From NCBI GenBank assembly GCA_945874895.1, contig CAMCIC010000004.1, positions 1-64,000 on the forward strand: a DNA stretch of 64,000 nucleotides. Direction: 5' to 3'. Position numbers and translations under genes: made by a program. Origin of the DNA: Akkermansia muciniphila. GTDB lineage: Bacteria; Verrucomicrobiota; Verrucomicrobiia; Verrucomicrobiales; Akkermansiaceae. Below, in pieces: positions 1 to 64,000 of this stretch. Under the pieces are notes generated by a model. The model saw only the letters and a list, made by a program, of their open reading frames with translations. It did not search any database and was not told the origin of the DNA. Position 1 is the first letter of the stretch. Each line of letters starts with the position of its first letter.

Positions 1-11
1 CTTGGGCACAA

Positions 12-56
12 CCTGGGGCTACCCGCCCCAGGCCCCGGCAAGCTGTCGTCAGCTTG
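12..56. other. Two consecutive perfect hairpins at window edge
   Basis: Positions 12-19 pair with 25-32 (8 bp, GC-rich, 5-nt loop), and 39-45 pair with 50-56 (7 bp, loop TCGT). No T-tract follows either stem, so this is not a classical terminator. In frame 1 the first bases would read as a proline- and glycine-rich C-terminus ending at a TGA at 55-57, so this could be the tail of a gene that starts before the window. It could equally be part of a structured RNA or an intergenic repeat. The remainder up to about 265 shows nothing I recognise. Confidence 0.4.
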
Positions 57-265
57 ACCACGCCCGCTGTTGTTCAGTCGTGTTTTGAACCATTGCGATC
101 GATTCGAAAAGTTCATATTTCCTGTCCAGTTCTTGCGGGGGACGCTCCAGTTTCCTGTAATGCAACTTTTGACTCCGTGATCGACATTCACCCTTGCCGC
201 GGTCAGTGTCAGTAAAGCTCGATCATCATCAAACCAACCTAAGTCACTCCGTCACAACAATCACG

Positions 266-678
266 ATGAACCGTATCGCAATACAATCGATCCTCACAGC
301 AGCCACTCTATTCGCACTAACGGGGGGCAGTTGCTCGAATCCGCCGTCGGCAGAGGATTCAACCTTTCCGCTCATCCCACGCCCTGCGGTAGTGCCCCAA
401 CCGATGTCGAGGTCGCCACTGCGATCCGCTCATACTTCGCCAAACTTGATCCCGCTGAGAGAGTGCGCTCCGTTTCTTCCATCCGTATCGCCATGGACTC
501 CAAAGGATCCTGGTGGGCATGGGGTGAGTTCGTGCTTGGTCCCGGATCGGATGGCGGCGCTGTGATCATGAGTCGCAGCAGCGATGGCTGGAAAGTCATT
601 TCCCAAGGCAGCTCACCGGACGTCGATCTGATTCCAGCAGAAATCCGCAAGGAGCTCCGTCCTTCGGGAAACCGATAG
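266..678 (+). pseudogene. Small lipoprotein gene interrupted by a frameshift
   Basis: The first part, starting at ATG 266, reads as a lipoprotein signal peptide (MNRIAIQSILTAATLFALTG followed by GSC). The protein-like C-terminal part (from PTDVEVATAIRSYFAKLDP to the stop at 678, with a WWAWGEF motif) lies in the -1 frame. A C4 run at 395-398 sits where the frames should join: one extra C would give a smooth ...PAVVPPTDVEVATAI... junction and a protein of about 137 residues. The change could be a real inactivating deletion or a homopolymer error in the assembly. I do not recognise the family. It would be an outer-membrane or periplasmic lipoprotein if intact. Confidence 0.6.
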
Positions 679-764
679 AAAAGTCATATCAGGGATCGTC
701 ATCATTGCTAAATCTGGCGGCAATCACCAGTTCGACGAAACAGCGGAACAAGCCATGACGCTCC

Positions 765-1658
765 TCACGCCCGTTGTTTGGCGAGCTGATCGAGTACGCC
801 GTTGACGAAGCGACCGGAGTCGTTGGAGCCGAATTTTTTTGCCAGATCGATGGCCTCGTTGATGACGATGTTCGCGCTGAGTTCCGGACGAGTGATGAGT
901 TCCGACGCAGAGAGGCGCAAGATCGCGCGATCTACGGGATCGATGCGCTCTGGTGAAAAATTCTCGATGATTTCGGCAAGTCTTTGATCGACTTCGACCT
1001 TCTTTTTCAAGACGGTATCGACCATCAGATCAGCTTCGCTGCGGAGTTCTTGCAGATCGGCATGAGAGGTGCAGAGGTGCTTGAGATCGCTCTGCTCGGG
1101 GAATTGTTGGGGATCTTCTAGCATCTGCACTCGATCTGAAATCCGCTGCATGCGGCGCATGGATGCCAACACGGGTTCCATGTGTGGTCGCAATTCGGGA
1201 TGATCTTCCAATCCGAGGGGAAAGCGGTTGCGGGCGGAGGTGAGCTCGCGATTGATGCCGTAGAGTTTTTTGAGTGCTACTTCGATCTGCCCGACAACCT
1301 GGTCGTTGTCGATATCGTGTAGGGGAAGTTTTTTGATATTCTCCCACTGGATGGTCCAGAGCGATTCATAGCGCAGGATGTCTTGCAGTTCTTTTTTGAG
1401 ATCAGCCGAATCCTGAGCAGCACCTAAGCGTGCTAAGGCAGCGGGACACCGTTCTGACAACTCGAGCAACCGCTCTTGTCGACCTTGAGTGATGTGTTCC
1501 AGTGCCCGGAAGGTGTTCATCAAGAGCCGCCGACGATCTGGTTCGGTGAGCAGCTCCCAGAAGGTGTTGCGATACTCCTCTGCAGGAGCGCCTCCTTCCA
1601 GGTCGGCGCAATAGAGAAACTGAACGGCGGCCTCGCGGATTTGGCGTCGACTAGGCAT
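765..1658 (-). CDS. nusB: Transcription antitermination protein NusB, enlarged
   Basis: NusB binds boxA RNA together with NusE (S10) in antitermination complexes on rRNA operons and acts in the cytoplasm. The N-terminus (SRRQIREAAVQFLYCADL) and the C-terminal ~70 residues (IDPVDRAILRLSASELI, then INEAIDLAKKFG and FVNGVLDQLAK) match the family. At 297 residues it is about twice the usual 130-160: some 150 helical, charged residues are inserted between the first helix and the C-terminal core. Its ATG overlaps the end of ribH by 8 bp, so the two are translationally coupled, a common ribH-nusB arrangement. The identification is firm; the role of the insertion is unknown. Confidence 0.93.
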   Translation of the reverse strand: MPSRRQIREAAVQFLYCADLEGGAPAEEYRNTFWELLTEPDRRRLLMNTFRALEHITQGRQERLLELSERCPAALARLGAAQDSADLKKELQDILRYESLWTIQWENIKKLPLHDIDNDQVVGQIEVALKKLYGINRELTSARNRFPLGLEDHPELRPHMEPVLASMRRMQRISDRVQMLEDPQQFPEQSDLKHLCTSHADLQELRSEADLMVDTVLKKKVEVDQRLAEIIENFSPERIDPVDRAILRLSASELITRPELSANIVINEAIDLAKKFGSNDSGRFVNGVLDQLAKQRA

Positions 1659-2157
1659 TGGAGCGTGGGTTGGTTCTCGGAATCGAGCGGTCCAGCTCTT
1701 GGAAAATATCGATCATCGATGTGGCGGCGCGTGCCGCTTCTCTGCCACGATTGATGTTGGCGCCGATGCAGCGTGCATAGGCTTGTTTTTCGTCGTCCAC
1801 CAATAACACTTCGTGGATGATGGGGACGCAGTGGGAAATCGCAAGTTGTTGCAGAGAAGACGTCACCGTCTCCGCTACTAGGTCAGCATGGGCCGTCGCG
1901 CCGCGAATGATCAATCCGAGGGCGATCACGCACACGGGCTTATCGCGCTCCAATACATTGGCGATGGTAACGGGAATTTCGAAAGCGCCGGGAACGCGTA
2001 CGAGATCGACGCGCGATTGCGGCATCAACTCGCTGAGTTCGTCAATCGTGTTCTCCACCAGAGCGTCCGTAAATTGCTCATTGTATTTGGAGGCGACAAT
2101 GCAAATGCGCACTTTGGCTCCCAAGTGACGGGGTCTGGGTGGAAGAATCGAAGACAT
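1651..2157 (-). CDS. ribH: 6,7-dimethyl-8-ribityllumazine synthase
   Basis: RibH condenses 5-amino-6-ribitylamino-uracil with 3,4-dihydroxy-2-butanone 4-phosphate to lumazine, the penultimate step of riboflavin synthesis. The 168-residue length is normal for the family. Visible motifs are VRICIVASKYNEQFTDALVE near the N-terminus, VRVPGAFEIP (substrate loop), LGLIIRGATAHADLVAETV (the catalytic-histidine helix) and VLLVDDEKQAYARC near the C-terminus. It starts at ATG 2157 and is followed directly by nusB with an 8-bp overlap. No FMN riboswitch is evident in the 83-bp gap upstream. That gap holds a 12-bp palindrome (2225-2236) next to a T-run. Confidence 0.96.
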   Translation of the reverse strand: MSSILPPRPRHLGAKVRICIVASKYNEQFTDALVENTIDELSELMPQSRVDLVRVPGAFEIPVTIANVLERDKPVCVIALGLIIRGATAHADLVAETVTSSLQQLAISHCVPIIHEVLLVDDEKQAYARCIGANINRGREAARAATSMIDIFQELDRSIPRTNPRSNA

Positions 2158-2240
2158 CGGAAGGGCTTTATGCGATCAAATTTCCTTGATGTCAACGATC
2201 AGAGTGTCTTGATGAGGTTTTTTTCACGCATGCGTGGCGA

Positions 2241-3389
2241 TCAACGATGATTTCCTGCATGATTCAGATCTTTGTCATCACCGTGCCGAATCAACCCGAT
2301 CTCATCGGCTTCCAATTGAATGCGGTCGTTCAAATTGCGAGCTTTCACTCGGTGATCCCGTTTGGCGCGCCGTTCGGTATTGATTTGACGCTTCTTTTGG
2401 CGACGTCGCAATTTTTCAATCTCCTCATCAAGCCGTAGATAGCTGAGTAAACGCTCTTCATCGAGTTGGCCGATTTTTACAGCGTCACGAATGGCGCAAC
2501 CCTTGTCGTTCTGATGCTTGCAATCTTGGAAGCGACACTGCAAGGCGATCTGATCGACATCTGAGAAGCTCTCTCGGAGAGTCTGCTCATCGGTCCACAT
2601 TTGGATTTCTCGCATCCCGGGGTTGTCGATGATCAACCCGCGCTTGGGCAGGGGCACCAGTTCGCGTGCGGTGGTGGTGTGCCGTCCTTTGCCCGTTACT
2701 TCGTTGACTTCATCGGTCCACTGCCACTCTTCGCCATACAGTTGATTGACCAGAGTCGATTTTCCCACACCGCTGGAACCTACGATGCACATGGTCGTTC
2801 CTCGCTTCAAATGACTCAGCAGAACCTTCAGTCCGGTATTGTGCAAGGCACTGGTAATATGGATCGAGGCTTCGGGGCAGAGTGCTTGCAGCAACTCCAC
2901 AGCTTCTTGGTTTTGTTTTTTGGGATAGAGATCCGCTTTGTTGAGCAATACCACAGCCTTTGCTCCCGAGCGTTGGATCAGGGTGAAATACCGTTCCATG
3001 CGTCGAGGATTGAAGTCATCCCCTGCATCGGTCACGACGGCAACAATGTCGATGTTGGTGCCGATCACTTGCTCCTCCGTGCTTTTGCCGGGCATCTTGC
3101 GTGAGAAGCAAGACTGGCGTGGCAAGCGTGCGCGGATGACATGCTCCTCATTCTCGCCGCCCAATTTCACAGCGACCCAGTCACCCACTGCGGGAAGATC
3201 GGCATCGTTTGCCGCATCATGCCAGACCTTGCCGGAGAGCACGACGTCGATTTCCTCGCCATCTTCGAGAAACGCACCGTAATTGATCGGGCTCTCGCGG
3301 ATCAATCGTGCGGGCACCCAGTCATTCGTCGGCAGCGCGGCAAATGCTTCGGCAAAAAAGGAGTTCCATCCCAAGTCTTCCAGAGTCAC
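2241..3389 (-). CDS. rsgA: Ribosome small subunit-dependent GTPase A
   Basis: RsgA is a circularly permuted GTPase that checks late 30S subunit maturation. The 382-residue protein has an N-terminal OB-fold, then the GTPase motifs in permuted order: LNKAD (G4), GSSGVGKSTL (G1, P-loop) and DNPGMREIQ (G3). The zinc module follows as C-x4-C-x-H-x5-C (CRFQDCKHQNDKGC). A long Lys/Arg-rich C-terminal tail (KLRRRQKKRQINTERRAKRD) would help rRNA binding. The start at 3389 is a GTG, which keeps the N-terminal segment TLEDLGWNSFF found in this family. It stands alone, divergent from the porin-like gene. Confidence 0.95.
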   Translation of the reverse strand: MTLEDLGWNSFFAEAFAALPTNDWVPARLIRESPINYGAFLEDGEEIDVVLSGKVWHDAANDADLPAVGDWVAVKLGGENEEHVIRARLPRQSCFSRKMPGKSTEEQVIGTNIDIVAVVTDAGDDFNPRRMERYFTLIQRSGAKAVVLLNKADLYPKKQNQEAVELLQALCPEASIHITSALHNTGLKVLLSHLKRGTTMCIVGSSGVGKSTLVNQLYGEEWQWTDEVNEVTGKGRHTTTARELVPLPKRGLIIDNPGMREIQMWTDEQTLRESFSDVDQIALQCRFQDCKHQNDKGCAIRDAVKIGQLDEERLLSYLRLDEEIEKLRRRQKKRQINTERRAKRDHRVKARNLNDRIQLEADEIGLIRHGDDKDLNHAGNHR

Positions 3390-3464
3390 TGACCAAAACC
3401 CTACTCGAGAATCTGGTGCGAGGAAATGCTTTTATTTTGTCGTTTGCCGATTAGGATGGCGTTG

Positions 3465-4154
3465 ATGAAGATGTTTGCATGCTTGGGGATTCTCGCCACC
3501 GCAGTGGCGCAGGCGGAAGTGGAATCGGAAATCCCATGGGGAATCGAAGCTGTGACCGGTTACCGTAGCAAAATGGTGCATCGTGGATTTTCGTTGGCCG
3601 ATGATGTGAATGATTATCAACTGGAAACAGAAATTGCCATTTCGAACGACTGGAGTTTCAACTTTACGGCACTTTACGCAACGGGCTCAGGAAAGGGGAA
3701 TGATTATTCAGAATCGTCCGCATTAGCGGAATTCCGCTATGATGCCGCAAGCTGGAGCGCTGGATGGATGGCGGGATTTCGCGATTTTACCGCCACATTT
3801 TTCCGCGACGGATGGGAGAGTGGTCCTTTCCTTACGTATCGCTTCAATGAGGATCTGGATCTCAGAGCAGAATACCTCTATGATCAAGGAGGAGAATCCA
3901 TGTATGGCGCGGTTCGCTTGTCATGGAGTCATTCATTGAGCGAAAAGTCCTTCGTTTCCGTAGTCGGCGGAGTCAGTCACGTGGAAGATTACTATGGGAG
4001 CGAGGGCTTGCACTCCATCGATTTGCGTGCCTCCTACACATATCTTCTCCTTTCCCATGTGTCCCTCACACCATTCATCGGTAGCGTTGCGGCTTTGGAT
4101 AACAGGGCGGACGATGCTATGCTGGGTGGCGTATGGTTTGAAGTTACCTTCTGA
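3465..4154 (+). CDS. Putative outer-membrane beta-barrel protein (TorF/porin-like)
   Basis: The start at 3465 gives a clean signal peptide (MKMFACLGILATAVAQA) and lies 8 nt after an AGGA; in-frame ATGs at 3426 and 3456 are less well placed. The mature part alternates polar and aromatic residues as in beta-barrels (GYRSKMVHRGFSLADD, YQLETEIAISNDWSFNFTAL, LRAEYLYDQGG) and ends in a terminal phenylalanine (VWFEVTF), the usual outer-membrane assembly signal. The early 'YRSKMVHRGFS' block resembles the start of TorF-type putative porins. At about 229 residues it would form a small barrel. It converges with rpoN, with only 2 bp between the stops. The substrate is unknown. Confidence 0.7.
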   Translation: MKMFACLGILATAVAQAEVESEIPWGIEAVTGYRSKMVHRGFSLADDVNDYQLETEIAISNDWSFNFTALYATGSGKGNDYSESSALAEFRYDAASWSAGWMAGFRDFTATFFRDGWESGPFLTYRFNEDLDLRAEYLYDQGGESMYGAVRLSWSHSLSEKSFVSVVGGVSHVEDYYGSEGLHSIDLRASYTYLLLSHVSLTPFIGSVAALDNRADDAMLGGVWFEVTF

Positions 4155-4156
4155 TC

Positions 4157-5548
4157 TCAGCGCTTGCGCAAATGGGATGGCAAAATGTGCAGTTGTTCGC
4201 GGTATTTGGCCACCGTGCGCCTTTTGATTTCGATGCCGGATTGATTGAGTTGTTTCGTCAAAGCATCATCCGACAAAGGCTTCGAAGGGTTTTCCTGCTG
4301 GATGAGCGTTTGGATCGCATCTCGAACCGCAGCGTTGGATAACTCTGCGCCGCTCGATGTTTGATATCCGGTGGCAAAGAATGCACGCATCTCCATCATA
4401 CCGTGAGGGGTCATGACGAATTTTCCCGCGACTGCACGAGAAATGGTGGTGGCATGCATGCCCAAGTCCTCTCCGATTTCCGCCATGGTCATGGGGCGGA
4501 GCTTGGCGTGACCATAGAGAAAGAAGGGTTGCTGTCGCACAATGATCCGCTCGGCTATGCGAAAAATGGTTTCCTGACGCAAGGAGATCGAGCTCATCAA
4601 CGACCGCCCGTCGCGGATATTTTCGCGGATGTATTCGATCGCTTTTTTGTCACTGCCCATTTTGCCCAGCAGGTCTTTGTAGAAATCACTGATGCGTAGC
4701 CGGGGAATGTAGTGATTGGTGAGCTCGGCCTCGAATTCACCGTCCCGATTGCGATGGATGATCACGTCCGCCGTGATGTGAGGATTGGAGGTCGGATGGA
4801 ACGATCCACCTGGGTCGGGATTGAGTTGAGCGATCGCTTCTGTAGCATCGGCAATGCGATCGACCGTAGTGCCCAACGCACGAGCAATCTGCTGCAAGTG
4901 TCTTCGTGCAAGATCAGGCAAATGTGCGTCACAGATTTTATATTCCAGGCTGTCTTCGCGATCGAGACGACGCAACTGGATCAACAGACATTCGCGCAAG
5001 TCTGCTGCCCCGATCCCAGCGGGATCAAAAGACTGAAGCGCACCCAGCGCTTCCTCCATCATGGCGGGGCGGATGGATAGACGCTCGGCTAACACATGCG
5101 CTTTCATATCAAGAAATCCACGCTCGTTGAGATTGCCGATCAATGCCATCGCAACTTCTTTGATCTCATTGCGAGCCAGCGATTGCTGGAGCTGTAAGGC
5201 GAGGTGTTGCTGCAAGGTTTCTGGGGCGACAATCGAATCATAGAGAAACTGCCTTCGCTCCTCGTCATCGGAATGATGCGATTGACACGCACTCCGCGTG
5301 ATGTCCCTATCGCGGAAATCGTCATAGGTATCACTCATTCCTGATTCACCCAGTGCAGATTCCGTTTCAACAGCGAGGTCCTCCCATTCCTCATCAATCG
5401 ACTCGAGAGTCGGATTGGTGGACATGGCTTGGTGAATCATCTGACTCAATTCAAGACTGCTCGATTGCAAGATCTCCAAACTCCTTCGCATCTGCGGAGT
5501 GAGAGTTTGCTGCTGGGTGAGCGAATGATGAAGGGAGGCTTCAGCCAT
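4157..5548 (-). CDS. rpoN: RNA polymerase sigma-54 factor
   Basis: Sigma-54 directs RNA polymerase to -24/-12 promoters that need an AAA+ activator. Region I is glutamine/leucine-rich (HHSLTQQQTLTPQMRRSLEI), as required for activator response. The core-binding and helix-turn-helix regions follow, and the diagnostic RpoN box appears as KRRTVAKYREQLHILPSH at the C-terminus. I chose ATG 5548 (MAEASLHHSL, 463 residues); an in-frame TTG at 5575 would overlap a good -10 hexamer. No sigma-54 activator (GAFTGA-type AAA+) occurs in the window, and I found no convincing -24/-12 site. The gene is monocistronic. Confidence 0.95.
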   Translation of the reverse strand: MAEASLHHSLTQQQTLTPQMRRSLEILQSSSLELSQMIHQAMSTNPTLESIDEEWEDLAVETESALGESGMSDTYDDFRDRDITRSACQSHHSDDEERRQFLYDSIVAPETLQQHLALQLQQSLARNEIKEVAMALIGNLNERGFLDMKAHVLAERLSIRPAMMEEALGALQSFDPAGIGAADLRECLLIQLRRLDREDSLEYKICDAHLPDLARRHLQQIARALGTTVDRIADATEAIAQLNPDPGGSFHPTSNPHITADVIIHRNRDGEFEAELTNHYIPRLRISDFYKDLLGKMGSDKKAIEYIRENIRDGRSLMSSISLRQETIFRIAERIIVRQQPFFLYGHAKLRPMTMAEIGEDLGMHATTISRAVAGKFVMTPHGMMEMRAFFATGYQTSSGAELSNAAVRDAIQTLIQQENPSKPLSDDALTKQLNQSGIEIKRRTVAKYREQLHILPSHLRKR

Positions 5549-5574
5549 GGAGTGACTGAATCTTGCATCGAACA

Positions 5575-5580
5575 ATTATA
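5575..5580 (-). promoter_or_regulatory. Candidate -10 box for rpoN
   Basis: A perfect TATAAT on the minus strand lies 27-32 nt before the rpoN ATG at 5548. The -35 region at the expected distance does not match TTGACA. Its position argues against the TTG at 5575 as the rpoN start. Confidence 0.4.
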
Positions 5581-5769
5581 ATGCAAGCAGTTTTCATGCC
5601 ATCTTTTTTTGCGAGTTAAAAATGATGGTCGGAACCTGGTTGATTCCAAGTGTTCAGAGGGTTTTATGTAGCAAAAAAGGGTCTTTCTTGCAGATGAGAA
5701 TTCATCGCGACGATCTCCCTACGCAAGCAATGGATAGAAATGTGATAAGTCGAGCGTAATAGGAATCGA

Positions 5770-7875
5770 ATGAAGTTACCAACTTTTACGCATCATGCTC
5801 TATTCGGTCTTGCTCTGACATCAGGAGTGTTCGTTGCTCCTCTAACGGCTAAGCCAGAAACAACTGCCAGTGTGGCATTGTCGCCGCAAGGCGAGACAAT
5901 CAAGGCCAAGTATGCAGCTATGCTATCGGCATTGCAGCGAGAGACGATCGAACGCCTTCCAGTTCTTGACGAGCGAAAAGCAAGCGCGCTCCAAAAAGCG
6001 AGTGAAGAGACGCGTCGTGCTCTGACTGCGGTCGAGTCGGCGCAGAAAAATGCCGGCCAGGTGGGGAATGCAAAGGCGCTTGTCGAGCACGCGAAAGGCA
6101 AGTGGATCGGCGGAGCAGAAAAAAGCATAGCAGCAGCGAAGGAATCATTGGCCAAGGCGCAAGACGCTACGTCTCGAGCTGCGGCAGAAAAGGAGATTGC
6201 CAAGTGGGAAGCCAACAAGCAGGACGGCATGAAGGCTCTAGCGGAACGCCAGTCCTTACTAGATCAGGCCCTCAAGACGGACGCGGCTAACAAAATAGCT
6301 CTCGATCAAGCCAATGATCTCTTCGCAAAGACCAAGGCAGAAGAAGCACAGGCGGCGAAGGATTTGATGGATCAAATGGCTCCCGTATGCGCTGTCGATA
6401 AGATGGATGACAGTCTCGTCAAGTGCGTGGTTCTCCTGCACGCTACACCCACAGGTCTCGCCGCTTACGCATCCTTAGGATCAACTCAGGCAGCCCTTGT
6501 GGACAGTCTTCTGAGCAATCCCGCGATGATGAAAGCGATGCTGGTCTCTGGTGGGGCAAGCTTCGGACAGTATGGCAAGGCCATGGAAATTTTCACCACG
6601 ATCCAAAAGGCAAGCCCTCGCTCGAAAGAGGGGAATTTGCAACGATTGGCGTTGGCCACGGCCTTGGAGCACGCCAAGCCCATCGAACAATCCAACCCAG
6701 ACGCGGTCAAAGATGGCGCGGAATTCATTGATCCTGTGAAACGCTATTTGCATTATGAAAAAGCATACCTCGAGGGTGAGTTGGATCCAGCTTTCAAAAA
6801 CTTTACGGTATGGGAATATCGCATGGTGGTGGATAGCGATGCCCCGGATGAGATTTTGCAATGGGGGCGTAACATGCTGCGTAACTACCGTCCCGATCAT
6901 ATCGAAACCAATGACTATGGCTGGCGTTACGTCGCTTCGGTGAAAACCGAAGTTCCCTATGGCTCGCAAAATGTTCAGTTCGACCTACCCACTCAGCACA
7001 AATACCAAAATATCATCAAAAATGGTGGAGTATGCGGGCGTCGTGCGTTTTTCGGCCGGTTTATCTTAAAAAGTTTCGGCATACCCACGTGGGGAGTCAC
7101 GCAAAAAGCGCATGCGGCGCTCAGCCATTGGACCCCCAAAGGCTGGGTGGTGAACCTCGGCGCGGGTTTTCAAGCAAGCTGGTGGGATAAGGAGGAGGTA
7201 TCCATGAGTGGTACACAGTTTCTTCTGGAAACACAAGCCCGCGCCCATCCCGAAGAATGCATCAAAGTAATGCGTGCAGAGTGGGTCAGTCGCATCCTCG
7301 GTGAACCGGCTTTCAATGAACGCAAAAACGTAGCAGGTGGTCTATGGAGCCGTGTCGCGCTTTACCAGTCTAGAATCCTGGCCGCCACCGCCGTTCCCCT
7401 CGGTCCATTGGGGCAGGAGCTCGCAGAAGCGAATGAGCGCGAGCAGAAAGTGAAATCACAGGCGGTCTCGAAGGCCGACATAGGCATCAACGTTCAAAAG
7501 GGTGTCATCACGGTTCCCGCGGTGTCTCATGCCAAAACATCAGGTAAATCGGCTGCCATGAAGTGTTACAAGGGCGGGATGCAGATTCATGCGCTTGGCG
7601 GCTTCAAAGCAGACTATGTCGTAGAAGCCCCAGTCGCCGGAAGATATACTTTGAGCGCCCAAGTCACTACCGTGCAGGATGGTCAACAGGCAATGATCAC
7701 AGTGAATGCTGGCAAGCCATGTCCCATGACCATTCCCTATACCGTCGGCATGTGGCAGCCAACCACTCCTGTGGAAGTGCATCTGACCGAGGGGAAAAAC
7801 ACCATTCAGTTGGAATTGGCTGCGGGGAGTCGCGGCGTCACCATCAAGGATTTTGTGATGACACCCCTCAAGTAA
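5770..7875 (+). CDS. Secreted transglutaminase-fold protein with coiled coil and C-terminal beta domain
   Basis: The 701-residue protein has a signal peptide ([17 protein letters not shown]) and then about 200 residues of Ala/Lys/Glu-rich coiled coil. A central domain contains [19 protein letters not shown] (Cys422) and [14 protein letters not shown] (His448), the Cys-His pattern of transglutaminase-like cysteine peptidases. A C-terminal ~110-residue region ([18 protein letters not shown] ... [10 protein letters not shown] ... [13 protein letters not shown]) reads as a carbohydrate-binding-like beta sandwich. An AGGA 5 nt upstream supports the start at 5770. The sulfatase follows 17 bp later, so co-expression is likely. 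A role in cleaving or cross-linking a surface or extracellular substrate is inferred only. Confidence 0.65.
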
Positions 7876-7892
7876 TGTGTTTTGATTTTCCG

Positions 7893-9287
7893 ATGAAACG
7901 TCTCCTCAGTCTCCTCCTGTTCGGATTTTCCGTGTTGCCGAATTCAGCGGCGGAAAAGCCGAATATCATTTTTATTCTCAGCGATGATTTGGCGCAAGGG
8001 GACCTGGGTTGTTACGGTCAAAAAATCATCCAGACCCCGCGCATGGATCAAATGGCTCGCGAAGGCACAAGATATCTGCAAGGATATTGCGGAACAACCG
8101 TATGCGCTCCCAGTCGCACATCTCTCATCACGGGTCTTCATAGCGGTCATGCCGCAGTTCGCGGCAATTGGGAAATCGCACTGGGTGAAGGTCAATACCC
8201 ACTGCCAAAGGAAACGGTCACGGTCGCCGAAATTCTCAAAACCCAAGGCTATGCAACCGCAGTCATGGGCAAGTGGGGCATGGGAATGTTTCACACGACA
8301 GGCAATCCCCTGAAACAAGGATTCGATCACTTTTTCGGTTACAACTGCCAACGCCACGCTCATTCGTATTTTCCGACGCATTTGTATCAAGATGACAGAA
8401 AAATCGAGCTTTTAGGCAACGAAAACGGTGGAAAAAAAGTGTATGCACAGAACCTGATTCAACAGGACGTCATGCAGTGGGTTCGCTCGAAAAAAGATGA
8501 GTCGTTTTTTTTGTATTATGCGGTGACTTTGCCACACGGCAATCATGAGATCGATGATTTTGGCATCTACAAGGATCGACCATGGACGAACGAGCAAAAA
8601 GCCTATGCTGCGCAGGTGACGCGTCTCGATACCGACATTGGCAAGTTGCTCGATCTGCTCAAGGAATTGAAATTGGATGACAATACCCTCGTGATGTTGG
8701 CAGGCGATAACGGTTCTTCCTTTTCCCCTCAGTCGGGCATCGGCAAGCTTTTTGATCAGGCGTCGAATGGCATGAGAGGTTTCAAGCGGGGTTTGTATGA
8801 AGGGGCCCTGCGCCAAGCAGCGATCGCGCGTTGGCCTGGAAAAATACCTGCGAACAAAGTGCGCTCTGAACCGTGGGTCTTTTGGGATTTCTTGCCCACC
8901 GCCGCAGAAGTTGCAGGCGCGACCATTCCTCCAGAGTGCAAAACGGATGGGTTGTCATTGCTCCGTTTTTTGCAGGGTGGCCCGGCTCCTCAACGCGATT
9001 CGTTTTACTGGGAACTGCACGAAGGAAAGCCGATACAAGCCGTGCGTTTCGGTGAGAGGCTGCAATGGAAAGCAGTCAAAAACGGTCCTAATGCTTCCAT
9101 CGAACTGTATGACCTTCAGAATGATCCCACTGAGGCGAAGGATATTGCTGCTGAACATGCTGATATCGTTGAACAAGCGAAACAACGGATGTTCTCTTCA
9201 CGGTCCGAAAATCCTGACTGGCCTCTCGATGGACCTGCTGCGGCGCGAGTGAAGAAAAAGGGTGCACCATCCAAATCGAAGCGGTAG
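7893..9287 (+). CDS. Secreted type I sulfatase (arylsulfatase family)
   Basis: Type I sulfatases hydrolyse sulfate esters using a formylglycine made from Cys or Ser. The signature is present: [15 protein letters not shown], with the modified cysteine at residue 71, as is the metal-binding start [20 protein letters not shown] and a later [11 protein letters not shown] 7893 gives a typical signal peptide ([20 protein letters not shown]), so the enzyme is exported; an ATG at 7875 overlapping the upstream stop is possible. Length is 464 residues, normal for the family. The substrate cannot be read from sequence; sulfated polysaccharide is plausible. An FGE-like lipoprotein that could activate it is encoded at 61080. 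Confidence 0.93.
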
Positions 9288-9322
9288 AACCAGCGTTTCA
9301 GGGAAAATGGCAGACATCATGT

Positions 9323-10837
9323 TCAGCCATCGTTTTCCACCACCACTTGCATGCCGAATGTCTGAGTGAAAAGATCGGCTTTGGACTGCATGGCCAGTTG
9401 CTCCACCGTAGCATCATTGACGCCTTTGAGGCGCAGTATCATCTTGTCCTTTTGGATGTGAATGCCGATGTCATGCACACGCTGGTGATGGGTGCGCTCG
9501 AGTGCATCAGCCACTCGAAGCAACGATGCCAATTTGCAGACACGCACACGATCGGCAGTGCTCAAGGCTGCGTAGTCCGGGTGATCAGGGCGCGGTGTGG
9601 AATGCCGGTGATAGCGAGCAACCAGAGCCACCAAAGTGATATCGAGTCGATCCAAACCGAAAATTTCCGAGTTGAGAATGATGTATTGCGAGTGTTTGTG
9701 GTGGGAGCGTGGACTGATGTAGGAACCTACCTCATGCAGAATGGCAGCACATTGCAATAACAAGGCTTCATGATCGCCCATTTGGTGGATCGGTTGCAGG
9801 TGCTGAAACAGATGGAGGCACAATCGCGAAACATGGTCACCATGTCGTGGATCGGAATGATAACGCTCGGCAAGGATGTGAGTGGCTCGCAATACCTCCT
9901 CCTCAAAGGTGCCGATCAGGGTCTTGGAAATCAAGAGATCATGCAAGAGACCCTGCTCATAATCCGATACAGGAAGAAAGATTTCTGTGAGTCGCAGCAT
10001 CTCCGTGATCGCAATGGCGATCTCTAGCGCTGGTAGCAATGCTTCCGCCGTGTGATAGTCGAGGTTGAATTTCCTGACCAAATCGTAGTCGGATAAATCG
10101 GCGGCCTGCTGAATGAGTTGTTTGATCGTTTTCAGCGAACATGCCTGTCCCGGTTTGTTCAAAAACGGCGCCATCAACTGGATCTCGTATCCAATGATCA
10201 CCAAGGCCTCGATTTTCTCTTCTTCGTAGTCGACACGAATCTGCTCGAGATTGCCGCTGGCGTGCTGTCGGATCAGATCAAGCAAGGCCGGACCCTCGGC
10301 ATTGGAGTTTTGAACCGCTTCACGTGTCCTGTGGGTGCCCAGTCGATATGAGGTATAGCGGGCGATGACACCTTTTTTGAACAACAACGCACGGGTATTG
10401 CCAGGACCTACGTGGATGACCAGTGTGCAGTTCCGCTTCATGGCCGGCGTATCCATGAGCCGCCGGCGCGTTTTGAGGTAGATGAGACGGGTCATTTCCC
10501 CATCATCGATGGGGTCAAGATGGATGCCGCAGGCCACGCGGATTCGGTTGAGAAAGACATCATGATTGCTCGCCTCAGGTAAGATGTTGGTGGATACCGC
10601 ACGGGTGAAATGTTGTTCAGGCAAACCCAGTTCGCGCAGAGTCTTTTGATATCCTTGGAGTATGCTCACGATTCGCTCCGTTGTGCTTGCGGAAATGATG
10701 CCTCGACCGAAGATGTCATGAGCTATAGGCGCGGGTTGCTCCAAAAAGTCAATGGGAGTGATGGTCCCGTCGGAAGCTTGTTCGCCAATCAACAAAGAGA
10801 CGGAGCTGGCTCCGATGTGTAGGGAAACGACCTGCAT
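9323..10837 (-). CDS. Ppx/GppA-type phosphatase with C-terminal HD-like domain
   Basis: This 504-residue protein matches exopolyphosphatase/pppGpp phosphohydrolases of the ASKHA fold. The N-terminal half has the phosphate-1 loop region (VVSLHIGASSVSLLIGE), the segment RAVSTNILPEASNHDVFLNR and a second glycine-rich loop (VIHVGPGNTRALLF). The C-terminal ~180 residues form an HD-domain-like module (LLQCAAILHEVGSYI, HHKHSQYIILNS, ALVARYHR). The usual SGGGS-like phosphate loop is degenerate (HVGPGNTR), so activity on polyphosphate or pppGpp is not certain. The start at ATG 10837 keeps the full first strand. It stands alone between the sulfatase (convergent) and folP. Confidence 0.8.
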   Translation of the reverse strand: MQVVSLHIGASSVSLLIGEQASDGTITPIDFLEQPAPIAHDIFGRGIISASTTERIVSILQGYQKTLRELGLPEQHFTRAVSTNILPEASNHDVFLNRIRVACGIHLDPIDDGEMTRLIYLKTRRRLMDTPAMKRNCTLVIHVGPGNTRALLFKKGVIARYTSYRLGTHRTREAVQNSNAEGPALLDLIRQHASGNLEQIRVDYEEEKIEALVIIGYEIQLMAPFLNKPGQACSLKTIKQLIQQAADLSDYDLVRKFNLDYHTAEALLPALEIAIAITEMLRLTEIFLPVSDYEQGLLHDLLISKTLIGTFEEEVLRATHILAERYHSDPRHGDHVSRLCLHLFQHLQPIHQMGDHEALLLQCAAILHEVGSYISPRSHHKHSQYIILNSEIFGLDRLDITLVALVARYHRHSTPRPDHPDYAALSTADRVRVCKLASLLRVADALERTHHQRVHDIGIHIQKDKMILRLKGVNDATVEQLAMQSKADLFTQTFGMQVVVENDG

Positions 10838-10910
10838 GAGGGCTTCATCTTGATGGGAGATCAGCGGAAGGAAAAGAGCAAAATGTCGTCACGGTTGTCA
10901 CGATGATCCA

Positions 10911-10933
10911 GTCAGGGAGAGAATCTCCCTGAC
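10911..10933. other. Perfect 10-bp inverted repeat between folP and the ppx-like gene
   Basis: 10911-10920 pairs exactly with 10924-10933 around a 3-nt centre. It lies in the 237-bp gap between the folP stop and the ppx-like start, about 75 bp before the latter. No T-tract follows on the minus strand, so it is either a factor-dependent terminator/processing hairpin for folP or an operator for the ppx-like gene. Confidence 0.5.
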
Positions 10934-11074
10934 AGAATCGCAAGCTGGCGATCGAGACAGTTTTTGAAAGAAATGTTGTCTACTCGGCTTCCTTCGATCG
11001 AGAAAAACGGATCCTCATGCACTGCTTTCCTGGGCATGGTGTTCCCTGGTTGGATCGTCGTGTCACGGTTGTCA

Positions 11075-11929
11075 TCAAGCAACTCCCGTGATCGATTTCT
11101 CCATCAATGCTTCCGTCATGCGAAGGGAATCGACGTTGACCTTGACGTCATGCACGCGATGAATCATCGCTCCGCGTTCTCTTCCGAGCGCGGTCATCGC
11201 CACGGTGGGCCAAAATCGCTGGTTGAGATCCGTCGATCCGAGAAGGTGGCCGATGAACGATTTTCTTGATACACCTAACAGCAATGGTCGGTCTTCGATG
11301 ATAAGCTGAGGCAGGTTTCGCAGCAACTCACGGTTATGATCAGGTGTTTTGCCAAATCCGATTCCGGGATCGAAACAGAGCGATTCTGGGTCGAGTCCAG
11401 CATCGATCAATGCTCGATACCTTTGCAGGAAAAAGTCCCTTACCTCTGCGACTACATCATCGTAGTGAGGCTGATTTTGCATCGTGCGTGGAGTGCCTTT
11501 CATGTGCATCACTACCACACCAGCTTGAAATTGTTTGCATACCTCGACCATGTTGGGATCCGCTCGCAATCCACTGACGTCATTCACAATGTCTGCGCCC
11601 GTTTCCAGTGCCGCTCGGGCTACGATGGACTTCGACGTATCGATGGATATCCAGCCATCCCATTCAGATCGTAGCATTTGGATCACAGGGATAACGCGTC
11701 GCAACTCTTCTTCGCCACTGACCTCAGGCGCACCGGGGCGAGTGGATTCACCACCCACATCGATGATATCGACTCCTTCTTCGATCATCCTCAGGGCATG
11801 CGAACGAGCCTGTGAGAGATCGAGGAAATTTCCTCCGTCGGAAAACGAATCAGGCGTGGCATTGAGGATTCCCATGATCAAGGCACGGTGCGATAGGTCG
11901 ATGCCTTGCTTGCGGATGCGCCAGTTCAT
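11075..11929 (-). CDS. folP: Dihydropteroate synthase
   Basis: FolP joins p-aminobenzoate to 6-hydroxymethyl-dihydropterin pyrophosphate in folate synthesis and is the sulfonamide target. Both family signatures are visible: IMGILNATPDSFSDGG near the N-terminus and DIIDVGGESTRPGAPEVS. DTSKSIVARAALETGADIVND, the pterin-binding CFDPGIGFGKTPDHN and LLLGVSRKSFIG follow. I prefer ATG 11929 (MNWRIRKQGIDLSHR, 284 residues); in-frame starts at 11953 and 11965 add only a short unconserved stretch. It has no folate-gene neighbours in the window. Confidence 0.95.
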   Translation of the reverse strand: MNWRIRKQGIDLSHRALIMGILNATPDSFSDGGNFLDLSQARSHALRMIEEGVDIIDVGGESTRPGAPEVSGEEELRRVIPVIQMLRSEWDGWISIDTSKSIVARAALETGADIVNDVSGLRADPNMVEVCKQFQAGVVVMHMKGTPRTMQNQPHYDDVVAEVRDFFLQRYRALIDAGLDPESLCFDPGIGFGKTPDHNRELLRNLPQLIIEDRPLLLGVSRKSFIGHLLGSTDLNQRFWPTVAMTALGRERGAMIHRVHDVKVNVDSLRMTEALMEKSITGVA

Positions 11930-12108
11930 AAATGACAAACAAGCATACCCCATCGAAACCCGCAAGTGCTTCCATGGAATTTCAGCGTTCCGACCATGCC
12001 ATCATTCTTCCCTGATGACCGGCTTGATGATTTCAAGCGATCACCTTTGCCTTACGCGCAAATGAATGGTGAGCCGAGCAGAGGCTCGACGCAGGGCTAC
12101 CATCCGCA

Positions 12109-12435
12109 TCAGACGTTTTTCTCGCGAATCAGGGGTAGGGTCTGAGCCACTTTGGCTTTCAGTTCTTTGCCCGCTTTGAACTTCACCACGGCCGATGCGG
12201 GAATAGGGATGTCGATCTCTGGATCTCGGGGATTGCGCCCGACTTTTGCTTTTAGCTCCACGGCCTGAAATACCCCGAAGTTGCGAATGATCACCTTATC
12301 TCCCGCACAAAGTTGCTCCGTCACGGATTCCATAAACTGGTCAATGATTTCGGAGACAACAGCCTGAGTGAGCTCAAGGTGAGCGAGTTTATTGGTGATA
12401 TCGACAATCAGATTGCGCTTGGTGAGTGATGCCAT
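12109..12435 (-). CDS. HU/IHF family nucleoid DNA-binding protein
   Basis: This 108-residue protein bends DNA and helps compact the nucleoid. It shows the HU/IHF layout: an N-terminal helical dimer part (SLTKRNLIVDITNKLAHLEL), the strand KVIIRNFGVFQ, the DNA-binding arm with the GRNPRDPEIDIPIPASAVV signature, and a C-terminal GKELKAKV helix. NPRDPE in the arm tip, with the intercalating proline, is closer to IHF-type than HU-type proteins. The final ~12 residues are an extra tail. A short imperfect stem (12075-12088) lies just beyond the stop but lacks a T-run. The gene is monocistronic by spacing. Confidence 0.92.
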   Translation of the reverse strand: MASLTKRNLIVDITNKLAHLELTQAVVSEIIDQFMESVTEQLCAGDKVIIRNFGVFQAVELKAKVGRNPRDPEIDIPIPASAVVKFKAGKELKAKVAQTLPLIREKNV

Positions 12436-12558
12436 GATGTGGAGTGGATGAAATTGTGTTAGATGACCTTGATCGAATCACAAAGCAATGGAGCTGTCGC
12501 GTGAAATCATGATCGGCAAGCCATGTTTTTGCACCCATCATGCTTCTCAAGCTGTGGC

Positions 12559-13467
12559 TCATGATTCCGTGACTTGTTGTGTGGTTTTGAAATGGAGTTT
12601 TGCTACCTTGCCGAGCGCCTCCTTACCATGCAAAGTGATGACCTCCCGAGCGGCTCGGATGACGGAAGCAGAAGCACCGAGAGGTAGCTCCACTCCTCCA
12701 GCAGAGGAGGTTTTTTCCATCCACTCGACGAAACGGTCACGTGCCAGAATGGACGCCGCGGCAACGGCGATATCAGATTCCGCTTTGGTGCGCTGGTCCA
12801 ACTGGATGCGCAGTCCCTTGCCTGATAGTGCTTTTTGCAACACGTAGGGCTTGGCAAACTGGTCGCTCAAAGCTCTCGGGCAATCAGGTGATTGCAAGAT
12901 GAGTTTTTCGATGACGGTGGCATGTCCCCAAGCGAGAAGATTGTTCAGATTGCGAAATTCCGCATACAGCTCGTTGTAGCGCAGGGGGGGCAGGGTCAGA
13001 ATGTGATAGGCAATGCCCGGAGTATCGCGGATGATGGTGGTCAATTGACGGATTTTTGCGGCACTGCTGATACGCTTCGAATCCATGATGCCAGCGTCCA
13101 TGAGGCGTCTGGTGATTTCTCGATCGGTGTAAACGCCAGCAATCACCAGCGGTCCAAAATAATCGCCCTTGCCGCTCTCATCGATACCAAAGTGAGGCTC
13201 AAACATTTCTGGTTGATGGACTTCTTCATATCCCAGCAACGCCTTGCCTAGTATCTCAGGCTCGAAGTGAAATTCAATGAACTCCCGCGTGCCTTTGCCT
13301 TGGAAGAGCACCTTGGGTCCCTTTTGATAGACACTGATCGAGAGCTTGTCTTTTTTGGCCGCATAGAGGGCATGAGGCTTTTCCGTAAATGCAAATCCCA
13401 TGCGCACGAGCAATTCACGCAATTTTTTAGCCTGCAACGTGGTGATGGCAGCGGTGTGCGATGTCAT
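12559..13467 (-). CDS. rnhC: Ribonuclease HIII
   Basis: RNase HIII cuts the RNA strand of RNA-DNA hybrids. At 302 residues it has the family's extra N-terminal TBP-like substrate-binding domain (about residues 1-90). The catalytic core opens with FGIDESGKGDYFGPLVIAG, which carries the first acidic pair (DE), followed by DSKRISSAAKI. The later core segment AESDIAVAAASILARDRF holds the C-terminal acidic residue and the family's conserved motif. RNase HIII, rather than HI or HII, is usual in Firmicutes and the Chlamydiae-Verrucomicrobia lineage. The start is ATG 13467; mutY is divergent with a short shared upstream region. Confidence 0.93.
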   Translation of the reverse strand: MTSHTAAITTLQAKKLRELLVRMGFAFTEKPHALYAAKKDKLSISVYQKGPKVLFQGKGTREFIEFHFEPEILGKALLGYEEVHQPEMFEPHFGIDESGKGDYFGPLVIAGVYTDREITRRLMDAGIMDSKRISSAAKIRQLTTIIRDTPGIAYHILTLPPLRYNELYAEFRNLNNLLAWGHATVIEKLILQSPDCPRALSDQFAKPYVLQKALSGKGLRIQLDQRTKAESDIAVAAASILARDRFVEWMEKTSSAGGVELPLGASASVIRAAREVITLHGKEALGKVAKLHFKTTQQVTES

Positions 13468-13591
13468 GCGGATCGGCAGCCATCATAGGCGAATGCGTTT
13501 TACCAGCAATACGAAAAATGATAAAAGGAATTGCCTGCGTCGCAGGAAGTCTCATGGTTGCGTTGTGTTGAAACCGTTTTGCAACCAGGAT

Positions 13592-14590
13592 TTGAACGAT
13601 CAGGTATCTGCATTCCGTGCCATGCTTTTGGACTGGTTTCACCGTTGCGCTCGCGACTATCCATGGCGTAGAACCCGCGATCCTTATGCGATTCTCGTAT
13701 CGGAAGTGATGTTGCAACAAACACGTCTGGCAGTGGTGTTGGGCAAAGGTTATTATCAGCGGTTTATGGATGCCTTTCCCACCGTGACAGCTCTAGCTCA
13801 AGCGGAAGAACAAGGATTGCTGCGAGTGTGGGAAGGTTTGGGATACTATCGTCGGGCGCGAATGCTTCAGTCCACCGCGATCGCTGTTTGTGAACGTCAC
13901 CACGGCAGATTTCCTACTGAGGAAAATGAGTTACTGGCGTTGCCGGGAATTGGACCCTACACAGCTGCAGCACTCAGGAGTTTTGCTTTCGACCTGCCTT
14001 CTCCCTTGGTGGATGGAAATGTCATGCGTGTTTTGTCGCGTTTGTATGATGACGTTACACCCATCGACACATCTTCCGGCATCCGTCTGTGCTGGCTTCG
14101 TGCCGATCACATGCTGGATCGAGAACATCCGCGTTTGTTCAATTCCGCATTGATGGAATTGGGGCAACGCATCTGCAAGGTCGGCGTGCCCCATTGCCTT
14201 GATTGTCCGGTCTCTTCGTTCTGTCGTTCGCATCAACCGGAAAATCTCCCAGTAAAAGTCAAGCGCATGGCAATCACCGATGTCGTCGAACGCGCAGTTT
14301 GGGTTTTGAAAAATGCCGATCAATTGCTGCTACATCGCGAGTCGGGAAACCGCCGAAACGGATTATGGCGTCTTCCGCAGCGTTCTGAGGATGTCACTCG
14401 CTCGCGAGAGATTTTGCTTGAAATGAATTATGGCATCACACGCTATCGGGTGCGCTTGCTGGTTTATGAGGGGAGCGAGATCAAACCCGAAGAGGGGGAT
14501 GAGTGGATTGGTCTTGCCGATTTGGAATCTTATCCCATGGCTGCGCCATATCGCAAAGCACTTCGCTCATTGATGGATTGTTCCCGATGA
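13592..14590 (+). CDS. mutY: A/G-specific adenine DNA glycosylase
   Basis: MutY removes adenine mispaired with 8-oxoguanine. Landmarks are the early LLDWFHRCARDYPWRRTRDPY and the helix-hairpin-helix LLALPGIGPYTAAAL. The catalytic aspartate lies in PLVDGNVMRVLSRL. The 4Fe-4S cysteines are C-x6-C-x2-C-x5-C (CKVGVPHCLDCPVSSFC). The C-terminal ~100 residues are a short NUDIX-like 8-oxoG recognition domain (HRESGNRRNGLWRLPQ). The start is uncertain: TTG 13592 fits homologues best in length, ATG 13622 lies just inside the first helix, and ATG 13493 would add unconserved residues. The last 24 bp overlap the convergent ABC ATPase gene. Confidence 0.93.
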   Translation: MNDQVSAFRAMLLDWFHRCARDYPWRRTRDPYAILVSEVMLQQTRLAVVLGKGYYQRFMDAFPTVTALAQAEEQGLLRVWEGLGYYRRARMLQSTAIAVCERHHGRFPTEENELLALPGIGPYTAAALRSFAFDLPSPLVDGNVMRVLSRLYDDVTPIDTSSGIRLCWLRADHMLDREHPRLFNSALMELGQRICKVGVPHCLDCPVSSFCRSHQPENLPVKVKRMAITDVVERAVWVLKNADQLLLHRESGNRRNGLWRLPQRSEDVTRSREILLEMNYGITRYRVRLLVYEGSEIKPEEGDEWIGLADLESYPMAAPYRKALRSLMDCSR

Positions 14591-15601
14591 GGCGATCTTT
14601 CTCTCGCAAATCGCATAGTCATCAGGCGATAAACAACAAGGATCCGCGGCTACGAAATGGCCGGGCGCGACTTCCGTCAATGGCAACTCACGATCGATGG
14701 TCTGCGAATACAAGGGATGCTGGATTCGGTGACCAAAAGCGCTTCCCCTGGGTGGATGGATGGGTGAGGGGACATCGCCATCGAGTAGGATCTTGCTTTT
14801 TTTCGCTGCGGGATCGGCGATAGGAATCGCCGACAAAAGTGCCTTTGTGTAAGCGTGCCGAGGATTGCGGTAGATTTCATCGGCATCGGCGAGTTCCACG
14901 ATTTTTCCAAGATACATGACGGCCACACGGTCGCTGATGTGCTTCACAACGGCGAGATCATGAGCGATGAAAAGATAGGCCATTCCCATATCTCTCTGAA
15001 GTTCTAGCATGAGGTTCAGAACTTGCGATTGCACCGATACATCGAGCGCACTGACCGGTTCATCACAGATCAGCAGTTTTGGTTGAAGGGCAATCGCTCT
15101 CGCGATTCCAATGCGCTGGCGTTGCCCGCCGGAAAATTCAAATGAATACTTGTCGGCCGAGCTGGCGGGAAGTCCCACTCGATCAAGCAATTCGCTGATC
15201 CATTTTCGTCTTTCCACTTTGCTGCCGATCTTGTGTATAACAAAGGGCTCCTCGAGAATCGCGCGCACGCTGTGACGAGCGTTCAGTGACTCGGAGGGAT
15301 CTTGGAAGATCATTTGCATATCTCGACGCAGGGGGCGGATGTGTCGTTGGCTTGCCTGACTGATATCTTGACCACGGAAAAGGATGTGTCCGTCCTGTGG
15401 TTTGTATAATCTAACGATTCCCTTTCCGAGTGTGGACTTGCCGCAGCCTGATTCCCCGACAAGACCAAGGGTTTCACCGGGCTTGAGGGCGAAGGTGACG
15501 TCGTCCACCGCTCGAACGGATCCAACCTGACGCCTGAGCACTCCGCCCCAGACAGGGAAGTGGATTTTTAGATTTTGAACGCTGAGAAGGGGAGTCTCCA
15601 T
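14567..15601 (-). CDS. Oligopeptide ABC transporter ATP-binding protein (OppF/YejF C-half-like)
   Basis: This is the second ATPase of the peptide importer encoded by the five genes down to 14567. It shows Walker A ([13 protein letters not shown]), the signature [14 protein letters not shown], Walker B ([14 protein letters not shown]) and the H-loop [14 protein letters not shown]. The C-terminal oligopeptide-transporter extension ([13 protein letters not shown] ... RIQHPLY) follows. ATG 15601 lies 5 bp beyond the OppD-like stop; an upstream in-frame ATG at 15727 would run deep into that gene. In E. coli Yej the two ATPases are fused in YejF; here they are separate genes. Confidence 0.92.
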
Positions 15602-15606
15602 ATCTG

Positions 15607-16587
15607 TTAGAGTGATTCGACACAAAGTGGACAAGCCTCCACCCAGTGGTTGGGTGAAATTTCGATCAGGGCGGAACGATCGCGCAGCGTGGATCCCGCG
15701 CGATTCATGCGTTGGCAGAAACGGCAACCGGAGACAAAATCCTGCAGTGCTGCGACCATGCCAGGGATGACGGGCAGCGCGGTTTTTCGTGGGCTGTCCA
15801 AATGCGGCATGGAGGCTAGAAGTCCTCGCGTGTAGGCATGACGTGGTTGGTGGAAAATCTCATGGACTGGTCCTCGTTCCACTACCCTACCTCCATACAT
15901 GACGACCACCTCATCGCATGTTTCCGCTATGACCCCGAGGTCATGTGTGATCAGAATCATCGAGGTTCCCAGTTGCTCCTGTTGCTCCTTGATGAGATCG
16001 AGAATCTGCGCCTGTACTGTCACATCCAGCGCGGTAGTGGGTTCATCGGCGATGATCAGGTCAGGTTTGCAAGCGAGAGCGAGCGCGATGACGATGCGCT
16101 GGCGCATGCCACCGGAGAGCTGATGGGGATACTCTCCGATGCGTGACACCGGCGCGGGGATGCGCACGAGTTTGAGCATCTCGATGGACGCATCCCATGC
16201 CTCCTTTTTGCTCATGCCTTTGTGCAAGATGAAACATTCGCTCAATTGCTTGCCGATGCGATGCACAGGATTGAGTGCGGTCATGGGTTCTTGAAATATG
16301 ACACCGATTTCATTGCCTCGTATCCGCCGCATTTCCTCGGATGACGTTGTCACCAAGTTGCGATTCTTGAACAAAATTTCTCCTTCCAAGATTCGACCGC
16401 TGGGCTGGGGTAGAAGTTTCACAATCGACATCGCTGTGACACTTTTGCCGCAACCGGACTCTCCGACGATTCCTACGGTTTGGCGTCTGTTCACGCGGAA
16501 AGAGACTTGATCGACGGCGCGCAATAGTCCCGCGTCCGTATCAAATGCGGTGATCAGCTTCTTTACTTCCAACAATGCATCACTCAT
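15607..16587 (-). CDS. Oligopeptide ABC transporter ATP-binding protein (OppD/YejF N-half-like)
   Basis: This is the first ATPase of the importer. It has Walker A ([15 protein letters not shown]), the signature [18 protein letters not shown], Walker B ([14 protein letters not shown]) and the switch [13 protein letters not shown]. The C-terminal Opp/Dpp extension carries a CRFCQR/C...C cluster ([12 protein letters not shown] ... EACPLC), which in relatives binds an iron-sulfur cluster or zinc. Length is 326 residues, standard. It has the clearest Shine-Dalgarno seen in the window (AGGAGG at 16593-16598, 5 nt from the ATG), within the end of the solute-binding gene, which it overlaps by 8 bp. 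Confidence 0.93.
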
Positions 16588-18634
16588 TGGATCCTCCTAT
16601 TTTTACGCGATAATCGTCATACACGCGGTTCACTTCGGGAAATGTTCTTTTCTCTCGCATGGCGTCCTGAGTTTCACGTTTCATTTTCTCATCGATCCAA
16701 AAAACATACCCCATTTCCGGTTCATCACTAATGCGAATGTTGTGCTTCTCCGGCCACCTGACCCAGCGCCAGTAAGCGTAACGGTAGAAGTCCTTCTTCC
16801 ACCCCGGCGCCCAAAGGGCTTCCTCATGAATGATTTCCTCGATGCGATGACTACTAGCCATCACGTCGTCCTCGCTGCGTGAATTTCGATTGGCCTCAAG
16901 AACCTTGTCCGTGTCAGGATTAGCATACGTGAAAATGTTATTGGTCATGGCACGCGGAGTTCGGGTGCCAGGCTCATAGGCATCGCTCGAATGGAAGAAT
17001 TCAAAATAATCAGGGAAGGGAGGAGTGATGCCCCATGAGGTAAAAGCAATCTGATGTTTTTTTTGCGAACATTTTTGGAAACTCTCGGTGCCATCGAGCG
17101 CTTCCAGTTTGTATTCCACACCTGCCTTCAGTGCTTCTTCTTTGAGGCGCTGCATGAGCTGGTCGGTAAAAGACGATTTCGCGTAGGTGATGGTAAAAGC
17201 AAGTTTTTTGCCCTGATCATCCATCCAGACACCGTTGTTGTCTTTTTTGGTGTATCCTGCCCGCGCGAATGCTTCCGCGGCTTTGATCGGCGAAAATTCA
17301 CGCGTTACTAGGGATGAATGGGAGAACTTGCCGAATCCGTCGTTGAGTATGTGAAGACGGTTGGCATCGCCACGCATGTCGTAGTCGATGACTCGTTGCC
17401 AATGTGTTGCGTGCTGTAGTCCAATGCGGATATCGCGGTTTGCCAAGGGAGCGTATGCTTGATTGAAATATAGACCGTAGGGACTGCGGGGGTAATCGTT
17501 GAAAAATGTGGCTTTTTCAACATAACCATCAAATACCTGTGGTATCTCGGTTTTTTCATACCAGTATTTCGGTTGCCCAAGTGGGAACAATTCGATTTCG
17601 CCGCGCTTGAACAGAACGAAGGCTTTATCCAGATCGCGAATCAATCGATATTCGATGCGATCCGGATTGTAGAGATAGCGGTAGTATTTGAGGTCTTTCG
17701 CCCACCAATCTTTGACGCGACTGAGGGCGATGGATTCGCCTTTCCTGATATCGTTTTCCAAAATCTGATAAGCGCCCGTCGTGGGGCGGGGGCGCCAATT
17801 GTAGCGGGTCTCAAAATCAGGGCCGAACTCACCATAGAATTTCGTCTGAAATGGAACCAGATTTGCAAAAAACGCGGCCCGCGGTTTGGGGTTGGCCAGT
17901 CGGACGCAGAGGTAGTCTTTTCCATACGCGGTGATGCCATTGAATTGCTCACCGTAGAAAGTCCGATACCACTGCTCAGTGAGGTATGGCGAAAGGTAGA
18001 CAAAAAATGACATAAAGAAATCATCCGTCGTAATTTCCGTGCCGTCGGACCATTGGGCAAGATCGTTGATGTGAAAGTAGACAGTCTGCTGATCCTCGGC
18101 GACGGCCCAGCGATCAGCAATCGCAGGAATGAGTTTGCCAGTGTTCGGGTGTGTTCCTATCAGACCCATCTCGATGTAATCCCAGTGATACGCTCGGAAG
18201 TTGTTGTTTCCGCCCTTACCGAGGCATCGAATCGTGGGCGGGTAGGACATACCTGGGAAAAATGTGTGATAGCTACCACCTTTTTTGGCCTGCGGCGATC
18301 CGATCTCGGGATCGTCCAGATTGGTTTGCCATGCCAGTCCGTGGGGGAGTTCTGCATCGCTTTTGCGTTGGAAAAAATCGCCATCGGAAATTTTTTTGTC
18401 GGTTAGGATCAAAGATCGCTCCGCTTCCGCCCGCTTATCGGGATCGATGAGGGTGTCGAGATCTCGCTTGAGTTTTTCTCTTTTTTCGCGAGCTGCCTGC
18501 AGGGATTTGAGATTGTATGTGGTGGAAAATTTCTCGCGTTCGGCGGAGTTGTCCGCCCTAGCAAATTCCTGCTTCTGCTCACATTGACAGAGCAGGACAA
18601 TCATAAACGATACCAGCGGAAAAAAATGACGCAT
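16580..18634 (-). CDS. Extracellular solute-binding protein, family 5 (YejA-like)
   Basis: This is the substrate-binding component of the peptide importer. The N-terminus is a hydrophobic signal ending in cysteines (FMIVLLCQCEQ), so it is probably a lipoprotein. The mature protein has a charged, coiled N-terminal insert of about 90 residues and then the family 5 fold: a YejA-type entry HGLAWQTNLDDPEIGSPQAK, ADRWAVAEDQQTVYFHI, LAQWSDGTEITTDDFFMSF and RPTTGAYQIL. At 684 residues it is longer than E. coli OppA (~540) or YejA (~600). Its ATG overlaps the YejE-like stop (TGATG). The ligand is probably an oligopeptide or peptide-like compound. Confidence 0.9.
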   Translation of the reverse strand: MRHFFPLVSFMIVLLCQCEQKQEFARADNSAEREKFSTTYNLKSLQAAREKREKLKRDLDTLIDPDKRAEAERSLILTDKKISDGDFFQRKSDAELPHGLAWQTNLDDPEIGSPQAKKGGSYHTFFPGMSYPPTIRCLGKGGNNNFRAYHWDYIEMGLIGTHPNTGKLIPAIADRWAVAEDQQTVYFHINDLAQWSDGTEITTDDFFMSFFVYLSPYLTEQWYRTFYGEQFNGITAYGKDYLCVRLANPKPRAAFFANLVPFQTKFYGEFGPDFETRYNWRPRPTTGAYQILENDIRKGESIALSRVKDWWAKDLKYYRYLYNPDRIEYRLIRDLDKAFVLFKRGEIELFPLGQPKYWYEKTEIPQVFDGYVEKATFFNDYPRSPYGLYFNQAYAPLANRDIRIGLQHATHWQRVIDYDMRGDANRLHILNDGFGKFSHSSLVTREFSPIKAAEAFARAGYTKKDNNGVWMDDQGKKLAFTITYAKSSFTDQLMQRLKEEALKAGVEYKLEALDGTESFQKCSQKKHQIAFTSWGITPPFPDYFEFFHSSDAYEPGTRTPRAMTNNIFTYANPDTDKVLEANRNSRSEDDVMASSHRIEEIIHEEALWAPGWKKDFYRYAYWRWVRWPEKHNIRISDEPEMGYVFWIDEKMKRETQDAMREKRTFPEVNRVYDDYRVKIGGSNE
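16593..16598 (-). promoter_or_regulatory. Perfect Shine-Dalgarno site before the OppD-like gene
   Basis: AGGAGG on the minus strand, 5 nt before the ATG at 16587. Most starts in the window have no such site, so its presence at an internal, overlapping operon start suggests that the ATPase needs independent strong initiation. Confidence 0.7.
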
Positions 18635-20208
18635 CAGGAGTAAGTCGTGAATTTTTTAGGGTCAAACGCTTCGCGAATGGCTTCACCAATAAAAGTGATG
18701 AGCAAAAGCAATGTCACCAGAATCACAAAAACAGAACCGACAATCCATGGGGCCTCGAGGTTGGCAAGCCCATCTGCCAGCAAGGTGCCCCAACTCGGAT
18801 AGCGGTCTGGCAATCCGAACCCGATGAAATCAAGAGCAGTCAATGATGTGGCGACTCCTGTGACATAAAAAGGGATCAGGGTGATCGTTGTGGAAAGGAC
18901 GTTGGGGAGAATGTGGCGAAATATGATACGGGGAGTGCTTGCTCCTAAAACCCGCGCCGCAGCCACATAGTCACGCTGACGCTCTTTGAGAGCAGCTGTT
19001 CGCTTGTAGATGCTGACTCCGATCCATGAGAAAAAACTCATCACGGCGACGATGGCAACAATCGATACATTGTCGCGGCCGATGCGTGAAGCGATGATCA
19101 TGACGATGAAGAGAAAGGGGATGTTGCTCATGATTTCGATCAAGCGCTGTGTCATCAAATCGAACCACCCGCCGAAGTATCCGCTGGTCAATCCTATCCC
19201 TGTCCCGATGGCGAATGTGAGCAGCACATACAGGATCGATGCTTTGCAAACCACTTGCAAGCCGCCGTAAATTTGAGCGAACAGATCCCAACCACGGGAG
19301 TCCGTGCCGAGCAAATGTCCGCGACTCCAAGTCGGTGCACAGGGAGGATACTTGAGGGCATAATAGTCGACAGATGTCATTTGTGAGACTTCTTCTTCTG
19401 CGCCCTCGCTAGTTTCGAGCCTGGCACGATTGCCATCGATCCATTGTTCCTTGCCCACAGGGTCTCCCTTACGGTTGAAGATCGTAGCTAAGCCCTGCAA
19501 CCTTCCCTTGCGGAATGTGGCTTCCCGTTGTTTTAGACCTGGTCGCTCGGGATCGTAGGAGGTAGCCAAGCCCTGATAAGCCGTTGTGCTATTGGGTTCG
19601 TAATAGATTCCCTCGCGCCTTACCAATTCGATTTTCTGTAACTCGTCTGTATCAAAGGTTGCGTCCCAAGGAACCAGAGGCATGACGACAAAATTCCCAT
19701 CGTTTTCACGCAAGAATGATTTTTTCAATTCGCGGTAATCGACGGCTTGATCGGCACTTCCCCCGAAGCGATCAGCGAGATAATTTGTCTTGAAAAATGC
19801 GGGAAAAAACCATTTTCCCTCGTATTTTACTACTAGTGCTTTTTTGCCTACCAATGCTTGATCGGGAAGAGTCAGTAGAACAAGAAATCCAAGCAGCAAA
19901 AAAGAACGATATCCTCGAGATAGGGAACGGAAGCGTTTGAACCGACGTAGCGTCATCGGGTTCCATTCAAAATCTGAGCCGACGCACCAAAGAAATAGCG
20001 CAGATATCACCAGCGAGGCGAGCCACAAGCATCCGATGATCTCAGAGAAACGGTTCTGAAGAGTGGGGAAGCTGATCTTCATCGAGTCGGTCATTTCGAA
20101 ACTGAAAAACCAGCGGAGTGAAGGCAGTTCGAGCGCATACCAATGTCCCAACCCGGTGAGGACAGCGGTGAGTAGCATCACAACAGCAATTTTTCGGGGC
20201 AATGTCAT
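18634..20208 (-). CDS. Peptide ABC transporter permease (YejE/OppC-like)
   Basis: This is the inner-membrane permease of the importer. The C-terminal ~250 residues hold the transport domain: GTDSRGWDLFAQIYGG, GYFGGWFDLMTQRLIEI, the EAA-loop region AARVLGASTPRIIFRHILPN, then DFIGFGLPDRYPSWGTL and a terminal EAIREAFDPKKF typical of YejE. About 170 residues of predominantly extracytoplasmic sequence lie between TM2-3 and the core (residues ~125-290), as in YejE-type permeases. ATG 20208 is preferred over TTG 20223 because it starts 7 bp beyond the upstream stop. It overlaps the solute-binding gene by one base (TGATG). Confidence 0.92.
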   Translation of the reverse strand: MTLPRKIAVVMLLTAVLTGLGHWYALELPSLRWFFSFEMTDSMKISFPTLQNRFSEIIGCLWLASLVISALFLWCVGSDFEWNPMTLRRFKRFRSLSRGYRSFLLLGFLVLLTLPDQALVGKKALVVKYEGKWFFPAFFKTNYLADRFGGSADQAVDYRELKKSFLRENDGNFVVMPLVPWDATFDTDELQKIELVRREGIYYEPNSTTAYQGLATSYDPERPGLKQREATFRKGRLQGLATIFNRKGDPVGKEQWIDGNRARLETSEGAEEEVSQMTSVDYYALKYPPCAPTWSRGHLLGTDSRGWDLFAQIYGGLQVVCKASILYVLLTFAIGTGIGLTSGYFGGWFDLMTQRLIEIMSNIPFLFIVMIIASRIGRDNVSIVAIVAVMSFFSWIGVSIYKRTAALKERQRDYVAAARVLGASTPRIIFRHILPNVLSTTITLIPFYVTGVATSLTALDFIGFGLPDRYPSWGTLLADGLANLEAPWIVGSVFVILVTLLLLITFIGEAIREAFDPKKFTTYS

Positions 20209-20215
20209 GCTCAGA

Positions 20216-21514
20216 TCATTCAAAGGAAATTTTCGGGTCTACCAACGCAACAGCGATGTCGGAAATCATGTTGCCGATCAACATGAGAAATGCGGCAATT
20301 GTCAAAGTGCCCATGATCACATACTCATCCCGCTCGATCAATGCATTGAATTGCAACAATCCAAAACCGTTGATATCAAATATCTTCTCGATGAACATGC
20401 TGCCAGCCACCAGGATGCTAACATTGCCGCCCACTGTCGTGGCCAAGGGAATAAGCGAGTTGCGCAGTGCGTGGCGGAATACAGCACGCTTAAAACTGAC
20501 GCCCTTGGCAATGGCCGTGCGCACATAATCTGCAGCCAGGTGATCCATGAGGCTGTTTTTTACCATCATTGTCATCATGGCGAAAGCACCTACCAGATAG
20601 CATACCAATGGCATGGCGGCATGATAGAAGAGATCATGGATTTTCCCCATCATACCAAGTTCACGGAAATTTTCGCTGACAAATCCTCCCATCGGGAAAA
20701 AGCCATTGGCGCATACGTAGACGACCAACAAGGCTCCCAAGGCATAACCGGGAATGGCGTAACCTGCGAAAACTACGATCGAACTAACATGGTCCAGCCA
20801 ACTGCGGTGTTTGATCGCTTTCACGATTCCCAACGGAAGACAAATCCCGTAGATCAGGAGGATTTCAATTACACCATAGAACAATGAAATGGGCATTCTT
20901 TGTCGCACCATGACGGAAACCGGCTCCTGATATTTCATCGATGATCCTAGCTTGCCTTGGAGCAGTCCGGCGAAGCGCGATTGGTAAATTTCCGCACGAT
21001 ATGGGGTATCCTTTGGCATGGAAATGGAACCTGGGACCCACTTTTTCCAGATGTTCCATTGGTCGACGGGAGACTGAATGCGTACTTTCCATCCCGCCAC
21101 GCTCACGCCGTTCAGACCTTCGATCGATGCCTTGCCATCCGGCGAACGATTCACCTTTACGCTATCGGTCGTCCCCGGGAGCGAGACTTCGGTCTCTAGG
21201 GAATCCTTCTCAAATAGCGCCGCGCTCTTGCTGATGTCGCGTGGCATCAAACCCAGCCATTCGAGGTAGTGGATGATGTTGGGTTTATCCCGATCATAAT
21301 CACCGGCTAATTTGATAAGCATGTCGGGTTTGAGGCTGAAGCCACTTTGTTCACGGGATTTGGTGGCCTTGCCTTCTCCCTGACCCATGAGCTTTTTTAG
21401 GTCCTCTTCCATGGGACCACCGGGGACCAGACGCATGATGACAAATACCAGCAGAGTAATGCCCAGTAGGGTAGGTGGCATTAGCAGTATTCGTCGGATG
21501 AAATACTCTTTCAC
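20216..21514 (-). CDS. Peptide ABC transporter permease (YejB/OppB-like)
   Basis: This is the first gene of the importer operon. The N-terminus FIRRILLMPPTLLGITLLVF and PGGP motif match YejB/OppB. An extracytoplasmic insert of ~130 residues follows TM1. The transport domain contains YVRTAIAKGVSFKRAVFRHA (EAA loop) and a C-terminal GFGLLQFNALIERDEYVIMG. Length is 432 residues against ~365 in E. coli YejB; the extra lies in the insert. The start is a GTG at 21514. The operon order is B-E-A-D-F, with single-base or few-base junctions throughout, so one transcript is likely. Confidence 0.92.
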   Translation of the reverse strand: MKEYFIRRILLMPPTLLGITLLVFVIMRLVPGGPMEEDLKKLMGQGEGKATKSREQSGFSLKPDMLIKLAGDYDRDKPNIIHYLEWLGLMPRDISKSAALFEKDSLETEVSLPGTTDSVKVNRSPDGKASIEGLNGVSVAGWKVRIQSPVDQWNIWKKWVPGSISMPKDTPYRAEIYQSRFAGLLQGKLGSSMKYQEPVSVMVRQRMPISLFYGVIEILLIYGICLPLGIVKAIKHRSWLDHVSSIVVFAGYAIPGYALGALLVVYVCANGFFPMGGFVSENFRELGMMGKIHDLFYHAAMPLVCYLVGAFAMMTMMVKNSLMDHLAADYVRTAIAKGVSFKRAVFRHALRNSLIPLATTVGGNVSILVAGSMFIEKIFDINGFGLLQFNALIERDEYVIMGTLTIAAFLMLIGNMISDIAVALVDPKISFE

Positions 21515-21600
21515 TTCTCGCTCAGGTTGTTGGCGGGTGCCTTACTTGGCAAGCCAATGTTGGAAAAATCGGCGATAAACCGATCGGTAAAAACAATTTT

Positions 21601-21942
21601 TTAGCCTGGTGGCCAAGTCATAGCTCTGCCGCCCAGAATGTGAATGTGGAGGTGTGGCACAGCTTCTCCTCCATCGCGACCGTTGTTGATGACTACCCGA
21701 AAGCCATTTTCCTCCAATCCCTCGGACCGGGCAATGTGGGAGATCTTCGTCATCATGTGCCCCAAGACGCTTTGATCCTCGGTTGCAGCCTCGGCGATGC
21801 GAGGGATCGGCTTGCGCGGGACGAGCAGGAGATGAGTGGGAGCTTGCGGCGCAATATCGCGAAAACAAAGGCAATGTTCATCCTCGTAGACGATATCAGC
21901 GGGAATCTCACCTTGGCAGATTTTTTCAAACAACGTGGGCAT
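21601..21942 (-). CDS. HIT family nucleotide-binding protein
   Basis: This is a histidine-triad hydrolase of the Hint/PKCI branch, which cleaves nucleoside phosphoramidates such as AMP-lysine or AMP-NH2. The 113-residue length is standard. It begins TLFEKICQGEIPADIVYEDE, continues with CLCFRDIAPQAPTHLLLVPR, and carries the triad HLHIHILGG with the catalytic central histidine. The start is ATG 21942, 6 bp after the stop of the tandem siroheme-decarboxylase-like gene, so the two are probably cotranscribed. The 60 bp between it and the importer operon start show nothing notable. Confidence 0.93.
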   Translation of the reverse strand: MPTLFEKICQGEIPADIVYEDEHCLCFRDIAPQAPTHLLLVPRKPIPRIAEAATEDQSVLGHMMTKISHIARSEGLEENGFRVVINNGRDGGEAVPHLHIHILGGRAMTWPPG

Positions 21943-21948
21943 GCCGTT

Positions 21949-23049
21949 TCAATGATTGCGATATTGTTCGTGCCACTCTTGGTAGACTTTAGGAGAAATT
22001 TCCGATGGCTTGATTTCCGATCTACCGCCCCAAAAAACATTGGTGTAACTCACCGGAATCCCAATGGATGCCAAGTGACGGTCGATCGCGGCCTTGTGTT
22101 CGAGAACGCGCTCCTTTTCTGTGCCGTGCACAACTCCCATGATGTTCACGTCGCCGAATTGCGGACCGCCCTCGCGCCAATAGCAGTGAGTCATGCAAAA
22201 ATGACGTCCCACTTCACCACCTGCTTCGATTTCGCGACCCTTCGGCACTGCCCAGTGGAAAAGACCGTTGAACCGCGTGACGCGTTCGCCTGATGCCGAG
22301 GGCTTGACGTGCTCGAGGAAGGTGGAGAAACGACCGATGACCTTTTTCTGGTTGAGTGTTTCGGCGACTTGGCAGAAGCGCTCCAGTGAGACGCCTGCGA
22401 TTTGGGCCCGACCTTCCCATGGATTGGAGCTGATTTCGTCCAAGGTCAATTCCTCCTTTAAGGCGAGAAGGACGTTCCATTCTTCCGCGTCGAGTATCAC
22501 TGTGGCAGTGGTCATCATTTGAGCCGTTTCATCCGTCTTATCACCAGGTTCTAAGGTTTTGCGGCGGACGTGTCCCACTCCGAGGGAGAAGACTCCGTTG
22601 GCTGGCATCAGCAGATATTCGTCCGCCTTCACGATGCGTTTCAATACGGTCGCGTGCTCATCGAGCGACTGCCCGACAGGGACTTTGAGCGTGGTCCACA
22701 AACGGTAGCCTGAGCCGGAAACTTCGGTATCGGTGGAGCGAATCACCACATGACCGGAGAAGGGGTCGTTTTTCGACATGAAGTCGAAGGCGGCATTCAA
22801 ATGTTCTTCGGGAACACGCCAGGCGACCAAAGCGCCATGGGCTAACTTGGTGGAAAGCAGAGTTTGTCTTACACGGCGTATGACTCCAGCTTCGAGCATG
22901 GCCTTGATGCGCTCGATGACGGTATCAAAAGGCACTCCGGATTTCTCCGCAATGACTTGAAAAGGATGAGCTTGAAAGCCTGCCACCAAGTCCTCGGAAA
23001 TGGCGAGGATTTGGGCATTGATGGGATCGGAGTGTTCGGTAGGAATCAT
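21949..23049 (-). CDS. Tandem Lrp/AsnC-fold protein resembling siroheme decarboxylase (AhbA/AhbB, NirDL)
   Basis: The 366-residue protein consists of two similar modules, each a winged helix followed by an AsnC-type ligand domain. Module 1 has HPFQVIAEKSGVPFDTVIER then AGVIRRVRQTLLSTKLAHGA; module 2 has KKVIGRFSTFLEHVKP then HFCMTHCYWREG and VNIMGVVHG. The patterns 'GVIRR', 'RF...H', 'THCYWRE' and 'MGVVHG' are those of siroheme decarboxylases (AhbA/B, NirD/L/G/H) rather than plain Lrp regulators. The usual partners are separate genes; here the two modules are fused. No heme or nir genes lie nearby. A regulatory role cannot be excluded. The HIT gene follows 6 bp downstream. Confidence 0.72.
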   Translation of the reverse strand: MIPTEHSDPINAQILAISEDLVAGFQAHPFQVIAEKSGVPFDTVIERIKAMLEAGVIRRVRQTLLSTKLAHGALVAWRVPEEHLNAAFDFMSKNDPFSGHVVIRSTDTEVSGSGYRLWTTLKVPVGQSLDEHATVLKRIVKADEYLLMPANGVFSLGVGHVRRKTLEPGDKTDETAQMMTTATVILDAEEWNVLLALKEELTLDEISSNPWEGRAQIAGVSLERFCQVAETLNQKKVIGRFSTFLEHVKPSASGERVTRFNGLFHWAVPKGREIEAGGEVGRHFCMTHCYWREGGPQFGDVNIMGVVHGTEKERVLEHKAAIDRHLASIGIPVSYTNVFWGGRSEIKPSEISPKVYQEWHEQYRNH

Positions 23050-23173
23050 GGAGAAAAGATATTCAGCGCGAATGGTTTTGGGTGTTCAAAAAGCATCGCC
23101 CATCCTGTGGCCTAAGACAACGAGGTTTTTGTATGCGATTTTTTGCGGGATGGGATGAGTCGTCCGCAAATGT

Positions 23174-23827
23174 TTACTTGGAGACCTTGGAGATCGACTC
23201 GATGACAACATTTTCGGTGGGCACATCCCCTGCAGGTTGGGTGATTTTTTCCCCAGTTGCAGGATGCGTCATCGTCAACGGTCGCGTCGCGGTATTGGCA
23301 GCTTTGATCTTGTCGACCACTTCCATGCCTTGGACGACCTTTCCGAACACCGCATAGCCATGCCCGTCCGGGTTGGGAGCGTTCAGCATCGCGTTATCTT
23401 TCACGTTGACGAAAAACTGAGCCGTTGCCGAGTTCGGATCGCCGGTGCGCGCCATAGCAATCGTGCCGCGATCGTTTTTCAAACCGTTTTTGGCTTCGTT
23501 GATGATGCCATTGCCCGTTGATTTTTCCACTAGGTTGCCATCTTTGATTTCAAATCCTCCGCCCTGAATCATGAAGGTTCCAATCACACGATGAAAGACG
23601 GTGCCGTCATAGTGTTTTTTGTCGACGTAAGAGAGGAAGTTCGCCACGGTGACGGGTGCTTTTTCTTGGTTCAGTTCGACAACAAAGGATCCAAGGTTGG
23701 TCTTGACCGTGACCTGAGGAGTTGCGGAAGCAGTTGCAGGTGCGGGAGTCGTTGCTAATTTTTCTTCCGCGTTCATAGTGAAGGACGCACAAATAGCTAG
23801 AAGCAGTGTAGAGATCGTTCGTTTCAT
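23174..23827 (-). CDS. Exported cyclophilin-type peptidyl-prolyl isomerase
   Basis: This enzyme catalyses cis-trans isomerisation of X-Pro bonds during folding of exported proteins. A signal peptide (MKRTISTLLLAICASFTMNA) and an Ala/Thr/Pro linker precede the cyclophilin domain. Key motifs are NFLSYVDKKHYDGTVFHRVI (catalytic Arg in FHR), FMIQGGGFE, TIAMARTGDPNSATAQFFVN, GYAVFGKVVQGMEVVDKI. The domain type is the short bacterial one, similar to PpiA. ATG 23827 is preferred; the codon three bases upstream is TTG. It is preceded by the PHP phosphatase gene with a 72-bp gap. Confidence 0.93.
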   Translation of the reverse strand: MKRTISTLLLAICASFTMNAEEKLATTPAPATASATPQVTVKTNLGSFVVELNQEKAPVTVANFLSYVDKKHYDGTVFHRVIGTFMIQGGGFEIKDGNLVEKSTGNGIINEAKNGLKNDRGTIAMARTGDPNSATAQFFVNVKDNAMLNAPNPDGHGYAVFGKVVQGMEVVDKIKAANTATRPLTMTHPATGEKITQPAGDVPTENVVIESISKVSK

Positions 23828-23899
23828 CAATTGGATTCTTAGCGCATACCCGCTGGACTGGCAACTGTCTCTTGGTAAAAACTTAGAGCTCGATGGGCA

Positions 23900-24694
23900 T
23901 CAAGGCAAAGGTTCAGCCCTACGGTGTCCGGATTCCCAGACCCATGTTTCGGTGTAACCCGCTGCTTTCGCTCGTTCGATCGCGCGCGAGAAATCTCTGC
24001 CGATTTCGGATGGGGCATGGGCATCGGAAGAAATGACAAGCGGTATGCCAGCCGCACGCGCTAGTTCGAGGAATTCGTCACACGGATAGGCTTCCGCGCA
24101 AGGTTTGTGCCAACCAGCCGTATTGAGTTCGATCGCGCAACCACTGATGGCAATCGCTTCGATGACCGGTTCATAAAATCGACGAAGATCGCCTCCGGGG
24201 CGATGGCAAAACTTTTTGATCAAATCGGGGTGCCCGAGTATGTCAAACAGTTGAGACTCGGCCATGGCGGCATATTCTTTCCAGTAGAGACTCCATGCTT
24301 GTTCCACATCGGTTTCCGCCCATCGACCCAGCCATTGGGGGTTATCGAAGTCCCAATTACCGAGATAGTGTACGGAACCAATCAGGTAATCTGGTTGCAA
24401 ACTGCGCAGACGTTCGATCCAGGACTGGCAATCGGGCAACCAATCGCACTCGAAGCCCCATCGAACATCGATGCGGCCACGAGCATGCAGGCGAGCCCGC
24501 TCGATCCAAGAGAGGTAATCCGGAATCTTATCAAAAAGCATCCGCCAGTCATCGAAATATCCTTCACTGACTGGCGCGTGATCGGCAATGCCATACGCCG
24601 TCAAGCCTGCTCGCAAGGCCGCATCCACATACTCCTCTGGAGTTCCTGTTGCATGATGGCATAAGGGTGTGTGGGTATGATAGTCGGCAGGCAT
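23900..24694 (-). CDS. hisK: PHP-family phosphatase, probably histidinol-phosphatase
   Basis: PHP-type histidinol-phosphatases remove phosphate from histidinol phosphate using a trinuclear metal centre. The N-terminal metal motif DYHTHTPLCHHATGTPEEYV is intact, followed by YGIADHAPVSEGYFDDWRM (metal His), GFECDWLPDC, DYLIGSVHYLGNWDFDNP and a terminal VISSDAHAPSEIGRDF with the last metal ligands. The 264-residue length and this motif set match HisK (HisJ) rather than a DNA-polymerase PHP domain. A hisA gene is present in the window, but 36 kb away. Other PHP phosphoesterase substrates remain possible. Confidence 0.85.
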   Translation of the reverse strand: MPADYHTHTPLCHHATGTPEEYVDAALRAGLTAYGIADHAPVSEGYFDDWRMLFDKIPDYLSWIERARLHARGRIDVRWGFECDWLPDCQSWIERLRSLQPDYLIGSVHYLGNWDFDNPQWLGRWAETDVEQAWSLYWKEYAAMAESQLFDILGHPDLIKKFCHRPGGDLRRFYEPVIEAIAISGCAIELNTAGWHKPCAEAYPCDEFLELARAAGIPLVISSDAHAPSEIGRDFSRAIERAKAAGYTETWVWESGHRRAEPLP

Positions 24695-24768
24695 GGATTC
24701 TAGTTGTCGTGTGTCCTGAAAATGGTTAGCGTAAGCGCAGATATAACACTAGTCCAAGAAACACGACG

Positions 24769-25830
24769 ATGAAATTTTCTCACCAAACGAATATTTTCAC
24801 GACTTCGCTCACGCAAAAATTGCGCAGTCACCCCAAGCGGATTGTTTTTTCCGAGGGTGAGGACCTGCGCGTTTTACGAGTTGCCGAGCACCTTGTCGAA
24901 CAGGAGGTGGTGCTCCCCATTTTGCTCGGTGATCGTGATCGGATTCGGGCCATGGCGACCGAAAACGATGTTTCATTGAAATTTGTGAATGTTCTCGATC
25001 CAACGAAGTCTCGCGAGTTGCCGAGATTTGCGGAAATGTTTGAACGAAGCAGTCGCGCGCGCGGCGTGGAAATCCCCGACGGCACTGAATTCGTATCTCG
25101 CCCTGCCTATTTTGGCGCGATGATGGTGCAATATGGATTGGTCGACGGTCTGATCGGAGGGAATCAATCGTTACCCGCGAGCTTGTTCCGTGCACTTTTG
25201 CAAACCATCAAACCCTTGCCCGATGTGCCTCGTGTTTTTAGTGCCATGGTCTTGGTGGCCGAGCATCTCGAACACTTTGGTCGGGACGGGGTGCTATTTC
25301 TCGCCGATTGCGGATTGATCCCTGATCCCGATATCAAAGAACTCGCTTCGATGGCGGTGGAGACGGGGAAATTGGCGCGACATTACCTCGGAGGCAAACC
25401 GATGGTGGCGATGCTCAGTCACTCCACCAAAGGATCCTCCATGACACCTGCGGCGCGCAAAGTGGCCGCCGCCACAGCGTTGGCTCAGGCCGCAGTGAAA
25501 GAGCAGTATTTGGAGTTGGAAATCGATGGTGAACTGCAAGCCGACGTAGCCATGGATCCGCGGGCCTCAGAGGTGAAATTGCCCGATCGCAAAGTTCGCC
25601 ATACCGCGGATGTTTTGGTGTTTCCCAATCTCGATGCGGCCCACATCTCACTGAATCTGCTCCAACACTGCGCCGGTGCGCAAAACTACGGTCAGCTTGT
25701 CATGGGCTTAGCGCGCCCTGCCGCTCAGGTGCCTCGCACAGTGACCGAGGAAACACTTTTCGGCACTGCACTCACCGTCGGGTATGAGGCCATCAAATTC
25801 CATCAACTTTATCCAGAAGGCGAGGTCTGA
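24769..25830 (+). CDS. pta: Phosphate acetyltransferase (phosphate acyltransferase family)
   Basis: This enzyme interconverts acetyl-CoA and acetyl phosphate. The 353 residues match the single-domain Pta fold: RIVFSEGEDLRVLRVAEHLV at the N-terminus, ADCGLIPDPDIKELASMAVE, KPMVAMLSHSTKGSSMTPAA, LEIDGELQADVAMDP (a characteristic substrate-site block) and the C-terminal GQLVMGLARPAAQVPR. No acetate kinase gene is adjacent. A phosphate butyryltransferase-type specificity is possible, but the motif set favours Pta. The start is ATG 24769, divergent from the hisK-like gene. It is followed 49 bp later by a ThuA gene that is probably unrelated in function. Confidence 0.93.
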   Translation: MKFSHQTNIFTTSLTQKLRSHPKRIVFSEGEDLRVLRVAEHLVEQEVVLPILLGDRDRIRAMATENDVSLKFVNVLDPTKSRELPRFAEMFERSSRARGVEIPDGTEFVSRPAYFGAMMVQYGLVDGLIGGNQSLPASLFRALLQTIKPLPDVPRVFSAMVLVAEHLEHFGRDGVLFLADCGLIPDPDIKELASMAVETGKLARHYLGGKPMVAMLSHSTKGSSMTPAARKVAAATALAQAAVKEQYLELEIDGELQADVAMDPRASEVKLPDRKVRHTADVLVFPNLDAAHISLNLLQHCAGAQNYGQLVMGLARPAAQVPRTVTEETLFGTALTVGYEAIKFHQLYPEGEV

Positions 25831-25879
25831 GCTTCTGCTGAAACTTCCTCTCCCGCATTTCTTATCATTTTTCGTTCTT

Positions 25880-26803
25880 ATGAAAACCAAATGGCTGCTA
25901 CCACTGGCGCTGCTCGCGTCATCCATACTCCTCCAATCCAATAAGATATCGTCCGAGACGCCTCCCGCTGGTGCTTTGGAAAAAATCTCATCGGCCCTGC
26001 CAGCACACGCTCCTGCCAAGCCCTCGAAGCCACGAAAATTGCTCGTGTTTTCGGCCACCGCAGGATTTCGTCATGCATCGATTGCTACAGGAAAGGTTGC
26101 ACTCACCGAGTTAGGCAAAAAGACCGGCGCGTTTGAGACCGTAATTTCCGATGATCTGGCACACTTTGAACCCGATGCGATTCAACAGTTCGACGCGATT
26201 TGTTTCCTCAGCACGACGCAGGACGTGCTTTCTCCGCACCCCGAAGTGTTGAAAAAAATGTCCGACGAGGAAAAAAAAGCGGCTACTGAGCGCACCGTGC
26301 GACTTCGCAAAAGCTTGATGGACTTTATCGGGTCAGGCAAAGGATTTGTGGGCATTCATGCGGCCACGGACACGCTCTACAATATGCCGGAATACGGACG
26401 CATGATTGGTGGATACTTCAATGGTCACCCATGGAATGCGGCAGCGGAGGTGCAAATCGATGTGGAAAAAGGCATGGAGCAGCACCCCTTGGCAGCCATG
26501 TTCGAGGGGCAGAGCATGAATTTCAAAGAAGAAATTTATCAACACAAGGATCCCTACAACTCGAGCAAACAACAGATTCTGCTGCGCCTGAATGTGGAAA
26601 AGTCAGCCAAGGTCGGCGGCATGAAACGCAGCGATGGTGATTATGGTGTGGCATGGGCACGCAACCACGGCAAAGGTCGGGTGTTCTATTGCTCGCTGGG
26701 TCACAATCACGACATGTATTGGAACCCGAAAATCCTCAACCACTACCTCGCCGGCATCCAATGGGCGATCGGGGATCTTCAGGCGACAGTCGTGCATGAT
26801 TGA
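25880..26803 (+). CDS. Secreted ThuA-domain protein
   Basis: ThuA domains have a class-I glutamine-amidotransferase-like fold and occur in sugar (trehalose or keto-sugar) utilisation proteins. The start at 25880 gives a signal peptide (MKTKWLLPLALLASSILLQS); the longer in-frame ORF overlaps pta and is rejected. A linker PAHAPAKPSKPRK leads into the domain: LLVFSATAGFRHASIATG, FLSTTQDVLS, FVGIHAATDTLYNMPEYGRM, EEIYQHKDPYN, and GVAWARNHGKGRVFYCSLGH with the terminal HDMYW motif. The same linker and fold recur in the fusion protein at 29742. The exact reaction is unknown; recent work ties the family to 3-keto-glycoside metabolism. Confidence 0.88.
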   Translation: MKTKWLLPLALLASSILLQSNKISSETPPAGALEKISSALPAHAPAKPSKPRKLLVFSATAGFRHASIATGKVALTELGKKTGAFETVISDDLAHFEPDAIQQFDAICFLSTTQDVLSPHPEVLKKMSDEEKKAATERTVRLRKSLMDFIGSGKGFVGIHAATDTLYNMPEYGRMIGGYFNGHPWNAAAEVQIDVEKGMEQHPLAAMFEGQSMNFKEEIYQHKDPYNSSKQQILLRLNVEKSAKVGGMKRSDGDYGVAWARNHGKGRVFYCSLGHNHDMYWNPKILNHYLAGIQWAIGDLQATVVHD

Positions 26804-26904
26804 TGTCGCGCACCAAATCCGGAAAAGTGCATTTTTTTCAAATTCGTACTTGTCATCTCACGTAGGTTGATTATTTTTCCGCCCCCGAACGGGACCAACC
26901 ACAT

Positions 26905-26975
26905 AGCCTCGTGGTGTAACGGTAGCACTACAGATTTTGATTCTGTCTGTTTAGGTTCGAATCCTAGCGAGGCTA
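26905..26975 (+). tRNA. tRNA-Gln (anticodon TTG)
   Basis: A complete cloverleaf is visible. The acceptor stem AGCCTCG (26905-26911) pairs with CGAGGCT (26968-26974), with discriminator A at 26975. The D loop contains GGTA. The anticodon stem ACAGA/TCTGT (26930-26934/26942-26946) encloses TTTTGAT with anticodon TTG at 26937-26939. The T loop is TTCGAAT. CCA is not encoded. A run of six T (26977-26982) directly after the gene probably serves as terminator. It lies between the ThuA gene and the convergent DUF429-like gene. Confidence 0.97.
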
Positions 26976-26996
26976 CTTTTTTCAGGGACACATCCT

Positions 26997-27773
26997 TCAA
27001 GGTACTCCCAAAATCCACCCCTCGGTGCGTGCGCTTTTGAGTTCTTCCTCGCTAAGATGGGGCGAAAATTTTTGCAGCAATGTTTTTGATTGGTCGCTTT
27101 CGCGCATCCAACGTGCGATGCAATAGGCGTCGTGCTGGTCGGCACTGCGGGTTTCGTTAGGGTAGAGGCGACTCCATAGCGATGGATAGACTTCCGTGAT
27201 CACAGATGTCGCGACGGGCAGCGACCATCCATCGAAGGGCCAGAAGTGGAGATTGGTGCCTCGCCGTTCGCGGAGATGTTTCAACCATGGTAGGCCGGCG
27301 TGAGTGGACGTAGCAACACTGCCAGGCACATCGAAATGAAAGACCGACTTTGCACCACGACTTCGTTTCTCTGTGATGCGGCGCCAACAATTGTGACCTG
27401 TACGCGCCGTGCCATGGCCTTGAAGATTTTTTCTGACCTCGGCCACACTGCACTGATCGGTCGGCCAATGATGGCAGAAATCCCGTAGAAAATGATCCCA
27501 GTCGAGTGGCAATTGGTAGTGTGCGAAGTAGTCGAGCGGAAAGGAAAATCCGTGGTCGATTCCAATGAGTGTGGGAGTATCATCAAGCAACATCTCTAAC
27601 AACCACGCAGCGATGCCGCGGCGGCACCAGTATTTTTTGAGTCCTGGTGGTGGCAGAATTTCTTGCGGGGCATCGTCGGGCGTCGCCAGATAGACGCGCA
27701 GTCCCGGGAGACCACGATCAGGCAACTGTGCGCCCGAGTAGTCGATGCCAATGTATCGTGAAAATTGAGGCAT
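26997..27773 (-). CDS. DUF429-like RNase H-fold protein
   Basis: The 258-residue protein begins with a strand-turn typical of DUF429 proteins (RYIGIDYSGAQ), carries TLIGIDHGFSFP in the middle and ends with VITEVYPSLW and DQHDAYCIARWMRE. The acidic residues in those three blocks would form the metal-binding centre of an RNase H-like fold. Family function is not established; nuclease or hydrolase activity is inferred. ATG 27773 is 14 bp beyond the photolyase stop; an in-frame GTG at 27797 would overlap that gene by 10 bp. Cotranscription with the photolyase gene is likely and hints at a DNA-related role. Confidence 0.6.
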   Translation of the reverse strand: MPQFSRYIGIDYSGAQLPDRGLPGLRVYLATPDDAPQEILPPPGLKKYWCRRGIAAWLLEMLLDDTPTLIGIDHGFSFPLDYFAHYQLPLDWDHFLRDFCHHWPTDQCSVAEVRKNLQGHGTARTGHNCWRRITEKRSRGAKSVFHFDVPGSVATSTHAGLPWLKHLRERRGTNLHFWPFDGWSLPVATSVITEVYPSLWSRLYPNETRSADQHDAYCIARWMRESDQSKTLLQKFSPHLSEEELKSARTEGWILGVP

Positions 27774-27787
27774 AATGAGGAGGTGGA

Positions 27788-29299
27788 TCAGCGCCACGTT
27801 TTTGTGCCTTGCTTGCGACTGCCATGTTTTTTCTGAATCCGGCGCGCTTCCCGTTTGGAGTCATTATGCTGGCGGAGGTGATGCATTTTTTCTTGCGCAT
27901 GACGGTAGGCGGTGGGGTGATCGACGATGGGGACGGGGTAGTCCCGACCGATCACGCAACCACAGAATTGTTGTTCTAGTGCGGGCATATTCCATGGCTC
28001 GGCGAGATAGACATCGGGCACTTGCGCTAGCTCGGGAAGCCACTGTCGGATGAACTTGCCTTGCGGATCTTGATCGAGCAATTGTTTGGTGGGGGAGTAG
28101 ACTCTCAGAGTGTTGATGCCTGTGGTGCCGGATTGCATCTGGCATTGGCTCCAGTGGATTCCTGGCTCGTAATCGAGAAACATCCGCGCGAGATGCAATC
28201 CGGGTTCGCGCCAATGCAGCCACAGGTGATAACTGGCAAAGCTCATCACCATAGCCCGCATGCGGAAATTGAGCCATCCCGTGGCGGTCAAGGCTCGCAT
28301 ACAGGCGTCGATCATCGGATAACCGGTGCGACCTTCTTTCCATGCGTTGAAACTCTCGACATCCGAATGGAATTCGTTGCGCAAGCCATCGCAAGATCGG
28401 GAAAAATTGCGGTGTTCGATCGCAGGCTCGTCCTCCAGTTTCTGCATAAAGTGGCAATGCCAGCGCAGACGACCTTGGAATGATTTCATCGAAGAAAGCC
28501 AGCGGGCATCGATGCGTTGACCTAATGCTTTTTGTTCTAACAGATTACGTCGCCGATCGACACTGGCGTGAAGGCATTGTCGGACGCTAAGAGCGCCCCA
28601 CGTAAGATAGGGGGACACCCTGCTGCATGCCTCCCAAGCGGTCACGGGGCTGGACATTTCCTTGGTGTAGCCCACACCACGCTCTTGCAGAAAACGTTCC
28701 AGCGTGGCGTGCCCGCAGGAACTCCCGCCGCGTTGGCGCAGGGGTTCACTGAGGTCGGGAGATAAGCCGAAGTCCTGAGCCGTGCAGACCGATTCTCCCG
28801 CAAGGTTTGCCGCGTTGAACCCATGCAATCCATGCGGGATGCCACGGGGCGGGGGCGTCATGCGTTGCAACCATCGCTCCGCCCAGCCGTCACGCTTCTG
28901 CAGTTTCCGCACAACTCCAGTTTGCGCGTATTCCTGCCAGTGCACTCCGCGCTGCCGTGCCCATGCGATGACCGCGAGGTCGCGTCGGTAGGTGATGGCA
29001 TTGCCTGTTTCCTGATGACTGTGTAGGCGACAGAAATGCGTTTGTTGCCACAGTTCTTCAAATACAGCAACCGCATCGCCGCGCCTGCGAAGCAATCGCA
29101 CATCGTAGGCTGCCAGCCTTTCATCCAATTCGGCGAGACATTCATTGGCGAAGCCGAGATGCCGTGCATCGAAATCCTCCCCGCCCATCACGTCATCCTC
29201 GTAGATCCACAATCCCAGCACAGGACCGAGTCCCGCTGCTGCTGCGAGCGCTGCGTGATCGAGCAATCGCAAATCTTTCTTGAACCAGACAACTTCCAT
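27788..29299 (-). CDS. DNA photolyase / cryptochrome family flavoprotein
   Basis: Members of this family repair cyclobutane pyrimidine dimers with blue light or act as light sensors. The N-terminal Rossmann-like domain starts EVVWFKKDLRLLDHAALAAA. The C-terminal FAD-binding helical domain shows SRVSPYLTWGALSVRQC, YPMIDACMRALTATGWLNFR and MRAMVMSFASYHLWLHWREP, ending in DYEPGIHWSQCQMQSGTTGI. The electron-transfer and substrate tryptophans common in the family appear in the last two blocks. Length is about 503 residues, slightly above E. coli PhrB. ATG 29299 is better than GTG 29308. Repair versus sensory function cannot be separated here. Confidence 0.9.
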   Translation of the reverse strand: MEVVWFKKDLRLLDHAALAAAAGLGPVLGLWIYEDDVMGGEDFDARHLGFANECLAELDERLAAYDVRLLRRRGDAVAVFEELWQQTHFCRLHSHQETGNAITYRRDLAVIAWARQRGVHWQEYAQTGVVRKLQKRDGWAERWLQRMTPPPRGIPHGLHGFNAANLAGESVCTAQDFGLSPDLSEPLRQRGGSSCGHATLERFLQERGVGYTKEMSSPVTAWEACSRVSPYLTWGALSVRQCLHASVDRRRNLLEQKALGQRIDARWLSSMKSFQGRLRWHCHFMQKLEDEPAIEHRNFSRSCDGLRNEFHSDVESFNAWKEGRTGYPMIDACMRALTATGWLNFRMRAMVMSFASYHLWLHWREPGLHLARMFLDYEPGIHWSQCQMQSGTTGINTLRVYSPTKQLLDQDPQGKFIRQWLPELAQVPDVYLAEPWNMPALEQQFCGCVIGRDYPVPIVDHPTAYRHAQEKMHHLRQHNDSKREARRIQKKHGSRKQGTKTWR

Positions 29300-29741
29300 T
29301 GGAATCACGGTAAGATGCCCTCAAATGGTCAGGCTGCAACTGAAAGATGCTGAGCACGCACCATCCATCCCATTGAGGCGCTGCGATCACTAAATCAAAG
29401 CACCTTTTCGGGGGGAATGGCATGGAACGACAATCATCTTCGCTACGATCTTGCAGGCTCACGGCTTACCATTCACCATTTCTGCCAGTTTCTCTTGAAG
29501 CATCATCCATGCTCTGTTATTACTTTGTCGTAGCCATTATCGATCGATAAAATGAGTCATTCAGAGGCGAACCTATGATGTCTTCTTCGTCGGAGTGATT
29601 CACGACTCGCCAACATAACGTCATTTCTGCATTTTCAACATCTTTCATGAGTCAACTCGTTCTATTTTCATTCCTTTTTATATGCATTTATTAAAATTAC
29701 TCATCAATGTGTTGTCATTGATTTCCATTGATTGCAAAAGC
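29300..29741. other. 442-bp AT-richer divergent intergenic region
   Basis: This gap separates the photolyase gene (leftward) from the ThuA-TIM fusion gene (rightward) and is the longest non-coding stretch noted here. It becomes T-rich and A-rich towards the fusion gene (about 29640-29700). It contains one perfect 14-bp palindrome (listed separately). I see no open reading frame, RNA gene or repeat in it. Regulatory sites for both flanking genes are the likely content. Confidence 0.5.
29537..29550. promoter_or_regulatory. Perfect 14-bp palindrome TTATCGATCGATAA, possible operator
   Basis: The sequence is self-complementary and lies about 190 bp before the ThuA-TIM gene and 240 bp before the photolyase start. 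LacI-family and similar sugar-responsive repressors bind palindromes with a central CG. No regulator gene is adjacent, so the link is speculative. Confidence 0.35.
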
Positions 29742-31484
29742 ATGCCAATGTTTTTTCTGCGATTCCTCACATCCATAATCGCCCTCTTCATGGTCGATTT
29801 GGCAGGCGCAGAGGAGGTTCGAGCGTCCGACCTGGCGCAGTGGAATCGTATCGAAAAAGCTATGCCCGCTCACGCCAGTGCCAAGCCGAAAAAGACACGG
29901 CGCCTACTCATTTTTAACCGCAACATCGAATACGATGGGCATCGCGCCTCGATCACGATCGGTAGCGAAGCCTTCCAGCGATTCGGAAAAAAATCCGGCG
30001 CTTTTGATGCTACCATCACTGAAGATCCTGCCGTATTCGATCGCGATTCTCTGCGTCAGTTCGACGCTGTTTTTCTGAATAATAATATCGGTTCATGTGT
30101 TAGCGAGCCAGAACGTCGCAAAAACCTCCTCGAATTTGTTACGGGTGGAGGCGGATTGATGGGCGTTCACGGCACATCCATCGCATTCACAACGTGGCAG
30201 TGGCCGCCTCTAGAAGACTGGCATGAATTCGGCCATATGCTTGGCGCCCGCGGCGCAAACCATCGCGGTGGCTACGTGCAAGAACAAATCGTTATGGACC
30301 TTGATGATCCAGGCCATCCTTTGTTGCAGAGCTTCGGCGGAAAATCGTATCCGTGGTCCGACGAGATCTTTCGTTTCCACGCACCCTACTCCCGAAAAAA
30401 CGTAAGAGTCCTGCTGAAAATTGATACGGAAAAAACAGATCTTTCCAGTTACAAGCCTGGTGATTCCTGTCTTCGTTCTGATTCCGATTATGCTCTCGCT
30501 TGGATTCGCAACTATGGCAAGGGACGGGTCTTTTACAGTGCCCTTGCGCACAGCCCTCACGTTTTCGAAGATCCTCATATGCTGCGTTTTTATTTTGATG
30601 GGGCCCAGTTTGTCCTCGGTGACCTACCCGCACCTACGACTCCCAGTGATTTCCTCACGCCAGCCATTCGCGCGCAGGAAAAACTTGGCTGGAGGATTGG
30701 CATCGAGGCATACACGTTCCATAAGTATAGCCTGTTTGAAGCCATCGAAAAGACTGCTGAACTCGGGCTTCACTACATCGGCGGACTCAGCTTCATGCAG
30801 CAGGTCAGTAAGGAAATTCCCAAGAATTTTGACCAGCATTTGTCCGACGATGAGTTGCTACAAATTCGCATGAAAATGGAATCCGCTGGCTTACGAATGC
30901 CGGTGTATTATGCGCAATCCATTCCAAATGATGAGAATGCTTGCCGCAAGCTCTTCGCGTTCGGAAACAAGATGGGTATTGAAACCTTCATCTGTGAGCC
31001 CAAGCCCGAGCAGCTAGACCTGCTAGAAAAATTCGCGAGCGAATATGAAATCAACATCGGGCTTCACAACCATGGCCCCGATATCTCGCCGCACCTCTGG
31101 CGTCCTGAACAAATACGGGCCCTCTGCGAAGGGCGCAGCAGTCGAATCGGGGCCGCACCTGATATCGGATACTGGCTTCGCCAAGGCATAGATCCCATCG
31201 AGGGGATTCGCATGCTGAAAAATCGAATCGTAGCGATTCAAATGCATGACATTCACGAACTGAGCGCGCGCGGTCACGACGTGCCTTGGGGGAGTGGGAA
31301 TGGAAAATCCCGCGCGCTATTCGAGGAACTCCACCGCCATGGCATAAAGCCCACGATGATAGGAATTGAATACTCGCGAGAATGGCTTGAATCGATGCCC
31401 AAGTTGGCAAAGTGCATCGAATTCTTTAACACTACAACGCTGGATCTCGCCGATAGCACCCCCTCCCATCATGAAGCACCCTAG
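29742..31484 (+). CDS. Secreted ThuA domain fused to a xylose-isomerase-like TIM barrel
   Basis: From ATG 29742 the protein has a signal peptide (LRFLTSIIALFMVDLAGA), the linker PAHASAKPKKTRR and a ThuA domain (LLIFNRNIEYDGHRASITI, GGGLMGVHGTSIAF, ALAWIRNYGKGRVFYSALAH) to about residue 310. The C-terminal half is a sugar-phosphate isomerase/epimerase barrel: LGWRIGIEAYTFHKYSLFEA, INIGLHNHGPD, RIGAAPDIGYW, AIQMHDIHE and TMIGIEYSREW, whose E, H, D and H residues sit where the metal ligands of AP_endonuc_2 proteins lie. The domain pair on one exported chain suggests two steps on one oxidised sugar. The upstream in-frame start at 29682 lacks a good signal n-region. Confidence 0.85.
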   Translation: MPMFFLRFLTSIIALFMVDLAGAEEVRASDLAQWNRIEKAMPAHASAKPKKTRRLLIFNRNIEYDGHRASITIGSEAFQRFGKKSGAFDATITEDPAVFDRDSLRQFDAVFLNNNIGSCVSEPERRKNLLEFVTGGGGLMGVHGTSIAFTTWQWPPLEDWHEFGHMLGARGANHRGGYVQEQIVMDLDDPGHPLLQSFGGKSYPWSDEIFRFHAPYSRKNVRVLLKIDTEKTDLSSYKPGDSCLRSDSDYALAWIRNYGKGRVFYSALAHSPHVFEDPHMLRFYFDGAQFVLGDLPAPTTPSDFLTPAIRAQEKLGWRIGIEAYTFHKYSLFEAIEKTAELGLHYIGGLSFMQQVSKEIPKNFDQHLSDDELLQIRMKMESAGLRMPVYYAQSIPNDENACRKLFAFGNKMGIETFICEPKPEQLDLLEKFASEYEINIGLHNHGPDISPHLWRPEQIRALCEGRSSRIGAAPDIGYWLRQGIDPIEGIRMLKNRIVAIQMHDIHELSARGHDVPWGSGNGKSRALFEELHRHGIKPTMIGIEYSREWLESMPKLAKCIEFFNTTTLDLADSTPSHHEAP

Positions 31485-31514
31485 AGACTAAACGATGGTT
31501 ATGGTTCTACACCA

Positions 31515-32081
31515 TCATTTCTTCTCCTCGAAAAATCCCGAAACAAAGAGCAGCGAGGCGGCGATGCAGACGCACGAGTCGGCGATATTGAAGGTGGGCC
31601 ACCATCCTCCGCTGGCGGGCATGATTTTTTCAAAACCTGGCAACCAGACGCTGATGAAGTCTACTACGTATCCTTCGGAGAGACGTTGCCAAAAACTCGC
31701 ACCGGCAAACTCTTGCAACTGGAATCCCTGGAACAAGCGGTCCGTAAAATTGCCGAAGATGCCCGCGAGCAGCAAACTCACGGCGATGCGCGCGGGTTTG
31801 TTGGAAAATACACCTTTTTTCCAAAAGTGGTGAATGCCGAAAAGGGCAATCATCGGCACAAAGAAAAACACGATGGGTGCCCATGACGTGCCATTGCCCA
31901 TGCCGAAGGCTACACCTTGATTGTGGACGCGGATGATGTGAAACCACGAAGTGAGTTCCATCACTCGAAATCCGTATCCCGGCTCCGGAAAATTCAGCAC
32001 GATCCACCACTTACTGATTTGGTCCAGCACGAAGAGTGGCAGGGTAATCCAGCAGAAAAGTTGGCGGAAACTGAGGTTCAT
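31515..32081 (-). CDS. lspA: Lipoprotein signal peptidase
   Basis: LspA cleaves signal peptides of diacylated prolipoproteins in the inner membrane. Four membrane segments are visible, and both catalytic aspartates are in place: IFGNFTDRLFQGF and PTFNIADSCVCIA. The conserved VHNQGVAFGM near TM2 also matches (family: N-x-GAAFG). It is ~188 residues, somewhat longer than usual, because of a cytoplasmic or periplasmic insert (FQLQEFAGASFWQRLSEGY). ATG 32081 lies 2 bp after the ileS stop; a GTG at 32087 would overlap it. The ileS-lspA pairing is a classic arrangement. Lipoproteins in this window are among its substrates. Confidence 0.95.
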   Translation of the reverse strand: MNLSFRQLFCWITLPLFVLDQISKWWIVLNFPEPGYGFRVMELTSWFHIIRVHNQGVAFGMGNGTSWAPIVFFFVPMIALFGIHHFWKKGVFSNKPARIAVSLLLAGIFGNFTDRLFQGFQLQEFAGASFWQRLSEGYVVDFISVWLPGFEKIMPASGGWWPTFNIADSCVCIAASLLFVSGFFEEKK

Positions 32082-32083
32082 AG

Positions 32084-34840
32084 TCACGCTTGCTGAATGA
32101 CGTCATCGCAACGTTTGCACAGACCACTTTCGAGCAGCGGTTCGTGACGGCGGCAGCGGGGGCAGAGTGGGAGATCGGTCTTGCGAGCGGTGGCCGATGC
32201 TGTTTCACCCTTGCGCACTTCCAACTCGGCGATGATGAAGATTTCCTTCATCGCTTCGATGTCTTGCAAGGCCGCAAGAGCGGGATCGTTTTCCGAAACC
32301 GTGAGCACGATCGCCGCTTCGTTGTTGCGCGAAAATTCTTTGGCCTGAATGCAGGGCTCGATCGCAGTTTGGATGAGGTAGCGCAGTTCAAACAAACGAT
32401 CCATCACCGGTGTGGCAGTGCTGCTAGCATAGCGAGCATCGGGCTCGGGGAAATCCTGCTCGTGAATGCTACCCGTCGTAAAAGTCGCATGTTCCCATGC
32501 TTCATCGGCGGTGTAAGCGAGGATAGGTGCGAGCAGTCGGCTGATCGCGCTGAAGAGCTCATACATCGCGGTCTGAGAGGCGCGGCGACGCAGCGATCCG
32601 GGAGCATCGCAATACATTCTGTCTTTGGTGACATCGATGTAGACCGCGCTGAGATCAGCAGTGCAGAATTGATTCAGCGCGTTGAAGACCTTGCGGAACT
32701 CAAAGTTTTCGTAGGCCTTGCGGCATTCGGTCACAACTGCGTGCATACGATCCATGATCCATCGATCAAAAAGCGGCATTTCGTCGGAAGAAACGGCGTC
32801 TTTTTCTGGAGAAAAGCCTTCGAGGTTTCCTAATAGAATGCGCAGTGTATTGCGAAGGCGGCGGTAGGGCTCGGCGACTTGTTTGAACAATTCCTCACCG
32901 AATGGGACTTCACTCTGCCAGTCCACGGAGCTAACCCATAGCCGCACGATATCGGCACCGTATTTGTTATAGTAGTGCGCGGCATCGATGGGTTTGCCGG
33001 CTTTTTCGGCCTCGGACTTCGATAGTTTTTTCTTGTCCTTATCGACCACGAAGCCGTGAGTGAGCACCGCTTTGTAGGGAGCGGCGTTGCGATAGGCGAC
33101 GCTGAGCATGAGCGAGCTCTGAAACCAGCCGCGATGTTGGTCGGTTGCTTCGAGATATAGGTCCGCCGGGCTGTGCAGTGCGGGGTGGCGGTCCATCACA
33201 GCGACGTGCGAGCAACCGCTATCGATCCATACGTCGAGGGTGTCGCGGCATTTTTTCACACCTTCGGGTAAGCCTAACAACTCGGCGAGTTCGGCATCTG
33301 TTTTCTCGAACCAGATGTTCGTGCCTTCCTTCTCCACGAGATCGGCGATCTTGCGAGCAAGATCGGCATCGAGGATGACCGTGCCGTCTTCGTGATAAAA
33401 CACAGGCAACGGAACGCCCCAAGTGCGCTGACGCGAGATGCACCAGTCAGGCCGAGCTTCCACAGTGCCGTAGATTCGATTGCGACCCCAAGCGGGGAGC
33501 CACTGCACCTCATCGATCGCTTCTAGCGCGCGACCGCGGATGTCATCGATGGAGATGAAGAACTGCTCCACCGCACGGAAGATGATGGGGGTTTTCGAGC
33601 GCCAGCAATGGGGGTAGCTGTGGCGATAAACTTCGCGACCTAGCAGGGTGCCATTCGCTGCTAGCATCTCGATGATGGGCTCGTTGCAGGCGAAGACGTG
33701 TTTTCCTAACAACTCGGGCATTTCTGCCTCTTCGGTAAAATGGCCGTTGTCATCTACGGGCGAAAGCAGACCGAGTTGGTTTTGCATGCCGGCGACGTAG
33801 TCATCGGCTCCGTGTCCGGGGGCGATGTGAACGGCGCCGGTGCCGGTTTCGGTGGTGACGAAATTCGCGAGAATCACGCGCGAAGTGCGGTCGATGAACG
33901 GATGCCGCGCGAGCAGGCCTTCGAGTTCGCGTCCTTTTTGTTCATGGAGAACCTCCTGCAAGGTGAAGCCAGTTTTCTGTTGGAACGCTTCCATCAGTTC
34001 ACGCACAATGACCAGGGTCTCGCTGATGCCTTCTTTTTCGTAGCGACCGACCACGTAGGTGAACTCGGGGTGCACGGCGATGCCGAGGTTGGCGGGCAGG
34101 GTCCAAGGGGTGGTGGTCCAGATCACCATGGAGGTGTTTCCGGGGAGCGGGGAGGCATTTGATGCGGACTGAAGTCCTAATTCCGCCAGAGGAAACTTCA
34201 CGAAGATCGCGGGGCTTTCCTTGTCCATGTATTCCACCTCGGCCTCGGCGAGGGCGGTGTGGGCGCCGTAGGACCATTGCACGGGCTTGCGGCTTTGGTA
34301 AATGCGACCGTCCTCTACCATTTTTGCGAAAACGCGCAGGATGTCCGCCTCGTAGCTAGGTGCCATGGTGAGGTAGGGGTTTTCCCAATCGCCAAATACG
34401 CCGAGACGACGGAAGGAAGCGCGCTGGATGTCGATGAACTTCAGCGCAAACTCGGTGCAACGGCGGCGGATTTCGCCGGCTTCCAGACCAGCGGCTTGTT
34501 TCACCACTTTAAACTCGATGGGTAGTCCGTGGCAGTCCCAACCGGGAACGAAAGGCACGGCGAAGCCTGCCATGGTTTTGGATTTCACGACCAGATCTTT
34601 GAGCACTTTGTTGAGTGCCGTACCCATGTGCACGTCGCCATTGGCGAAGGGAGGGCCATCATGCAGAATGAAGGTTGGTGCCTTATGTTCGAGCCGACGG
34701 TTGAGAATCGTGCGATACAAATCCCGCGCTTCCCAAGCAGCCAAACGCTTGGGCTCGTTCTCCACCAAATCCGCGCGCATGGGGAATTGCGTTTGCGGTA
34801 GGGTGATGGTGTCTTTGTAGTTCTTCGGTTCCGCACTCAT
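32084..34840 (-). CDS. ileS: Isoleucyl-tRNA synthetase
   Basis: IleS charges tRNA-Ile and edits valine. The 918-residue protein is the bacterial type: the HIGH-region is PPFANGDVHMGTALNKVLKD, the editing domain contains TTTPWTLPANLGIAVHPEF and GTGAVHIAPGHGADDYV, and the KMSKS loop reads KKLSKSEAEKAGK, a variant with Leu for Met and without the usual 'LGN'. The C-terminal zinc ribbon is CPRCRRHEPLLESGLCKRC. The anticodon-binding helical region precedes it. The start at ATG 34840 is followed closely by YKDTITLPQTQFPMRA, the family's N-terminus. Cotranscribed with lspA. Confidence 0.97.
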   Translation of the reverse strand: MSAEPKNYKDTITLPQTQFPMRADLVENEPKRLAAWEARDLYRTILNRRLEHKAPTFILHDGPPFANGDVHMGTALNKVLKDLVVKSKTMAGFAVPFVPGWDCHGLPIEFKVVKQAAGLEAGEIRRRCTEFALKFIDIQRASFRRLGVFGDWENPYLTMAPSYEADILRVFAKMVEDGRIYQSRKPVQWSYGAHTALAEAEVEYMDKESPAIFVKFPLAELGLQSASNASPLPGNTSMVIWTTTPWTLPANLGIAVHPEFTYVVGRYEKEGISETLVIVRELMEAFQQKTGFTLQEVLHEQKGRELEGLLARHPFIDRTSRVILANFVTTETGTGAVHIAPGHGADDYVAGMQNQLGLLSPVDDNGHFTEEAEMPELLGKHVFACNEPIIEMLAANGTLLGREVYRHSYPHCWRSKTPIIFRAVEQFFISIDDIRGRALEAIDEVQWLPAWGRNRIYGTVEARPDWCISRQRTWGVPLPVFYHEDGTVILDADLARKIADLVEKEGTNIWFEKTDAELAELLGLPEGVKKCRDTLDVWIDSGCSHVAVMDRHPALHSPADLYLEATDQHRGWFQSSLMLSVAYRNAAPYKAVLTHGFVVDKDKKKLSKSEAEKAGKPIDAAHYYNKYGADIVRLWVSSVDWQSEVPFGEELFKQVAEPYRRLRNTLRILLGNLEGFSPEKDAVSSDEMPLFDRWIMDRMHAVVTECRKAYENFEFRKVFNALNQFCTADLSAVYIDVTKDRMYCDAPGSLRRRASQTAMYELFSAISRLLAPILAYTADEAWEHATFTTGSIHEQDFPEPDARYASSTATPVMDRLFELRYLIQTAIEPCIQAKEFSRNNEAAIVLTVSENDPALAALQDIEAMKEIFIIAELEVRKGETASATARKTDLPLCPRCRRHEPLLESGLCKRCDDVIQQA

Positions 34841-34884
34841 GATGGGACGGCGAGCCTACACAGAACGGGCGGGTGGTCAAGAAT

Positions 34885-34913
34885 CGGTGGGCATTTTTCG
34901 ATCATTGCCACCG
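34885..34913. terminator. Hairpin between ileS and the cytochrome c gene
   Basis: 34885-34890 pairs with 34908-34913 (6 bp, extendable by 2 bp around a bulge), with a T-rich loop. It sits 11 bp past the stop of the leftward cytochrome gene and 45 bp before ileS. No good T-run follows, so termination may be weak or factor-dependent. Confidence 0.35.
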
Positions 34914-34923
34914 CAGAATGGCT

Positions 34924-37374
34924 CTAATTTTTCAGTGTCAGCAAATATGCGATCAGGTGCTCAAGGTCCTGTGCGGGGATCACCCCCTTGAAGGAAGGCA
35001 TAGAAGGCGGGTATCCTGCGGCGATTTTTGCGGCTGGTTCGAGAATGGATTCGCGCAAGTCTTTTGCTTTCCATCGGGTTGCCACGCTCTGGAGTGGCGG
35101 CCCAGTGAGCTTCTCGCCGGTGAGTGAATGGCATCCGTTGCAAGCAAACTGGTTGAAAATCACTTTTCCCCTATCAGGATTTCCCGCAATCAGCGGCGCA
35201 ACTTGCTTATGGCTGATCTCTTTCATTTCCTTTGCACTCGCTACAGGCAAATGATGGGGTCGAGTATACAGGTTCATGACAAAGGAGTGCGCCCCACTCG
35301 TGAATCGCAAGGGCAGATCCATCACATCGGATCGACGCAACAGTGGGTAATGGATGTGAAGAGATCTGCGGTCTGCCGAGAGTGCAAAAGATTCCGCCTC
35401 CCAATGGTGCTCACCGGGCTTTTGATCCCAGAGAAAATGCCCGGAACCATAGTTCTTCGTGCGCTTGATATCAAAAAGCCGCAAGGTCTGGGGTGCGATG
35501 GATTCCTCCGCCTTCAAGGCACGATGAAAGGTGACAATTGCTGCGTTCGACTGAACATCGAACGAAATAGGGGTGGCAAATGGCAATGATTGCTCCACCG
35601 ATGCCAGTCCCATCACGCGCGGAGTCGTCGGTTTGTAACCGGAAATGCCCAAGCCTGTGACGTAAAGTCTTCCGGATGTAGGATGCGTCGCACCTTTGAG
35701 CGAGGGAAAATCGAGTTGCAGCGGAAGCATCCAAGAAAACGACTGACCTTGATATGGTGTGAGTAAGGGAAACAAGCGACCATTCCAAGAGACCTGCAGA
35801 AATGACTCTCCCAGATCGGGGAAAGCCCTAGCTCCAGTAGTGACGAATCCCGCCGCCGAGCGATTGCTCTGATACGGATAGTAGAACAATGGCTCAGTGA
35901 TCAAAGTTTTGTGATCGAAGTTGGTGGGGGAGAATCCATAGTGGAGTTTTCCCGCTAAAATGCGATGGATGGGCGTGCTGGGAATTTCATTGCCTTGTTG
36001 ATCGGAGGCAAAGATCGCACCGTCCGAGCGCAGGCCAACAAACGGCATGCGCAGCCCTTGGGCGATGGATTCGATGCGCTGGCCATCGGCGGAAATGCGC
36101 AATATCGAACCTCGGTGTGTCGAATGCTCCACAAATTCCTTGCTTCCCTCCTTGTCAATGCCGCCCTTGCCGATGAGAAATGAACCGTCTTTTTCGATGC
36201 ACATCGATGTCGAGAAATCACGTGTGTGCAAGGTCTGGAAAAAGGCGTCTGAGACACAGCGGAAATCATCGATCTGATGGTCACCATTACGGTCAATGAG
36301 TTCGGTGATTTGGTCGCGACCTAAAACAAAGATTCGCTGCTGAGCATCGATCGAAACCGCCATCGGTTCATACAATCCGGTGGCCATGCGACGCCATGAG
36401 ATTTCCTTCCCCTCGATGTCCGAAATTTTCCAGATGTCGCCATCCAGCGTGCTGAGTATAGCGTCACCACTCGCCAGAAATGCGATGTCCACGGGGCGGA
36501 TGGCTCGTAAAGAACGAGGTAGGGGAAAATCACGAATCGTGAAAGGGTGAGATGTTTTTGCGAGGGCTTGCGGCACTTTCAAAACTTCAGAAAACAGCGG
36601 ACGGGTTGCGGCTGTCTCAGGCATAGGAACTGGTATCGGAGATGTCTCTGTTCCTGATACCAAAGTGATTTCCTGTGATTGCTTCGATGGTGCGACTTTC
36701 AACCACGGACCATCTACGATGGCGCCATTGCCCTTGACGGAAAAGGACCCCCCTAACAGAAAACGCAAAGGTGCAACATGAGCTGCAATCCTCAAGCTTC
36801 GTTGAAGTTGACCCTCAGCCGTTGCAGAACAAACTTCCTCTACATTCGTTCCTGCAACTGCATAGAGCAAAACCGTGGACTTTCCACGCAGGGAGATGCC
36901 TTGCCATTGCCCTAGCGATGCAGGCAGTGGACCCACGGCTGTTTTTCCATCCATCAAAAAATGGGTTCGTGGATCCTTCACTTCGCTATTTCCTGAAACG
37001 GCTCCCAGTGTCTCAGGCGTTTGTTGCAAGATTTTCCCCCATAAGCGCGGCGGCCTTTCGGCTTTGGCTTTTTCGTCCGGATAAGAAATGGATGCCATCG
37101 TGTCGTAACTGAGCGGCGGCTTGCCAGGTTCGGCTTGCCAGATCGCCGCCCAGCGGAGCAAGTCGGGATCAAAACAAGCCCAGTAGTCGTGTCCCAAGTG
37201 CCAGATCACTCCGCGGCGCACACGGTTGGGGTTTTTTGTCTCTGCGATCACCAACCCGCTGCGCAAAAACGGTGTATCCTTTTCCAGAAACGATGGGGGT
37301 TGCTCTTGTGCATGGCACGCACAAGCCGCAAGACTCACAGCGATTTTTAGGACTCTGCGTGCCGATTGCTTCAT
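34924..37374 (-). CDS. Secreted beta-propeller (NHL/sorbosone-dehydrogenase-like) protein with C-terminal cytochrome c domain
   Basis: From ATG 37374 a signal peptide (RRVLKIAVSLAACACHA) leads into an N-terminal domain of ~250 residues (GLVIAETKNPNRVRRGVIWH, LGQWQGISLRGKSTVLLYAV) found in planctomycete and verrucomicrobial proteins. A propeller-like region follows (IRPVDIAFLASGDAILSTLD, PMAVSIDAQQRIFVLGRDQI, ITELIDRNGDHQIDDF, SMCIEKDGSFLIGKGG, VGLRSDGAIFASDQQGN). The C-terminal ~85 residues hold heme c site FACNGCHSLTGE and axial Met in PPSMPSFKG. It probably oxidises a sugar or polyol derivative in the periplasm; substrate unknown. Upstream in-frame starts (37383, 37467) lack merit. Confidence 0.85.
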   Translation of the reverse strand: MKQSARRVLKIAVSLAACACHAQEQPPSFLEKDTPFLRSGLVIAETKNPNRVRRGVIWHLGHDYWACFDPDLLRWAAIWQAEPGKPPLSYDTMASISYPDEKAKAERPPRLWGKILQQTPETLGAVSGNSEVKDPRTHFLMDGKTAVGPLPASLGQWQGISLRGKSTVLLYAVAGTNVEEVCSATAEGQLQRSLRIAAHVAPLRFLLGGSFSVKGNGAIVDGPWLKVAPSKQSQEITLVSGTETSPIPVPMPETAATRPLFSEVLKVPQALAKTSHPFTIRDFPLPRSLRAIRPVDIAFLASGDAILSTLDGDIWKISDIEGKEISWRRMATGLYEPMAVSIDAQQRIFVLGRDQITELIDRNGDHQIDDFRCVSDAFFQTLHTRDFSTSMCIEKDGSFLIGKGGIDKEGSKEFVEHSTHRGSILRISADGQRIESIAQGLRMPFVGLRSDGAIFASDQQGNEIPSTPIHRILAGKLHYGFSPTNFDHKTLITEPLFYYPYQSNRSAAGFVTTGARAFPDLGESFLQVSWNGRLFPLLTPYQGQSFSWMLPLQLDFPSLKGATHPTSGRLYVTGLGISGYKPTTPRVMGLASVEQSLPFATPISFDVQSNAAIVTFHRALKAEESIAPQTLRLFDIKRTKNYGSGHFLWDQKPGEHHWEAESFALSADRRSLHIHYPLLRRSDVMDLPLRFTSGAHSFVMNLYTRPHHLPVASAKEMKEISHKQVAPLIAGNPDRGKVIFNQFACNGCHSLTGEKLTGPPLQSVATRWKAKDLRESILEPAAKIAAGYPPSMPSFKGVIPAQDLEHLIAYLLTLKN

Positions 37375-37522
37375 AGAAATCATGTCCAGACTATGATTCT
37401 CTTCGAGGAAATTGCGAGTCGGAATCTTGCTCGAACGGATCGAATCAAGAGTGGCAAAATAACGCATCGAATGCGGCCTTTGAACCCTCGACTTTAGTCC
37501 TTTTTGAAAAAGATTTCAGGTA

Positions 37523-37551
37523 TTGACAGCAAGATGCAAAGATTGTTCATT
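37523..37551 (+). promoter_or_regulatory. Candidate sigma-70 promoter of recQ
   Basis: A perfect TTGACA (37523-37528) is followed after 17 bp by TTCATT, a weak -10. It ends 11 bp before the recQ ATG, so the transcript would have almost no leader, in line with the lack of a Shine-Dalgarno site there. Confidence 0.35.
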
Positions 37552-37562
37552 TGCGCAGTCCT

Positions 37563-39665
37563 ATGAGCGCGTTATCCCGACCTATGATTCACACTCCGCA
37601 GGAGGCTTTGCAGAAGTATTTTGGCTTCCGTACGTTTCTCGATGGCCAAGAAGAGGTGATGAATGCGATCGTATCGGGGCGTGACGGACTCGTAGTGATG
37701 CCCACGGGAGGCGGGAAATCATTGTGTTATCAACTCCCTGCACTTTGTCTTGATGGAGTGACGCTCGTGATCAGTCCACTGATCGCGCTGATGAAGGATC
37801 AGGTCGATGCTTTGATCGCGCGCGGCATCGATGCTACCATGATCAATTCCACACTGACATGGGAGGAGCAAAAAGAACGCTTGCAGGGCATACGCGACGG
37901 ACGATGGAAACTGGTCTACGTTGCGCCCGAACGCTTTCGCGCGGAGAGCTTTCTGCAGGCTCTTCATGGCATCCATATTGCACTTTTTGCGGTGGATGAG
38001 GCTCATTGCCTGAGCCAGTGGGGGCATGATTTCCGACCTGACTACCTGCGTCTAGGGCGTGCTCTAGAGAAAATCGGTCGACCTCAATGCATGGCTCTTA
38101 CCGCCACCGCAACGCCCGTCGTCAGGAAAGACATCATTGATGTATTGCAACTTCGCGATTACTTCGAGCAGGTCAGCGGCTTTGCCCGGCCCAATCTTTC
38201 TCTCAATATCACCGCCACAGAAAATGCTCAGCAGAAGGACGAACGTCTTAAGGCCATCATTTCTGCTCATCGTACGGGCATTGTATACTGTGCCACCCGC
38301 AAGAAAGTGGAGGCAGTCTCCGAGACCCTGAGCAGCTGGGGTCTCAAATGCGTAGCTTATCATGGCGGCATGAGTGACGATGAACGTGAACGCGCGCAAA
38401 ACGTTTTCATCAGTAAGAAAGCGGATGTGGCAGTTGCGACAAATGCCTTCGGCATGGGCATTGACCGATCCGATGTGCGCTTTGTCATTCATTATGAAAT
38501 CCCTGGCAGCGTGGAGGCCTATTACCAAGAAGCAGGACGGGCCGGTCGCGATGGCGAGAGCGCCTATTGCGAATTGCTCTATAACTATGCCGATACCCGA
38601 ACGCAGGAATTTTTCATCGATGGCGCGAATCCCTCGGTGGCCTTGATTCGCGACATCTATCAATTTTTGCTGAATGCCGCCGATAGTGAGTATGAAGTGC
38701 GCAAGACCTTGGAAGAAATTGCCGATGGTTGTGAGCTGAAAAACTCGATGTCAGTGGGCAGTGCGTTGACGACTCTTGCCCGTGGTGGCTACATCGAGCG
38801 CTTCGATATTCCTGGCAAACGAATGCGCGGCACGCGATTGCTCCAACCACAGGTGCTGACGCGCGACCTTCAGATCGACGCGCATGCGATCGAGGAAAAG
38901 GATCGACGGGATCGAGAGAAATTGAAGGCCATGATTGATCTCTCTTACTCCCGCGTCTGCCGTCAGCAGTGGATTTTGCAATACTTTGGTGAGGACAATG
39001 CCGAACACTGCGGCAACTGTGATTTCTGTCGCTCTGCTGAATCTGGTGAGGCACGCGAGGCGACAGCAGAGGAGGACTTGGTAGTGAAAAAAATCCTTAG
39101 TGGCGTGGCGCGCATGTCACGCAAGACATCAGGCGGATGGGAAGCCCGGTATGGGCGAGGCAAAATCGTTCAAATGCTTGTGGGCAGCAAGTCGCAGGAC
39201 ATTCTGAGCAATGGACTGCATGAATTGAAAACATACGGTATGCTCAAGGACAAGGGCACTGGATATGTGAACGGTGTCATGCGTTCCTTGCTCGATGCGG
39301 GATTGCTACGCACCGAAACTGGCGAATATCCCGTGATCACTCTCTCGGCACAAGGGGAGCAGGTGATGTTGGGCAAAACTTCCTACCGCCTGATCTGGCC
39401 CAAGACCGAAGCGAGCGGGATGATCGATATGAAAGATGCCGGATTCGATCCTGCGGTCTATTCCTTTCTTCGTGATCTACGAGAAAAATTCGCCAAAGTG
39501 GAGGAAGTTCCGTCCTACTGCATTTTCAGCAACAAAACCTTGGAAGCACTGGCTCGATATCGACCGAAGAACAGCGATGAACTCATGGCTATACCGGGAG
39601 TAGGCCCGGTCAAGGCTCAACGCTTTGGTCGAGCCTTTCTCGATGCTCTTGCTACATTCCGTTAG
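37563..39665 (+). CDS. recQ: ATP-dependent DNA helicase RecQ
   Basis: RecQ unwinds DNA 3'-5' in recombination and replication-fork repair. Walker A is VVMPTGGGKSLCYQLPA, motif II is FAVDEAHCLSQWGHDFRPDY (DEAH plus RecQ's aromatic loop), with LTATATPVVRKDI, VAVATNAFGMGID and YYQEAGRAGRDGE later. The zinc-binding region follows (VCRQQWILQYFGE ... HCGNCDFC), then a winged helix, and an HRDC domain closes the protein (IFSNKTLEALARYRPKN, LMAIPGVGPVKAQRFG). At 700 residues it is the long RecQ-RQC-HRDC form. Start ATG 37563; the TTG at 37551 is unlikely. The stop overlaps the convergent gene's stop within four bases. Confidence 0.96.
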   Translation: MSALSRPMIHTPQEALQKYFGFRTFLDGQEEVMNAIVSGRDGLVVMPTGGGKSLCYQLPALCLDGVTLVISPLIALMKDQVDALIARGIDATMINSTLTWEEQKERLQGIRDGRWKLVYVAPERFRAESFLQALHGIHIALFAVDEAHCLSQWGHDFRPDYLRLGRALEKIGRPQCMALTATATPVVRKDIIDVLQLRDYFEQVSGFARPNLSLNITATENAQQKDERLKAIISAHRTGIVYCATRKKVEAVSETLSSWGLKCVAYHGGMSDDERERAQNVFISKKADVAVATNAFGMGIDRSDVRFVIHYEIPGSVEAYYQEAGRAGRDGESAYCELLYNYADTRTQEFFIDGANPSVALIRDIYQFLLNAADSEYEVRKTLEEIADGCELKNSMSVGSALTTLARGGYIERFDIPGKRMRGTRLLQPQVLTRDLQIDAHAIEEKDRRDREKLKAMIDLSYSRVCRQQWILQYFGEDNAEHCGNCDFCRSAESGEAREATAEEDLVVKKILSGVARMSRKTSGGWEARYGRGKIVQMLVGSKSQDILSNGLHELKTYGMLKDKGTGYVNGVMRSLLDAGLLRTETGEYPVITLSAQGEQVMLGKTSYRLIWPKTEASGMIDMKDAGFDPAVYSFLRDLREKFAKVEEVPSYCIFSNKTLEALARYRPKNSDELMAIPGVGPVKAQRFGRAFLDALATFR

Positions 39666-42600
39666 TGCTGCGGTTTTGCATAACTGGAGAGCAAGCGCAC
39701 GCGTGGATGACTGGAGACTGTGGTGGGTAGCGACAAGCGAAGCGTGTGCGGGCCTTTCGTTAGAGTGGCACGTAGAACACCATTTTCTGCCAATACGCTT
39801 TTGTCATCGACCTCCCACAGGGCGCCGGTGACACTGCCAACTTGAATCTGTACTTCGCCGTTTTGCAGCATCTCAAAGCGACTCTCTGCCGCGCGACTGG
39901 AGATGTTCTTGATCTTCATCGTAGGCCATTCAGAAGTGGGGAGAACTCCATTGACAAGACTTGCCGATGGGAGCGGTTGCTGCAGATCCTCTTTCTGGTG
40001 AACATACCAACGACGCAGTGTGCCGTCTTCCTGCACCTTGAACTCGCCTTCTTTGCCTAGCTCGCTGAGGAATCTCACCAGATCGATGAGTTCATCCCGC
40101 CGCAGGCTGCTGGTAAGTCCTGCAGGCATGAGTGAGACAGGAATGACATCCTTTTTGCTAACTCCGTTTTGTGGTAAGGTGCGGGATTGTCCGGCGGCAT
40201 CGGTGAGCAGAATTTCCTTTTCGTCCTCACGAGTCAGAAAGCCCGTAAAATTAGAACCATCCTTCATCTGGACCATGGCAGTTGCGTAGCCCTCTTTGAT
40301 TTTTTTCGATGGTTGGAGCAAGCTGTCAATGATGTAATCGACGGGCGCGCTGGAACCAATGCTGAGCAAGTTTGGTCCGATGTTGCTGCCAACAGGACCG
40401 ATGGCGTGACATGCATTGCATTGCAATTCCATTTTGCGATAGATGGTTTCGCCATTCTTAGGATTGCCGGACTTTTGCACCTCCTCCATCAGTTGCGCCA
40501 TTTGCGCGGCATCGAGCGAAGTGACGGGGGTAAGGCCACCCGCTTGGGTGAGAGACTCCAGTAAGGATTTCGTATCCCCACCCGTGGCACTTGCTTTCTG
40601 TAAAGCTTGGCCCGCCACTTCCTTCGTCAACCTTTTCCCCTGCAAGGCAGAAGCGAGAATCTGCGGCCCTCCTTGTCGGGTCAGATAAACATCCATCAAA
40701 CTCGCCGTGGCAGTGCTGGCCTTCGATTGTTGCGATAAGAATGCGACGACCGGTGCCGATGCACGCTGCAGATCGAGTTGCGTCAGAGCAAGCAATATGT
40801 CGGCTTGCGCAGGCGAGTTGGTCTTTGCTGCGAGAAGTTGTTCCAGAAAACCGAGGACGGAAGGATCGCCTGATTGAGCGAGACTCATTTGTGCGGCACT
40901 AGCGCGTGCTCCAGTGCCGCGTGCCAGGTTCTCTAAAGAAACCTTGGCCTCAGTCAATTTCCAGCGGCCTGCTAGTTGGATGGCAGCCAGAGCAAGCGGC
41001 TCGTCTTTTTCTTCTAACAATTTTACCAGAGCCGCGATGTTTTTGGGTTTCACTTGTCGCTGCTCCTGAGCGATTACAAGAGCTTGCAAGGCGGCCGTGC
41101 GTTCATGGGCCGAATGTGTCGGCGAAAGAGCAAGAATCAGAACTCGGTCGATCTGGGAGGCTCCCACGGTGCTGCCGACAATACGCAACAGTTCGACACG
41201 CTGCTCCACGGATCCGGATTTTTTCTCGATAATGTCCAACAACAACCCAGAGGCATCCGCTTGGTTCGCTGCTTTTAAAGCAAAAAGAATCCCAGGACCG
41301 TTGTTTGCAAATGAGATCTCGCCCCGCTGCAAAGCGGGAAGCCAAGAAGAGGATAGTTCGTAACACCCGCGCCAGAGTGCGAAGTCGATGTTCGCATCCA
41401 TCGGATGCTGCAGAACTCCGGTAGCAATTTCTATCGCGCGCGGTGTGGCCCAAGCACGCAGGAGATTCACTGCTTCCAAGCGAACACGGGGATGGGGATC
41501 CGAACAGAGCGATGAGAAGAACTTCTCCAGTTCCATGGTCGCCAACGGTTTGCCTTTTGCATCGGTGAGTGCGGAAATCCCCCCATTCACGATCAATTGC
41601 CGTATCGCGCGCACCGCTGTAGCTCGAGTGGAGGGATGGTCCGTGTGGCCGTCCTTGCCGTTCAGCCATGCGTGCCGCATGATCCACGAGAGCGATACCA
41701 GATCACACGTTTGTGCGGTCCATAGCGCCTCCACCGTAGCAGCAGGGGTGTTATGCTTTTTGAGAAAATCTTCCAACAAATTCTCGAGGTTGGAAATCTT
41801 GCGTGATTTGATTTCCTGCTTGGCCCAATAACGCAGCGACTGATCTGCTATCAGCAGTTGCTCCAGCAGCGCGGTATTGTCAAGCTTGGTCAAATCGACG
41901 CGAGACGTTGGTTTGCGATCTTTCATTGTCACACGCCAAATGCGACCATGCGCCTGATCCCGTCGCGAGTCGCGGAAATCGACTTCACCGTGCTGAATGA
42001 TCGGATTGAACCAATCCGCCAGATAAATCGCACCATCAGGCCCCATGTTGACATCCACAGGGCGGAATGATCCGTGAGTGGAGCTCATCAAATCAGGCAA
42101 CTGTTTGGAGCGATAGCCGCTTTCGGAGTCGGTAAGTGCAAAACGGTTGACGCGATGACCTCGAAAGTCGCATGTGATCAGTTGCCCATGCCACTCAGCG
42201 CTGAAATGACTGCCAGAAATTTGGGCAAGCCCACACTGCTTCGGTTGTCCTGGATTCATGCCCGTCAAAATGCGCGGCAGTTGGTTCGGCAAGCAGCGGA
42301 ATGTAGCACCTGGAAATGCATAGTTGATCCCTTCTCCGTAGGCTCCATCCGTCGTGAAACTTTGACCCCAGTCATCAAAAATATGTCCCCACGGATTGAC
42401 TTGACCCATACTGAAAACTTCGAGTCTGCCGGTGCGGGGTTGGAATTGCCAGATTCCGGTGCCCATCAAACGACGCACTCCAAACGGGGTCTCTATGTGA
42501 CTGTGAATGTAAACACTCTGATTGAAATACAGATTGCCATCAGGTCCGCCTTTGATGCTGTGGAGAATGTGGTGGGTGTCTTCGGTGCCGAATCCACTGA

Positions 42601-43048
42601 GCAGAACCTTGCTCTTGTCGGCTTTTCCATCGCCATCGGTATCCTGCATGAAAATCAATTCGGTCGAGTTCGCCACGTAAGCCCCGCCGTCCTGCGGCCA
42701 AATGCCCGTAGGAATGAGTAGCCCCTCGTAAAAAACGGTGCTTTTGTCAGCCGCTCCGTCATTGTTGATGTCTTCGAGAATCAGGATCTGATCACTCTGT
42801 GTCTGCCCTGGCTTGATGTGTGGATAAATCGCACTGCTCGCAACCCACAGACGCCCACGCGCATCCCAGGCCATCTGGATGGGCTTGCGCACCATTGGTT
42901 CACTGGCGAAAAGGTTGACTTCCAGTCCCTCGGCGAGACGAAAGGTTTTTTGCTCTTCGGCCGGGTCAATGGTTGGAATTTCACGCAAATTCCGCTGTGC
43001 CATGGCAAACGGGATCAAGAGGATCGATAGCAAGACTGGTGCTTTCAT
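39662..43048 (-). CDS. PVC-type secreted dehydrogenase-like protein: propeller, HEAT repeats and cytochrome c
   Basis: A 1128-residue exported protein. After a signal peptide (LLSILLIPFAMA) comes a six-bladed-propeller-like domain (RLAEGLEVNLFASEPMVRKP, DQILILEDINNDGAADKST, HSIKGGPDGNLYFNQS, GSFRPVDVNMGPDGAIYLAD). The middle (~400-830) consists of alpha-helical HEAT-type repeats. A heme c domain follows (ELQCNACHAIGPVGSNIGPN, PAGLTSSLRRDELIDLVRFL). The last ~130 residues form an extra beta domain. This architecture is characteristic of Planctomycetes and Verrucomicrobia. Its upstream neighbour, 18 bp away, is an SGNH-like protein of the type often fused to such proteins. Probably an envelope oxidoreductase; substrate unknown. 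Confidence 0.87.
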   Translation of the reverse strand: MKAPVLLSILLIPFAMAQRNLREIPTIDPAEEQKTFRLAEGLEVNLFASEPMVRKPIQMAWDARGRLWVASSAIYPHIKPGQTQSDQILILEDINNDGAADKSTVFYEGLLIPTGIWPQDGGAYVANSTELIFMQDTDGDGKADKSKVLLSGFGTEDTHHILHSIKGGPDGNLYFNQSVYIHSHIETPFGVRRLMGTGIWQFQPRTGRLEVFSMGQVNPWGHIFDDWGQSFTTDGAYGEGINYAFPGATFRCLPNQLPRILTGMNPGQPKQCGLAQISGSHFSAEWHGQLITCDFRGHRVNRFALTDSESGYRSKQLPDLMSSTHGSFRPVDVNMGPDGAIYLADWFNPIIQHGEVDFRDSRRDQAHGRIWRVTMKDRKPTSRVDLTKLDNTALLEQLLIADQSLRYWAKQEIKSRKISNLENLLEDFLKKHNTPAATVEALWTAQTCDLVSLSWIMRHAWLNGKDGHTDHPSTRATAVRAIRQLIVNGGISALTDAKGKPLATMELEKFFSSLCSDPHPRVRLEAVNLLRAWATPRAIEIATGVLQHPMDANIDFALWRGCYELSSSWLPALQRGEISFANNGPGILFALKAANQADASGLLLDIIEKKSGSVEQRVELLRIVGSTVGASQIDRVLILALSPTHSAHERTAALQALVIAQEQRQVKPKNIAALVKLLEEKDEPLALAAIQLAGRWKLTEAKVSLENLARGTGARASAAQMSLAQSGDPSVLGFLEQLLAAKTNSPAQADILLALTQLDLQRASAPVVAFLSQQSKASTATASLMDVYLTRQGGPQILASALQGKRLTKEVAGQALQKASATGGDTKSLLESLTQAGGLTPVTSLDAAQMAQLMEEVQKSGNPKNGETIYRKMELQCNACHAIGPVGSNIGPNLLSIGSSAPVDYIIDSLLQPSKKIKEGYATAMVQMKDGSNFTGFLTREDEKEILLTDAAGQSRTLPQNGVSKKDVIPVSLMPAGLTSSLRRDELIDLVRFLSELGKEGEFKVQEDGTLRRWYVHQKEDLQQPLPSASLVNGVLPTSEWPTMKIKNISSRAAESRFEMLQNGEVQIQVGSVTGALWEVDDKSVLAENGVLRATLTKGPHTLRLSLPTTVSSHPRVRLLSSYAKPQH

Positions 43049-43066
43049 GAAGTCGAAAATAAAAAT

Positions 43067-43966
43067 TTAGTTGTTAGAGAAAGTGCCAAAAATCAGTTGC
43101 TCTTTTTCAGCAATGAGAGGGTCAAATTGCGGAATCTCCGCACCGTTGCGTCCTTGTTCGTGCTTGCGGGAGCCGAAGAGATAGATTTCGTTCTGCGGAC
43201 GCCAGCGCTGAAAGAATAGATGATTTTTGGCAACGATGGTCTCGCGCAACGAGGGATGACGTGCGCCGGATGGCAGAGAGAGCCCAAGCGATTTGACAAA
43301 AAGCGGCGCGATGACTGCATACTCCTCATCGGCAAATGTCACACCATTGATGGTTTGCCATTCACGATCTTTCATCAGAGAAAATAGATCGGCAAATCCC
43401 AGTGAATTTTTTTCCGCGAGAAGTTTGATGGCTTGGGCATAGCGTGCGCGCTCGATTGCTTGCGAAGCGAGGGACGGGAATCGGCGAACATCGCGACTCA
43501 CGGCCGGTGGTGTCATCAGAACGACCTTCGCGCCGCAACTGGTTTTTACCATTTCCAGTAGCGCCTCATAGGATTTGATGAATGGGGCTACCCCCGATTC
43601 CCCTTGAAAGGCATCGACTGCACCATAACAGCAAACAACCGTTGTTGGTTTGATTTCAGCCAGTTGTTTGCGCAAGCGGTCAAAGCCCTCAGCGGGAGGA
43701 CCGAAGTAACTACGACTCTCACAGCGAGGTGTGTCACCACTCCAACCAAGGTTGCGGACACGCAATTGTTTTCCAGCAGTGGCCTGGGTGAAAGCGGTTT
43801 CCAGATGACCAAGTCGATAATCCCTCTCGAAAAAAGCATCGCCCAGCAGCACCACGGTTTCGTTTTTTTCAAATGGCGCCAGTGGTGCCGCGAGCAGTAG
43901 GAAGGAGGAAACAACCCAAAGCGAAAAGATTCGGAAAAACATGTGCACGATACGTCGAGGGATCAT
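43067..43966 (-). CDS. SGNH-hydrolase-like protein lacking the nucleophile
   Basis: This exported protein (signal region RRIVHMFFRIFSLWVVSSFL) keeps the fold of GDSL/SGNH esterases, but block I reads VVLLGDAFFERDY, with Ala instead of the catalytic Ser of GDS. Block II appears as NLGWSGDTP and block III as YGAVDAF rather than GxND. Such degenerate domains are common as N-terminal parts of PVC-type dehydrogenase proteins; here it is a separate gene directly upstream of one. A binding or scaffold role is more likely than catalysis. ATG 43966 lies just after an AGGA; ATG 43942 is an alternative. The 94 bp to the next gene show nothing. Confidence 0.72.
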   Translation of the reverse strand: MIPRRIVHMFFRIFSLWVVSSFLLLAAPLAPFEKNETVVLLGDAFFERDYRLGHLETAFTQATAGKQLRVRNLGWSGDTPRCESRSYFGPPAEGFDRLRKQLAEIKPTTVVCCYGAVDAFQGESGVAPFIKSYEALLEMVKTSCGAKVVLMTPPAVSRDVRRFPSLASQAIERARYAQAIKLLAEKNSLGFADLFSLMKDREWQTINGVTFADEEYAVIAPLFVKSLGLSLPSGARHPSLRETIVAKNHLFFQRWRPQNEIYLFGSRKHEQGRNGAEIPQFDPLIAEKEQLIFGTFSNN

Positions 43967-44060
43967 CATTCCTGACAAATGCCTTCAAAAAAAGGCAGGA
44001 AATGTCGTCATAAATGATTCATCTATCGCGCGAAGCATGGCGCTTGCGGAAATCCATTGC

Positions 44061-44744
44061 TCAAAGCTTGAGATGTGGAGCGACCGAGAGGATGGCCTCG
44101 CTGGCGGCTTTGGCCATCAGAGCGGCACCTTCGGTGTTGGGGTGCACACGGTCAGGCAATAGTTCAGGATGATTCTTGAGAGCCTGATGCATATCGATGA
44201 CCGGGAGATTCTTTGCTTTCGCCAGTTGATCGACATGTTGGATCACGACTTGCAGGTTTGGATCGTTGATGCCGAAGTTCCCCGCGCCCGGAACAGGGCA
44301 GGGGCGGCAGACGAAGATGATAGGCTTGTTGGGAAGCTTTTGGAAGGACTCCACAAGATCCGCATAATCTTTGTAAAAATCATCGGAAAACTTCCAGTTC
44401 TGAGGTTTTGTATCGTTCGTGCCAAGCATGATGACGACAACGTGGGGCGACTGAGCAAGAGCGTTTTGATAGGCTTTTTCTTTCCAGTATGGGTGATCCC
44501 CTTTTTTCAGCAGAGTACGTCCACTGACCCCAAAATTCCCGATCTGCCATTTTTCTCCAAGCAAGGCCTGCAACTGACTGGGGTAGGACTTACCACTTGC
44601 GGCACCACTGCCTTTTGTGATGCTGTCACCGACACAGGCTACGCGCAACTTCGTTGCATCCACCTTATCAGGTTGCGCGCTCAGTGGTGCAAGAAGTGGA
44701 CTCAGTAGCGCTAAAACTTTCAGGAAATACCGTTTCATCGGCAT
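44061..44744 (-). CDS. Secreted SGNH/GDSL hydrolase
   Basis: An exported esterase of the SGNH superfamily. After the signal peptide (KRYFLKVLALLSPLLAPLSA) all blocks are intact: VACVGDSITKGSG (catalytic Ser), GNFGVSGRTLLKKG (block II Gly), VVVIMLGTNDTKPQ (block III Asn) and LLPDRVHPNTEGA (catalytic Asp and His). It resembles verrucomicrobial sialate O-acetylesterase-like or carbohydrate acetylesterase proteins of about 220 residues. An acyl-ester substrate on a glycan is likely but not proven. ATGs at 44744 and 44738 are equally possible. It lies upstream of the degenerate SGNH gene with a 94-bp gap. Confidence 0.88.
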   Translation of the reverse strand: MPMKRYFLKVLALLSPLLAPLSAQPDKVDATKLRVACVGDSITKGSGAASGKSYPSQLQALLGEKWQIGNFGVSGRTLLKKGDHPYWKEKAYQNALAQSPHVVVIMLGTNDTKPQNWKFSDDFYKDYADLVESFQKLPNKPIIFVCRPCPVPGAGNFGINDPNLQVVIQHVDQLAKAKNLPVIDMHQALKNHPELLPDRVHPNTEGAALMAKAASEAILSVAPHLKL

Positions 44745-44873
44745 CAGCGTGCAAGACACACCACCTTGTTGTCAACCTCTCAAGATCGAAATCGACAGGC
44801 ACGAGAAATCTTCTGATCGCTAGCCAAATGGATGAATCGTAAAAATGTGATCCATCATAAAAGTATCAGAATC

Positions 44874-45608
44874 CTACTGCCCATTTGTGGGAGCAGATGA
44901 AACCGCTCGGCTTTGGCCTCGGATGCGGATGTGGCGAAAGCGTCCCGTGTCATCGAACGATCCGATGCCGATTTTACCCCACGTCAAACTCCTATCGCGG
45001 GCCGTAAGGATCGGCTGGGGATTTTCATCAAACCAAACGGCGATGTCTCCCGTTTCCGCATTCCTCACGACTTTTACACGATGCCATACATCCTTTTTCC
45101 AAGGAGTTCCTGGAGTGCGATATGTGGTGATAGCCCTGCGGTCGGCACGATTCACGATATGGATTTGGTGATGCGGTTCATCGGTTTTTTCACCGAGGTG
45201 CGCGTAATAGAAACGATCTGCACCAGAACCGCCGAAGGCGATGCACAGGTCATTGTTGCCTTCGTTCCATGAGGTAAGTTGGCATTCCATTGTCAGCGAA
45301 AAACTGCACCATTCTCGCGGTTCGAACCATGCGAGGTTGGCGGGACTGCGATACGGGGGCTGGTAGGAACTTTGACGTTTTAAGTTCCACTCCCTCGCGC
45401 TAGAATCCCATTGCCATGCGGTTGGATCGCCGAGTTTCCAAGCCGTTTCATCCGCTAACAAATCGAGTGATATGGCAGCGCTGCGACTGGAGCCGGCACA
45501 GCATGCAGGTTCCGTAATGACGGGAGGCAAGGGAGAAGGTTCTGCCGCCCATGCCATGGTGCCCCATGCAAAAGCCACGGTGAATCCTAGCAAACGGTCA
45601 CAGATCAT
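44874..45608 (-). CDS. Secreted DUF1080-like (3-keto-disaccharide hydrolase/LamG-fold) protein
   Basis: The 244-residue protein starts at ATG 45608, which overlaps the end of the upstream gene by 11 bp; the longer in-frame ORF to 45875 is a shadow of that gene. A signal peptide (RLLGFTVAFAWGTMAWA) is followed by a beta-sandwich with DUF1080 features: WCSFSLTMECQLTSWNEG, DRFYYAHLGEKTDEPHHQIH, KDVWHRVKVVRNAETGDIAV, LTWGKIGIGSFDDTGRFRHI. DUF1080 proteins bind or cleave 3-keto-glycosides, which fits with the ThuA genes and oxidases elsewhere in the window. Catalytic residues cannot be named with certainty. Confidence 0.7.
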   Translation of the reverse strand: MICDRLLGFTVAFAWGTMAWAAEPSPLPPVITEPACCAGSSRSAAISLDLLADETAWKLGDPTAWQWDSSAREWNLKRQSSYQPPYRSPANLAWFEPREWCSFSLTMECQLTSWNEGNNDLCIAFGGSGADRFYYAHLGEKTDEPHHQIHIVNRADRRAITTYRTPGTPWKKDVWHRVKVVRNAETGDIAVWFDENPQPILTARDRSLTWGKIGIGSFDDTGRFRHIRIRGQSRAVSSAPTNGQ

Positions 45609-47601
45609 CGGGGTTGCGCTGAATGGACGTTTCTTTAGGCATGCCGTCTTCCGGTAAAATTTCATCCAAGAGTCGCAACACACCTTGCTCTGCCAGTTCA
45701 CTTTGCGGATAGATTTTTTGTGCTTTGAGATACCATGCCATGGCGGAGCCCGTTTGTTTCGGTGTGCGCTTTTCGAACTGTCGAGCACGATCCAATGCTT
45801 TGGTAAAGTCGGCCACCTTAGGAGCCAGCAGTTCCAATTCACGGCCGAGTTTCGGATCGTCTGGGAATTTTTCACGCACGAGAGCCAATTGCTCCCAAGC
45901 CGCGTAATCCTGACCCATTTTGGAAAACTCGTTGGCCTTGCCGATCGATGCCTCGATGCTCGTCAAATTGCCGATGATTTGCTTGAATGCTTCCATCCGC
46001 TGCGGATCATTTTGTATCGCTGGCGCGATGCGATACTGATCGGTGAAGATCTGCCGATAGTTGTTTTCCGAGAGAAGACGATCGAAGTCGTTTTTGGCTG
46101 TCACCATCGCACCACCCGCCTCCACGAGCTGGTCGAACTCCGCCAACTTCGGATTTTGCGGCCAAACTTCCATGGCTTTTTTGATCTCCTCACGCGCTTT
46201 ATCGATTTCGTTCGCCGCTACATGAGTTTTCGCCGTCATGATGTGCATGTTGGAAACACGCGTATAGGTGGCAATTGCCGCATCCGCCTTGTTGCTGTTG
46301 TAATCGCTGGCCATTCCTTTCATGCTGGCCGAGATCTTTTCTGCCGTCACGTAGTCCTTGGCATCGATGGCTGCTAGGAGTTTGTAAGACTCGCGCACAA
46401 ACTCCAAGACCTTGCGCTTGCGATCGCGCGGCAGTGTGCGGATGCCGGGCATGAATTCTCCCACGGCATACGCCTCGGACAAACGTTTCGTCGCGGACTC
46501 CAGTTCGCCTTTGTCCACCAAGAAGTTGAAAGCCTCTACACCTTTGTCGCAATCACGAATGAACTCGGATGAGAATGTATCCAGGCTAGCGACTGTGGGG
46601 CTGAAGCCGACCGATTCATTGAAAAGCTTGCTGGTGTCGGAATTTTTGTCGATGTGCAACTTGCTATCGCCATCAGTCCAGATCTGGTTGTAAAAGCGCG
46701 AAGCCATGAGCACATGCTGGAAACGCCGCTGCATGAAAAATTGCATCATCAGAGCTTGATACTGGATCTTCGCCTGCACGATTTGCACCTCGCCTTTGAG
46801 TTCGTTCTTTTTCTTGAGGGCCTCGATCTCCAAAATCCTGCGCTGCATGTCCGCATAGCGAAGGGACTGCACACCACGTCCAGGATCTGTTGCTGCACCG
46901 GCCCGCTGCCCCGGACCACCGTTGCCCTGTTGATTTCCTTGCTGATTTCCGCCGTTTTGCTGCTGTTGACCGTTCTGACCGTTTGTTCTGACACCACCGT
47001 TTGTTGCCCCGGTTTGATTGAGAGTTGGGTCTTTTTCCGTTGCCGCCTTCCAGTCCGCTTCCCGAATGACACGTTGTTTCTCGCCTTCTAGAGCTTCCAT
47101 CAACTTTTTGGATCCTTCTACATTTTTGCGGGATACCATAGCGACGTAAACAGCTTGAGACAAGGAATCACAAAGTTTCGCGTCGCCTGGATAATTGGAT
47201 GCCTTGGGCAAAAGCTTGAAGGCTGCGTAGAGATTAGGACCTGTGGGGTTGTGAGGGGAGACCAAAGCCAAAATCTCGTCAATGGTTTTGCGGTATTCTA
47301 CTGCCTCATCGGAGTTGTCCTCGGGCTCATTCAGATACCTTTCAAAACGTGCCGCAAAGAGACGATTGTCCGCGATCGCGAAATTTCGGCCATTGAAGGT
47401 TACCGTTTCGGCCGATGGATCGACGAAAGGAACTTCGTTGCCCATCAGCGGTGTGGGGCTCTGTTGTTGGGGCCGCACGATGGTGGTATTGCCGCCACCT
47501 TGATTGGCGGCAGGAGCGGGCGCGCCAGCGCCGGGAGGTGGCGTATACACCTGCGCCAGACAAGGAATTGATAGTGCGCAGAAGAAAAGAGAGGCTTTCA
47601 T
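45598..47601 (-). CDS. Secreted helical protein with Gln/Asn/Gly-rich linker, function unknown
   Basis: The 667-residue protein begins with a signal peptide (MKASLFFCALSIPCLA) and a Pro/Ala-rich segment. Residues ~190-230 are a low-complexity Asn/Gln/Gly stretch (NGQNGQQQQNGGNQQGNQQG). The rest is predicted helical and charged, with TPR-like spacing near the C-terminus (YAAWEQLALVREKFPDDPKL, GSAMAWYLKAQKIYPQSELA). A segment of MQ-rich helix (YQALMMQFFMQRRFQHVLMA) could be an oligomerisation or surface helix. ATG 47601 fits the signal peptide; the longer ORF to 47664 does not. Cotranscribed with the OB-fold-like membrane protein and the ABCG exporter. I do not recognise the family. Confidence 0.6.
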   Translation of the reverse strand: MKASLFFCALSIPCLAQVYTPPPGAGAPAPAANQGGGNTTIVRPQQQSPTPLMGNEVPFVDPSAETVTFNGRNFAIADNRLFAARFERYLNEPEDNSDEAVEYRKTIDEILALVSPHNPTGPNLYAAFKLLPKASNYPGDAKLCDSLSQAVYVAMVSRKNVEGSKKLMEALEGEKQRVIREADWKAATEKDPTLNQTGATNGGVRTNGQNGQQQQNGGNQQGNQQGNGGPGQRAGAATDPGRGVQSLRYADMQRRILEIEALKKKNELKGEVQIVQAKIQYQALMMQFFMQRRFQHVLMASRFYNQIWTDGDSKLHIDKNSDTSKLFNESVGFSPTVASLDTFSSEFIRDCDKGVEAFNFLVDKGELESATKRLSEAYAVGEFMPGIRTLPRDRKRKVLEFVRESYKLLAAIDAKDYVTAEKISASMKGMASDYNSNKADAAIATYTRVSNMHIMTAKTHVAANEIDKAREEIKKAMEVWPQNPKLAEFDQLVEAGGAMVTAKNDFDRLLSENNYRQIFTDQYRIAPAIQNDPQRMEAFKQIIGNLTSIEASIGKANEFSKMGQDYAAWEQLALVREKFPDDPKLGRELELLAPKVADFTKALDRARQFEKRTPKQTGSAMAWYLKAQKIYPQSELAEQGVLRLLDEILPEDGMPKETSIQRNPDDL

Positions 47602-47620
47602 GGTCAATGGGACAAAATGG

Positions 47621-48013
47621 TTAGAGTCGTTCGATTTGCGTGGCAACCGGCACGCCACCCTCACGGAATTTCACCTTGATGGCATATTTTTGGGAGCGTT
47701 CGATGTTGAGGCCGTTGAATGACAAGGGGATTTCGATGCCAATCAATTCCTCACTGTCATTGACTTGCAAGGATACCAATTGACCGTTGTCGCGCGGCCA
47801 ACGCTGATCAACGGTTCCTTCGATGAGATATTCATTGCCGCGCAAAGAATTGCCGTTTTCGAGGAACTCACTCATGGAAAGGGGAGTGGCGCCTTTGATT
47901 TTTTGCTTGCTACCCTTCATCAAAAACATCGCGACGAGAGCGGCAACAAGGATGAAGGCTACGATCCCGATGATCGCGGTGGAATTGGGTCCGGAACTGG
48001 CACGACGAGGCAT
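47621..48013 (-). CDS. Small membrane-anchored protein with OB-like domain
   Basis: The 130-residue protein has one N-terminal membrane helix (STAIIGIVAFILVAALVAMF) preceded by a basic n-region, then a compact beta-rich domain (LRGNEYLIEGTVDQRW, GQLVSLQVNDSEELIGIEIP, RSQKYAIKVKFREGGVP) with the strand order and spacing of an OB-like (tRNA_anti/NirD-like) fold. It is located 19 bp upstream of the helical protein and 54 bp downstream of the ABCG exporter, suggesting an envelope role for the cluster. No enzyme motif is visible. The family is not one I can name. Confidence 0.6.
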   Translation of the reverse strand: MPRRASSGPNSTAIIGIVAFILVAALVAMFLMKGSKQKIKGATPLSMSEFLENGNSLRGNEYLIEGTVDQRWPRDNGQLVSLQVNDSEELIGIEIPLSFNGLNIERSQKYAIKVKFREGGVPVATQIERL

Positions 48014-48067
48014 AACAGGTGATAGTTAACAAATCTAGGGAGTCTTGTGGAGCAAAAAGAACGGAAT

Positions 48068-49816
48068 TCAATCCCATTGGTGGCGTTTGGACCCAACAAG
48101 AGCGACCAACAGCCCCACGGTGATGTGGAGTCCGAGCAAGTAAAAACAAAAGTTCTGCGGTGTGATGCTGGTGGAGATCACCGACTTCACTGCCAGATTA
48201 CGGGCTGTGGCCAGCGCTTCCACCGACCCGGACCAAGCCCAGTAAGCGGAAATGAATGGCCTCGTAAAGGTCTCGATCTTCTCGGGCAATGCCAATACGG
48301 CTCCAGACAAGGGCAATTGAAAACCGACAAGATAAATCGAAAGCAATGACGCTTGCTCAGCCGTCTTCATCATCGCGGATATTCCCAGGCAGACCGATGT
48401 CATCGCCGCATTGCACAGCAATAGGAAAAGGGCGTGCTGCGCGAATGTGCCGTCAAAAGGAGAAAAAACATTCACAAATACAGCCATCCACAAGGACTGC
48501 GCGATCACGAGACAGGAGAGAAACGCCACCTTGCTCGCCAAGTAGGCTGTGGGGCGCAGACCACCAAATTTTTCCTTCTCATAAATCTGTCGTTCCCCCG
48601 CAATCTCGCGCGCAGAATTGTTCGAACCCATCAGACCTAACAACACCACTTGAAACATGATGATGCCGGAGAGAGCGGAACCAGCCTTCATGTTATCTTG
48701 CCTAACATTTTGTTGCTCGGTGATTTCTAGCATGACATCAGTTTGACGCATGTCGGACAAAGAGCGCATTTGCACGTTCGCCTTATCGCTGAAAAGTGAA
48801 ACGAGAACAGGGAAGCAGATCATGATCGCAAGTTGCAAAAAAACCTGCCCGCGATCGCGGAAAAAGATCCTCCAGCGCCGCGAAAGCAAGGTGACGAACT
48901 GACTGATGACACCTGGTGTGCTAACATCCTCCTCCTCCTCTTGGGGAGCATCTCCCTCTGACGCAGTTCTTTTTTCCGGCACATGGAGTGTTCCTGCCTC
49001 CATATTTTTTTCCCTACATCTTTCGATTTTCTGGTAATACGCATCGCGGTGTTTCAGCCACGACGATTGCCAGCGGGTGGAAGGCTGTTTCGCAAGGCGC
49101 GGGTAGATTTCCTCGGTGTCCGTGACGGAAAAATAGTGCGCCAGCATGTCCGGCGGTCCGTGATACGCTACGCGCCCTTCGTGCAATACGAGGATGGAAT
49201 CATAGAGCTCGAAGTGCGCCAACGAATGCGTCACGGAGAGAACAATTCGACCTTCCTTCCGTGAGAGATCGTGGAGTAGCTTGACAATTTCGCGCTCCGA
49301 TCTCGGATCGAGCCCAGAAGTCACTTCGTCACACAAGAGAATCTTCGGGTCGGACACCAGCTCCATGGCTAATCCCAAGCGCCGCTTCTGACCACCAGAG
49401 AGAACCTTGACGGGGCGATCTGCGATAGCCGTCAGGCCAGTCTCTTCGAGCGCGCGATCGATGCGGGCATCAAGGTCGGCAACACTGTGTGTTTTAATGC
49501 GCAAACGCGTAGCGGCTTCCACTGATTCATCAACCGTAAGCGGGTCATACGCGATAGAAAACTGGGGCACGTAGCCGATTTCCGATGGTGCGAAGTCATA
49601 GCCGTCCGAGAGGCTCATGCCATTCCACATCAAGCTACCACCACTCTCTGCATTGAGTCCTGCTATGGTTTTCAGCAGTGTCGTTTTTCCGCAACCCGAT
49701 GGCCCCACGATCGCCATGAAATGGCCGCGAGGGATTTTCAGGGACACCTGATCGACGAGATTTACCTCTTCGCCGTCTTTGTTGATGGAAAAACATACTT
49801 CCTGTAATTCAAGCAT
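48068..49816 (-). CDS. ABCG-type half transporter (ATPase-permease fusion)
   Basis: A 582-residue inner-membrane exporter with the ATPase first and the permease second, the reverse order of most bacterial fused exporters and typical of the ABCG/White group. Walker A is GPSGCGKTTLLKTIAGL, the signature LSGGQKRRLGLAMELVSDP, Walker B LLCDEVTSGLDP and the switch LSVTHSLAHFELYD. The C-terminal ABC2-type membrane domain has about six helices (for example LQLAIMICFPVLVSL, SGIIMFQVVLLGLMGSN). ATG 49816 starts the ATPase; the ORF to 49903 is extended without support. It lies 54 bp upstream of the OB-like membrane protein gene. Cargo unknown. Confidence 0.88.
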   Translation of the reverse strand: MLELQEVCFSINKDGEEVNLVDQVSLKIPRGHFMAIVGPSGCGKTTLLKTIAGLNAESGGSLMWNGMSLSDGYDFAPSEIGYVPQFSIAYDPLTVDESVEAATRLRIKTHSVADLDARIDRALEETGLTAIADRPVKVLSGGQKRRLGLAMELVSDPKILLCDEVTSGLDPRSEREIVKLLHDLSRKEGRIVLSVTHSLAHFELYDSILVLHEGRVAYHGPPDMLAHYFSVTDTEEIYPRLAKQPSTRWQSSWLKHRDAYYQKIERCREKNMEAGTLHVPEKRTASEGDAPQEEEEDVSTPGVISQFVTLLSRRWRIFFRDRGQVFLQLAIMICFPVLVSLFSDKANVQMRSLSDMRQTDVMLEITEQQNVRQDNMKAGSALSGIIMFQVVLLGLMGSNNSAREIAGERQIYEKEKFGGLRPTAYLASKVAFLSCLVIAQSLWMAVFVNVFSPFDGTFAQHALFLLLCNAAMTSVCLGISAMMKTAEQASLLSIYLVGFQLPLSGAVLALPEKIETFTRPFISAYWAWSGSVEALATARNLAVKSVISTSITPQNFCFYLLGLHITVGLLVALVGSKRHQWD

Positions 49817-49912
49817 ATGTGGATAAAACGAATCAAAGGAGACATGTCTTTCGTTGGCGCGAGGGAATTCCGGATTCTGTCTGGGTTCGCCAGCTTTACC
49901 CAAAACACGATG

Positions 49913-50437
49913 TCATCGTGGTGGTGGGTATTTTTGAAGCTTCCTCTGAAGTGACCGACGATGCAAACCCAGCACCCGCGCTGCTTCGCTGATGTTGCCA
50001 TCACAATCGGATATCACACGCTGAATGTGTTCCCACTCGACTCGCTCCAAGCTCGCAGCGCTCATCTCCGCTGCTTGGTGCGTGCTGATCCGCCCACATT
50101 CTAGGGCCGTCAGCAATGCGTCCGCGTCCGTAGGTTTAATCAGGTAATCGACAGCCCCGAGCCTTACGGCTTCCATCGCTGTGGCAATGCTGCCATAGCC
50201 GGTGTGAATGAGAATGCGCATTTGCGGCCGATGCTGCATGATCGTTCGCAAGACATCGATCCCGTTTCGTCCGGGCATTTTTAGATCGAGAATCGCCGCA
50301 TCGAAATCGTGTTGATGGCAGAGACGGGTGGCTTCATCACCATCCCGTGCGCTGATCACTTCGTGACCACGATTCGTGAGCGCCCGGGCTAACCTCAGGC
50401 GGTAGGTTTCATCATCGTCAGCCAGCAGTAGCATCAT
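49913..50437 (-). CDS. RegA/ActR-type response regulator
   Basis: A 174-residue regulator with an N-terminal receiver domain (phospho-Asp in AAILDLKMPGRNG, the Lys in DYLIKPTDADALL, LLLADDDETYRLRL acidic pair) and a C-terminal Fis-type helix-turn-helix (GNISEAARVLGLHRRSLQRK), the layout of RegA/PrrA/ActR. The block HRRSLQRKLQK matches RegA's recognition helix. In Proteobacteria it responds to the redox state through RegB and controls respiration, photosynthesis or nitrogen genes; its targets here are unknown. The ATG pair overlaps the HK stop by 4 bp, so sensor and regulator are translationally coupled. Confidence 0.82.
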   Translation of the reverse strand: MMLLLADDDETYRLRLARALTNRGHEVISARDGDEATRLCHQHDFDAAILDLKMPGRNGIDVLRTIMQHRPQMRILIHTGYGSIATAMEAVRLGAVDYLIKPTDADALLTALECGRISTHQAAEMSAASLERVEWEHIQRVISDCDGNISEAARVLGLHRRSLQRKLQKYPPPR

Positions 50438-51702
50438 AGGGGTTCATCGTTTGATGGCCCAAGCAAGAGCAGTCGGGCATGCGTGCGTCCATCGCGAGAG
50501 CGATGCATGCCAAATTCCCCACGCAAGCGCTGGGCCAGACAGTTTACCAGAAAAAGTCCCAATCCCATGCCCTCGCCCGGTGCTTTGGTCGTGAAAAAGG
50601 GATCGCCAGCGCGCGAGAGAATTTCTTCTCCAGGGTCAGGGCCCGAGTCGATCACCTCGATCAAACAACCCTCGTTCTGTTGGCGAATCCGAACTTCGAT
50701 GATCCCTCCTCTGCCATCAGCCTGGGCGGCATTTTGAACGAGAATGAGAAGCGCCTGAACCGTGGCGTCATGCGGCAATTGCCATGTGACTTCATCATGA
50801 GTTCCATAGCGCAAACGCGATGCGATGTCACTGGATAGCTTTTTCTCGACGGAACTCGCGAGCATTGTTGCCGATAAGACAACGCAGGGATCGCCGATTC
50901 CGAAGGTGTTGCGCTCGTTCAGTTGGTCGAGAATGACTCGGCATCGGCGGGCTTGCTGGTGAATCAATTCAACGTCAGCACAGAGATCGGCATCCATCGT
51001 TTGCGGCATCTGTTTCAGCAACTCGGAGCTTGCCAGTGAAATGGTTGCCAAGGGCGACCCCAGTTCATGCGCCACGCCCGCTGACAAGGTGGCCAGTGCA
51101 GCGAAGCGCGCGTTTTTCTCCGCCCGGATTCGTGCTGCCTCCAGAGCTGCATCTTGCTCTAACAGAATGCGATGCATGCGCGAGACAAATGCAGCAATGA
51201 AACTAGCGGTGACAATGAATGCGATTAGCATGCCTTGCAGATGCCAACTGTAGCTTTCACAACCGCTGGAGATTTCGATTGAGCCCAGCATCACAGGACG
51301 GTGATGCAAAAAAATCAATCCATACGATGCGATGCAGCCGATCACGAGACACCACAGGCTCCGAGAAGAAAGCGTCATGGCGGCAAGCGCGATGTGCAAG
51401 AGATAAAAGGAGGTAAAGGGGTTGTGCGGTCCACCGGTATAGTAGATCAATACTGTGAGCAAAATGACATCCAACCTCAAGCTCCACCCGCGAAGCACGG
51501 ACTGCGGTTGGCGCAGGAAAACCAGATTGGAAAGCACCGTGATCAAAAAAACCGCGCTGACGGGTATCCAGGGGATGGAGATATCAAATATCGTCCATGC
51601 CAGTATGGCGGCAAAAGCCTGCCCCAATACCGCCAGCCAACGCATGCGGATGATCCAGCGGATGCTGACCGATTGACGCTGCGGCAGGGTTCGATGAGAC
51701 AT
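50434..51702 (-). CDS. RegB/PrrB-type redox sensor histidine kinase
   Basis: The N-terminal half has about six membrane helices and carries YYTGGPHNPFTSFYLLHIAL, containing the ubiquinone-binding GGxxNPF motif of RegB. The H-box reads AGVAHELGSPLATISLA, and HQQARRCRVILDQLNE keeps the redox-active cysteine position of RegB (Cys265 region). The ATPase ends with QNAAQADGRGGIIEV (N-box) and GEGMGLGLFLVNCLAQ (G-box). Function: autophosphorylates under reducing conditions and phosphorylates the adjacent RegA-like protein. ATG 51702 was chosen; in-frame ATGs at 51711 and 51714 are possible. Divergent from the TonB receptor gene with a ~100-bp shared region. Confidence 0.87.
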   Translation of the reverse strand: MSHRTLPQRQSVSIRWIIRMRWLAVLGQAFAAILAWTIFDISIPWIPVSAVFLITVLSNLVFLRQPQSVLRGWSLRLDVILLTVLIYYTGGPHNPFTSFYLLHIALAAMTLSSRSLWCLVIGCIASYGLIFLHHRPVMLGSIEISSGCESYSWHLQGMLIAFIVTASFIAAFVSRMHRILLEQDAALEAARIRAEKNARFAALATLSAGVAHELGSPLATISLASSELLKQMPQTMDADLCADVELIHQQARRCRVILDQLNERNTFGIGDPCVVLSATMLASSVEKKLSSDIASRLRYGTHDEVTWQLPHDATVQALLILVQNAAQADGRGGIIEVRIRQQNEGCLIEVIDSGPDPGEEILSRAGDPFFTTKAPGEGMGLGLFLVNCLAQRLRGEFGMHRSRDGRTHARLLLLGPSNDEPL

Positions 51703-51811
51703 CAGCGCCATCATGCGCTTGCCAAGGGCAACCGACAAGTGTTTCTCTCGCCATCAGATGCGGCATTTTGCCACATTCTCATGTTCGAAAAATCGGTTAT
51801 CATGCTGGCCT

Positions 51812-53875
51812 ATGCGGAAACATCACATCATCCTCTTCGCGGGAGTCACGCTGGCCCTCGCTGCGCAGGAAAGCACTCAGGATCTCGGTCCCGTGCTGGT
51901 GGAGGCGAAAAATACCAGCAAAACCCCCACAGTTCCTAGTCTGGAGCAAAGTCGTAAGGAATTGAAAAAAACACCCGGCGGCACGGAAGTGGTGGATGCA
52001 GATCGATATCTGCTGGGGCGCTCATCCACTCTGGCCGATACTTTCGCACTTTCGCCAGGAGTCGTCGCACAGCCTCGGTTCGGATCCGATGAGGCACGGC
52101 TCTCCATTCGCGGATCGGGCTTACAACGCACCTTTCATGGTCGCGGCATTCGCATCATGCAAGATGGCATACCGATCAATCTTGCCGATGGCGGATTCGA
52201 TATGCAGGCATTGGAACCCAACGCAGTGGATTACATCAACGTGTGGCGGGGAGCAAACGCTCTCGCCTATGGAGCGTCAACACTGGGCGGAGCCATCGAT
52301 TTTATTTCAAATACAGGTCACACATCGCCGAAAACTCGTTGGCGCTCAGAGGTGGGTTCATGGAATTATGCGCGCTCCACTTTATCCCATGGCTGGAGTG
52401 ATGCCTCACGCGATCTCTACGTTTCCGCCACCGCCCAGCAGCAGGATGGATTCCGTGATCATGCTCGTCAGGAAAATCTGAGAATTTTCAGCAATTTCGG
52501 ATGGGCTTGGGAAGAAAACCAAGAAACTCGATTTTATCTCACTGCGGTCCAGTCGCGCTCGGAACTACCAGGTTCATTGACTCGCTCACAAATGATCGAT
52601 TCACCGCGCAGGGCAAACGCCGCGAATCTTCTGCGCGATCAACGCCGCGATTTCGACCTGCTCCGCTTGGCCAACAAAACCGCCATTCGCAACGGCAATT
52701 TGACGTGGGAAATGTTCGCAGCGATGAGCTTCAAAGATTTGAATCATCCAATTTTTCAGGTCTTGGATCAGCGGTCACAGGACTTTACGGCAGGAGCAAG
52801 CATGGTTCATCAGGATGAATGGATGAATCGTGAAAATCAAATCAAAGCAGGAATACTTCTCACTCATGGTGTAACCCATGCGGCGCAGTTCGGTTATGTC
52901 TCGCCGACCTCTTCTCAGCGTGGACTCATGCTTCAAGATGACGATCAGATGGCGAGCAATGCGGAAGCATTCATCGAGGACCAGTTGACATTGGATCACG
53001 GATTTACAGCGGTGTTGGGCATGATCGCCTCACACAATCAACGCAAAAACACCCGTGAGTTCGGTTCGGTGAATCCGACGACAAATTACGATCTTCGCTA
53101 CGATCAACTTGCGCCGAAGATCGGCTTGCGCTGGGATGGTAAGGGCTTGCAGTTCTTTGCGAATGTATCGGGCAGTTACGAACCACCGTCTTTCAGCGAA
53201 ACGATTACCGCGAATACCGCACGCAACGCCCAAACAGCGACCACGGGAGAGGTCGGTGTGCGGGGGGAACATGCATTTTACCGATGGGATCTCGCCATGT
53301 ATCATTCGCAACTCGAAGACGAATTGCTGGCCATCCTCGATCCCACGACAAACCTCAGCACCACCACCAACGCAAAGAAGACCACACATGCAGGGATCGA
53401 AATGGGAACAGAAATCGATTTGCTCGGACAATTCTGGGACGAAACTGCCAGAAATCGTCTCGTATTCGCATCAGCATGGACTTATGGACGTTTTCGATTC
53501 GAGGACCACCGCGCGTCTGGATATGATTACTCAGGAAACAGAATTGCAGGTCTGCCGCCCCATTTGATCCGTGCGGAATTGATGTGGCGTCATTCCGATG
53601 GCTATTACGCAGGTCCAACCTGCGAATGGGTTCCACAGGGGGGATACATCGATCACCGCAATACTTTAAAAAGCGATCCTTACTTTTTGATCGGTTTTCG
53701 CATCGGCAGACGAACAGAGCAGGGGATATCGTGGTTCTTGGAGGCACGCAACTTGACCGATGAGGTTCATGCTGCAACCACCGGAGTCATCGATCATGCC
53801 AATGGTGCCGATGTTGCTCAGTTCCTCCCAGGTGATGGAATGGGGCTATTTTCGGGATGGGAGATCCACTGGTGA
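51812..53875 (+). CDS. TonB-dependent outer-membrane receptor
   Basis: A 687-residue ligand-gated receptor. ATG 51812 gives a signal peptide (KHHIILFAGVTLALAAQ); a possible TonB box lies just after it (LGPVLVEAKN). The plug domain shows STLADTFALSPGVVAQPR, EARLSIRGSGLQ, GGFDMQALEPNAVDYINVWR and ALAYGASTLGGAIDF. The remainder is a 22-strand barrel type (FRDHARQENLRIF, KIGLRWDGKGLQFFANVSG, EAGRNLTDEV-like ending), closing with a C-terminal tryptophan (GWEIHW). The substrate class (siderophore, cobalamin, glycan) cannot be read; no TonB, hemin or siderophore genes are adjacent. The divergent RegB-type kinase may control it. Confidence 0.92.
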   Translation: MRKHHIILFAGVTLALAAQESTQDLGPVLVEAKNTSKTPTVPSLEQSRKELKKTPGGTEVVDADRYLLGRSSTLADTFALSPGVVAQPRFGSDEARLSIRGSGLQRTFHGRGIRIMQDGIPINLADGGFDMQALEPNAVDYINVWRGANALAYGASTLGGAIDFISNTGHTSPKTRWRSEVGSWNYARSTLSHGWSDASRDLYVSATAQQQDGFRDHARQENLRIFSNFGWAWEENQETRFYLTAVQSRSELPGSLTRSQMIDSPRRANAANLLRDQRRDFDLLRLANKTAIRNGNLTWEMFAAMSFKDLNHPIFQVLDQRSQDFTAGASMVHQDEWMNRENQIKAGILLTHGVTHAAQFGYVSPTSSQRGLMLQDDDQMASNAEAFIEDQLTLDHGFTAVLGMIASHNQRKNTREFGSVNPTTNYDLRYDQLAPKIGLRWDGKGLQFFANVSGSYEPPSFSETITANTARNAQTATTGEVGVRGEHAFYRWDLAMYHSQLEDELLAILDPTTNLSTTTNAKKTTHAGIEMGTEIDLLGQFWDETARNRLVFASAWTYGRFRFEDHRASGYDYSGNRIAGLPPHLIRAELMWRHSDGYYAGPTCEWVPQGGYIDHRNTLKSDPYFLIGFRIGRRTEQGISWFLEARNLTDEVHAATTGVIDHANGADVAQFLPGDGMGLFSGWEIHW

Positions 53876-54070
53876 TCATGCGTCTCGGATAGAACACCTA
53901 AAAAGCACCGCTCGATGCGAATTTTTTATGATGGAAACTGAGATGGGTTACTGTGAGCCATCCATCTACGATCGGAATCCTCCGCCCTTGTTTGACTGAC
54001 ACCGAGCAAAGGCCATCCATTCAGGGCACGCAGTATGGGATTCTTTAGGGTTCCGAACTGAACCATGACC

Positions 54071-54098
54071 GGAGGCTCCATGAGTGGAAGAAGCCTCC
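54071..54098. terminator. Stem-loop in the 317-bp gap between convergent genes
   Basis: 54071-54077 pairs with 54092-54098 (7 bp, GC-rich, 14-nt loop) between the ends of the TonB receptor gene and the ExbD-like operon. A second 6-bp inverted repeat lies near 54163-54187 (imperfect bounds). Neither is followed by a good T-run on either strand. The remainder of 53876-54192 holds no gene I can support. Confidence 0.35.
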
Positions 54099-54192
54099 AA
54101 GATCTGCGGAAGCATCCCATTCAACCTTCGATTGTTGGAAGATCCACGTCGCGATCGATCACTCTGCCCTCACTCCCTAGTGGCAGACGGGA

Positions 54193-55293
54193 TCAGTCGA
54201 GTTTGCGCTTGGGAGCTGGTTTGGATGGGACGGCCCCTGGCTTAGGTGGAGCTGGTTGCTCGAGACGATTGACCTCGAAATCGAGTGTCGCTTGGTAGTA
54301 GGTATTGCCGTCAATCTCCCAGCCACAGGCCAAATTCATGCTATCGGCAATCTCCCTTGCCTTGATGTAGGTAGCAAAACCGTTTGGATTGACCTTGAAA
54401 ATCAGCACGTTGCGCGGCGAGGATCGAACTCGATCACAGATTTTATGAAAACGACCACGCGGCTGCTCGATGTCGGCAAGACTGGCGTCGCCTTTTTTGG
54501 GGTCAAAACTGATGCGATAGGACAAGCGAGTCCACGGCTTGTTGTAAGGCACGCTGATCGATTGATTGCGTATTTTCAGATTTCGCTGTGAGAAAAATTG
54601 CACGGTTTTTTCCTGATCAAAAACTTTCACATCGGCTTTTTTGGGAATCTTGCGAAGCTCGCGCAAAAGGTTCCTTTCGTTGCTCTTGAATTCCGCCATG
54701 ACCAGGTTCTTCGCTTCGTAGGGATCAACAAAATGCGCCTGATCACCCACGATGTAACAATAAAAGACATCGGCGGTTTCCGGGATGTCTCGGCTATTCG
54801 GGATTTTGACAACAGTCGCCTCGGGCATCTTCGGGATGGGCGTCTGGTCAAGCAGCCCTTTCATTCGACTGATCTCGGCAAGAAGCACTTCGGTTTTCTT
54901 GCGCTCCTCCGTTTCCGTTTTCTTTTGTGCATCAACCTGTTGCTTGAGCTTCGAAATTTCCATCAATCCTGCATTGTGCTTTTTGATAGAGTCTTCCAAG
55001 AGAGATAGATCCGCTTCGATCCTACCCAATTCCTGCGGTTTTGGCTCAGGTGCCTTGAGCAATTCTTTTTGTTTTTGAATCTGCTGAAGGATTTGGTTCT
55101 TTTGCTGCTGAGATGCCGTAATCTGTTCGGGAGTCGCAGGCTTGAGGTCATCCAGTAATTTTTGCACGGCATTGGTAACATCAACCTGCAGCAAAATCAA
55201 AATCACGATGAGTACGGCCACGACATTGGTCAGAGCATCCATCAAGGAGTCCATGCTCACCGCTTCTGAGTCACTTGATTTTTTTCGTGCCAT
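54193..55293 (-). CDS. ExbD/TolR-like membrane protein with coiled coil (Asp-containing)
   Basis: The 366-residue protein has a single N-terminal membrane helix, SLMDALTNVVAVLIVILILL, with an aspartate placed as in ExbD/TolR/MotB proton-path helices. A ~110-residue coiled coil rich in Gln/Lys/Glu follows (residues ~45-160), then a C-terminal domain whose end (NVLIFKVNPNGFATYIKARE) resembles the ExbD periplasmic fold and is paralogous to the end of the next gene's product. It ends in a basic Pro/Lys tail. It belongs to a four-gene leftward operon (59337 to 54193). Inferred: the ion-conducting partner of the TolQ-like protein at 56132; force is perhaps passed to an envelope target. Confidence 0.7.
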   Translation of the reverse strand: MARKKSSDSEAVSMDSLMDALTNVVAVLIVILILLQVDVTNAVQKLLDDLKPATPEQITASQQQKNQILQQIQKQKELLKAPEPKPQELGRIEADLSLLEDSIKKHNAGLMEISKLKQQVDAQKKTETEERKKTEVLLAEISRMKGLLDQTPIPKMPEATVVKIPNSRDIPETADVFYCYIVGDQAHFVDPYEAKNLVMAEFKSNERNLLRELRKIPKKADVKVFDQEKTVQFFSQRNLKIRNQSISVPYNKPWTRLSYRISFDPKKGDASLADIEQPRGRFHKICDRVRSSPRNVLIFKVNPNGFATYIKAREIADSMNLACGWEIDGNTYYQATLDFEVNRLEQPAPPKPGAVPSKPAPKRKLD

Positions 55294-55297
55294 GATT

Positions 55298-56110
55298 CTA
55301 TCGTTTCAGAAAAAGGGTCAGATCGATTTCTCCCTGAGTGGGAACGGGTAGTTTGCCGATGCGTAGGTTATACTTGGTTTCTGCATAAGCCCCAGCAGTG
55401 CGAAAGGAGCCATGTCCATCGGCACGGATCAGAAACAATACCAGATGCTCGCGATGGGATTTAAGCCGATTCAAAGCTCCCGCTAACTTGCTATCGGTCT
55501 CGACGGTAGCTGCTGAAACCGGTGTTTTGCTGCCATTTTGATCAAGAATGACCACTCCGTTGGAGTTGCACTCGATGAAGAGCAGTTCGGTATTGGCAGA
55601 AATACCGGAACCAGCAGGATTGACTCGCACGGGCAATGGCTTGCCATCGGGCTTGATCTTGCGGCGTTCCAGCTCTGCTTTGAGTTCCGCCAGTTGTTTT
55701 TCCAAAGTGGGTCGTTCTTTTTTCAGGGCTGCGATCTGATCGATCAGTTGCTCCAGCATTTTTTGAAGAGCTTCATCCGATTGTGTGGGCGCGGCCTTGC
55801 TGTCGGCCAGTTTCTTTTTCAGCACGATGCGTTTGTTTTCGAGCTCGCTCAACTCCACCAGTGCTGCGTTGCGTTCCTTCAATACGGCTTTGATTTTTTC
55901 GAGCTCTTTATCCTGTTTTTTGATATCCGCCTGCAGTTGTTGGTTTTGTTTCGCACGCGCCAGTTCCTGCTCATCGCGCCCATTGTTTTCCTGCGCTTTG
56001 ATGTCGCTGATGATTTTGATCATCATGGTGAGGATGCCAATCAAACAGGCGAGAATGCTCAAAAAGGGAAAGAGCGAAACTCCGGTAGAACTGGATGGAC
56101 GACGAGACAT
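55298..56110 (-). CDS. ExbD-like membrane protein with coiled coil (no membrane Asp)
   Basis: A 270-residue protein with one N-terminal membrane helix (SLFPFLSILACLIGILTMMI), followed by a long charged coiled coil (residues ~35-160) and a C-terminal domain with strands LLFIECNSNGVVIL and HLVLFLIRADGHGSFRTAG, similar in pattern to its neighbour's C-terminus. Unlike ExbD, TolR and MotB, its membrane helix has no aspartate, so it probably cannot carry protons and would be the structural half of a heteromer with the 54193 product. The genes are 4 bp apart. No peptidoglycan-binding OmpA motif is visible. Confidence 0.7.
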   Translation of the reverse strand: MSRRPSSSTGVSLFPFLSILACLIGILTMMIKIISDIKAQENNGRDEQELARAKQNQQLQADIKKQDKELEKIKAVLKERNAALVELSELENKRIVLKKKLADSKAAPTQSDEALQKMLEQLIDQIAALKKERPTLEKQLAELKAELERRKIKPDGKPLPVRVNPAGSGISANTELLFIECNSNGVVILDQNGSKTPVSAATVETDSKLAGALNRLKSHREHLVLFLIRADGHGSFRTAGAYAETKYNLRIGKLPVPTQGEIDLTLFLKR

Positions 56111-56131
56111 GAGGAGCGACGAGGATCGTAA

Positions 56132-57451
56132 TCAGCGCGAGAAGAATCCTTTTTTCTTGATGGTAATGGTTTCGCCGCCCAACTGCTTGAGTGTGGCATT
56201 GAGTGATTCCACACCTTTCGACAACGAAGCGAAATATTCATTGAGTTGAGTCGTGGGCTGCACAAAAGCGTCGCGTGTATCGCTGGTCAATTTGTCCACA
56301 GCTTGCTGGAAGGTGCCTTCCACTTTCGTCTGGTGCGCATCGAGACGGGTCTTGAGTGTTTCACCTGCATCGCGCAACACGGTGGTGGCCTCTTGTAACT
56401 TCACCAAGAAGACTTCGTGAGCGTGTGATAGCGATGCGGCAAAGGCAGGAATGCTTTCCGCTTGCGAGAGCAAAAGTTCATCGGTCGATTTGCTGGAATC
56501 GTTGAGCTTCGGTAGAAGCTTTTCGGAACAGAAGGCATCGATCTCTGTAAGCAATTCTTCTTCTTCCTTCTGCATCGTGGCCATCGGGAAGGACATGATC
56601 ATGGACAAGATGAGACCTAACAGAGTGGTATCAAACGCCACACCCAATCCACTGGTGAGGCTGTTGATCGATTCCTTAAGGGCCTCGGGATCGGTGGAGC
56701 CAGCGGAGAGGGAACTGACCGCTTGAGATAACCCCTGAACCGTGCCGATGAAACCGAGGATGGGAATCGCCCAGAGGAAAACTTTGAGCAGGGCGTAGGA
56801 TCCCGTAATGCGATTGGCATCGATATCCGATTGGGCAGACAGGAGAGTGGCAACTTCGCTGTTGTTGTTGCGTTTTTCGAAGAGTTCCATGCCCTTGCGG
56901 ATGCGATTGACCATCAGACTGTCACGCAAACGGTTGGGAAGTTTGTAAATGTGATCGATGAATCCGCCTACCGTATGGGAATTGATCTCGCTGCCCAACT
57001 TGACAGGCACGACATCCAACAACATGGCGCGACGCTGGCGCTTGGTTTTTTTCCATTTCATCACCAGGATCACCATGCCCCAGAGGAAAAAGAATACTTC
57101 GGCGTAGTTCACCCATCCGCGTTTGAGAAAAAGATCCCCGAGTTTCGGTTCCTGTGGATTGGGTCCCAGTAACGGAATCATGGCCACGAGGAAAATGACG
57201 CTGATCATCACACCATAGGCAAGGCTGACGAAGAAATTGACATTCGCGTGATCATCTTCATTCCATCCGCCGCGCTGACCTTGCGCGTGCTGGGTGAGGC
57301 TGGCCGAAGTAACCCGTGTTGGTTTAACGGCAATGGCGGCCAATGAGGGGATTTGAAATTTGCTATTGCATCCGGGGCAGGATACGATTTTTCCAGCATG
57401 TTCGTCTTCAGCAGTCATGCTGATTTGGCAGTGGGGACATTGGAATTCCAT
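56132..57451 (-). CDS. MotA/TolQ/ExbB-type channel protein with N-terminal zinc ribbon
   Basis: A 439-residue inner-membrane protein. It opens with a zinc ribbon (FQCPHCQISMTAEDEHAGKI, CPGCNSKF), rare in this family. Two hydrophobic hairpins follow (VSLAYGVMISVIFLVAMIPL and the EVFFFLWGMVILVMKW region), then the TolQ core: LLKVFLWAIPILGFIGTVQG and GLGVAFDTTLLGLILSMIMS, which carries the conserved Thr of TM3. The C-terminal ~130 residues form a cytoplasmic coiled coil (LVKLQEATTVLRDAGETLKT). It is the natural stator partner for the two ExbD-like proteins encoded 21 and 839 bp downstream. TolQ, ExbB and MotA lack such a ribbon and tail. Confidence 0.8.
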   Translation of the reverse strand: MEFQCPHCQISMTAEDEHAGKIVSCPGCNSKFQIPSLAAIAVKPTRVTSASLTQHAQGQRGGWNEDDHANVNFFVSLAYGVMISVIFLVAMIPLLGPNPQEPKLGDLFLKRGWVNYAEVFFFLWGMVILVMKWKKTKRQRRAMLLDVVPVKLGSEINSHTVGGFIDHIYKLPNRLRDSLMVNRIRKGMELFEKRNNNSEVATLLSAQSDIDANRITGSYALLKVFLWAIPILGFIGTVQGLSQAVSSLSAGSTDPEALKESINSLTSGLGVAFDTTLLGLILSMIMSFPMATMQKEEEELLTEIDAFCSEKLLPKLNDSSKSTDELLLSQAESIPAFAASLSHAHEVFLVKLQEATTVLRDAGETLKTRLDAHQTKVEGTFQQAVDKLTSDTRDAFVQPTTQLNEYFASLSKGVESLNATLKQLGGETITIKKKGFFSR

Positions 57452-57543
57452 GGTTTTTTGTGTCAGAGTGATGGTTGAGAGCTAGGTTAGAGGAACAGAT
57501 GTGTGAGACAAGACAAGAAGTGTGTCATCATGATGCTAGTCGA

Positions 57544-59337
57544 TCAGTGCGGAGTGCTCATGCGATCTCGTTCTCGGGTGAAAAACCATGAAATGAGCAA
57601 CAATGCCACCAAAAGCAACACCCACAGGTGCCAGTAGGGGTCACCTGTGCTATGTGCCTCGATGGAGATTTTTTTCGCATCAGCGAGTTGATTCAACTCG
57701 CCACACAAGCGGAAATCCGCTTCGCGAGTATCGGCAAAATGCGTTGCCGTTTCCATGAGGATCTGATCCTGTTGCCGGTATCGGAAATAGCCTGGCGTAT
57801 CAGGACTGGTCAACGGCATCCGTGCATCCACAACCGTGGTCCGTATGGTCTCGCCTGATTTGTTGAGTTCCAGCAATTGAACCGGCGATGCCGTGATGGG
57901 AGTTGAAGTCGCCAAACGAATGGGTTGAGAAATTTCCAGATTTTCTTGCGATGCTGCCACCTTGCGCTCACGGATTTGCTCGATGAAACGCAGCAACATG
58001 ACGATCATGGCCGGTTGGTTATCGATATTAGACAATCGCGGATCAAAATTGAACATGAGTTGTTGAGACGCGGGGCGTTCCGCTTCAGCAGGCACCTCCC
58101 GCAAGAGGATCAGTGGCCGCTGATCCTGACGGAGTAAGACTTGATCATTGCGTCGTATTTCTAGAGGGATGGTTTCACGTACTAGTAGGGATTGCCAGTT
58201 GAGACCGTCCATGAGAGGATGCTTCTCCGCAATGATGCCGCCCGCAAGGTATTGTCCACCTTGCGTCCCATCATTCACAAACATCACGGCATGACCCACC
58301 GAAGGGGTGGGATCAAGGGGATCATAGGACACCAGAGCGATGTCCGCATCCATTGCACTTCCTGTCACCAACTGATCGATGGAGCGAAGCAATTTTTTCG
58401 AAAGTTCATCCAGCGACGCGCTGCTACATAGTTTGAGTTGTTTGGGTTGTGGGCGAACGAGACGCATGGTGTCATCGATCGGAAACTCGTCTGACGACAA
58501 CCTGATCTCGACGCGATTTGCGTTCCTTGGGAAACTCGATTGCAGAGTGACCACGCTCCGCGCCGGCAATGCAATGTCTTTCGGAGAGGAAGTCGAACCA
58601 TTGTCCCCATCTGCCTGCCAACGACGAGTCGTGTTATTTTCGGAATAATTTTGTAGTGTTGCACGCCACACTACATCGCCATTTTTGGTTTCGAACGAGA
58701 GCCCCGTAAATCCCACGTTATCGATGACTTCCCCCACGCTCAACGAAATGGCCTCAAAGGGCAACTTCTCCGTGGGAGTATCAGTCGCATAGATCAGGAT
58801 CCCATCACGGGAGACAAGCGAGCGGCCGAGACGTAGGGCAAGGGTTGGGTCCGTTGTGCCAGATGCGGGTTGCCAAGCCTGCATGGCGCGCAACAATTCA
58901 TCCAAGGACTTTCCAGCATACATTCTCGGCTTTCCCGGCGTTGATTCCAGAACTGTGTATTCGACCTCCGAGGCAAACCCTTGCAAATCGGGCAATTCAC
59001 GAGCCATGGCCGCGATCAGGCGATCCTTGCTCACCATCATCGATGCAGAGGAATCGAGCACAACTGCGATCCGCTGTGTGCTGCGGGCGACAGGGTAGCG
59101 TGGCTCGATCAACAACCAGCTGAGGAGTATCACGCTCAATAGCTGCATCCATAGGGGAACAGACTGTGTCAGACGATCTATATGGCGACCGCTGCTGGCC
59201 TCGCGATGCGTTTTTTCCAGCAAAAAAAGCGTCGAAACCGGAATCATTTGCGCCTTCCGCTGCAGAAAGTGGATCAGGATGACGGCAGGAATTCCCAACA
59301 GGGCCCACAATCCAGCTGGGTTCGCAAATGTCGGCAT
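57544..59337 (-). CDS. BatA-type membrane protein with VWA domain
   Basis: A 597-residue inner-membrane protein of the BatA (aerotolerance) type. Two N-terminal membrane helices (GLWALLGIPAVILIHFLQRK, WMQLLSVILLSWLLIEPRY) are followed by a VWA domain whose MIDAS begins VVLDSSASMM (DxSxS intact), a long extracytoplasmic region with CARF/beta-sandwich-like stretches, and a C-terminal helix (HLWVLLLVALLLISWFFTRE). The usual MoxR ATPase partner and BatB/D are not in this operon. It is upstream of the TolQ-like gene by 92 bp and likely in the same transcription unit. The role is inferred: a metal-dependent adhesion or assembly platform. Confidence 0.78.
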   Translation of the reverse strand: MPTFANPAGLWALLGIPAVILIHFLQRKAQMIPVSTLFLLEKTHREASSGRHIDRLTQSVPLWMQLLSVILLSWLLIEPRYPVARSTQRIAVVLDSSASMMVSKDRLIAAMARELPDLQGFASEVEYTVLESTPGKPRMYAGKSLDELLRAMQAWQPASGTTDPTLALRLGRSLVSRDGILIYATDTPTEKLPFEAISLSVGEVIDNVGFTGLSFETKNGDVVWRATLQNYSENNTTRRWQADGDNGSTSSPKDIALPARSVVTLQSSFPRNANRVEIRLSSDEFPIDDTMRLVRPQPKQLKLCSSASLDELSKKLLRSIDQLVTGSAMDADIALVSYDPLDPTPSVGHAVMFVNDGTQGGQYLAGGIIAEKHPLMDGLNWQSLLVRETIPLEIRRNDQVLLRQDQRPLILLREVPAEAERPASQQLMFNFDPRLSNIDNQPAMIVMLLRFIEQIRERKVAASQENLEISQPIRLATSTPITASPVQLLELNKSGETIRTTVVDARMPLTSPDTPGYFRYRQQDQILMETATHFADTREADFRLCGELNQLADAKKISIEAHSTGDPYWHLWVLLLVALLLISWFFTRERDRMSTPH

Positions 59338-59414
59338 ACGTTGGAAGTAGCGAATCGATGAAGATTTGGCGAGATGAAACTGAGGATCAAATGCGGTGTG
59401 GCATCAAGAGGGCG

Positions 59415-60260
59415 TCATGGCAAAATCGTTTGATTTAGCATGGGTTCGATGCGAGCAGCGAGCTTAGGAAAAAAACGCAAGGTTGCGTCACGGGTGTGAG
59501 CGCTGAATTCGTCGATGCTTTCGCCACGCGAAGCCGCGATGTGTTCCGCCGTAAACCGAACAAATGAGGGCTCGTTGCGTTTGCCACGGTGTGGCACAGG
59601 GGCGAGGTAAGGTGCATCGGTTTCCACCAGAAATGTTCCTAAGGGCAAGCGGGATGCTACTTCTGAAACATCATGGGCTGATTTAAAAGTGGTGACACCT
59701 CCGAACGATACGAGTCCACCGAGTTCGATCACTCGAAGTGCGTTGGTCTCATTTCCGATGTAACAATGAAAAAGAGCTCTCACATCGCTAGCGAATGACT
59801 GGTAAACCTCAAGCGCATCCTCAAAAGAATCACAGCCTTGGCGATCTCGAGTGTGAATCACGACACCGAGACCACAAGCGCGAGCCAATGCGAAATGTTG
59901 TCGTAAAAATGCAATTTGACGATGACGGAATGCGGTCTCGTCCCAGCCCTCCGGGGCGGGGTGATAATAGTCCAAACCTGTTTCTCCAATGCCGACGACA
60001 CGCGGGTCCGACATGTGAGCGGAGATGACTTCGACGGCATCGTCAGGAGCGTGATGAACATCGCACGGATGAATGCCGAGGCAAACCCCGACGTTGTCAT
60101 AGGTGTCCGCAATCGTAAGGTTGGCATCCACGTCTTCAAGGCAAGTAGCAAGAGAAACCATGGCGCTGACTCCTGACTGGCACGCTCTCGAAATCAACGA
60201 ATCCAGCTCGCTGGGGTCGAATTTCTGAGATGCCAGATGACAGTGGGAATCAATCAACAT
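59415..60260 (-). CDS. tatD: TatD-family metal-dependent deoxyribonuclease
   Basis: TatD hydrolases are 3'-5' exonucleases or general metal-dependent hydrolases of the amidohydrolase fold. The 281-residue protein begins MLIDSHCHLASQKFD (HxH metal motif), and later shows GIHPCDVHHAP, VVGIGETGLDYYHP, VVIHTRDR, LFHCYIGNETNALRVI and LVETDAPYLAPVPHRGKRNE. All metal-site residues appear present. The ATG at 60260 overlaps the end of hisA by 11 bp, so both are translated from one transcript, though there is no known functional link. Confidence 0.94.
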   Translation of the reverse strand: MLIDSHCHLASQKFDPSELDSLISRACQSGVSAMVSLATCLEDVDANLTIADTYDNVGVCLGIHPCDVHHAPDDAVEVISAHMSDPRVVGIGETGLDYYHPAPEGWDETAFRHRQIAFLRQHFALARACGLGVVIHTRDRQGCDSFEDALEVYQSFASDVRALFHCYIGNETNALRVIELGGLVSFGGVTTFKSAHDVSEVASRLPLGTFLVETDAPYLAPVPHRGKRNEPSFVRFTAEHIAASRGESIDEFSAHTRDATLRFFPKLAARIEPMLNQTILP

Positions 60261-61032
60261 GAGAATTTTCCCTTTGATTCCAGGCGATCAAATCGGCGTA
60301 GGCCACTCCGCCTCCACCAAATAGATCGAGTGCACTCCCAACCGTGACATCCATGCGACCGTTGCTCAGTTGTTCAATGGCGATCAGATCTGCCATGCCA
60401 GCGACCCCACCGGCGTAGGTGAGGGGGATGCGACCCCATGCGCCTAACAACTGCACCAAATCGTGATCGATGCCCGCGCACAAACCTTCGACATCCGCGG
60501 CATGAATGAGAAACTCAGCGCACTGACCGGCCAGTTGATCCAAAGTGGAAGTGCTCACAGCCAGATCGGTTAATGTCTGCCAGCGGTTCATTGCTACGGT
60601 CCACCCGCTTTCGGTGCGACGGCAACTCAAGTCGATCACCAACCGATCGCGCCCGACAGCACGAACCAAAGCATCGAGACGATGAGGCAAAAAATGACCC
60701 TGAGGATCAAACAGAGTAGAAGTGACGATGACATGGCTCGCTCCAGCCTCCAACCAAGCTTCTGCGTTGTCAGCCGTAATTCCACCGCCGATTTGAAGCC
60801 CACCAGGCCATGCGGCGAGCGCATTTCTCGCGGCGGTCTCGTTGCCACTGCCCAAACAGATCACGTGCCCCCCCAGCAATTGATCTTGCCGATACTGATG
60901 CGCATACCAAGCGGCATCATGTTCAGAAACGAAGTTTTCCCGCGGTCCGGCCCCTTGATCACGCAGAGTGCCGCCGACAATTTGTTTTACCTTTCCATGA
61001 TGAAGGTCGATGCATGGTCGAAATTTTGTCAT
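60250..61032 (-). CDS. hisA: Eukaryote-type ProFAR isomerase (HisA/His6)
   Basis: Converts ProFAR to PRFAR in histidine synthesis on a TIM barrel. The sequence follows the yeast and plant type (His6/HISN3) rather than typical bacterial HisA: TKFRPCIDLHHGKVKQIVGG at the N-terminus, LQIGGGITADNAEAWLEAGA, DRLVIDLSCRRTESGWTVAM, MNRWQTLTDLAVSTSTLDQL, EFLIHAADVEGLCAGIDHDL and VTVGSALDLFGGGGV. The catalytic aspartates (in CIDLH and AADVEG) are intact. ATG 61032 (MTKFRPC) is far better than the upstream 61053. It overlaps tatD by 11 bp. No other his gene is adjacent. Divergent from the FGE-like gene 47 bp away. Confidence 0.9.
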   Translation of the reverse strand: MTKFRPCIDLHHGKVKQIVGGTLRDQGAGPRENFVSEHDAAWYAHQYRQDQLLGGHVICLGSGNETAARNALAAWPGGLQIGGGITADNAEAWLEAGASHVIVTSTLFDPQGHFLPHRLDALVRAVGRDRLVIDLSCRRTESGWTVAMNRWQTLTDLAVSTSTLDQLAGQCAEFLIHAADVEGLCAGIDHDLVQLLGAWGRIPLTYAGGVAGMADLIAIEQLSNGRMDVTVGSALDLFGGGGVAYADLIAWNQRENSHVD

Positions 61033-61079
61033 CGCACGGCGACAACAAACCATTATGATGCGATCAACTCCAGCACCAA

Positions 61080-62162
61080 ATGAGAGAATTCACCTCGTTC
61101 ATCCTCCCAATCACCATCCTCATCGCGGGCGCGGTCCTGAGTTCATGCGACAAGCCGAAACTGAATCCTCTGCCCGTCACAAAGCCAGTGGAAATCACGA
61201 TCGAGCAGGGCATGGTTCGCTTGCCTGGTGGGACATACATCATGGGGTCGAGCGGACTCTTCCAAACCGAATTCGGTCCTAAGGTTTTTCCCGAAGAAAA
61301 GCCGCAGCACAAAGTTACGGTGCGGGGATTCTGGATGGATCAGACAGAAGTGACGAACGCCCAGTTCCGTGACTTTGTCGATGCAACAGGATACGTGACT
61401 TTTGCCGAGCGCGATGCGAAAAAAGAGGATTTTCCCGCAGAGGCTCTGGCCAATCTGCCACCATTTCCGTTCAAACAAGGGTCTCTCGTGTTTGTGCCTG
61501 ACTCACAGACGCAAGGAGATCCCAGCGAACCCGGAAATTTCATGAACTGGTGGCGATGGGATACAACTGCCAATTGGCGCGCGCCCATGGGCAAGGGCAG
61601 CAGTATCGACGGGTTGGATGATCATCCGGTCGTTTGCGTGAATCTCGATGACGCCTTGGCCTATGCAACATGGGCACGGAAACGCCTCCCCACTGAGGCC
61701 GAGTGGGAATACGCGGCACGTGGCGGAGAAACCCAATTCGATTTCATCTGGGGCAACCAACAACAACCCGGTGACAAGCCGCTGTGCAATCACTGGCAGG
61801 GGGATTTCCCCAATCAAAACACGAAACTGGATGGTTACATTTTTACTTCCCCTGTGAAAACTTATCCAGCCAATCCTTTCCAGTTGTTTGACATGGCAGG
61901 CAATGTTTGGGAGTTTTGTTCCGACTACTATGATCCCGATTATTTCAAAATCAGTCCATCCGAGCATCCTCAGGGACCAGAAACCTGGGTCAATCGCGAT
62001 ACGGGCGTAAAAGGACAAGCTCCGGCGCATCACGTCAGCAAAGGTGGTTCTTTCCTCTGCCATGAATCGTATTGCCTGAGATTCCGTCCTGGCGCGCGGC
62101 ATTCCTGCGACCTCCAGTCGCCCACCAATCATACCGGATTCCGTTGCGTGAAGGATTTGTGA
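61080..62162 (+). CDS. FGE-like (SUMF1) lipoprotein with the active-site cysteine pair
   Basis: Formylglycine-generating enzymes oxidise the sulfatase cysteine to formylglycine. The N-terminus is a lipoprotein signal (ITILIAGAVLSSC), so it works outside the cytoplasm. The FGE-sulfatase domain shows VRLPGGTYIMGSS, FWMDQTEVTNAQFRDFVDAT, VCVNLDDALAYATWARKRLP, LPTEAEWEYAARGGE, LFDMAGNVWEFCSDYYDP and VSKGGSFLCHESYCLRFRPG. Cys327 and Cys332 correspond to the copper-binding catalytic pair (FLCHxSYC) that separates true FGEs from the many inactive FGE-domain proteins. Length is 360 residues. The exported sulfatase at 7893 is the obvious client. Confidence 0.87.
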   Translation: MREFTSFILPITILIAGAVLSSCDKPKLNPLPVTKPVEITIEQGMVRLPGGTYIMGSSGLFQTEFGPKVFPEEKPQHKVTVRGFWMDQTEVTNAQFRDFVDATGYVTFAERDAKKEDFPAEALANLPPFPFKQGSLVFVPDSQTQGDPSEPGNFMNWWRWDTTANWRAPMGKGSSIDGLDDHPVVCVNLDDALAYATWARKRLPTEAEWEYAARGGETQFDFIWGNQQQPGDKPLCNHWQGDFPNQNTKLDGYIFTSPVKTYPANPFQLFDMAGNVWEFCSDYYDPDYFKISPSEHPQGPETWVNRDTGVKGQAPAHHVSKGGSFLCHESYCLRFRPGARHSCDLQSPTNHTGFRCVKDL

Positions 62163-62240
62163 AGGGTCACGACAAAGCATGCCTCACAACGACAGTCGTC
62201 TTGACATCGGTATAGGCATTCAGTCAGTCTTGCGCAGTTG

Positions 62241-62810
62241 ATGAAATTCGCGCGCATGTGTCTTGTCCCATTGTTTGCTTTGCTAGGACAAGGTTGCGCT
62301 TCGTTGTCGTCTCAAAACTCTTGGCAACAAGCCGTGCAGCGTCATGTGTCCCAACTAGGGTTTCGCAATTGGATCGTCATTGCTGAGGCTTCCTTTCCTG
62401 CTTACAGTAGAACGGGCGTACATCAGATTGAAGCGCAAGGTGAAATCCCGGAAGTCATGGCGCAGGTCTTGCAAACCATCGATCAAACCCAGCATGTCAA
62501 ACCGAACGTCTACCTCACGCGCGAATTGCGATCGATGGACAATAATACAGCGCCGGGAATCGATGAGTTGAAAAAGAAGAACGATCAAATTCTCGCAGGA
62601 ATGGAAGTAGCAAGCTTGGATCAAGAATCTCTTATGAGTTTGGTCGCCGATGCCAACCGCAGCTTTGACGTGCTGGTCATTCGTACCACTTCACCCTTGC
62701 CCTACAGTTCCGTTTTCCTCGAACTACAGCCCGGATATTGGGACTCTGATTCCGAACTTGAGTTGAGGAATCGAATCGAACGCGAGCGCAAAAACAAAAG
62801 CAAATCATAG
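62241..62810 (+). CDS. RbsD/FucU-like lipoprotein
   Basis: A 189-residue exported protein; ATG 62241 yields a lipoprotein signal (MCLVPLFALLGQGCASLS). The mature part resembles RbsD/FucU mutarotases as found in planctomycete proteins: QLGFRNWIVIAEASFPAYSR, VMAQVLQTIDQTQHVKPNVY, ANRSFDVLVIRTTSPLPYSS and VFLELQPGYWDSDSELELRN. RbsD and FucU change sugar anomers or move pyranose forms; activity on a surface sugar is inferred only. It stands between the FGE-like gene and a mini-RNase-III-like gene, 9 bp from the latter. Confidence 0.65.
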   Translation: MKFARMCLVPLFALLGQGCASLSSQNSWQQAVQRHVSQLGFRNWIVIAEASFPAYSRTGVHQIEAQGEIPEVMAQVLQTIDQTQHVKPNVYLTRELRSMDNNTAPGIDELKKKNDQILAGMEVASLDQESLMSLVADANRSFDVLVIRTTSPLPYSSVFLELQPGYWDSDSELELRNRIERERKNKSKS

Positions 62811-62819
62811 ACATTCCCC

Positions 62820-63116
62820 ATGAATCAGAGCAAAGAACAACAGATCCGCGCGGAGCGGGAAAAAGCGTGGATTGGTGATGCGGTTCTATGCCTCTTCGCC
62901 CGCAAATTCGTTTTGCGCGAGCGCCAATCCATGGATGCCGAGTGGTTTACGCATTTGACCTCCAATGGCTTCCTCAGTGCGCTAGGCAATCCCACCAGCG
63001 TTGAGGCGAAAATCGGCTCCATCTATGGCGAACAAGGACTGGAAGCAGCCTTTGCCTACATGGACGAGACCCTCGTGCCGCTCTTTCGCAAGCAGATCGC
63101 TAAAAAGAAGAAATGA
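62820..63116 (+). CDS. Small RNase III-like domain protein (Mini-III-like)
   Basis: A 98-residue protein with an RNase III-like signature: REKAWIGDAVLCLFARKFVL (compare LEFLGDAVLEL and Mini-III AYIGDAVYE) followed by HLTSNGFLSALGNPTSVEAK and GLEAAFAYMDETLVPLFRKQ. The conserved aspartate of the signature is in place, but no dsRNA-binding domain follows. Mini-III (MrnC) proteins mature 23S rRNA in Firmicutes; here it would be a compact variant or a ribonuclease-like RNA-binding protein. Start ATG 62820, 9 bp after the RbsD-like stop. The 11 bp to the next gene's stop leave no space for a terminator. Confidence 0.55.
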   Translation: MNQSKEQQIRAEREKAWIGDAVLCLFARKFVLRERQSMDAEWFTHLTSNGFLSALGNPTSVEAKIGSIYGEQGLEAAFAYMDETLVPLFRKQIAKKKK

Positions 63117-63127
63117 GACTCTGGGGT

Positions 63128-64000
63128 TCATTTACTGAATTCAAGGTAGTCTTTCATTTTTTCTAGTGTCTTGGCTCCGATACCCGGCACTCTCAGCAAA
63201 TCTTCGGCACGGCGATAGGGCCTGTGTTTCATGATTTCTTCGGCGCTTTTTTCCCCAATGCCCGGAATGGCAGTCAGTTCTGTTCGGGTAGCCGTATTCG
63301 GATTGATTCGTTTTCCTTGGGGGGCTTTGGCGGAGTCGATGCCAATTTGATCCATGGCTTCCTCTTCGCGCTGCATTTTCCTCTCCGCGGGCAGTTGGTC
63401 GCCATCGGTGATTGCCCAGACGCCGCGTTTGTTGATGGCAGCCTGCAGCTCCCGATCCGCAAGCCCTGCTGCATATTCGCGGGCAGAACGAGCAGGCTGG
63501 TGATAGGTTTCTCTGGTGACTCCGAACGCTCGTGCCAATCCCATGCGCACCAGTTCCTCCGCCACATCCTTGCCGTCCGACGTGACGACAAAAGCATAGA
63601 CGCGCTTGAAGTCGGCATCGCCCCGAGCATCGGACTCGGCAGTGTGAACGGTAAAAGGCTTTTCTAACATTTTCGCCACTTCGGCGGCAGCCTTGGCTCC
63701 ATATGACTTAGCGATTTCCGCCGCGCGTTGCGGGTCGGCATCCACATGAGTGATGCCGAAGTAACTGCGCTGGTGTCTCAGCCTACGACTATCTGTGGCG
63801 TCGCCGATGTGCCACTCGATACAGTCTGCAGCATACAAACGGACGGTGAATGGCTCTGCTCCGGGCGGACACACTTGAAAACTATCTCCATCCGCCCACG
63901 CGGTTTTTTGCAACACACATTGGCGATAGGTTTTCAGCGGTTTGCTTTGCGCGACGAGCGGGGTCTGCAGCAAGCACAGAAACGTGGCGAAAAGAAAATG
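63128..64000 (-). CDS. Secreted SNase-like nuclease with helix-hairpin-helix tail (partial)
   Basis: The gene runs off the window end: the frame stays open to 64000 and reads as a signal peptide h-region (FLFATFLCLLQTPLVAQ), so the start lies beyond. Residues near the visible N-terminus match the thermonuclease fold (ADGDSFQVCPPGAEPFTVRL, YAADCIEWHI, GDADFKRVYAFVVTSDGKDV, ELVRMGLARAF). The C-terminal ~60 residues are two helix-hairpin-helix motifs of the ComEA type (INPNTATRTELTAIPGIGEK, LLRVPGIGAKTLEKMKDYLE). The combination suggests a DNA-binding extracellular nuclease, perhaps for nutrient DNA or DNA uptake. Seen length is 290 residues. Confidence 0.85.
   Translation of the reverse strand, partial: HFLFATFLCLLQTPLVAQSKPLKTYRQCVLQKTAWADGDSFQVCPPGAEPFTVRLYAADCIEWHIGDATDSRRLRHQRSYFGITHVDADPQRAAEIAKSYGAKAAAEVAKMLEKPFTVHTAESDARGDADFKRVYAFVVTSDGKDVAEELVRMGLARAFGVTRETYHQPARSAREYAAGLADRELQAAINKRGVWAITDGDQLPAERKMQREEEAMDQIGIDSAKAPQGKRINPNTATRTELTAIPGIGEKSAEEIMKHRPYRRAEDLLRVPGIGAKTLEKMKDYLEFSK

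What the first reader, a model, noticed from the sequence alone, without database searches (positions are those of the whole stretch)
54193..59337. Four-gene ion-motor-like cluster with two unequal ExbD-like subunits
The TolQ-like protein has an N-terminal zinc ribbon and a C-terminal coiled coil. It is followed by two paralogous ExbD-like proteins with long coiled coils; only the 54193 product keeps the membrane aspartate, the 55298 product has none. A BatA-type VWA protein with an intact DxSxS motif precedes them. Known TolQR, ExbBD, MotAB and ZorAB pairs have one acidic partner and no zinc ribbon. The fold resemblance is family knowledge; the proposal of a heteromeric stator driving an envelope task is inference.
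Basis: partly seen in the sequence, partly recalled or inferred. Interest (0 to 1): 0.75.

Follow-up and report, generated by a model that had tools for sequence, protein, structure and literature searches.

The report
Three-gene ion motor, mismatched axle pair
A widespread but uncharacterised bacterial membrane motor in the Verrucomicrobiales has an axle built, most likely, from two different proteins, only one of which carries the usual ion-binding residue, and the residues lining the motor's ion path differ together across all three subunits; this makes it a natural test of how such motors step.

Summary
In detail: at 57451-54193 (- strand) lie a TolQ/ExbB-type protein with a cytoplasmic zinc ribbon, then two paralogous ExbD-like proteins with long helical spacers; the 54193 product has the membrane Asp (D19, plus D15), the 55298 product has Ser18 in its place. 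The conserved unit is three genes, not four: TolQ-b-a stays together in nearly all of 79 loci, while the BatA/VWA gene is next to it in 5 and occurs on its own in 35 of 38 relatives. In the order, 182 of 387 genomes have the b subunit. Both periplasmic domains match TolR best among solved structures. The strongest new finding is a concerted switch: 117 of 118 complete loci are either b-Ser / a-Asp15+Asp19 / TolQ-Thr275 or b-Asp / a-Val15+Asp19 / TolQ-Ala275. This argues for one shared pore with a heterodimeric axle, though it rests on only about two evolutionary events. [quoted passage not shown] The cellular task is unknown; I favour a peptidoglycan-gripping, ion-driven envelope motor.

The parts
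56132..57451 (-). TolQ/ExbB/MotA-type channel subunit, 439 aa: N-terminal zinc ribbon (C5, C8, C25, C28), membrane segments with FIGTV and AFDTTLLGL (T275, T276), E118 in the second membrane segment, helical C-terminal tail
   Evidence: PF01618 43.4 bits; zinc ribbon in 124 of 126 homologues; invariant residues in A3
57368..57439 (-). zinc-ribbon cysteines of the TolQ-like protein (residues 5, 8, 25, 28)
   Evidence: sequence; conserved in 124 of 126 homologues
55298..56110 (-). ExbD-like subunit b, 270 aa: one membrane helix (about 14-42) with Ser18 where ExbD has Asp, two long helices 47-104 and 112-150, TolR/ExbD-like domain 164-264
56057..56059 (-). codon of b Ser18, the Asp site of ExbD/TolR; Asp in the other class of relatives
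54193..55293 (-). ExbD-like subunit a, 366 aa: one membrane helix with D15 and invariant D19 followed by T22-N23, long helices 55-80 and 86-150, TolR-like domain 156-329 with an insertion
55237..55251 (-). codons of a Asp15 to Asp19 (DSLMD of the MDSLMD motif)
   Evidence: coordinates computed from the start at 55293
57544..59337 (-). BatA-type VWA protein, 597 aa; upstream neighbour, NOT part of the conserved module
   Evidence: PF07584 46.8 bits; adjacent in 5 of 79 loci, present elsewhere in 35 of 38 relatives

Best explanation
A three-protein, ion-driven motor of the MotA/TolQ/ExbB superfamily with a heterodimeric axle. Five TolQ-like subunits form the ring, and one copy each of b and a supply the two axle helices inside it (5:1:1). 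In this class the ion is carried by Asp19 of a, helped by Asp15 one helical turn nearer the cytoplasm; Ser18 of b takes the second axle position without carrying an ion. Ion flow turns ring against axle; the long helical spacers of a and b hold their TolR-like domains well out in the periplasm, where they would grip peptidoglycan or an envelope partner; the zinc ribbon and helical tail act on the cytoplasmic side. Shown: gene content and order, conservation, residues, predicted folds, the concerted residue switch. Inferred: stoichiometry, rotation, ion, peptidoglycan binding, cellular task.
For: TolQ-b-a conserved in order in the relatives found, zinc ribbon in 124 of 126. b and a paralogous, with S18 and D19 aligned with the canonical ExbD Asp. 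Both models' best solved match is TolR 5by4 (Z 7.5 for b, Z 7.9 for a), with several ExbD entries also high for b. 85 loci are b-S/a-D15/TolQ-T275 and 32 b-D/a-V15/TolQ-A275, one exception. Class-specific columns lie in or beside the membrane segments of all three proteins: TolQ 111, 113, 116, 118, 224, 275; b 12, 18, 21, 22; a 14, 15, 16, 20. L046 branches among the D class on TolQ and on b and a with their membrane parts removed, yet bears S-class letters at 11 of 13 such columns against 8 of 46 at other class-differing columns (Fisher p 1.5e-5).
Against: The switch rests on about two evolutionary events; the sign test on independent pairs cannot reach significance, and an AU test does not quite reject a single D clade (p 0.075). 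One locus (L261) has Asp in b and both Asp in a, and in other classes of the phylum b has Asp while a has Glu/Asp plus Asp (L271-L279), so acid number is not fixed. No complex could be modelled. PF02472 does not reach a or b. TolR match Z-scores are under 8.
Confidence: 0.55

Rival explanations
1. b and a form separate homodimers: a:a is the working axle, and b:b or lone b is an ion-dead plug, anchor or regulator of the same ring.
For: b lacks the ion-carrying acid in 88 of the 126 loci scored; for AglQ/AglS it is also unknown whether homo- or heterodimers form (PMC9389320).
Against: b's membrane residues change together with those of a and TolQ, as expected of helices in one pore; a and b are kept as a tight tandem; in the D class b keeps the Asp.
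Confidence: 0.2
2. A Ton/Tol-like energiser whose force transducer is the neighbouring VWA protein, as proposed for PVC tolQ-tolR-tolR-vWA loci.
For: VWA gene directly upstream in the window and in four same-genus genomes; published PVC loci with a vWA transducer (PMC12204202); such a locus seen here in L271 with VWA_2 30 bits.
Against: The VWA gene is not next to the motor in 74 of 79 loci and exists in genomes without the motor; it is BatA-type with its own N-terminal domain, and lies upstream, not downstream.
Confidence: 0.1
3. A Zorya-like anti-phage motor.
For: The TolQ-like protein's best PADLOC hits are ZorA models (7.9e-12), covering the pore and the helical tail.
Against: The hits reflect shared MotA/ExbB ancestry and coiled coil; no PADLOC ZorB hit better than 0.1 for a and none for b; neighbours in the window are TatD, HisA-like, VWA and a TonB receptor, not ZorC/D/E; it is present in about half of the order's genomes with no common neighbour.
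Confidence: 0.05
4. The residue 'switch' is only shared ancestry of two subfamilies and says nothing about physical contact.
For: Two main clades; AU p 0.075 for a single D clade; only about two independent events.
Against: L046 has S-class letters in the membrane sector of all three proteins but D-class letters elsewhere (11 of 13 against 8 of 46); D monophyly appears in 0 of 200 bootstrap trees without the diagnostic columns.
Confidence: 0.1

Closest known systems
[quoted passage not shown] PMC12204202, 2025)
   Same: One TolQ-like gene followed by two different TolR-like genes in Verrucomicrobiota/Planctomycetes; homologous TolQ and b subunits in such a locus here (L271: A3 and A1 profiles hit, VWA downstream)
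   Different: The window's TolQ has a zinc ribbon; no vWA transducer downstream; b lacks the membrane acid; the residue switch across subunits was not found in the passages read
AglRQS gliding motor of Myxococcus (PMC9389320)
   Same: One MotA-like and two MotB-like subunits
   Different: Both AglQ and AglS carry the Asp; no zinc ribbon known to me; function in gliding
TolQR / ExbBD
   Same: MotA_ExbB domain, single-helix partner with Asp, TolR-type periplasmic domain
   Different: Homodimeric axle, short linker, no zinc ribbon; ExbD profile PF02472 does not reach a or b; no TonB/TolA/Pal genes alongside
ZorAB of Zorya (PMC11890865)
   Same: MotA-like ring with long cytoplasmic helical tail; weak ZorA profile hits
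   Different: ZorB is one protein with a Pal/OmpA-like peptidoglycan domain; no ZorC, ZorD or ZorE near the window locus

Membership tests
MotA/TolQ/ExbB channel family (PF01618) | profile match over the curated cut-off | tested here: met
   43.4 bits against 22.9; found as one of seven PF01618 genes in the genome
ExbD/TolR family (PF02472) | profile match | tested here: not met
   no PF02472 match at E<=1 in a or b, none at E<=0.01 among those listed for 75 homologues
ExbD/TolR family (PF02472), subunit a | single N-terminal membrane helix with conserved Asp | tested here: met
   a: D19 invariant in all aligned sequences
ExbD/TolR family (PF02472), subunit b | conserved membrane Asp | tested here: not met
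   Ser18 in the window and in 88 of 126 loci; Asp in the rest where the site was read
ExbD/TolR fold, subunit b | TolR/ExbD-like periplasmic domain | tested here: met
   b: TolR 5by4 ranks first in Foldseek (prob 1.00) and VIA-align (Z 7.5), ExbD 8pek Z 6.4, 8p9r Z 6.2; moderate scores
ExbD/TolR fold, subunit a | TolR/ExbD-like periplasmic domain | tested here: inconclusive
   TolR 5by4 first in VIA-align at Z 7.9, next row 6.1; Foldseek E 0.48, rank 11
AglRQS-type motor | two MotB-like subunits, both with Asp | tested here: not met
   b lacks the Asp; feature from PMC9389320
PVC tolQ-tolR-tolR-vWA transducer loci | tolQ-like gene with two heterologous tolR-like genes | tested here: met
PVC tolQ-tolR-tolR-vWA transducer loci | adjacent conserved vWA transducer | tested here: not met
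   VWA in 5 of 79 loci, upstream and BatA-type
Zorya defence | ZorB plus ZorC/ZorD or ZorE | tested here: not met
   no ZorB match better than 0.1; window neighbours are TatD, HisA-like, VWA and TonB receptor
5:2 rotary motor | pentamer around a dimer, ion-driven rotation | not testable with these tools

The most novel reading that the evidence does not exclude
An obligately heterodimeric axle in which both acids sit on one strand and the other strand has Ser: a rotary motor with one ion-carrying strand, engaging every 72 degrees rather than alternating between two equivalent strands, and with a sister class in which one acid sits on each strand.
Probability: 0.35. Interest if true: 0.78.

Novelty: new variant of a known kind. 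Interest (0 to 1): 0.55.

Why it matters
In the current 36-degree stepping picture of 5:2 motors (established models, from my own knowledge) two identical axle helices take turns at the ion site. A natural family with non-identical helices, one without the acid, and a sister family with one acid on each, would let that picture be tested directly by comparing two evolved motors. It also shows a conserved, uncharacterised envelope motor in about half of sampled Verrucomicrobiales genomes whose axle proteins the standard ExbD profile misses.

Tried and rejected
Four-gene system with VWA: rejected by neighbourhood and distribution. Zorya: rejected on missing partners, only generic ZorA similarity. 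Sequence search of solved structures with the a profile gave only coiled-coil chance hits, and the TolQ profile gave PomA at 0.004. A strict rule 'two acids per axle' was considered and dropped: L261 has three, and the family L271-L279 has Asp in b plus Glu/Asp and Asp in a. A search for a conserved neighbour that could be a force transducer or load found none beyond lineage-specific neighbours. Fold searches listed ribosomal S11 and RNase H-like proteins just below TolR; taken as a common arrangement.

Full report
WHAT IS THERE. Four ORFs on the - strand, transcribed from 59337 down to 54193: a BatA-type VWA protein (59337-57544), a TolQ/ExbB-type protein (57451-56132), ExbD-like b (56110-55298) and ExbD-like a (55293-54193). 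Gaps are 92, 21 and 4 bases, so the last three look like one transcription unit. Upstream are TatD and a HisA-like gene; downstream and convergent is a TonB-dependent receptor. The genome has seven PF01618 genes; at least three others lie beside short canonical ExbDs with PMIDIL or PLIDIM.

THE PROTEINS. The TolQ-like protein matches PF01618 (43.4 bits) and has a CxxC-x16-CxxC zinc ribbon at its N-terminus, kept in 124 of 126 homologues; the two others have truncated or frame-shifted starts. Subunit b has one membrane helix with FPFLSILACLIG and subunit a one with MDSLMDALTNVV. b and a are paralogues (hhalign 98.9%); aligned profiles place b Ser18 and a Asp19 on the Asp of the genome's own canonical ExbDs. 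AlphaFold2 models (mean pLDDT 78 and 82) give a membrane helix, about 100 residues of long helices, then an alpha/beta domain. Against solved structures TolR (5by4) is the best match for both by VIA-align (Z 7.5 and 7.9), with ExbD entries also high for b. The scores are moderate, and Pfam's ExbD profile was not among the families listed for 75 a and b sequences. I call them ExbD-like on fold, paralogy and topology, not on profile membership.

THE UNIT IS THREE GENES. Of 38 relatives 22 have b, and in nearly all of these TolQ and a lie beside it in the same order. In the order 182 of 387 sampled genomes have b; one genus of the same family (g3) has it in almost none of the listed genomes. Over 79 loci with a called TolQ, b follows it in 68, and the remainder are mostly contig ends or ORF-calling overlaps (compare, where profiles find b and a in nearly all). 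The VWA gene precedes TolQ in only 5 loci, all in the window's genus, yet its orthologue is in 35 of 38 relatives, including genomes with no motor, mostly on other contigs. It is a neighbour, not a component.

A CONCERTED SWITCH IN THE MEMBRANE SECTOR. In 85 loci b has Ser at the Asp site, a has D15 and D19, and TolQ has T275 (AFDTT). In 32 loci b has Asp, a has Val15 and D19, and TolQ has A275 (AFDAT). One complete locus departs (L261: b Asp, a D15+D19, TolQ Thr), giving 117 of 118. A scan for class-specific columns found only 14 in the three proteins, all in or beside membrane segments: TolQ 111, 113, 116, 118, 224, 275; b 12, 18, 21, 22; a 14, 15, 16, 20. Among them TolQ E118 becomes N and R111 becomes H in the D class. 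L046 is telling: on the TolQ tree, and on b and a trees built without their membrane parts, it lies with D-class sequences, but it bears S-class letters at 11 of 13 diagnostic columns against 8 of 46 at other class-differing columns (Fisher p 1.5e-5). With the diagnostic columns removed, no bootstrap tree of 200 made the D class one clade. Limits: this amounts to about two switches; the sign test cannot reach significance, and the AU test gives p 0.075 for a single D clade. The Fisher test treats columns as independent, and one of the 13 (b 18) defined L046's class.

WIDER FAMILY. More distant loci in other classes of the phylum have TolQ without the ribbon, b with SFQDI and a with LELLLDTMCN, one of them with a downstream VWA protein. 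A third, short type has b without acid (SSFMAIL) and a with NLDSFLD. So two different axle proteins behind one TolQ is a general theme here, and the number of acids is not a constant.

MECHANISM. Established for the superfamily (own knowledge, and PMC9389320): a pentamer surrounds two helices, whose Asp residues alternately meet a ring of Thr. If b and a share one ring, S-class motors have one ion-carrying strand with two acids a helical turn apart, and D-class motors one acid on each strand. The shared switch is what one expects if the three proteins line one pore. The spacers (roughly 100 helical residues, up to about 15 nm if continuous) would put the TolR-like domains far into the periplasm. 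Peptidoglycan binding, rotation, ion identity and cellular role are inferred.

COMPARISON. [quoted passage not shown] AglRQS has two MotB-like proteins, both with Asp, and it is not known whether they form heterodimers (PMC9389320). Zorya's ZorAB has the long cytoplasmic tail but a single ZorB type (PMC11890865). The zinc-ribbon TolQ, the acid-free b and the switch were not found in the papers searched, within a library that lacks most subscription journals. Verdict: a new variant of a known kind.

Noticed in passing
L281 and L280 (genome G007): The motor operon of a same-genus genome appears split between b and a: the same ORF start (MTESPKKLIKVTIEPR, resembling an ISL3-type transposase zinc-finger region) flanks b on one contig and a on another, suggesting an inserted element and an assembly break. 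This genome carries the D-class motor while its genus otherwise has the S class.
   Followed up: partly
L261 (G612): The only complete locus breaking the class rule: b has PFLDII while a keeps both D15 and D19 and TolQ keeps Thr.
   Followed up: partly
L146, L148, L149, L156: Short TolQ plus two short ExbD-like genes in other classes of the phylum; the first ExbD lacks the membrane acid (SSFMAIL), the second has NLDSFLD.
   Followed up: partly
window 57544-59337: The BatA-type VWA protein is conserved in 35 of 38 relatives independently of the motor; its own usual context and function were not examined.
   Followed up: partly
L051, L053, L061: Records titled Akkermansia muciniphila sit among the window's genus by the motor proteins and look like mislabelled environmental MAGs.
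   Followed up: no
window 49913-51738 (-) and 51713-53875 (+): A histidine kinase and a response regulator with overlapping stop and start lie next to a divergent TonB-dependent receptor gene that ends convergently with the motor operon.
   Followed up: no
L270 649-2289: In a distant related motor locus the gene before TolQ encodes a trypsin-like peptidase with a GYF_2 domain.
   Followed up: no
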